DNA from: a virus
Length of the DNA: 20,742 nucleotides
Strand: one strand, 5' to 3'
IMG/VR virus record: IMGVR_UViG_3300025127_000361
Location: 1-20,742 of that record
The translations under genes were made by a program, and so were the position numbers. The notes below the pieces were generated by a model. The model saw only the letters and a program-made list of their open reading frames with translations. It did no database searches and was not told the DNA's origin. This document shows, piece after piece, positions 1 to 20,742 of the stretch; positions within the stretch are counted from its first letter, which is position 1, and the number at the start of each line of letters is the position of its first letter.

Positions 1-796
1 GACCAGATGCACCTGGAGCAGATGTATTAACTTGAGAGTCAATAACAACATTCATGCCTGCGAACTGACCGATTGATCTGTCAGTAACGCCAACACCACC
101 GCCACCCCATTGGATAGCACCGCCAGATGTAAGAGAATCACTAGAGAATGTCAACATACCAACCTGATATAGGTAGTAAGCAACAGATGGGTGAATTACT
201 AGAGTATCTAGCTCTTCTCCTCTTTCTCCAAGAAGTGATCTTGCTCTTGCTGCTGTAGCTGCTGTTAAGAAGTTATCAGCAGTAGCACCAGTACCAGCTT
301 TTGCAATGTCAAGATGGTTAGCACCTAAAGCACCAGAACCCGCAGCAAATAAACCATTTAGATGACTAAATAATCTTGCTGAGTTTAATTTGTTGATAGC
401 ATCTGCAATTTGGTTTCTGATGTGACCCATTGGATCTTCACCAGCAGCCAATACAGCTACGTCATCAACAGCATACGCAAAACCTCTGTGACAGATAGTT
501 GCGATCTGTGTTCCTGTACCAATCTTTTGTGGTGTCAAATAACCATTGTTACTTGTACCCCATGAAGCTGTACCATCTAAGATTTCCTCAGTTGGAGCGA
601 TTGGATTGAACTCTGGAACTTGGATTCTTGTTCCACCTTCTGATGCGTCAAGAAGTGCGTTACGCACAATAGCACCAGACTTAATAAAAGCACTACGTTC
701 TTTGATTGCCTCAGAAACATAGGTGCTCAAATTATTTCTCTTTACGATGTCAGCTAATAAGACACCACCAGAGTAATTCTGAAACGGAGCAGCCAT
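1..796 (-). CDS. Major capsid protein, C-terminus outside window
   Basis: Main shell protein of the phage head. The frame is open from an ATG at 796 to the window edge, about 265 codons, with no stop. The N-terminus reads MAAPFQNYSGGVLLADIVKR, followed by an Arg/Ala/Asn-rich segment, a stretch resembling IRNQIADAINKLNSARLFSH, and alternating Gly/Thr-rich segments, as in the major capsid proteins of several siphovirus groups. It directly follows the scaffold gene, the usual scaffold-capsid order. No good Shine-Dalgarno is seen, so it may depend on read-through transcription of the head operon. The family call rests on remembered similarity and synteny; the missing C-terminus prevents a length check. 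Confidence 0.8.
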   Translation of the reverse strand, partial: MAAPFQNYSGGVLLADIVKRNNLSTYVSEAIKERSAFIKSGAIVRNALLDASEGGTRIQVPEFNPIAPTEEILDGTASWGTSNNGYLTPQKIGTGTQIATICHRGFAYAVDDVAVLAAGEDPMGHIRNQIADAINKLNSARLFSHLNGLFAAGSGALGANHLDIAKAGTGATADNFLTAATAARARSLLGERGEELDTLVIHPSVAYYLYQVGMLTFSSDSLTSGGAIQWGGGGVGVTDRSIGQFAGMNVVIDSQVNTSAPGASG

Positions 797-865
797 TTAG
801 AATAATTTAGAAGTTTACAGTAACCAAGCCACCGACTTGGGTGTTGAATCCACCGAATCCAACAA

Positions 866-1597
866 TTATGATTGAGCCTCTTGCTTGAGCACCGCAGCAA
901 GCTGAGGGTTCTGTTCTGATATTAGCATTTGTTGAGTTATATTGCCCGTTTTCCAAGGGTTTACCTGTCCTCCACCCACATTTGATGTAGGAGTTGGTTT
1001 TGCACCCATTCCTGCAGCAGTGCTTGGTTTGAAATGATGCTCCCAACCACTACCAGGGTTCTTGAGACTTGTGAGATAAGAGTCTAAATCCTGTTCGACT
1101 CCACCATTCAAAATTACAACTTTACCCTCAGCATTTTTTTGTAACTTATTTTGTAATAAAGAAAGAGTCTGTTCAGCATTGATCGCACCAAGGTTACTGA
1201 TGGCTGAAAGTGCCGTTGTCTTTGTAGAAGCTAATTCATTAGAATTTTTTAAATCTTCAAGCTGCTGAGATAAATTAGCTATCTGTTGATCTTTTTCCTG
1301 TGCTGTTTTATTAGCTTCTTCCCAAAGCGTTTTCCATTGCCCTTGATCTTCTAATATCTGTTTTCTCTTTTGCTCTTCTTTTTCATAAACACCATCTAAT
1401 TTACCTTTTACATCATTAAATTTCTCTGACCATTTAGCATCTTTTTCAGCAGCTTCTTTACGAATAGCAGCTAGTTTTTCTTCATATTCTGCTTTTACAG
1501 AATCTAAAGAGGGTGATGGGGGTTGAACAGGTGGTTGTGCTGCAACAGTTTCAGTTGCTTCAGTATTTGTTTGAATTACTTTTTCTTCGATTGCCAT
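866..1597 (-). CDS. Scaffolding protein (head assembly)
   Basis: A 243-residue, Glu/Lys/Gln-rich protein. Residues about 33-120 are strongly helical with heptad-like spacing and should form a coiled coil. A Pro/Gln-rich N-terminal linker (about 20-31) precedes it, and a Gly/Pro/Thr-rich tail (about 185-215) follows. This composition and the position between portal and major capsid protein are typical of phage scaffolds, which template the procapsid and then leave or are degraded. No protease gene is seen nearby, so how it is removed is unknown. It starts at ATG 1597; the stop at 866-868 leaves 69 bases before the capsid ATG. Confidence 0.75.
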   Translation of the reverse strand: MAIEEKVIQTNTEATETVAAQPPVQPPSPSLDSVKAEYEEKLAAIRKEAAEKDAKWSEKFNDVKGKLDGVYEKEEQKRKQILEDQGQWKTLWEEANKTAQEKDQQIANLSQQLEDLKNSNELASTKTTALSAISNLGAINAEQTLSLLQNKLQKNAEGKVVILNGGVEQDLDSYLTSLKNPGSGWEHHFKPSTAAGMGAKPTPTSNVGGGQVNPWKTGNITQQMLISEQNPQLAAVLKQEAQS

Positions 1598-1600
1598 AAA

Positions 1601-1771
1601 TTATTCAGAGAGAGGGTTTGTAGTTTTTTTCTTTGAGACTTTCTTCTTAGTTTCTTTTAGTGCAGGAGTAGGACACGCTTCAGCAACTTTCTGTGCTTCA
1701 GTTTTAGGTTCTACCACTTCCCATTTATATGTTCCATCGGGTTGCAGAACTTTATCAATAGATCCAGCCAT
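1601..1771 (-). CDS. Small lysine-rich protein between portal and scaffold
   Basis: A 56-residue protein starting MAGSIDKVLQPDGTYKWEVV and ending in a Lys/Thr-rich tail. The middle holds a PDGTYKWEVVEP turn/strand-like segment. I do not recognise a function. It sits in the head operon, its stop lies 4 bases before the scaffold ATG and its ATG is about 35 bases after the portal stop, so it is probably cotranscribed and translationally coupled to scaffold. Tight spacing without other coding potential on this strand supports it as a real gene. Confidence 0.6.
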   Translation of the reverse strand: MAGSIDKVLQPDGTYKWEVVEPKTEAQKVAEACPTPALKETKKKVSKKKTTNPLSE

Positions 1772-1805
1772 AATTAATTGTGTACTTGTATATTATCTTA
1801 GCAGA

Positions 1806-3248
1806 TTATTCGGATTTGGCTTCATTTGCTGATGGCAACACTTCTCCCTGTACTAAAATATCTCTAAATTCTTCTCTATCAATAACCTGTTGATCAAATA
1901 ATGATATTAAAGCTGTAATATCCTGTCCAATTAATCTTTCAATATCAAAATCTCTACTAATCTTCACTTCGGGAGGTTCGATACCTACATATTCAGCAGA
2001 TAAGTTAAAACATTTTTGAAGTTTTTGCTCTAATTCCATAGAAACCATTGCAAGCATAGAATTAGTGTCCACTCTATCTAATCTTCGAGCGTCAGCAGAT
2101 TCAGCTACAAACTTCTGTTGACTAAGAGTACTTATTCCAAGAGTAGCCATTTGCATTTGTAATTCCTTAATTTCGGCAGATTGAGCATCAAAAGCACTGG
2201 AAGCTGGCTCTACATAATAAACTTTATTTCCTGGTTGAGTTGCCATTGCATAATTAACAGATATAGCAAGATCTTTGGTTTGATCATCATATCCTTCCAT
2301 TACAAGCATCGGTTGAGATGCAACGTGCAAACTATGAATAAGATCAGCCTGTCTTTGAAAATGTGCAAGATTTAAATAGGCAATATCAAGTAAAGGTGGT
2401 TTACTAACTAAATTATCTGTTTTACCAGAATAAATTGTTACTAAAGGTATTTCTCCAAGAGAAAAACTACCAGTTTCTACCTGTTTATAATCTTTATCTG
2501 CTGAACCCATTTCAAAATTACCCGTAACACTATTATCTGCAACGTCATACATCTCTTCAATCTGTTCTTTTTTACGAAAAATTCTATAACTACCTGGTTC
2601 AATTACTCTTATCTGATCATAAACTTTCTCACCAAACTGCCCATCGGGTAATACTGCTTTTTCAGCTAACCTTACCTGCACTAAATTTCCATAATTAGAC
2701 TCCCTATCAAGTCTCCATCCATAAAGATTTGTAGGATCTACTTCAATCCAATAAGGTCTACGATTTTGCTGTCTTTCCTCAGCAAGAGTCAAAGCACCCG
2801 ATGGAGCTGGATAATCTACAAGTATATGACTTTGACCATAAATTAAAGAACACATCAATACTCTTCTTGCATATTCATCTAAGTCCGAACCACATCCGTC
2901 AACATCCATCTTAAACATCTCTGTCCAATAAGGATCACCTATAAGTGTTATTGGTTTTCTTAATACAAGACCTGTAGCTGCTCTTATTAATCTTTGCGTA
3001 AAAGGACTAAATACTGATCTGTTTACCCTTGCAAGGTAAGCATCATAATCTTCTCTTGGTTCAAGAGGTAAAAATGCTTCAGAATTTTCTCTAAGATACT
3101 CAGTTCCTTCTGTAACAGCCTTCATTATTTCCCAACCTTTCATCATATCTAAAACTGCTCTAGTTCTAGTAAAAGGACTATCAACACCACCTGCAGATGT
3201 TGATGAAACTATATTAGTTCTAATAGAACCTGGGATTGCGTAAGTCAT
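1806..3248 (-). CDS. Portal protein (DUF4055-type)
   Basis: A 480-residue protein forming the dodecameric ring at one head vertex through which DNA enters. Residues about 45-110 hold a Tyr/Leu-rich segment, then RAATGLVLRKPITLIGDP, and about 125-150 the motif ARRVLMCSLIYGQSHILVDY; these match my recollection of the DUF4055 family of portal or head-tail connector proteins. A Gln/Ala/Leu-rich helical part (about 355-390), with AESADARRLDR and a following helix, corresponds to the portal stem/wing region. Length and position after terminase and before scaffold fit. A strong Shine-Dalgarno (GGAGGTG) just upstream of ATG 3248 is embedded in the last codons of the preceding gene. Confidence 0.82.
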   Translation of the reverse strand: MTYAIPGSIRTNIVSSTSAGGVDSPFTRTRAVLDMMKGWEIMKAVTEGTEYLRENSEAFLPLEPREDYDAYLARVNRSVFSPFTQRLIRAATGLVLRKPITLIGDPYWTEMFKMDVDGCGSDLDEYARRVLMCSLIYGQSHILVDYPAPSGALTLAEERQQNRRPYWIEVDPTNLYGWRLDRESNYGNLVQVRLAEKAVLPDGQFGEKVYDQIRVIEPGSYRIFRKKEQIEEMYDVADNSVTGNFEMGSADKDYKQVETGSFSLGEIPLVTIYSGKTDNLVSKPPLLDIAYLNLAHFQRQADLIHSLHVASQPMLVMEGYDDQTKDLAISVNYAMATQPGNKVYYVEPASSAFDAQSAEIKELQMQMATLGISTLSQQKFVAESADARRLDRVDTNSMLAMVSMELEQKLQKCFNLSAEYVGIEPPEVKISRDFDIERLIGQDITALISLFDQQVIDREEFRDILVQGEVLPSANEAKSE

Positions 3249-3249
3249 G

Positions 3250-3522
3250 TTAGCACCTCCATTTTCTTAATGCTAACGCCTTTCTAGTAGGTTTACCGTT
3301 AGGTTTTTTCATTGGTCCAGGCATACCCTTCATTCGGGCACAGAAAGATGCTCGTCTTTTAGCTGCTTTACTTCCAGGTTTCACTTTTCCCGTAACAGGT
3401 GCTTTTAAATTACTACCTGTGGCACGATTGTATTTCGCACGACCTTTAGCAGTAAGTCCACCAGTTTTAGACTTTTCACCCCTGCCTACACTTAAATTTA
3501 CTTGTTTACGTTTTTTTCTCAT
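3250..3522 (-). CDS. Small basic phage protein, DUF6321-type
   Basis: A 90-residue, extremely basic protein. It has GGLTAKGRAKYNRATGSNLK (about 22-41), then a Lys-rich linker, RRASFCARMKGMPGPMK (about 56-72), and ends in RKALALRKWRC. This ordered set of motifs matches the DUF6321 proteins I recall from cyanophages and other marine phages. Molecular function is unknown to me; charge and location suggest DNA or capsid-interior binding (inference). Its ATG overlaps the stop of the upstream gene in an ATGA junction, and its last codons contain the portal Shine-Dalgarno. Confidence 0.7.
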   Translation of the reverse strand: MRKKRKQVNLSVGRGEKSKTGGLTAKGRAKYNRATGSNLKAPVTGKVKPGSKAAKRRASFCARMKGMPGPMKKPNGKPTRKALALRKWRC

Positions 3523-3668
3523 TTGCCCACCTTTACTTGTGCCTTTTTATGGGCTTGAGTAAAAGTATCTCCTGCTCTCATTCGCCTTTTCATAAACTCC
3601 ATGTGCTTTGCACTATGATGCTCAGAATGCTTAGATAATAAAGTTTTTTGGCGAGGAGTTAGTTTCAC
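3519..3668 (-). CDS. Small basic protein with GTG start
   Basis: A 49-residue product if translation starts at GTG 3668: V/MKLTPRQKTLLSKHSEHH, then SAKHMEFMKRRMRAGDTF and an AHKKAQVKVGK end. It resembles small His/Lys-rich cyanophage proteins carrying the pattern KHSEHHSAKHM...TFTQAHK (recollection). There is no in-frame ATG near the N-terminus. The frame is continuous with the tail-tube gene across that gene's TAA stop, and the interval encodes a run of nine A residues, so stop read-through is formally possible. GTG initiation after a purine-rich stretch is simpler. The stop overlaps the next ATG (ATGA). Confidence 0.6.
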   Translation of the reverse strand: MKLTPRQKTLLSKHSEHHSAKHMEFMKRRMRAGDTFTQAHKKAQVKVGK

Positions 3669-3701
3669 TTCTTTTTCTTTTTTTTTCTTAGAACCTTGGT
3701 A

Positions 3702-4121
3702 TTACAAGTCGTTACCGTTAATATCACCATTGGTTGTAAAACTTACACTTACAGTTTCAAGATCACCTGTTGCTGCCGATAAAGTTGTTCCTGTAATAAT
3801 TCCATCAAACGTAACTTTATTAGATCCATTAAGGAATAGTTCAAATTTTGCATCCGCTGGGTCATCTGCCTGTAATACATCTCTTAGTATTTCACCTGTC
3901 GCATCAGTAGCAGTAGCAGCAGTATAGAGAAAATCAACACTACCAGATCCAGAAATTAAACCTCCAACATATTTTCTAGAATTATCGCCATGAGCAGTAC
4001 ATTCTAGAGTATCTTTTGTTATATCAAGAGACCAACCTGTTGTTGAAATAACTGTTGCAAGGGCTTCTGATCCATCTTTAGAAAATTTAACAGAACCCTC
4101 CTCTCCACGAAAAAATGCCAT
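3702..4121 (-). CDS. Tail tube-like major tail protein
   Basis: A 139-residue, mostly beta-strand protein: MAFFRGEEGSVKF, WSLDITKDTLECTAHGD around 29-45, YVGGLISGSGSVDFLY around 51-66, and a C-terminal strand series FELFLNGSNKVTFDGIITGT then ETVSVSFTTNGDI. The order 'DTLE.T.HGD... GL.SGSG' and the closing 'F..NG.I' pattern are typical of tail tube and related beta-sandwich tail proteins of siphoviruses. It would polymerise into the inner tail tube. Its place between terminase and portal, apart from other tail genes, is unusual; a decoration protein is a less likely alternative. Confidence 0.65.
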   Translation of the reverse strand: MAFFRGEEGSVKFSKDGSEALATVISTTGWSLDITKDTLECTAHGDNSRKYVGGLISGSGSVDFLYTAATATDATGEILRDVLQADDPADAKFELFLNGSNKVTFDGIITGTTLSAATGDLETVSVSFTTNGDINGNDL

Positions 4122-4148
4122 GATCCAGAGAAAAAAAGTATTTATATG

Positions 4149-4154
4149 ATTATA
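4149..4154 (-). promoter_or_regulatory. Candidate -10 box before the tail tube-like gene
   Basis: On the minus strand the sequence reads TATAAT at 4154-4149, with a predicted start near 4142 and a leader of about 20 bases to ATG 4121. No convincing -35 element is present. A weak dyad (AACTG/CAGTT) lies upstream after the preceding gene, so the 60-base gap may hold a weak terminator plus internal promoter. Confidence 0.35.
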
Positions 4155-4180
4155 TTACCGTGAAACTGCGTTTTTTACAG

Positions 4181-4435
4181 TTATTTTTTCTTCTTTTTAC
4201 GTCTATGTTGATAACTTATTTTTTTACTACCTGTTTTTTCACGCTTAAATCGTGCTTTTTCAGCACTTGACATCTCTTTTGTTGTCTTAGGTGTCTTACT
4301 TGATACACGTTTACTAGGCCTACAGGCAGGATAACCTCGTTTTTCGCCCTTTGAACGACCACAGGGTTTGCCAGTTTTGACATCAACCCATTTTTCTTTA
4401 AACCAACGGGTTAGACCACCGCTACTTCTTGCCAC
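4181..4435 (-). CDS. Small basic protein, DUF5872-like
   Basis: An 84-residue protein from GTG 4435: V/MARSSGGLTRWFKEKWVDV, followed by GKPCGRS, a YPACRPSKRVS segment and a Lys/Arg-rich tail ending HRRKKKKK. The GGLTRWF.EKWVD..T..PCGR..GEKR.YP.CRP motif matches proteins I know as DUF5872-like. The frame can be extended upstream, but those 30 hydrophobic residues are the other-frame reading of the preceding gene and look non-coding, so GTG 4435 is preferred. It overlaps that gene by 14 bases. Function unknown; it belongs to a run of basic mini-proteins. Confidence 0.65.
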   Translation of the reverse strand: MARSSGGLTRWFKEKWVDVKTGKPCGRSKGEKRGYPACRPSKRVSSKTPKTTKEMSSAEKARFKREKTGSKKISYQHRRKKKKK

Positions 4436-4589
4436 TTTTTTTAGTACCAGAACGATAAGTACCACCACGCTTCTTATACTCTCGTACAAGCCATGCGTTA
4501 GCGTAGGCAGAAGGATAAACAGCAAACTTACGTTTAGCTTCTGCTTTTACCCTAGAGTATAACGCTTTATTTACAGGAACATTCGCCAC
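4422..4589 (-). CDS. Conserved small basic phage protein with GTG start
   Basis: A 55-residue protein: V/MANVPVNKALYSRVKAEAKR, then KFAVYPSAYANAWLVREYKK and RGGTYRSGTKKSGKK. I recall near-identical architecture (Y.RVKAEAKRKF..YPSAYA.AWLV.EYKKRGG.Y) in many cyanophage genomes, where it is unannotated. A perfect AGGAGG Shine-Dalgarno lies 9 bases upstream of GTG 4589, which fixes the start. It overlaps the next gene, also GTG-started, by 14 bases. It is too short and atypical for most gene callers. Confidence 0.75.
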   Translation of the reverse strand: MANVPVNKALYSRVKAEAKRKFAVYPSAYANAWLVREYKKRGGTYRSGTKKSGKK

Positions 4590-4644
4590 GTTTCTTACCT
4601 CCTTTCTTTTTCTTCTTCTTTTTCTTAGTCGTAGAATGGTACAT
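4567..4644 (-). CDS. Possible 25-residue lysine-rich peptide
   Basis: ATG 4644 opens MYHSTTKKKKKKKKGGKK, ending RGECSCK. It starts about 17 bases after the terminase stop, and its GGK codons form the AGGAGG Shine-Dalgarno of the next gene. It may be a real mini-protein or only a coupling leader that keeps ribosomes near the next gene. Low-complexity lysine codons make coding evidence weak. Confidence 0.35.
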   Translation of the reverse strand: MYHSTTKKKKKKKKGGKKRGECSCK

Positions 4645-4661
4645 AGTAAGAATTAGGTTTC

Positions 4662-5912
4662 TTAGTATATTCTAAACGAAGTTTGACCTAATGTCTCTGG
4701 TTTTGCCAAGTTAAATTGCTGTAAACAAAGATAACCAAAAGCATCAAAAGCATGATCTACACCCAAGTTTTTATTAGGCAATCCAGTATTTGGTGCATAT
4801 GTAAGAGTTCTAAGCGATTTTATCAATTCTTTACACCTCGGATGGATAAATGTTCTTCGATCACCAGCTGCATCAAAAAGTGCCGTATTGACAGCAGTGA
4901 TCTTATCTCTAATCTTCCAAGGAGCCTTCGGACTCGACACGGTAAAGCCACTTCTTCGTAAAATTGTATGATCCGTAAGCCCAACTCCACTTGTTTTGCG
5001 AGCACCACCCGTAGGGTCGGGACAAGTAATAATTCTTCTCTCAACACCATATCTATTTACCACTTCTTCGGCAAAATCCCATGTAGTAGCACCTCCTCTT
5101 AAGATAATTTCGTCAAAAACATACAAATTTTCATTATTTTTTACCGCACATATGCCACAAAGAGGGTCTACGTTAAAATCCACTCCCATATATAGCGGTA
5201 ACATATGTAAATCCTGCACTTCGGACGAAATATTCTCGTCATCAAAGCTAATTGCCACTAATCCCGTAAGATTTTCAAAGCTCGCTTCAAATTCTTGTCT
5301 AAATGTACGATTATCTAGCTGACCTCTAGCTGCTTCAACTTCTTCTTTCGGAACATTACCCCCCTCAATCGTAGTAAAACTCCACCTCTTCCAATCTCCA
5401 CTTTCATCTTCGGGTACATAACACCATAAATCGTAAAACCAACTTGCCGTTCCATCAGGTGTTGAAATAAATAATGCCCATCCCTGTTTATCAGCTAACG
5501 CAGGTCTTATAACTTCAGACCATACCTCTTTGTCCATAAATGCAGCTTCGTCTAATACAACTCCACTTAAACTACGACCTCTTAATGCCATCGCATTTTC
5601 AGTCCCTTTTAACTCAATAGTGGATTCATTTACTAATTCAATTTTTAAATCTGTCTCATTCTTAGACTTGATCCACTGCTTTGGTACTAACTTCTTTAAT
5701 GTTTTCCATGCAATGTCCTTTGCCATTCGATATGTAGGTGCACAATAAAAATATGTTTCTCCAGGCTTTGCAATAGCTCCTTTCAATAACTCAACACAGC
5801 TTAAATAACTTTTACCAAATCTTCTTCCAGCTACTAACACCCTAAATCTTTCTTTCGCACTAAATACTTCCCCTTGTGCCCAACGTAAACTTAACGGTTC
5901 TGCTACTGCCAT
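4662..5912 (-). CDS. terL: Terminase large subunit (packaging ATPase/nuclease)
   Basis: A 416-residue motor that pumps DNA into the prohead and cuts it. The N-terminal ATPase has Walker A AGRRFGKS (28-35), Walker B GVVLDEAA (117-124) with the catalytic Glu after Asp121, and the coupling motif STP (150-152). The C-terminal RNase H-like nuclease begins at YMGVDFNVDP (241-250) with a putative metal-binding Asp245; later acidic residues around 297 (CPDPTGG) and near the C-terminus (GVDHAFDAFGY, about 388-398) fit the remaining metal ligands. Length matches compact TerL proteins. It is first in the minus-strand head operon. Confidence 0.93.
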   Translation of the reverse strand: MAVAEPLSLRWAQGEVFSAKERFRVLVAGRRFGKSYLSCVELLKGAIAKPGETYFYCAPTYRMAKDIAWKTLKKLVPKQWIKSKNETDLKIELVNESTIELKGTENAMALRGRSLSGVVLDEAAFMDKEVWSEVIRPALADKQGWALFISTPDGTASWFYDLWCYVPEDESGDWKRWSFTTIEGGNVPKEEVEAARGQLDNRTFRQEFEASFENLTGLVAISFDDENISSEVQDLHMLPLYMGVDFNVDPLCGICAVKNNENLYVFDEIILRGGATTWDFAEEVVNRYGVERRIITCPDPTGGARKTSGVGLTDHTILRRSGFTVSSPKAPWKIRDKITAVNTALFDAAGDRRTFIHPRCKELIKSLRTLTYAPNTGLPNKNLGVDHAFDAFGYLCLQQFNLAKPETLGQTSFRIY

Positions 5913-5933
5913 ACAAAAATAATAACCTCTATT

Positions 5934-5942
5934 ATCATAACA
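5934..5942 (-). promoter_or_regulatory. Candidate extended -10 promoter for the terminase/head operon
   Basis: The minus strand reads TGTTATGAT at 5942-5934, an extended -10 element (TGn plus TATGAT). No good -35 is seen, as expected for extended -10 promoters. A GAGG Shine-Dalgarno-like sequence lies between it and ATG 5912. Confidence 0.35.
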
Positions 5943-6039
5943 GCAACTTATTTCGTGTTGTATCAGCAGGTTCCCCGCCCCTGGCTAAAATAAAGTTTTT
6001 TTTGAGACTACACCCCCTAGTAACAAATGATACACGCTA

Positions 6040-6082
6040 TTGTATAAACTACTCTTGTATATATACTAGCATCTGCTATAAT
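6040..6082 (+). promoter_or_regulatory. Tandem plus-strand promoters for the small-gene operon
   Basis: Two overlapping sigma70-like promoters: TTGTAT (6040-6045), 16 bases, TATACT (6062-6067); and TTGTAT (6055-6060), 16 bases, TATAAT (6077-6082). The second is the better one and would start transcription near 6089, at the base of a hairpin. Both point to the seven-gene plus operon at 6145. Confidence 0.65.
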
Positions 6083-6088
6083 AGAAGA

Positions 6089-6112
6089 GTAGGCAAGGGA
6101 AACCAAGCCTAC
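6089..6112 (+). promoter_or_regulatory. Leader hairpin with GNRA loop
   Basis: The arms GTAGGC (6089-6094) and GCCTAC (6107-6112) pair perfectly; inside are AA/AA, then GG/CC closing a GAAA tetraloop. It begins at about the predicted +1 of the downstream promoter, so the early transcript would carry a 5'-terminal hairpin, perhaps for RNA stability (inference). Confidence 0.5.
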
Positions 6113-6144
6113 AGCAACTCGAAAACTTAATTAATTTTTCTGCT

Positions 6145-6393
6145 ATGAAACCAAAAGCAAGGTACACTTTTTCAGGTGTCGAATCCGTCAGCTTCACAAG
6201 CTATTCAATCAGCTTCCGATTCTCTGATGGTGATTCTCTAGATGTTGACTTCCCTTCCTCAAGTGGTCGGAAGTTCATTCACGAAGAGATTAGAGACTTC
6301 CTTAAGTGGTACGGCAAGGATGACAGAAAGCAACTTGAAGAGACTTCAAAAGTCTTAATCAAGTTACTTGAGAAGGAGGAGGTCAAAGCATGA
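6145..6393 (+). CDS. Small hypothetical protein, first gene of plus operon
   Basis: An 82-residue protein starting MKPKARYTFSGVESVSFTSY. The N-terminal half is Ser/Phe-rich and beta-like (YSISFRFSDGDSLDVDFPS), and the C-terminal half helical and charged (IRDFLKWYGKDDRKQLEE, ending KEEVKA). I do not recognise the family. Its first half resembles small KTSC-like beta folds only loosely. It is first after the tandem promoters and overlaps the next gene by ATGA, so it is probably an early gene. Confidence 0.65.
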   Translation: MKPKARYTFSGVESVSFTSYSISFRFSDGDSLDVDFPSSSGRKFIHEEIRDFLKWYGKDDRKQLEETSKVLIKLLEKEEVKA

Positions 6394-6605
6394 CCTCTTC
6401 TCAACTTGGCGACATAGTCGGCAACGAGCCAACGCTTTGCTTCTCAGAGTGGGAGCACTTCGTTCAAGATGAAGCTATCTCTAGAGGAGTTGATCCCAAC
6501 GACTCTGACAAGATGGAAGAGCTTGACGAGATCCTACAACAAGAAGCACAAGACCATCGAGATCACCTCGAGATGGAAGCCTATGAAGACTCAATAGGGC
6601 ACTAA
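6390..6605 (+). CDS. Small acidic hypothetical protein
   Basis: A 71-residue, strongly acidic protein: MTSSQLGDIVGNEPTLCFSE, then a helix-rich, Asp/Glu/Gln-rich remainder (DKMEELDEILQQEAQDHRDH). No known domain is recognised. Small acidic early proteins of phages often bind host enzymes or mimic DNA, but nothing here shows which. Its ATG overlaps the previous stop (ATGA), preceded by an AGGAGG-like Shine-Dalgarno inside the upstream gene, supporting translation. Confidence 0.65.
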   Translation: MTSSQLGDIVGNEPTLCFSEWEHFVQDEAISRGVDPNDSDKMEELDEILQQEAQDHRDHLEMEAYEDSIGH

Positions 6606-6607
6606 CA

Positions 6608-6739
6608 ATGCCCTTCCTTGATTCCTATCAGGAGACAAGGCTAGACGAGATAGAGGAGCAACTCTTCCTAGAGTCTCCTCTAGCTCCTAACCTTAGACTC
6701 AAAGCTTACGAGCTTTTACTAATTGAACTTTATTCTTAA
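6608..6739 (+). CDS. Very small acidic hypothetical protein
   Basis: A 43-residue product starting MPFLDSYQETRLDEIEEQLF and ending ELLLIELYS. It begins 2 bases after the previous stop and is in tight operon spacing. It is rich in Leu and Glu and probably all helical. No family recognised. Support comes from operon position and the lack of another coding frame in this interval. Confidence 0.55.
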   Translation: MPFLDSYQETRLDEIEEQLFLESPLAPNLRLKAYELLLIELYS

Positions 6740-6744
6740 ATGCT

Positions 6745-6873
6745 ATGAAATTTCAAATTGCTTATCTAAGCTTTATGACAGTTTTATTATTCTTTCTTGG
6801 AACATGGGGAGCGCATCAAAAGCCCGCATCTTTCGACTACTCAACAATCAGTTGGGAGGAGACTAGACCATGA
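6745..6873 (+). CDS. Small single-pass membrane protein
   Basis: A 42-residue product. Residues about 5-23 (IAYLSFMTVLLFFLGTWGA) form one hydrophobic segment after a short MKFQ start; a short polar tail follows. It is either a single-pass membrane peptide or a signal-anchor protein. The stop overlaps the next ATG (ATGA) and the Shine-Dalgarno GGGAGGAG for the next gene lies in its last codons. Function unknown. Confidence 0.55.
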   Translation: MKFQIAYLSFMTVLLFFLGTWGAHQKPASFDYSTISWEETRP

Positions 6874-7124
6874 GCTACAACGGTTGGACTAACTACGAGA
6901 CTTGGAACGTGGCCTTATGGCTTGACAACGATCCAATCTCGTACCACTACGCCAAGATAGCCAAAGACTACGACCACTACCGAGAGTTAAAAGTTACTCG
7001 AACTGGTGACGGTGTCAGTCTTTGGGATCCTATCTTAGACACCAAACAGCTTGACGACAAAATCAAAGAGCTTAAACCTTGTCTAACTGACGAGGTCACA
7101 TTAAACGATTACTTGGGAGCTTAG
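6870..7124 (+). CDS. DUF7249-like NGWTNYETW protein
   Basis: An 84-residue protein beginning MSYNGWTNYETWNVALWLDN, the hallmark of a small domain family (NGWTNYETW..NLWL.ND, I believe DUF7249) found widely in phages and in some bacteria. The rest is charged and helical, ending in LTDEVTLNDYLGA. Function is not established to my knowledge. A strong Shine-Dalgarno (GGGAGGAG) lies about 9 bases upstream and its start overlaps the preceding stop. Confidence 0.8.
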   Translation: MSYNGWTNYETWNVALWLDNDPISYHYAKIAKDYDHYRELKVTRTGDGVSLWDPILDTKQLDDKIKELKPCLTDEVTLNDYLGA

Positions 7125-7142
7125 GCTCCCTTCCTTACTTCT

Positions 7143-7379
7143 ATGTTAAAACTTAAACTCGAAACCGATAACCAGGCATTTGACCAGGAAGGCCAGGAAG
7201 TCGCCAGGATACTGAGAGGCCTGGCTGACCAGGTCGAACACCTGGACAAGCTCCAGGAATGCCAGTTCCCATTAAGAGATCTCAACGGTAATACGGTTGG
7301 CTACTACCAAACCTGGACCGACCAGAGCGAGAGCCAGGGGGCGGTGATCAGTTCACCTTACCAGGAGTGGAGCCAATGA
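7143..7379 (+). CDS. Small conserved phage protein (LRDxNGNTVG motif)
   Basis: A 78-residue protein with a helical N-terminal part (QEVARILRGLADQVEHLDKL, about 18-37) and the motif PLRDLNGNTVGYY (about 43-55). Small phage proteins with 'VARILRELAD... LRD.NGNTVG' are common in my recollection, function unknown. The gene is unusual in base use: it is much richer in G+C than its neighbours and contains eleven CCWGG sites, which it tolerates by encoding many DQ, GQ, Leu-Gln and Pro codons. It may be constrained as DNA as well as protein. Confidence 0.65.
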   Translation: MLKLKLETDNQAFDQEGQEVARILRGLADQVEHLDKLQECQFPLRDLNGNTVGYYQTWTDQSESQGAVISSPYQEWSQ

Positions 7380-7531
7380 CCAGGCGAAGAGTTCCCAGTA
7401 TTGATTACTGGGACTACTTCTGGCAGCAATTCGACTCAATGTATCACGAGGACTGCCAGGGATATGCAGACTCCGACTTGGTTTATAGACGAACCAAAGA
7501 GCTGGTTGATAGTCAGCTTGAAATTCAGTAA
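7376..7531 (+). CDS. Small hypothetical protein, last gene of plus operon
   Basis: A 51-residue protein starting MTRRRVPSIDYWDYFWQQFD, rich in aromatic and acidic residues, then a helical end (YRRTKELVDSQLEIQ). Its ATG overlaps the previous stop (ATGA), and a rho-independent terminator follows 5 bases after its stop. No family recognised. Another longer open frame covers this interval, but the ATGA coupling and the terminator position favour this one. Confidence 0.65.
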   Translation: MTRRRVPSIDYWDYFWQQFDSMYHEDCQGYADSDLVYRRTKELVDSQLEIQ

Positions 7532-7535
7532 ACCT

Positions 7536-7558
7536 AGGAGCTTCGGCTCTTTTTTTTT
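7536..7558 (+). terminator. Rho-independent terminator of the plus operon
   Basis: Stem AGGAGC (7536-7541) with GCTCTT (7546-7551), one G-T wobble, TTCG tetraloop, and a run of nine T (7550-7558). It sits 5 bases after the last gene of the 6145-7531 operon. Confidence 0.9.
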
Positions 7559-7602
7559 GCCTGGAAACACCAGGACAAGACCAGGTAACTACCAGGTAAG
7601 CT

Positions 7603-7741
7603 AAAAATTGAATGGATTTTTAGAGCTGGTCAGCAAAAACTGAATGAAAAATCAAGCTATATATACTGAATGTAAAAAACTGAATGAATTTTCAGCTGGT
7701 TTTGTCAACTGAATGTAAAAACTGAATGCAAAAATTGAATG
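7603..7741 (+). repeat. Seven direct iterons, consensus AAAAACTGAATG
   Basis: Direct copies begin at 7603, 7635, 7661, 7675, 7704, 7717 and 7730, all on the plus strand. TGAATG is invariant; the first and last copies read AAAAATTGAATG, and those at 7661 and 7704 have diverged 5' halves. Spacings are 32, 26, 14, 29, 13 and 13 bp. AGCTGGT recurs at 7624 and 7694, suggesting the array grew by duplication of a unit of about 70 bp. The interval 7559-7813 has no convincing gene. An iteron array beside a small-terminase-like gene suggests a packaging (pac) or replication-initiation site. Confidence 0.85.
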
Positions 7742-7769
7742 GCTTAATCTCTGCCAACCTCATGTCGAT

Positions 7770-7797
7770 TTGTCAAATAGTACACCTGTATTATACT
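7770..7797 (+). promoter_or_regulatory. Candidate plus-strand promoter facing the TerS gene
   Basis: TTGTCA (7770-7775), 16 bases, TATACT (7792-7797), each one base from consensus. It points into the 3' end of the minus-strand TerS-like gene, so it would make antisense RNA. The same bases read GCTAGTATAAT (7800-7790) on the minus strand, a motif found before several other genes here. Confidence 0.45.
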
Positions 7798-7813
7798 AGC
7801 TTCGCCCAAATGC

Positions 7814-8227
7814 TCACTCCTTGCTTTCAATTTGAATATTTAAGCTGGGTGGCATATTTACGTTTACGGCTTCCTGAGTCTCGCCATTCGCACGTCCTAG
7901 CGAATCTAAAATCATGTGTGCAGTTTGCAGTTGGCCTTTTTTCAAAGCAGCATTAAATAGTCTTTGTCGCATGGAATGTAAACGAGAGAGTATATCGGCT
8001 CTATCTCTCTCTAAATCTTGCGTGTTCCACTCGGTCACACGTTTCCAATCTGCCCAAGCTGTTTTTTCGGAGATGCTTTCTCTTTGTGCGTGTTGTAAAA
8101 CTAACTGTCTTGTAGATAATCCGTCAAGTTGTTTTGTGTAAAGTCTTTGACAGCGTTGTTCGATATGAGTTTTTGGATTACGCTTGCCATATATATTTTT
8201 TATTCTTTCTAGGTCTTTTTCTGACAT
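7814..8227 (-). CDS. Putative terminase small subunit (DNA recognition)
   Basis: A 137-residue protein from ATG 8227. Residues about 32-60 (LDGLSTRQLVLQHAQRESIS then EKTAWADW) look like a helix-turn-helix, followed by a long amphipathic helix pair (ERDRADILSRLHSMRQRLFN, LQTAHMILDSLGRANGE) like the oligomerisation part of small terminases, and a short C-terminal tail. TerS would bind the packaging site and deliver DNA to TerL. It is divided from terL by the plus operon and lies next to the iteron array. A TTG start 6 bases upstream is possible. A TerS role is inferred from fold-like pattern and context; a regulator is the main alternative. Confidence 0.5.
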   Translation of the reverse strand: MSEKDLERIKNIYGKRNPKTHIEQRCQRLYTKQLDGLSTRQLVLQHAQRESISEKTAWADWKRVTEWNTQDLERDRADILSRLHSMRQRLFNAALKKGQLQTAHMILDSLGRANGETQEAVNVNMPPSLNIQIESKE

Positions 8228-8234
8228 TTCCAAT

Positions 8235-8264
8235 AAAAAAGAGGTATTAACTAAATAATACCTC
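8235..8264 (-). terminator. Rho-independent terminator, minus strand
   Basis: GAGGTATTA (8241-8249) and TAATACCTC (8256-8264) form a perfect 9-bp stem with a 6-base loop; on the minus strand it is followed by TTTTTT (8240-8235). It ends the 9483-8291 minus operon just before the TerS start, so TerS would depend on read-through or on another start site. Confidence 0.88.
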
Positions 8265-8290
8265 GTAAGTTTAATTATGTGAAAGATTTT

Positions 8291-8461
8291 CTAACAATCC
8301 CAAGAATCCGAAACACCATCTTCCCATTCAACTCTTGTATGTTGTCTATCCATATCGCCTAAGTATCTATCTTCATCTTTCCATTTCTGCATTTCTTCGT
8401 GCGAATCGAAAGTAATTTGATACTTGACAATTTTTTCACAAGTAAATTCATAAGGATACAT
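8291..8461 (-). CDS. Small acidic hypothetical protein
   Basis: A 56-residue protein starting MYPYEFTCEKIVKYQITFDS, then HEEMQKWKDEDRYLGDMDRQ and an acidic, Trp-containing end (VEWEDGVSDSWDC). The start overlaps the previous gene by 14 bases. The N-terminus reads as beta strand and the middle as helix. No family recognised. It is the last gene before a strong terminator, which supports its being real. Confidence 0.6.
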   Translation of the reverse strand: MYPYEFTCEKIVKYQITFDSHEEMQKWKDEDRYLGDMDRQHTRVEWEDGVSDSWDC

Positions 8462-9053
8462 GATTTTTTACCTCAAATAATTTATTTTCTTGGATAAATT
8501 TAAACTCGTTAAAATCCCAAAGCTCACCAAGTTGTAATTCTTTAAGTAGCATTTCTTTAATTTGATCTAAGATTGCAAAACCCAAAGAATCTTGATAGTT
8601 TCCGTGTTCGCAAGATTGATAATCATAATTGTTGATAATGCCGACAAGATAACCTAATTGGTTATGATCGTCCCAATAGTTAACAACATTTGACATTCTG
8701 TAAACATAAGATGGTCTTTCGGAATATTCTTTGTCGTTATATCTAGCCATCAAAGAATTTTGATTTTCTCTCAATAAGATATTAAAAATAACTTCATAGA
8801 TACATTCGTTGGAATATTGGTGATACCAAATATCAAAAACACCATCACAAAACTTATCAAATTTTGCGTGTTGCTTCATACGATCTTCAAAAGATTTAGC
8901 AACTTTTTGTTTTTCGTACCAAGAGTTTTTGTTAACTCTTCTAATAGCTCTTAAAATAGAAGATTGTCTTTCGTCATCTGTTTTACCACTTTTCATATAA
9001 TAGAAAGTGGATAATGCGTTAAGAGTATCGTCGGAACATAAATAAGCAGACAT
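8448..9053 (-). CDS. Hypothetical phage protein (MSAYLCSDDTLNAL)
   Basis: A 201-residue protein beginning MSAYLCSDDTLNALSTFYYM. It is rich in Tyr, Asn and Phe, probably helical, with a Tyr/Asp segment (VVNYWDDHNQLGYLVGIINN, about 123-142) and an acidic helical end. I recall phage and some bacterial proteins that open with MSAYL/MSAFM...D.HI..L and have similar length, without assigned function. Its ATG overlaps the upstream stop (TAATG), indicating coupling. No catalytic motif is visible. Confidence 0.6.
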   Translation of the reverse strand: MSAYLCSDDTLNALSTFYYMKSGKTDDERQSSILRAIRRVNKNSWYEKQKVAKSFEDRMKQHAKFDKFCDGVFDIWYHQYSNECIYEVIFNILLRENQNSLMARYNDKEYSERPSYVYRMSNVVNYWDDHNQLGYLVGIINNYDYQSCEHGNYQDSLGFAILDQIKEMLLKELQLGELWDFNEFKFIQENKLFEVKNHVSL

Positions 9054-9199
9054 TAGTTTTTACCCCCTTTGTTAGCTTTCTTTTTTTCATCAAATTTTTT
9101 AAATTCATTTTTAACATCATCAATAGTTTTGATAGATGTTTTAGAAAGATCAACGGAATGAGAATTGCCGTTGCAATCTGTGATTTCCCAAATAGGCAT
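9053..9199 (-). CDS. Small hypothetical protein
   Basis: A 48-residue protein starting MPIWEITDCNGNSHSVDLSK and ending in a Lys-rich tail (FKKFDEKKKANKGGKN). The beginning resembles a short beta hairpin with a CNGN turn. It follows an extended -10 promoter and its stop overlaps the next ATG. Function unknown. Confidence 0.6.
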   Translation of the reverse strand: MPIWEITDCNGNSHSVDLSKTSIKTIDDVKNEFKKFDEKKKANKGGKN

Positions 9200-9224
9200 A
9201 GCGAATAAAGTAAACTACTCCTTT

Positions 9225-9233
9225 ATTATAACA
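9225..9233 (-). promoter_or_regulatory. Extended -10 promoter for the 9199-8291 genes
   Basis: The minus strand reads TGTTATAAT at 9233-9225, an exact extended -10 (TGn plus TATAAT). The predicted start is near 9218, about 19 bases before ATG 9199. It overlaps the end of the preceding gene. Confidence 0.6.
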
Positions 9234-9234
9234 G

Positions 9235-9483
9235 TTATTTCTTAGTATTGGCAATGATTTTGGAGAATTTTATAGAACTTCCTTTAGTTGATGCAAGATA
9301 TAAAATATCAAATAATTTCATTAATCTTATTTTTCTTTTTGTAGAATATTTTGAATATTTAATGAAAGAAAGCATAGTGGTTAATAAAAACCATTGATCA
9401 CTGAATGAGAGCTTAATTTCATTAGGATTTGGTTGATCTTGTTCGTTTTGTTTTCTAAGCAATAAATCTTTAATTCTTCCCAT
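9235..9483 (-). CDS. Small hypothetical protein
   Basis: An 82-residue protein starting MGRIKDLLLRKQNEQDQPNP, then a mostly helical, Lys/Ser/Leu-rich body (WFLLTTMLSFIKYSKYSTKR, LMKLFDILYLASTKGSS). The charge is strongly positive, and the body could form a helical bundle. No family recognised. It is transcribed divergently from the gene at 9544, with a short AT-rich promoter region between. Confidence 0.55.
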   Translation of the reverse strand: MGRIKDLLLRKQNEQDQPNPNEIKLSFSDQWFLLTTMLSFIKYSKYSTKRKIRLMKLFDILYLASTKGSSIKFSKIIANTKK

Positions 9484-9509
9484 GATTGAATGTTTTTATC
9501 TATATATAT

Positions 9510-9520
9510 GCTAGTATATT
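9510..9520 (+). promoter_or_regulatory. GCTAG-TATATT promoter-like motif
   Basis: GCTAGTATATT, with TATATT (9515-9520) as the likely -10. No -35 match. It lies 24 bases before ATG 9544 and belongs to a motif set (GCTAG plus TATAAT-like) seen upstream of several genes in the window. Confidence 0.45.
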
Positions 9521-9543
9521 AGAGTAGTTAATGTCTAGTGCCT

Positions 9544-9951
9544 ATGGTTAATTCAAGACGTTCCAATGAACTTCGATCACAAGATTTAGAAAGGTTGAAA
9601 CGTCTTTTAGATTTAGGAATAACACCAAAAGGTGTTCGTGCATATGCTCAAAGTACATTTAATGTTTCAAGACAGCAAGCACATAGAGATACAGTCAAAG
9701 CAATGGCTGATCGTTCCAAAGATAAAAGGGTTAAGCCTTGTTCTAAGGAAAAGCAAAAAATGATCGCAGCATCAATGAATCTGCTTTTCCAATGTATGCT
9801 CAAAGCTGAAATGAATAACGACCCAAGTTCGTTAGCTAGATTAAGCAAAGAGATACGAGAGCTATCAAAGCTCATTCCAGAATTTTCAGCTACACCAGAT
9901 CCTGAATGGGACGAGGAAAATTATGTAAGCTTTGAAAAATCTGTCTCATAA
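9544..9951 (+). CDS. HTH protein, second terminase-small-subunit-like protein
   Basis: A 135-residue protein from ATG 9544 (GTG 9538 is in frame): MVNSRRSNELRSQDLERLKR, then a probable helix-turn-helix, GITPKGVRAYAQSTFNVSRQ with QAHRDTVKAM, a basic linker, and a long helical part (MNLLFQCMLKAEMNNDPSSL, ARLSKEIRELSKLIPEF). The order HTH, basic linker, long helices and short acidic tail parallels the TerS-like protein at 7814-8227. Either could be the true TerS, with the other a DNA-binding regulator. It leads the plus operon 9544-11288. Confidence 0.55.
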   Translation: MVNSRRSNELRSQDLERLKRLLDLGITPKGVRAYAQSTFNVSRQQAHRDTVKAMADRSKDKRVKPCSKEKQKMIAASMNLLFQCMLKAEMNNDPSSLARLSKEIRELSKLIPEFSATPDPEWDEENYVSFEKSVS

Positions 9952-9979
9952 AACAATTATTTTTTTCTCATAAAACGCT

Positions 9980-10273
9980 ATGACCAAATCAAAAAGACAA
10001 ACTGTCATCTTAGAAAACGACCCACTATACAAAGAAAAAGCAAAGTGGGCTAAAGAATTTAATCACTTAGTTGGACTAAAAATTGTTGGAGTTCGTTATT
10101 TAACAAAAGAAGAAACAGACGCAAGTGCTTGGTATTCTTCACCAATAGCTATTGAACTAAGTGATGGTTCAGCATTAATACCTCAACAAGATGATGAAGG
10201 TAATGATGGAGGAGCAATATATATTGCTAACTCAAAAGGCAAGCAAGATTTAATTCCCGTAATTAGAGGTTAA
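9980..10273 (+). CDS. Small conserved phage protein
   Basis: A 97-residue protein with a basic N-terminus (MTKSKRQTVILENDPLYKEK), a strand-rich middle (LVGLKIVGVRYLTKEE; SPIAIELSDGSALIPQQDDE) and an end GKQDLIPVIRG. The pattern 'GLKIVGVRY.T..E....W...P..IELDDGS...P..DDEGND.GA' is one I recall in marine phage hypothetical proteins. It looks like a small beta fold. Function unknown. It starts 28 bases after the preceding stop. Confidence 0.6.
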   Translation: MTKSKRQTVILENDPLYKEKAKWAKEFNHLVGLKIVGVRYLTKEETDASAWYSSPIAIELSDGSALIPQQDDEGNDGGAIYIANSKGKQDLIPVIRG

Positions 10274-10275
10274 TT

Positions 10276-10443
10276 ATGGACAAAATCGCAAACGCACTTT
10301 TTCTTACTGAAAAAGAAACCGAGTTTTTAGGACACATTCTTAATGAAGCTTGGTATCAAATTGATTCAGATAATCTTACCGAGGAAGGTTATCAACTTTA
10401 TAAATCTATTGAAAAAAAAATTAAGGAGCAATTAAATGCCTAA
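10276..10443 (+). CDS. Very small hypothetical protein
   Basis: A 55-residue acidic, helical protein starting MDKIANALFLTEKETEFLGH and ending IEKKIKEQLNA. Its start is 2 bases after the previous stop and its end overlaps the next gene by 8 bases; the Shine-Dalgarno AAGGAG for that gene lies in its last codons. No family recognised. Confidence 0.55.
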   Translation: MDKIANALFLTEKETEFLGHILNEAWYQIDSDNLTEEGYQLYKSIEKKIKEQLNA

Positions 10444-10948
10444 TTGGACAACAAACGAAGTTACGTTTTCTTCGCCATTTACAAACAACATTAAAATAAT
10501 TAAGGAGATCTTTGAAAAGGGATCTCCATTTGGCCAACTTATTAAAGAGCCTAATTGGTCTACCGTTCCACTAAAAGGAAATGAGTTAAGGAATCGTTTT
10601 TCTAAACAACCTTTAGGAGAAAAAGGAGAGCTACCGATCATTGAAGAACATAAATTAAAGAACGGTGATGTAATGAAGTTCTTTAAATTTAAGTCTACAA
10701 ATGTTCAAGATACACGTTGGTATGAGTGGCGGTTGGAAAAATGGGACACCAAATGGGACGTTCCAAAAGATGATATTGAAATTATTGAAATTAACAATGG
10801 TTCTATTGTTGTTGGTTTCGATACCGCATGGTCGCCACCCTACGCTATATATAAAAAACTTAGAGATATATTTAAAGATGTAAAAATCGAATGGTGGGCA
10901 AGAGATGAAGATGACCAAACTAATGGAGAGGGGTATTATTTACAATGA
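10436..10948 (+). CDS. YubB ferredoxin-like (DUF1281-type) protein
   Basis: A 170-residue protein starting MPNWTTNEVTFSSPF. The C-terminal half carries the family signature: WYEWRLEKWDTKWDVPKDD (about 97-115), then GFDTAWSPPYAIYKKL (about 128-143) and a strand followed by an acidic DEDDQTNGEGYY end. The combination MPNW...W.W...NWGTKWD...F.TAWSPP identifies the YubB ferredoxin-like family, found on plasmids and phages; its function is not settled to my knowledge. An AAGGAG Shine-Dalgarno lies 7 bases upstream. Confidence 0.8.
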   Translation: MPNWTTNEVTFSSPFTNNIKIIKEIFEKGSPFGQLIKEPNWSTVPLKGNELRNRFSKQPLGEKGELPIIEEHKLKNGDVMKFFKFKSTNVQDTRWYEWRLEKWDTKWDVPKDDIEIIEINNGSIVVGFDTAWSPPYAIYKKLRDIFKDVKIEWWARDEDDQTNGEGYYLQ

Positions 10949-11124
10949 AAATTACCGATCACGAACACGCATATCTTCATGCTTTGGTTCTTGCTATAAA
11001 CGCACCAACTGATGAACAATCTTTAGAGTGCCAAAAAATTGCAGCATCTATTGAACCTTATTTAACTGAGAAACAAATAGATTTATGTAAAAAAGGTATT
11101 GAAGTTTGCATGGAGTTATTATGA
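10945..11124 (+). CDS. Very small hypothetical protein
   Basis: A 59-residue helical protein starting MKITDHEHAYLHALVLAINA, with Cys residues at about 29, 48 and 55 and a helical end. Its ATG overlaps the previous stop (ATGA) and its stop overlaps the next ATG (ATGA), so it is embedded in a coupled chain. No family recognised. Confidence 0.6.
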   Translation: MKITDHEHAYLHALVLAINAPTDEQSLECQKIAASIEPYLTEKQIDLCKKGIEVCMELL

Positions 11125-11288
11125 AACATAAAGAATATCAACAAAAAAGGGCATCACTTGATGATGCCTACTTATTCGGAGAGATCACACTCTCCGATTA
11201 TGCTAGAGAATCACAAAATCTTGATACTAAATATTATCAGATTAAAAACGATAAAAAAATTTATAAAGAATATAAAAAAGCAAGCTAA
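11121..11288 (+). CDS. Very small hypothetical protein, last gene of operon
   Basis: A 55-residue basic, helical protein from ATG 11121: MKHKEYQQKRASLDDAYLFG, then an acidic and Tyr-rich helix ending YKEYKKAS. An upstream ATG at 11106 is in frame, but the ATGA overlap with the previous stop favours 11121. A perfect 8-bp dyad (TCGGAGAG/CTCTCCGA, 11176-11197) lies inside the gene. A terminator follows. Function unknown; the helix pattern resembles short SHOCT-like domains only loosely. Confidence 0.55.
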   Translation: MKHKEYQQKRASLDDAYLFGEITLSDYARESQNLDTKYYQIKNDKKIYKEYKKAS

Positions 11289-11298
11289 ACTAAAAATT

Positions 11299-11327
11299 TC
11301 CAGGATTTCAAAAACCTGGATTTTTTT
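11299..11327. terminator. Bidirectional rho-independent terminator
   Basis: TCCAGG (11299-11304) pairs with CCTGGA (11315-11320) with a 10-base loop, followed by seven T (11321-11327). On the opposite strand the hairpin is followed by AAATTTTTA. It separates the converging plus operon and minus exonuclease gene. Confidence 0.8.
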
Positions 11328-12138
11328 ATTTAAACTTATTATATTTGTGCATTCTTTCTTCAAATTTTGCCATTGCACCTAATAATTCATACTCATTCAT
11401 TATTCTCTCTTGAATGGCCCCATCTTCTTTTGCAATAATTATCGCAGCTTGCTTCGCTTGAATGCCAGTTAAATGTTTTAATCCCATATTGTATGCTCCG
11501 AGCTGGCAAAAATAGTCTTCCAAATACTTATCAGGTTTATCTTTGAATGATCCTGTCGTCTTAAAGTCAGTTATAGTCAGCTTTTCATCTATATCGAGCA
11601 AACAATCTGCCGTACCAGCAAATCCTAATGGGTGATAAATACTAAATTCTATACTATGAATGGAAGTTACTGATCCTCCATCAATCCAGTTTGCCAAACC
11701 TCTGGCGTGTAGTTCTGCCAACCAATGTACTTTAGGGGACGTTCCTTTGGCTTTCTTAATCGCCCATTTTGTGACGCCTTTCGGAGAACGTGCCAAACCA
11801 TCTTCATATGTTGTCCAAGAATTTCGTTCATTGCAGGTGTTTCTAATAAGTTGTGATGCTGTTTTTAATATATATTCGCAGTGTGAATGGGCTTTCGTAC
11901 CTCTATTCGCTGCTTGCTTTCTTATACTTTCATTTCCTGGTTGTGCCAACCACTTACTTAAAAATTCTTTATCTCTCTTACTTTTAGTCTCACTAAGTAT
12001 GTGTGTTACTGAATGATATTCTTTACCTTCTGTATCTCGATATATCCTATGCTCTCCTCCGTCTATACGCTCCAATGTTTTATTGCGTAACACTGCAAGA
12101 GCGTCTTGTTTGTCTACACCATCAAGTGTTAGTTGCAT
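11326..12138 (-). CDS. PD-(D/E)XK exonuclease (RecB/Cas4-like)
   Basis: A 270-residue nuclease, probably acting on DNA ends in phage recombination or replication. Residues about 42-50 hold HSVTHILSE, R79-G80-T81...H84 the RGT.AH motif, E164 in HSIEF, GFAGTAD with D178, the nuclease core ITDFKTTG with D191 and K193, and Q212-LGAYN the Q-motif. The order RGT-H, E, D, D-x-K, Q-x-x-x-Y is diagnostic for the PDDEXK_1/RecB-C-like superfamily. It is last in a minus operon with a ssDNA-binding-like protein, which supports a recombination role. Start at ATG 12138 has a GGGGAAG Shine-Dalgarno-like sequence. Confidence 0.85.
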   Translation of the reverse strand: MQLTLDGVDKQDALAVLRNKTLERIDGGEHRIYRDTEGKEYHSVTHILSETKSKRDKEFLSKWLAQPGNESIRKQAANRGTKAHSHCEYILKTASQLIRNTCNERNSWTTYEDGLARSPKGVTKWAIKKAKGTSPKVHWLAELHARGLANWIDGGSVTSIHSIEFSIYHPLGFAGTADCLLDIDEKLTITDFKTTGSFKDKPDKYLEDYFCQLGAYNMGLKHLTGIQAKQAAIIIAKEDGAIQERIMNEYELLGAMAKFEERMHKYNKFK

Positions 12139-12154
12139 TAGATATACTTCCCCA

Positions 12155-12793
12155 CTATGATTCTATATTATTTTTGCCTTTTTGCAACTCTTTTATCTTA
12201 TTATTCATCTCAATAAATTTATCTGCTGCTTGTATTTTTGATTTATTATACAAATCCATCAAAGCATCGTACCTTGCTTGCATAATACTTACTACTTCTT
12301 GAACTTTTTGATCATGAGTAATACTGACAGATTGCCTACTCTGTTTAACACGAGATGTAAGACCTTTTTTTAAGGTATTTAAGTTCTCTCTATATATTTT
12401 CTTTTGATCTTTTATTTGTTTTTTTAATTTACTGTTTTCTATCTTTCTGTTCTCACTCATACTTTTGTAAAAAGGTAAATCTTTATGATCAACAATAGAT
12501 TTGTACCACTTCTTTGCTACAAATTCTTGATCTTCTTTTTCTAGTGAAACAAACATACAATCAACAGTTCGTATCAATAGATTTTCTTCTGCAAAAGTTT
12601 TTATCCACCTTGCTAATGCTTTTTTAAATTTTTTTAAAAGAACTGCCTGGTATTCTTCCAATACAACATTTAAAGTTGTTTGGATTTCTTCGTATTGTTC
12701 ATGTGAACGATTTGGTTCAACTAATTGTTTTTTAAGAACTTTTATTCGTAACTGAAGATCCAGCTCTTGTTGTTTTAGGGTATCCCACCTCAT
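12155..12793 (-). CDS. Coiled-coil protein of unknown function
   Basis: A 212-residue, Lys/Gln/Glu-rich protein predicted almost entirely helical. Residues about 8-60 and 110-205 have heptad-like repeats and should form coiled coils; the intervening part (about 62-108) has Trp, Phe and Tyr and may be a small globular domain. No family recognised. It lies 16 bases upstream of the exonuclease start, so it may act with it, for example as a cofactor in end processing (inference). Low-complexity coils make weak similarity uninformative. Confidence 0.6.
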   Translation of the reverse strand: MRWDTLKQQELDLQLRIKVLKKQLVEPNRSHEQYEEIQTTLNVVLEEYQAVLLKKFKKALARWIKTFAEENLLIRTVDCMFVSLEKEDQEFVAKKWYKSIVDHKDLPFYKSMSENRKIENSKLKKQIKDQKKIYRENLNTLKKGLTSRVKQSRQSVSITHDQKVQEVVSIMQARYDALMDLYNKSKIQAADKFIEMNNKIKELQKGKNNIES

Positions 12794-12807
12794 AATGTTA
12801 TATATAT

Positions 12808-12826
12808 GCTCTATTATTATAAGAGC
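12808..12826 (-). promoter_or_regulatory. -10 box framed by an inverted repeat (candidate operator)
   Basis: GCTCT (12808-12812) and AGAGC (12822-12826) flank TATAAT read on the minus strand (12821-12816). The predicted start is about 15 bases before ATG 12793. The dyad could be a repressor site over the -10, or coincidental in AT-rich DNA. Confidence 0.4.
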
Positions 12827-12841
12827 AATAAATGGTTTTGG

Positions 12842-12982
12842 TTAATTAAATGTAGTTTTCGTAATATCTAAATCAGTAACATCTATCCATCTACCGTTTT
12901 CAAACAAGAAAATTAGCTCATTGTCAGGGTCATAATATATCTGACCTTCGTATGGCTCTCTTGGAAGTCTAACTTTTACCAT
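12842..12982 (-). CDS. Very small hypothetical protein
   Basis: A 46-residue protein: MVKVRLPREPYEGQIYYDPD, then NELIFLFENGRWIDVTDLD. Alternating charged and hydrophobic residues suggest a small beta sheet; the phrase 'PYEGQIYYD..NE..FLFENGRWID' resembles short tail-fibre-like or hypothetical phage segments. Starts inside the end of the preceding small gene (14-base overlap). Function unknown. Confidence 0.55.
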   Translation of the reverse strand: MVKVRLPREPYEGQIYYDPDNELIFLFENGRWIDVTDLDITKTTFN

Positions 12983-13061
12983 TTTTTAACCAGTGATCAA
13001 TAAGTTTCTTTAGTTCTTGAATGCGTTTTTGTGCAGCTTCAATTCGTTCTTCTTTTTTCAT
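12969..13061 (-). CDS. Possible 30-residue coiled-coil peptide
   Basis: MKKEERIEAAQKRIQELKKL followed by IDHWLKNGKS. A single basic amphipathic helix. It overlaps both neighbours in the same direction (23 and 14 bases), like the coupled small genes around it, and I recall similar tiny 'ERIE...KRI.ELK.LI.HW' phage proteins. Very short, so uncertain. Confidence 0.45.
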   Translation of the reverse strand: MKKEERIEAAQKRIQELKKLIDHWLKNGKS

Positions 13062-13161
13062 AAAAAAGTTTGGGTCTTACAGGTTGTCCTTGCTTACTGG
13101 AAAAGGCTATGACGCTCTCACCGAACGTTGTGGTTCTTCTCCGTCCTCGATGGGAACTCAT
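13039..13161 (-). CDS. Possible 40-residue basic protein
   Basis: MSSHRGRRRTTTFGESVIAF then SSKQGQPVRPKLFYEKRRTN. Basic, Gly/Arg/Thr-rich at the N-terminus. The 'FGESV.AFS...GQPVRPKLFYEK' stretch is protein-like, and base composition rises here compared with the flanks, supporting coding. No good Shine-Dalgarno was seen. It is followed by two overlapping small genes. Unknown function. Confidence 0.45.
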   Translation of the reverse strand: MSSHRGRRRTTTFGESVIAFSSKQGQPVRPKLFYEKRRTN

Positions 13162-13224
13162 GTCAGCTTTTAATATGCTTGGAAATGTCTCAACCACGCG
13201 ACATTGGTCACATTAAAAGGAGCA

Positions 13225-13258
13225 GCAAGGTTGAGTGTATGCGTATCACTAACCTTGC
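13225..13258 (-). promoter_or_regulatory. Strong hairpin after the ssDNA-binding-like gene
   Basis: GCAAGGTT plus AGTG (13225-13237, one bulged G) pair with CACT plus AACCTTGC (13247-13258), loop TATGCGTAT: 12 base pairs. It begins about 11 bases after the stop at 13270 on the minus strand. The bases after it (TGCTCCTTTTAA) form only a weak T-run, so it may be an inefficient terminator or an RNA-processing/stability element. The 108 bases from 13162 to 13269 hold no other feature I can support. Confidence 0.55.
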
Positions 13259-13269
13259 CCAAACTACTG

Positions 13270-13944
13270 TTAGTCTGCCATCTCCTCTAATGGGTTTCCA
13301 CCTACAAGTAGATTTTCTAAATAAAATCCATCATCTATTCTCTGTTCATAAGCCTTCTTGACTTCAACTTTATGCTTTGGTGATTGTGGCTTTGGAATGA
13401 GAACATAACTTGTAAATTCAGATGAACCTCTCATTTCTTTTTTCTGTGTCAGTTTCCAATTCCAATCAGATAAAGTTTCGTAACCTTCTTCTGCTGCATA
13501 TTCAAGTAATTGTTTTCTGATACTTACTAAATCAAGAGCAAAAATTTTAATACATTGTTCATCAAAAGAATATATAGGCCAAGTCATAACTTTTGAAATA
13601 GTCTTAAATGGTCTTTCTTTTCCTTTGTTCTTAGGGTCGTTTGCGTCCCAATAGTTGTTCTTCTGTCTCTCCCAATCTCCTCCTAAAACGGTATGAATCG
13701 TATCATCACTTGGAAACTCAGTAAATTGAAAAGTTCTTGCAGATGAATAATCTTCGTAATGAGTTCCTGCTGGTACTGCCCATACACTGAAGTAACGTAA
13801 TGGTTCTTCTACGCATAGTGCAAAAGTTGTTGAAGCCTCTTTCTCTACTGTTGCTCCTAATTTATTAGGCTTGAGAAATAAACTTCCAAGGTCAGAATCA
13901 GTTTTTGCTTCATTCTGAGCTAGGTCTGTGTCTAAAAGTTGCAT
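13270..13944 (-). CDS. Putative phage single-stranded DNA-binding protein
   Basis: A 224-residue protein. Features are: SLFLKPNKLGA near 21-31; a strand-rich part (FSVWAVPAGTHYEDYSSART, then FPSDDTIHTVLGGDWERQKN); KTISKVMTWPIYSFDEQCIK near 119-138; and FALDLVSIRKQLLEYAAEEG followed by a paired strand segment YVLIPKPQ. This pattern ('...W..P+....K+..L.....R.QL.......YDI.. T...Y.+.P.PK') is like the T7-like/siphoviral ssDNA-binding proteins of marine phages in my recollection. It starts a minus operon with exonuclease, consistent with the role. The acidic C-terminus (ENLLVGGNPLEEMAD) fits SSB tails. Confidence 0.45.
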   Translation of the reverse strand: MQLLDTDLAQNEAKTDSDLGSLFLKPNKLGATVEKEASTTFALCVEEPLRYFSVWAVPAGTHYEDYSSARTFQFTEFPSDDTIHTVLGGDWERQKNNYWDANDPKNKGKERPFKTISKVMTWPIYSFDEQCIKIFALDLVSIRKQLLEYAAEEGYETLSDWNWKLTQKKEMRGSSEFTSYVLIPKPQSPKHKVEVKKAYEQRIDDGFYLENLLVGGNPLEEMAD

Positions 13945-14107
13945 AATTGTGCCTGGTTGTGCTTTTTGTGTGCATCGTCAATTAAGACGTAATATCAACA
14001 TAAAGGGGGTTTCCATTTACGTCAATGAATGTAGAATGTGGAAACTTCCCTATTGAATGAACTATCCTAAAGAGAAGTAATCACAGTCTACCTTGCTAGT
14101 ATAACAC
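13945..14107. promoter_or_regulatory. Divergent control region with dyads
   Basis: The 163 bases between the ssDNA-binding-like gene and the primase hold CGTC-AATTAA-GACG (13975-13988), a hairpin GTTTCCA (14009-14015) with TGGAAAC (14039-14045) extended by G-T and G-C pairs, and TGAATG at 14025 and 14054, the core of the 7.6 kb iterons. It may be an operator region or a replication origin next to the primase gene. Confidence 0.4.
14095..14105 (+). promoter_or_regulatory. GCTAG-TATAAC motif abutting the primase start
   Basis: GCTAG (14095-14099) followed directly by TATAAC (14100-14105); ATG 14108 is two bases later. If TATAAC is a -10, transcription would start at or after the ATG, so either the primase message is leaderless, its start is further in, or the motif has another role. 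Confidence 0.35.
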
Positions 14108-16318
14108 ATGAGTTTGTTAAAGTTTGTAAAGTCACTGCCTGCTGACTTTGTTTGTGCTCCTATTTATAAAAAAGGATCAAAATTAATATCAGGAACTTTA
14201 TCAAAAGGTAAAACACCTTTAGAAGATTCACACCATAGAAAATACACACCCGCAGACGCAGCTTTAGCGATGCGTCAAAACTATGATCTGCAAGCTATCG
14301 GTCTTTGGACAGGTATCCGTGGTAATGGTTATGTAATTCTTGATATAGATGCAGAACTAAAAATATATGAAAAATTATGGGGTGAAGACTTAAAAGACGC
14401 TCCAAAGATTACTTCAACTAAAAAAAACGCAGCTAAGTTTGTTTTTAAAATACCTAGCGATAGATGGACAGGATTAAGAGGTTTTGGTCTTGGTGATAGA
14501 AACTATGAAATTCTATGGGGTAGGCAAGGAGTATTAAAAGGCTTATATCCTGGACATGAGCGCACAAACACTCCCGAAGGTGAATATACACTAAAAGGAG
14601 ATTTACATAACGTCCCTGACGCTCCTGAGTGGCTTATAGCTGAAATGAAGGAGAAAGAAGATACAAATATTATAAAAAAAGATATTGATTTTACAGATCG
14701 CACTCAAGATGAAATTGCACAGATCATTGCAGATTGTATTTCAGTAATACCACAAAAAGGTACAGGTAGTAGAGATCATTGGGTGAGAGTGGGTATGGCG
14801 ATCCATTCTGTATTACCTAACGACTTAGGTTTACATTTATGGGCATCTTGGTCATCTGAAGATCCAGATTATGCAGAAGAATGGGAGAATGGTAATCCCT
14901 GTAAGGATGTTTTCTATTCCTTTAAATCAAAATCAAGTGGCATAGGTTTAGGTACACTCATTTGGCTTGCAGATAGAGAAGATCCCGAAAGAAGGAGGTT
15001 TACTGAAACTGTAAAAAAGATTGTTGAAGAAGCAGAATCACGCTTCATACAAGAAACAAGATTATCCGTACCAAAGTTTGAGGATCTTATAAAAGAAGCT
15101 AAAGATTTATTGGATATAGATAATCCAGCTGAAATGAATTACAAGCTTAATGCTTTATCAATCAAAGCTGGTTATCGAGATCAACAAGGTATCGAAAAGC
15201 TCTTAATAGATCAGATGAAATATGAAAATTCTTCTGAGATAATGACAGTAGAATCGTTGATGAATTTGGAAGTAGAGAGAAACTTTACCGTACCAGATAT
15301 ATTACCTTCACCATTTACTGTCTTACTTTTCGGTTCAGGTGGAGATGGTAAATCAATGTCTGCTTGGTCTCTTGCGAAGCACGTTGCAACTGGTAGTCCC
15401 TTTCTAGTTCGAGGCAAATATATGCCAGTACAGAAGGGTCCAGTTCTTCTTTTGAATGGTGATCAGTCAATGGTTCAGCTTAAAGAACAGTTGGAGGATA
15501 TTGAATATCCAATGGACACCGATACTTACATTCTTGGTGATTGGTCGCTCCAGAACTATGCAAAGTTTATAAAGTTGATGGAAACTGTAAAACCAAAATT
15601 AGTTATCATTGACTCCCTAATTGGTTGTAGCGGAGGTAAAGGTTTTGATGAAAACAAATCTGATTTTGCTACTCCTCTTTATTGGTTAACTCAAAACAAT
15701 GGTTCATTATGGGAACCAACTTCAATAATTGTTATCCATCACGCTAATAAAAATGGTGGATTTAGAGGTACTTCTGCTATCAGAGATGGTGTAGATGAAA
15801 CTTGGGCTTTGAAAAAACCAACTGATGATCTCGTAGGCAGAGTTGGTAGTAACGCTCGAATTATAGAAGTAGAAAAATCTCGTATCGGTAGATCAGGTCT
15901 TTCCTTAATTATGAAGATGGAAGATGATCTTACTTACAGTATATCTGACTTCACACCAGAAATTGCTTCTAACGATAATACACCTGCAAATATTACAGAT
16001 AAAATTTTACAGAGAATGAGATCAGTACACCCCGAAACTCGTTCAAAATACGATCTTTTATATGATCCTTTGATTGGTGGTAAAACTGGAACTATAAGAA
16101 AATCGCTCCAAAGATTAGAGAAAAGAGGTCTTATAGAATTTGTAGAAGAAAATAAAGAAGGTAAGAAATATAGAGCTATCCTCGCACGGGGGGAGGCCGT
16201 GGAGACTGTCCCACCAGTAGTAGATGATAGTGATAGCAGTACAACTGGGTCGGGACAGCATGATGGGACACCAAATACCTGTCCCACTAACATTGATGAT
16301 GGGACACTTGCTAAATAA
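14108..16318 (+). CDS. Primase-polymerase/helicase fusion (PriPol-PriCT-AAA)
   Basis: A 736-residue replication protein. N-terminal primase-polymerase (AEP) part, about 1-190: YTPADAALAM, then GLWTGIRGNGYVILDIDAEL with D79 and D81 as metal ligands, and a later Arg-rich segment. PriCT-2-like middle, about 205-300: DHWVRVGMAIHS (223-234) and HLWASWSSEDPDY. C-terminal RepA-like ATPase: Walker A GSGGDGKS (409-416), Walker B KLVIIDSL near 497-504, and a sensor IIVIHHANKNGG. A winged-helix end contains TGTIRKSLQRLEKRGLIEFV. It would prime and unwind DNA at the fork. The final 50 residues are low-complexity and encoded over TGTCCCA repeats. Confidence 0.85.
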   Translation: MSLLKFVKSLPADFVCAPIYKKGSKLISGTLSKGKTPLEDSHHRKYTPADAALAMRQNYDLQAIGLWTGIRGNGYVILDIDAELKIYEKLWGEDLKDAPKITSTKKNAAKFVFKIPSDRWTGLRGFGLGDRNYEILWGRQGVLKGLYPGHERTNTPEGEYTLKGDLHNVPDAPEWLIAEMKEKEDTNIIKKDIDFTDRTQDEIAQIIADCISVIPQKGTGSRDHWVRVGMAIHSVLPNDLGLHLWASWSSEDPDYAEEWENGNPCKDVFYSFKSKSSGIGLGTLIWLADREDPERRRFTETVKKIVEEAESRFIQETRLSVPKFEDLIKEAKDLLDIDNPAEMNYKLNALSIKAGYRDQQGIEKLLIDQMKYENSSEIMTVESLMNLEVERNFTVPDILPSPFTVLLFGSGGDGKSMSAWSLAKHVATGSPFLVRGKYMPVQKGPVLLLNGDQSMVQLKEQLEDIEYPMDTDTYILGDWSLQNYAKFIKLMETVKPKLVIIDSLIGCSGGKGFDENKSDFATPLYWLTQNNGSLWEPTSIIVIHHANKNGGFRGTSAIRDGVDETWALKKPTDDLVGRVGSNARIIEVEKSRIGRSGLSLIMKMEDDLTYSISDFTPEIASNDNTPANITDKILQRMRSVHPETRSKYDLLYDPLIGGKTGTIRKSLQRLEKRGLIEFVEENKEGKKYRAILARGEAVETVPPVVDDSDSSTTGSGQHDGTPNTCPTNIDDGTLAK

Positions 16319-16387
16319 AGAGCTTGTCCCACCCTACTTGTCCCATCGCAAATCTAGGTTATAACAGAGATTAAAGGGTTTGGGACA
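16207..16387. repeat. Eight TGTCCCA/TGGGACA repeats
   Basis: TGTCCCA at 16207, 16280, 16325 and 16339; TGGGACA at 16264, 16300 and 16381; CGGGACA at 16251. They span the last 40 codons of the primase gene and the 99 bases after it. Pairs 16264/16280 and 16300/16325 face each other and could form hairpins with 9- and 18-base loops. Expected by chance in AT-rich DNA: well below one copy. This resembles an iteron or operator array for a protein made in this region. Confidence 0.85.
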
Positions 16388-16417
16388 ATTCGGACGCTAT
16401 CCCCCCGCGTGAGGCAC

Positions 16418-16621
16418 ATGGAAAAGACTCCAAGAGAAGTTGTTATTGAGGATTTACTAAAAGAAGTAAAATTTTCTATGACAAGAGATATAGTTTCAGC
16501 TACAAACTTTCTTAAAAAAGCAAGGGAAATCAGAAGTGGTAAGCAAGCTCAACGAAAAGCTAAAAGAGAGGCTCATAATAATCGTTGGAGAAAAAACTAT
16601 GACACTCCTATAACATGGTAG
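16418..16621 (+). CDS. Small basic hypothetical protein
   Basis: A 67-residue protein from ATG 16418 (GTG 16409 also in frame): MEKTPREVVIEDLLKEVKFS, then MTRDIVSATNFLKKAREI and a strongly basic tail (QAQRKAKREAHNNRWRKN). It could be a DNA- or RNA-binding protein; it directly follows the TGTCCCA array and might bind it (inference). Its stop TAG is part of the next gene's promoter. Start is uncertain, no Shine-Dalgarno seen. Confidence 0.5.
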   Translation: MEKTPREVVIEDLLKEVKFSMTRDIVSATNFLKKAREIRSGKQAQRKAKREAHNNRWRKNYDTPITW

Positions 16622-16627
16622 TATAAT
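16599..16627 (+). promoter_or_regulatory. Sigma70-like promoter for the 16645 gene
   Basis: ATGACA (16599-16604), 17 bases, TATAAT (16622-16627), preceded by GGTAG. Predicted start near 16634, about 11 bases before ATG 16645. The best-scoring promoter in this half of the window, overlapping the end of the preceding gene. Confidence 0.65.
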
Positions 16628-16644
16628 AGAAGAAACGCTAGTTT

Positions 16645-16929
16645 ATGACACCAGTAAAAGAAACTAAAGAATACAATCGCATCTTTAGAAAAGTATTATT
16701 TCAAGTACTTATAGACCCAACAAGAGGTAAATTATTTAAAAATATTTGTGAAGCTAAAGGTGAAAAGGCAAGTGCTGTACTTAGAAGATTAGCGTACCAA
16801 TATGCCGAAACTTATGCAGATGGAGAAGATTACAAAGATGCAGAGTCGGAAGATATGAGACTTATGAATAAAGCACAGGAAAGTCGTATCGCAAACGGAT
16901 TTAATTGGACTAAAAAGTGCGAGGACTAA
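16645..16929 (+). CDS. Small protein, possible ribbon-helix-helix regulator
   Basis: A 94-residue protein: MTPVKETKEYNRIFRKVLFQ, a helical, basic segment RGKLFKNICEAKGEKASAVL then RRLAYQYAETYAD, followed by an acidic loop and an end GFNWTKKCED. The phrase 'LF..IC.AKGEK.S.VLR.L.Y.Y' is like a ribbon-helix-helix (CopG/Arc-type) DNA-binding unit. If so it could bind the TGTCCCA array 260 bp upstream (inference). Its 3' end slightly precedes the methyltransferase start, so they are probably cotranscribed. Confidence 0.5.
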   Translation: MTPVKETKEYNRIFRKVLFQVLIDPTRGKLFKNICEAKGEKASAVLRRLAYQYAETYADGEDYKDAESEDMRLMNKAQESRIANGFNWTKKCED

Positions 16930-16931
16930 GA

Positions 16932-17654
16932 ATGTTAGATACCTTTGCGGGTATCGGTGGTTTTTCTTACGCTGCTACTAAACTGGTGGGAGGATATAGA
17001 ACTACACAATTTATTGAAATTGATCCATTTTGCCAAAAGATTCTTAAAAAACATTTTCCATTCACTCCAATCCATGATGACATCAGAACATTCACAGCTA
17101 TCCCTGGACAATATGATGTCATCTGTGGAGGCTTTCCCTGCCAATCAATATCAGTGGCAGGAAATAGAGTTGGAATCACAGAAGAATCCAGATCAGGTAT
17201 CTTTTACGAACTCATGCGAGTCATACGCATGGTTCGACCAAGATTCGTTGTCTTGGAAAACGTGGCAGCGATCCTTAATAATGGATTGGACATCGTTCTC
17301 GGAGAGCTTTCCCAAGCAGGGTACGATGCAGAATGGTCAGTTATATCTGCGAGTTCATTGGGAGCCTGTCATAGAAGAAGCAGATGGTGGTGTGTCGCAA
17401 CGCTTACCAACCCCCACAGCAAGAGATTACAAAGGCAGGACTTCGGTGAAATGGAACGAGAAATATGGACCAAAGGTGCTACCAGATGTCTTAACCCAGA
17501 TTGGAGATCATATGTCAGTAAGCCCATACTTCGTAGAGGAGATGATGGGCTATCCTATAGGGTGGACAGAACTAAAGCCCTCGGAAATTCAGTAGTGCCA
17601 CAAGTTGCTGCTATTCCATTAAAAAGAGTACATGATCTTTATTACAATGAATAA
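16932..17654 (+). CDS. dcm: DNA (cytosine-5) methyltransferase
   Basis: A 240-residue methyltransferase transferring a methyl group from SAM to cytosine C5. Motif I DTFAGIGGF (3-11), GGFPCQSIS with catalytic Cys70 (motif IV), ENV (109-111, motif VI), HRRSR (147-151, motif VIII), then a short region, and DRTKALGNSVVP (212-223, motifs IX/X). All catalytic motifs are present. It is short: the target-recognition stretch between motifs VIII and IX is only about 50 residues, so specificity cannot be read. An AGGA sits just before ATG 16932; an in-frame GTG at 16917 is less likely. No partner restriction enzyme is seen, so it is probably a solitary phage methylase. Codons are doubly constrained by an overprinted frame. 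Confidence 0.9.
   Translation: MLDTFAGIGGFSYAATKLVGGYRTTQFIEIDPFCQKILKKHFPFTPIHDDIRTFTAIPGQYDVICGGFPCQSISVAGNRVGITEESRSGIFYELMRVIRMVRPRFVVLENVAAILNNGLDIVLGELSQAGYDAEWSVISASSLGACHRRSRWWCVATLTNPHSKRLQRQDFGEMEREIWTKGATRCLNPDWRSYVSKPILRRGDDGLSYRVDRTKALGNSVVPQVAAIPLKRVHDLYYNE
17113..17595 (+). CDS. Overprinted protein in +1 frame inside the methyltransferase
   Basis: A second frame, open from 16945 to 17595, lies wholly inside the methyltransferase. From ATG 17113 it gives 160 residues. It shows a signature I recall from a recurrent unnamed phage/prophage protein family: AFPA near the start, WFDQDSLSWKTWQRSL, FSESFPKQGTMQNGQ, LPTPTARDYKG, and VSPYFVEEMMGYPIGWTEL at the end. Codon by codon, these are the +1 reading of methylase motifs: GFPCQ gives AFPAN, LENVA gives WKTWQ, and the motif IX/X DNA gives MMGYPIGWTEL then KPSEIQ. 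Function unknown. GGA lies 5-8 bases before ATG 17113. Upstream residues of the open frame look like shadow. Confidence 0.5.
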   Translation: MMSSVEAFPANQYQWQEIELESQKNPDQVSFTNSCESYAWFDQDSLSWKTWQRSLIMDWTSFSESFPKQGTMQNGQLYLRVHWEPVIEEADGGVSQRLPTPTARDYKGRTSVKWNEKYGPKVLPDVLTQIGDHMSVSPYFVEEMMGYPIGWTELKPSEIQ

Positions 17655-17913
17655 ATTACAAAAATTAAAATTAAATAGAATATCTAACTTAGAAAAAAAA
17701 CTTATTGATCAAGATTTAAGAGGATACGATCATTATGTTTTTATTGACGGTAATCGAAAAGCACAATTAATTACTAACGGTAAATGGGTTACAGAATTTA
17801 TTAGAACTGCTGTTACAAAACACAATGCCCTAATTTGTGAAGTCTTAAGTATGCGTGAAGAAGATTTTTTAGAGCAAGAACTTAAGGACTTTGAGGACGG
17901 CTTGCTTTCATAA
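17647..17913 (+). CDS. Small hypothetical protein
   Basis: An 88-residue protein from ATG 17647: MNKLQKLKLNRISNLEKKLI, then DHYVFIDGNRKAQLITNGKW, a helical middle and an acidic end (EDFLEQELKDFEDGLLS). ATG 17632 is also in frame, but 17647 overlaps the methylase stop by 8 bases, typical of coupling here. Function unknown. Its last 32 bases overlap the end of the minus-strand gene at 17882. Confidence 0.55.
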   Translation: MNKLQKLKLNRISNLEKKLIDQDLRGYDHYVFIDGNRKAQLITNGKWVTEFIRTAVTKHNALICEVLSMREEDFLEQELKDFEDGLLS

Positions 17914-18211
17914 TTTTTTCTACTTGTTTCATAATCATAAATTGATGAAAAAGAAACAGTAATTTATTAATACCTTTTGCTTTAACAATTTTCTCTTCAA
18001 TCATTTTTTTTGACTCTTGTTCAGCTAAACGTGCCAATGAAGATGCAAGTACAGTCTCCATCTTTGCTGAGTTTCTTATAAGATCACAACTAAATGCTTT
18101 TATTTTATTTATATCACTAGATTTCATGACTTCTCTACATTTTAATTCTGTAGAAAGTTCAACTTCAGCTGGTGGTGATTCAAAAATAATTTGAAAAAAA
18201 GTATCTTTCAT
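17882..18211 (-). CDS. Small hypothetical helical protein
   Basis: A 109-residue protein from ATG 18211: MKDTFFQIIFESPPAEVELS, then a mostly helical body (LKCREVMKSSDINKIKAFSC, METVLASSLARLAEQESKKM) ending in a basic stretch. The frame extends upstream to a TTG, but the upstream gene's stop at 18213-18215 and the adjacent ATG favour 18211. No family recognised. It faces the plus gene end-to-end with a 32-base overlap. Confidence 0.5.
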   Translation of the reverse strand: MKDTFFQIIFESPPAEVELSTELKCREVMKSSDINKIKAFSCDLIRNSAKMETVLASSLARLAEQESKKMIEEKIVKAKGINKLLFLFHQFMIMKQVEKIMKASRPQSP

Positions 18212-18212
18212 T

Positions 18213-18392
18213 TCATTGTAGGTTTGTGGTAGACCCAGGAAACATTCTGGATTCAATAAAACTTACTGCCTGATCATCTATTGTATTATCTGTTTGCTTG
18301 GCTATTGCTTTCAATAAGTCAATAATTAATCTCTTCATTGCTTTTGATTTTATAAAGATTAAAAGAATAGGTTTTAGGATTTTTACCATCAT
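18213..18392 (-). CDS. Small conserved phage protein (KPILL...DLL..STDN-type)
   Basis: A 59-residue protein: MMVKILKPILLIFIKSKAMK, then RLIIDLLKAIAKQTDNTIDD and QAVSFIESRMFPGSTTNLQ. A basic amphipathic/hydrophobic helix is followed by the phrase 'DLL.A.AK.TDN.IDD.AV..IE', which I recall in several cyanophage small proteins located near holin/lysis or structural genes. One membrane-associated helix (about 5-15) is possible. Its stop and the next ATG are adjacent. Divergent from the plus-strand membrane protein gene at 18455. Confidence 0.6.
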   Translation of the reverse strand: MMVKILKPILLIFIKSKAMKRLIIDLLKAIAKQTDNTIDDQAVSFIESRMFPGSTTNLQ

Positions 18393-18425
18393 TTTTATGT
18401 GTTACTTCCCAAACATAGCTACTTT

Positions 18426-18436
18426 GCTAGTATTAG
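18426..18436 (+). promoter_or_regulatory. GCTAG-TATTAG promoter-like motif
   Basis: GCTAG (18426-18430) followed by TATTAG (18431-18436), 18 bases before ATG 18455. No -35. Same motif family as at 9510, 14095 and 16617. Confidence 0.4.
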
Positions 18437-18454
18437 ACAAGAATCTTTACTTTT

Positions 18455-18724
18455 ATGGCTGAAGAGAAAGAAGAAAAAGAAGGCATCGAATGGGGTGAAA
18501 TCTTTGGTCACACTATCCGATTTATGATTTTGACCTGGAGTTTATCAATGATGACTTTGGGATACATGGGTAAGGTAAGGATTGATGGAGCGTTTACGGC
18601 TGGACTCGTCAGTGGGGTGCTCGGAAGCTATGGAATTAGTGTAGGACAGAAGAAAAGTGGCATAAGTAACAGCAATGGTCCTAAAATAGTAGATAATAGT
18701 AAAAACAAAGTAGGTATCAAATGA
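18455..18724 (+). CDS. Small membrane protein, possible holin
   Basis: An 89-residue protein: an acidic start (MAEEKEEKEGIEWGEIFGH), then two hydrophobic segments (about 19-38, TIRFMILTWSLSMMTLGYMG; and 44-63, IDGAFTAGLVSGVLGSYGIS), and a polar, basic tail. Two membrane helices with a short turn and a charged C-terminus is the pattern of class II phage holins. No endolysin is seen in the window, so a holin role is only inferred. Its stop overlaps the next ATG. The leader before it contains a GCTAG-type promoter motif. Confidence 0.6.
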   Translation: MAEEKEEKEGIEWGEIFGHTIRFMILTWSLSMMTLGYMGKVRIDGAFTAGLVSGVLGSYGISVGQKKSGISNSNGPKIVDNSKNKVGIK

Positions 18725-19236
18725 AAAAACTGTTTGCTTTATTTCTTTTCTTACCAACGGCTGCCTTTGCCGACATAAAACAGGAATTTGTGACCTCTGC
18801 ACAAATTACCGTAGATATGCCCTTTGTAACTACACAAAAAGTTGGTACGACCTACTCTTTAAGCGGAAATAATATTACCCCATCTGTAACTGTAGGAGAT
18901 ACAACAACATCAGGAAAGATTGGAGGACTTAATGTTGGTTCGTTAACTAATGGCGTTCCAGCGATGATACAAACTGATACTACGGTGACGACATCGGGTT
19001 CGGCCTTCAGCAAAACAGAATCGGTAATAATGGGAGATGCTACACCATCTACCGTAACTCCTAGTTCGGGGATTGCAGCATTACCAGTATTAGGAGGATC
19101 GACTACTGTAGCGTCAGGCGGTACTGCTGGATCTCTCGCTTTAACGTCATTGAGTTCTGGAGTCCATACTTGTACCGCAGGTGGGTCGGGTACATCTTGC
19201 ATAGGATCTACTAAAGTTACTATTACGATTGACTAG
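18721..19236 (+). CDS. Exported Thr/Ser/Gly-rich phage protein A
   Basis: A 171-residue protein with a clear signal peptide (MKKLFALFLFLPTAAFA, cleavage after AFA). The mature part is rich in Thr, Ser, Gly and Val: ITVDMPFVTTQKVGTTYSLS, then GNNITPSVTVGD..., GLNVGSLTNG, TSGSAFSKTESVIMGDATPS, and a repeating Ser/Gly/Thr C-terminus ending STKVTITID. I recall similar exported proteins in cyanophage genomes, unassigned. Two Cys in a CTAGGSGTSC stretch could form a disulfide. It starts within the previous stop (ATGA-type) and ends overlapping the next gene. Confidence 0.65.
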   Translation: MKKLFALFLFLPTAAFADIKQEFVTSAQITVDMPFVTTQKVGTTYSLSGNNITPSVTVGDTTTSGKIGGLNVGSLTNGVPAMIQTDTTVTTSGSAFSKTESVIMGDATPSTVTPSSGIAALPVLGGSTTVASGGTAGSLALTSLSSGVHTCTAGGSGTSCIGSTKVTITID

Positions 19237-19660
19237 ACTTTGGCTGCTGGTTTTATTAGCATTACCTATAAGAACACTTGCTGTTCCTGTAGTACCCCAG
19301 TTCCGTTCTGGATCTTCTCAGACTTCAAGCACATCTGAACAAGTAATAAATGAAACAGTTACAAGCCATCAATATCGTACAGGATACTCTTATTCAGCGT
19401 CAGGACATAATATCGAATCTCAAGCAGGATATATCAACCCTACTGCTACGACTACGAATGAACAAACAGTCGGGGGAGTGAATTTTAATTGGACTTCGCC
19501 AAACTTAGAAGCTATACCTCGTTGGGGAATCGTAAACAATGGAGCAGCTTTTTCTTTACAAGAAACACTCTTAACTCCAGGGCTGGACACAGTAACCACC
19601 ATAACTCGTCAAATAAATACAAGCACAACAACAGAAACCTCAACTACGTTTGGGCAATAG
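19229..19660 (+). CDS. Exported Thr/Ser-rich phage protein B
   Basis: A 143-residue protein starting at TTG 19229: M/LTRLWLLVLLALPIRTLA is a signal peptide. The mature part has VPQFRSGSSQTSSTSEQVIN, the pattern YSYSASGHNIESQ (about 54-66), NNGAAFSLQETLLTPGLDTV, and TRQINTSTTTETSTTFGQ. The 'Y..S.SG.NI' and 'AFS..E' elements are shared with the preceding exported protein, suggesting paralogy. The TTG start overlaps the previous stop (TTGACTAG), so coupled translation is likely. I recall the same order of exported genes in cyanophages. Function unknown. Confidence 0.6.
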   Translation: MTRLWLLVLLALPIRTLAVPVVPQFRSGSSQTSSTSEQVINETVTSHQYRTGYSYSASGHNIESQAGYINPTATTTNEQTVGGVNFNWTSPNLEAIPRWGIVNNGAAFSLQETLLTPGLDTVTTITRQINTSTTTETSTTFGQ

Positions 19661-20235
19661 CTATAATCCTTTGCCCTGCAAAGGTTTTGGCTAACACTAC
19701 AGTCGCATCACCACAGTCGCAAAGTACTGGAGTAGTTAATAACAATGCCACAATGATTACACCTTCTAGTATGCCAAGTTTTAGAATGAGTCAGGGCATA
19801 GTTTGTGCTTCTCCTAGCCTGACAATTACACCGTATGTAACAGATAGTTGGTCATTCGGTAGACCAATAGAATATGTCACTAGACAAAATATATATGACG
19901 AAGATACTGGAGAAGTAAAATATGTTCAAGAAACTCCTCGATTTGAAAAAGATAATTACAACTTAAATTACGGTATCTCTGCTCAACTGAACATTCCATT
20001 GGGCAAGTCACCGAAACTTTGTCATGAGGCAACAGCAGTAAATATAGAAGCTCAAAAGTTATTGATAAAGAAAACTAAAATGGAAATCAGCCTCTATCGT
20101 TTGGAGATGTGCTCAAAAATGGCGAGCACTGGAGCGACCTTCAAACCTAATACTCCTAGTGCTGTTACCTGTGAGGATATTGTTTATAACATTCCACCAA
20201 ATCAAGTTATCCCACATACTCATAAATTAAAGTAA
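19489..20235 (+). CDS. Exported phage protein C, start unclear
   Basis: The frame opens at TTG 19489, but the first 50 codons overlap the previous gene and look like its shadow. A signal-peptide-like segment lies at YVWAIAIILCPAKVLA (19648-19695), yet no ATG, GTG or TTG occurs within 40 codons before it. The mature part is coherent: NTTVASPQSQSTGVV, CASPSLTITPYVTDSWSFGR, then YNLNYGISAQLNIPLG, a helical Cys-containing end (YRLEMCSKMASTGATF, TCEDIVYNIPP). It matches a cyanophage exported family I recall. Translation may come by a -1 shift from the previous frame near TTTGGGCAATAG, by an unusual start codon, or after a lost start. Confidence 0.55.
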   Translation: MDFAKLRSYTSLGNRKQWSSFFFTRNTLNSRAGHSNHHNSSNKYKHNNRNLNYVWAIAIILCPAKVLANTTVASPQSQSTGVVNNNATMITPSSMPSFRMSQGIVCASPSLTITPYVTDSWSFGRPIEYVTRQNIYDEDTGEVKYVQETPRFEKDNYNLNYGISAQLNIPLGKSPKLCHEATAVNIEAQKLLIKKTKMEISLYRLEMCSKMASTGATFKPNTPSAVTCEDIVYNIPPNQVIPHTHKLK

Positions 20236-20346
20236 GCAAAAGCTCTTTCTAACTAGGGAGTGTTAGCTTTGGTTAGAACTTCCTTTGCTTAATATCTATT
20301 ATACATCAAATAAGCAGTAGACAAGCACGGGTTGAAACTTGCCTAC
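20234..20346. other. Two stem-loops in a structured gap
   Basis: First element: AAGCAAA (20234-20240) with TTTGCTT (20284-20290) and inner TTCTAAC (20247-20253) with GTTAGAA (20272-20278); an alternative inner stem CTAAC (20249-20253) with GTTAG (20262-20266) is also possible. Second: GTAGACAAG (20317-20325) with CTTGCCTAC (20338-20346), one mismatch. No gene is visible in 20236-20385. They could be a small RNA, an mRNA 3' structure or attenuators. Confidence 0.45.
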
Positions 20347-20353
20347 CTAGACG

Positions 20354-20395
20354 CCCTATCCTTCGCCATGTTGAATAGGGTTCTTTCATTTTACA
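20354..20395 (+). terminator. Weak terminator after the exported-protein genes
   Basis: CCCTAT (20354-20359) pairs with ATAGGG (20375-20380) with a 15-base loop; on the plus strand it is followed by TTCTTTCATTTT. The T-run is interrupted, so it is a plausible but weak terminator that also faces the end of the minus-strand gene. Confidence 0.45.
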
Positions 20396-20742
20396 TCTTT
20401 TTTCTTCTTTGTAAGTTTCTTTATTAGATTTTTTACTAAGGGTTTGACAATATTAAGCAGTAATGGAGTAGTGGCAGCAACAGTAGCAATAGCAGCAGTG
20501 CTAATAAGCTGTGCAGGGCCAGGTATGTATTGCTCAATGAACGCAACGTCCTCATAGAGAGTTATACATTTACTACCATCTTCGCTTCTTTCGTGGCCTA
20601 TAACACGTTCCAATCGTTTATCGTTACGAAAGTCTCCTACTCTTTGCTCAGTTTTACCTGGGCATGGAGCAAAATCTGGTGGGGGTGGTTTAGGTAAATC
20701 AGGAATTTTTGGCTGCTCTGTTTCTGGGAAGGGCGGTGCTTC
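20386..20742 (-). CDS. Membrane-anchored phage protein, N-terminus outside window
   Basis: Open from the window edge (20742) to a TGA at 20386-20388, 118 residues visible. A Pro-rich linker (IPDLPKPPPPDFAPCPG) is followed by a small domain (RVIGHERSEDGSKCITLYED), IPGPAQLISTAAIATVAATT, hydrophobic PLLLNIVKPLVKNLIKKL, and a Lys-rich end (TKKKKDVK). The pattern 'PPPP..PC..G...R... ITTAAIA.VA...ALL.KPL...L.K..K' is like membrane-proximal cyanophage proteins I recall. A single membrane segment near the C-terminus is likely. Function unknown. Confidence 0.6.
   Translation of the reverse strand, partial: EAPPFPETEQPKIPDLPKPPPPDFAPCPGKTEQRVGDFRNDKRLERVIGHERSEDGSKCITLYEDVAFIEQYIPGPAQLISTAAIATVAATTPLLLNIVKPLVKNLIKKLTKKKKDVK

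Follow-up and report, generated by a model that had tools for sequence, protein, structure and literature searches.

A phage C5-methyltransferase gene carries an overprinted +1 reading frame that probably encodes its recognition subunit

A virus record of 20,742 bases from IMG/VR, analysed here over its whole length (the window), contains a cytosine methyltransferase gene in which the +1 frame is also open over a long distance. This raises the question of whether one stretch of DNA encodes two proteins and, if so, what the second of them does. The +1 ORF runs from TTG to TAG at 16945-17595 (+ strand; 216 aa, 218 codons from stop to stop) and sits inside the methyltransferase ORF at 16917/16932-17654. 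An earlier note on this DNA had pointed out the long stop-free frame and a recurrent protein signature within it whose blocks coincide with methylase motifs, and had left two readings: ancient, selected overprinting or mere shadows of methylase genes. The length (218 codons, compared with a maximum of 120 after codon shuffling), the signature and the placement of its blocks were all confirmed. Elsewhere in the window, genes for a major head protein, scaffold, portal and terminase lie on the minus strand (window 1-6000), while a PriCT-2/AAA_25 primase-helicase-like gene (14108-16318, + strand) and a gene for a ribbon-helix-helix protein (16645-16929) lie 5' of the methyltransferase gene.

The frame-0 product, termed alpha (16932-17654, + strand, 240 aa), is the catalytic subunit of a C5-methyltransferase and matches Pfam DNA_methylase (5.6e-39) and TIGR00675 (1.7e-31). 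It starts at ATG 16932, with GAGG at 16921-16924, seven bases 5' of this codon, or possibly at GTG 16917. Motifs I, IV (PCQ, within GFPCQ at 17130-17144, + strand, which is invariant in A6), VI (ENV), VIII and X are all present. However, the alpha profile matched M.HhaI over residues 5-184 and then 297-318, the second segment corresponding to motif X of alpha (TKALGNSVVPQ..., 17571-17639, + strand), and skipped the target-recognition region (TRD) and motif IX. Neither of these was found in the alpha chain itself by profile alignment, and an AF2 model shows a linker. This model is confident (pLDDT 87, pTM 0.82) and resembles M.HhaI over ~163 columns (Foldseek, E 3.9e-13); the linker, which joins motif VIII to motif X (residues 161-210, pLDDT 56-68), is the frame-0 reading of DNA (17412-17561, + strand) that carries the LPTP module described below in the +1 frame.

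The +1 coding region appears to be shorter than its ORF. TTG 16945 is not credible as a start, since the +1 frame of most relatives is interrupted by a stop further in; the commonest last stop corresponds to alpha codon 43 (47 of 89 relatives), and an ATG is found at codons 53-55 (~17074-17077 in the window) in 85 of the 89. Together, these stops and the conserved ATG indicate a conserved protein of ~172 aa, termed beta (17077-17595, + strand; a start at 17074 is also possible), which would be translated by internal initiation near 17077. The 5' open part of the frame (16945-17073, + strand) is unconserved, has stops in relatives and probably lies outside beta. The earlier note's extent of 16945-17595 is therefore right for the open frame and probably too long for the protein. 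The ATG itself is not strong evidence for a start, since the HDD residues encoded there in frame 0 favour ATG, and no Shine-Dalgarno sequence for beta is conserved among the relatives. Protein-level constraint on the +1 frame starts only near 17187, and the N-terminal ~35 codons of the presumed beta show none. From there, a dual-coded stretch (17187-17396, + strand) encodes alpha motifs V-VIII together with the N-terminal part of beta (..SFTNSCESYAWFDQDSLSWKTWQ..FSESFPKQGTMQNG..), both frames being constrained. This is followed by a putative target-recognition module beginning LPTPTARDYKG (17404-17514, + strand), where the +1 frame is the better conserved of the two, and by a motif IX-like segment, SVSPYFVEEMMGYPIGWTEL (17515-17574, + strand), which forms the C-terminal end of beta. 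The beta stop, TAG 17593-17595, sits within the alpha motif X codons GTA GTG (VV).

Database searches with the +1 product gave no Pfam or NCBIfam match, and the N-terminal part of beta resembled nothing known in profile and sequence searches. Comparison of the beta profile with PDB sequences yielded weak chance matches only. The beta monomer model was poor and Foldseek returned nothing for it; the most confident part of this weak model is a C-terminal strand-turn-strand-helix (127-145). The product does match PHROG phrog_1008 collinearly (3.5e-23), a "DNA methyltransferase" family of 329 positions that is annotated as methyltransferase only.

A +1 frame of this kind could be a shadow, if alpha and the codons that encode it were all that kept the frame open and similar between genes. 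Part of the +1 signature does follow from conserved frame-0 motifs, and most of the loci are known from metagenomes only. Codons were therefore exchanged among synonymous positions, which keeps both the protein and the codon usage. Genes shuffled in this way still averaged 18-45 bits on the +1 profile, so the coincidence of signature blocks with methylase motifs is partly dictated by frame 0, while the excess over the shuffles reflects selection. The longest +1 run in the window, 218 codons, compares with a shuffle mean of 64 and was reached by 0 of 500 shuffles. Likewise, no shuffle out of 500 reached the observed length in 82 of 89 unique relatives, in which the +1 frame has on average 5.8 stops against 12.0 after shuffling; the third forward frame of these genes has 4-48. 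On the +1 profile, the real gene scored above all 40 of its shuffles in 236 of 237 unique genes, a set that includes 73 genes from bacterial and archaeal genomes, all above every shuffle. Because the loci of this test had been found partly via the +1 motif, a second sample was chosen solely by means of alpha from an Acinetobacter phage; here, all 75 genes exceeded all shuffles, as did seven phage methylases from the alpha search. In contrast, close relatives of M.HhaI, used as controls, have no +1 ORF (3/3). Openness also holds in the other direction: frame 0 has no stops across the beta modules, compared with 456 and 289 expected in two sets when beta codons are shuffled, the first of these contrasts being inflated because that set was chosen with frame 0 open.

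Patterns of substitution show where each frame is under selection. Among 33-35 independent pairs of relatives, variation at alpha codons 1-90 falls mostly at position 3, as usual, but position 3 is strongly conserved from ~codon 93, and at codons 160-220 position 1, which is the wobble base of the +1 frame, is up to six times more variable than position 3. Downstream of the beta stop, position 3 is again the most variable. The inversion recurs, in weaker form, in the TRD of the Acinetobacter-type sample. Each difference was additionally sorted by its effect in both frames across 32 independent pairs. In the TRD and motif IX, the rates per opportunity were 0.151 for changes silent in both frames, 0.017 for those changing beta only and 0.054 for those changing alpha only; beta-only changes are thus ~9 times rarer than doubly silent ones, and the +1 frame is the better protected of the two. 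The corresponding rates were 0.112, 0.032 and 0.017 in the motif V-VIII region and 0.072, 0.063 and 0.011 before beta, where there is no constraint on the +1 frame.

Both controls proposed in the earlier note, +1 stops against codon-shuffled genes and substitution in two frames, therefore came out in favour of overprinting, the latter clearly so. Purifying selection acts on both frames beyond the synonymous controls, as in protein-coding overlapping genes, and the +1 protein is a real coding sequence. The overprinting is ancient and selected, with fewer stops than shuffled genes and conservation beyond what frame 0 demands. Given these scores, an inversion confined exactly to the +1 ORF, the rarity of beta-only changes and the M.HhaI-like controls, a shadow artefact has next to no probability. 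It is rejected for the window-like clade on the shuffles, the position-specific substitution and the substitution classes, which also rule against the idea that the recurrent +1 proteins are nothing but methylase shadows.

The function of beta is suggested by the motif that it carries. When 91 betas were compared as a profile with canonical methylases, the best match fell exactly at motif IX (LTPxECERLQGFPDGWTE), with single-comparison hhalign E-values moving from 0.062 to 0.0068 and then 4.9e-5 as the canonical profile was deepened, although this match spans 31 columns only and has a probability of 68%. Single-chain relatives provide a second line of evidence. In three Lentzea loci and in Mycobacterium phage Papez, a frame-0 motif IX of the beta type (LSPRFVEWLMGLDAGWVT) occurs with motif X in one chain. 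In Nocardia ninae (L175), frame 0 encodes the LPTP modules as well as motif IX, and in the Mycobacterium phages Wachhund, ShiLan and Philonius the same elements belong to frame 0 of an annotated single CDS. The module region of these four evolves as ordinary frame-0 coding sequence, position 3 being the most variable. A segment with frame-0 modules and motif IX matches 571 phage records, nearly all of them actinophages (frame checked in three), and some of the actinophage single-chain genes also retain a +1 ORF with further LPTP modules. The presence of these elements in frame 0 of relatives puts the LPTP modules and LNPxFVEWMMGYP at the positions that TRD and motif IX occupy in a C5-methyltransferase. 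In Wachhund and ShiLan (L430 and L431), the frame-0 modules and motif IX are preceded by a +1 ORF that encodes modules and the N-terminal part of beta. At another locus (L320), the alpha frame runs directly into the beta motif IX (..EPELVEWLMGWPIGWTDL..), apparently via an indel.

A tblastn search with the +1 product found 46 phage records, mostly Mycobacterium and Stenotrophomonas phages plus Synechococcus phage S-H1; six of these regions were examined, and all of them have the match in the +1 frame of the annotated methyltransferase. Among 301 beta-match loci, 299 are +1 to an alpha and the other two are fragments at contig edges that also fall within a methylase. Six-frame searches of seven whole bacterial genomes gave the same picture, with 18 of 18 beta loci overlapping alpha at +1, and no standalone beta was found in either set. 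Beta of the window has one LPTP module, as do 112 of 338 betas, while the remaining 226 have two to five. Clustering of these modules yielded 27 recurrent clusters in 86 multi-module arrangements, the same cluster being found at different positions; the largest cluster is heterogeneous as a result of simple single linkage clustering. Such arrays look as exchangeable recognition domains would, if each module reads a DNA site. Some beta modules (L052, L054 and L107, +1) contain an insert of ~100 aa that resembles a helix-turn-helix (TIKELAAKTTIKKTTIEHWFRKDKAGFSYPSIENW), with both frames open. In addition, 15 IMG/VR loci (L395-L409) combine a canonical frame-0 motif IX with a long +1 ORF of 160-268 codons at ~alpha codons 125-212, which ends in the TRD and bears a different recurrent signature (..WGMSINGRFLTAKTSESPRTGKESSLSDILEENPDPKYFLS..). 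Its length was unreached by any of 100 shuffles in 14 of the 15 and variation at position 3 is reduced over codons 160-212, so this is possibly a second type of overprint.

Real coding does not by itself make beta part of the methyltransferase. It could have an unrelated function, such as anti-restriction or regulation, with a convergent likeness to motif IX, and the short, moderate profile match, the poor fold prediction and the unfamiliar N-terminal part are in keeping with this. Yet the motif that beta carries is exactly the one that alpha is without, in single-chain relatives frame 0 links these modules and this motif to motif X, and beta was never seen apart from alpha; an unrelated role is accordingly quite improbable, and the +1 product, presented in the earlier note as a second protein in its own right, is best read as a second subunit of the same enzyme. 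How beta is made is a separate matter. Programmed +1 frameshifting near codon 90 would fuse the alpha N-terminus to beta, which would then not be internally started. The sharp onset of +1 constraint near that codon, the unconstrained +1 frame over codons 53-90 and the lack of a conserved Shine-Dalgarno sequence or start codon just 5' of codon 90 would fit such an event. Against it, the ATG at codons 53-55 lies just past the commonest stop, even if its conservation may owe something to frame 0, no invariant slippery site was obvious on inspection of relatives, and M.EcoHK31I is described as two separate polypeptides (PMC3404938). We regard frameshifting as unlikely.

Taken together, we consider it highly probable that this stretch of DNA encodes a two-subunit C5-cytosine methyltransferase of which beta is the missing recognition subunit. 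Frame 0 would provide alpha, the catalytic domain with motifs I-VIII and X, whose linker would be nothing more than recognition-module DNA translated in frame 0. Beta would come from the +1 frame, with an N-terminal part followed by at least one LPTP target-recognition module and by motif IX, making up a small DNA-recognition domain. Beta would be initiated internally near 17077 and assemble with alpha into a single enzyme. This would methylate phage DNA at a site determined by the beta modules and probably shield it from host restriction. The split enzyme is supported by the dual selection, an alpha without motif IX, a beta with a motif IX-like segment that occurs only at +1 to alpha, and the relatives in which a single chain unites modules, motif IX and motif X. 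Counting against it are the missing conserved Shine-Dalgarno sequence, the unconstrained N-terminal codons, the poor beta model, the brevity of the motif IX match and the predicted TRD of M.EcoHK31I, which is placed in the large subunit.

M.EcoHK31I, an E. coli enzyme that recognises YGGCCR, is the closest precedent. Its small ORF, of 176 aa compared with ~172 aa for beta, was reportedly found by Lee, Kam and Shaw in 1995 to lie within the large ORF in a different frame, as the second ORF does here. The enzyme is described as a larger polypeptide with motifs I-VIII, X and the predicted TRD and a smaller one with motif IX (PMC3404938). Compared by description, the locus shares this architecture, with motif IX on the predicted second polypeptide and motif X on the large one, but its TRD-position modules, one to five per gene in the family, would belong to beta. 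M.EcoHK31I was not identified among the plasmid matches listed. In M.AquI, another two-subunit C5-methyltransferase, motif IX and the distal variable region are likewise in the small subunit (PMC3404938); there, however, the small subunit carries motif X as well and the two chains divide inside the variable region, whereas here motif X is in alpha and the frames overlap. Tandem, shuffled modules of a kind that may correspond to those of multi-TRD methyltransferases occur in the family, with one module in the window. The multispecific methylases of Bacillus phages are single chains encoded in one frame. Their tandem recognition modules lie between motifs VIII and IX and vary by phage (PMC8936443, PMC12707154), while the putative recognition modules here are in an overprinted frame.

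Given the precedent of M.EcoHK31I, an overprinted split methylase is not categorically new, and the earlier note's view that no out-of-frame partner of C5-methylases had been described is weakened. No description of a widespread form was found in the literature searched, which was mostly without subscription papers and without REBASE. What is new is how broadly the form occurs, in phages and in genomes of bacteria and archaea, together with the proposed assignment of recognition modules to the overprinted frame as one to five shuffled cassettes and an apparent frame switch in actinophages, as read from the sequences. The cassette array is in +1 in most loci and in frame 0 or both in actinophages. 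An array that moved between frames implies that each cassette has to remain readable in both frames while it is shuffled. On balance, we favour the view that very many phage and prophage methylases now annotated as one protein are split enzymes, their specificity residing in overprinted, interchangeable recognition cassettes of this kind.

If this is true, half of an enzyme would have been missed by gene finders in very many phages and prophages, and the annotated protein expressed alone may be an inactive methylase. The annotated protein would not reveal the methylation specificity, as the recognition modules would lie in the other frame. The family would be an unusually broad example of long dual coding on a single strand, in which natural single-chain relatives show the role of each frame and overprinting and subunit splitting could be studied together.
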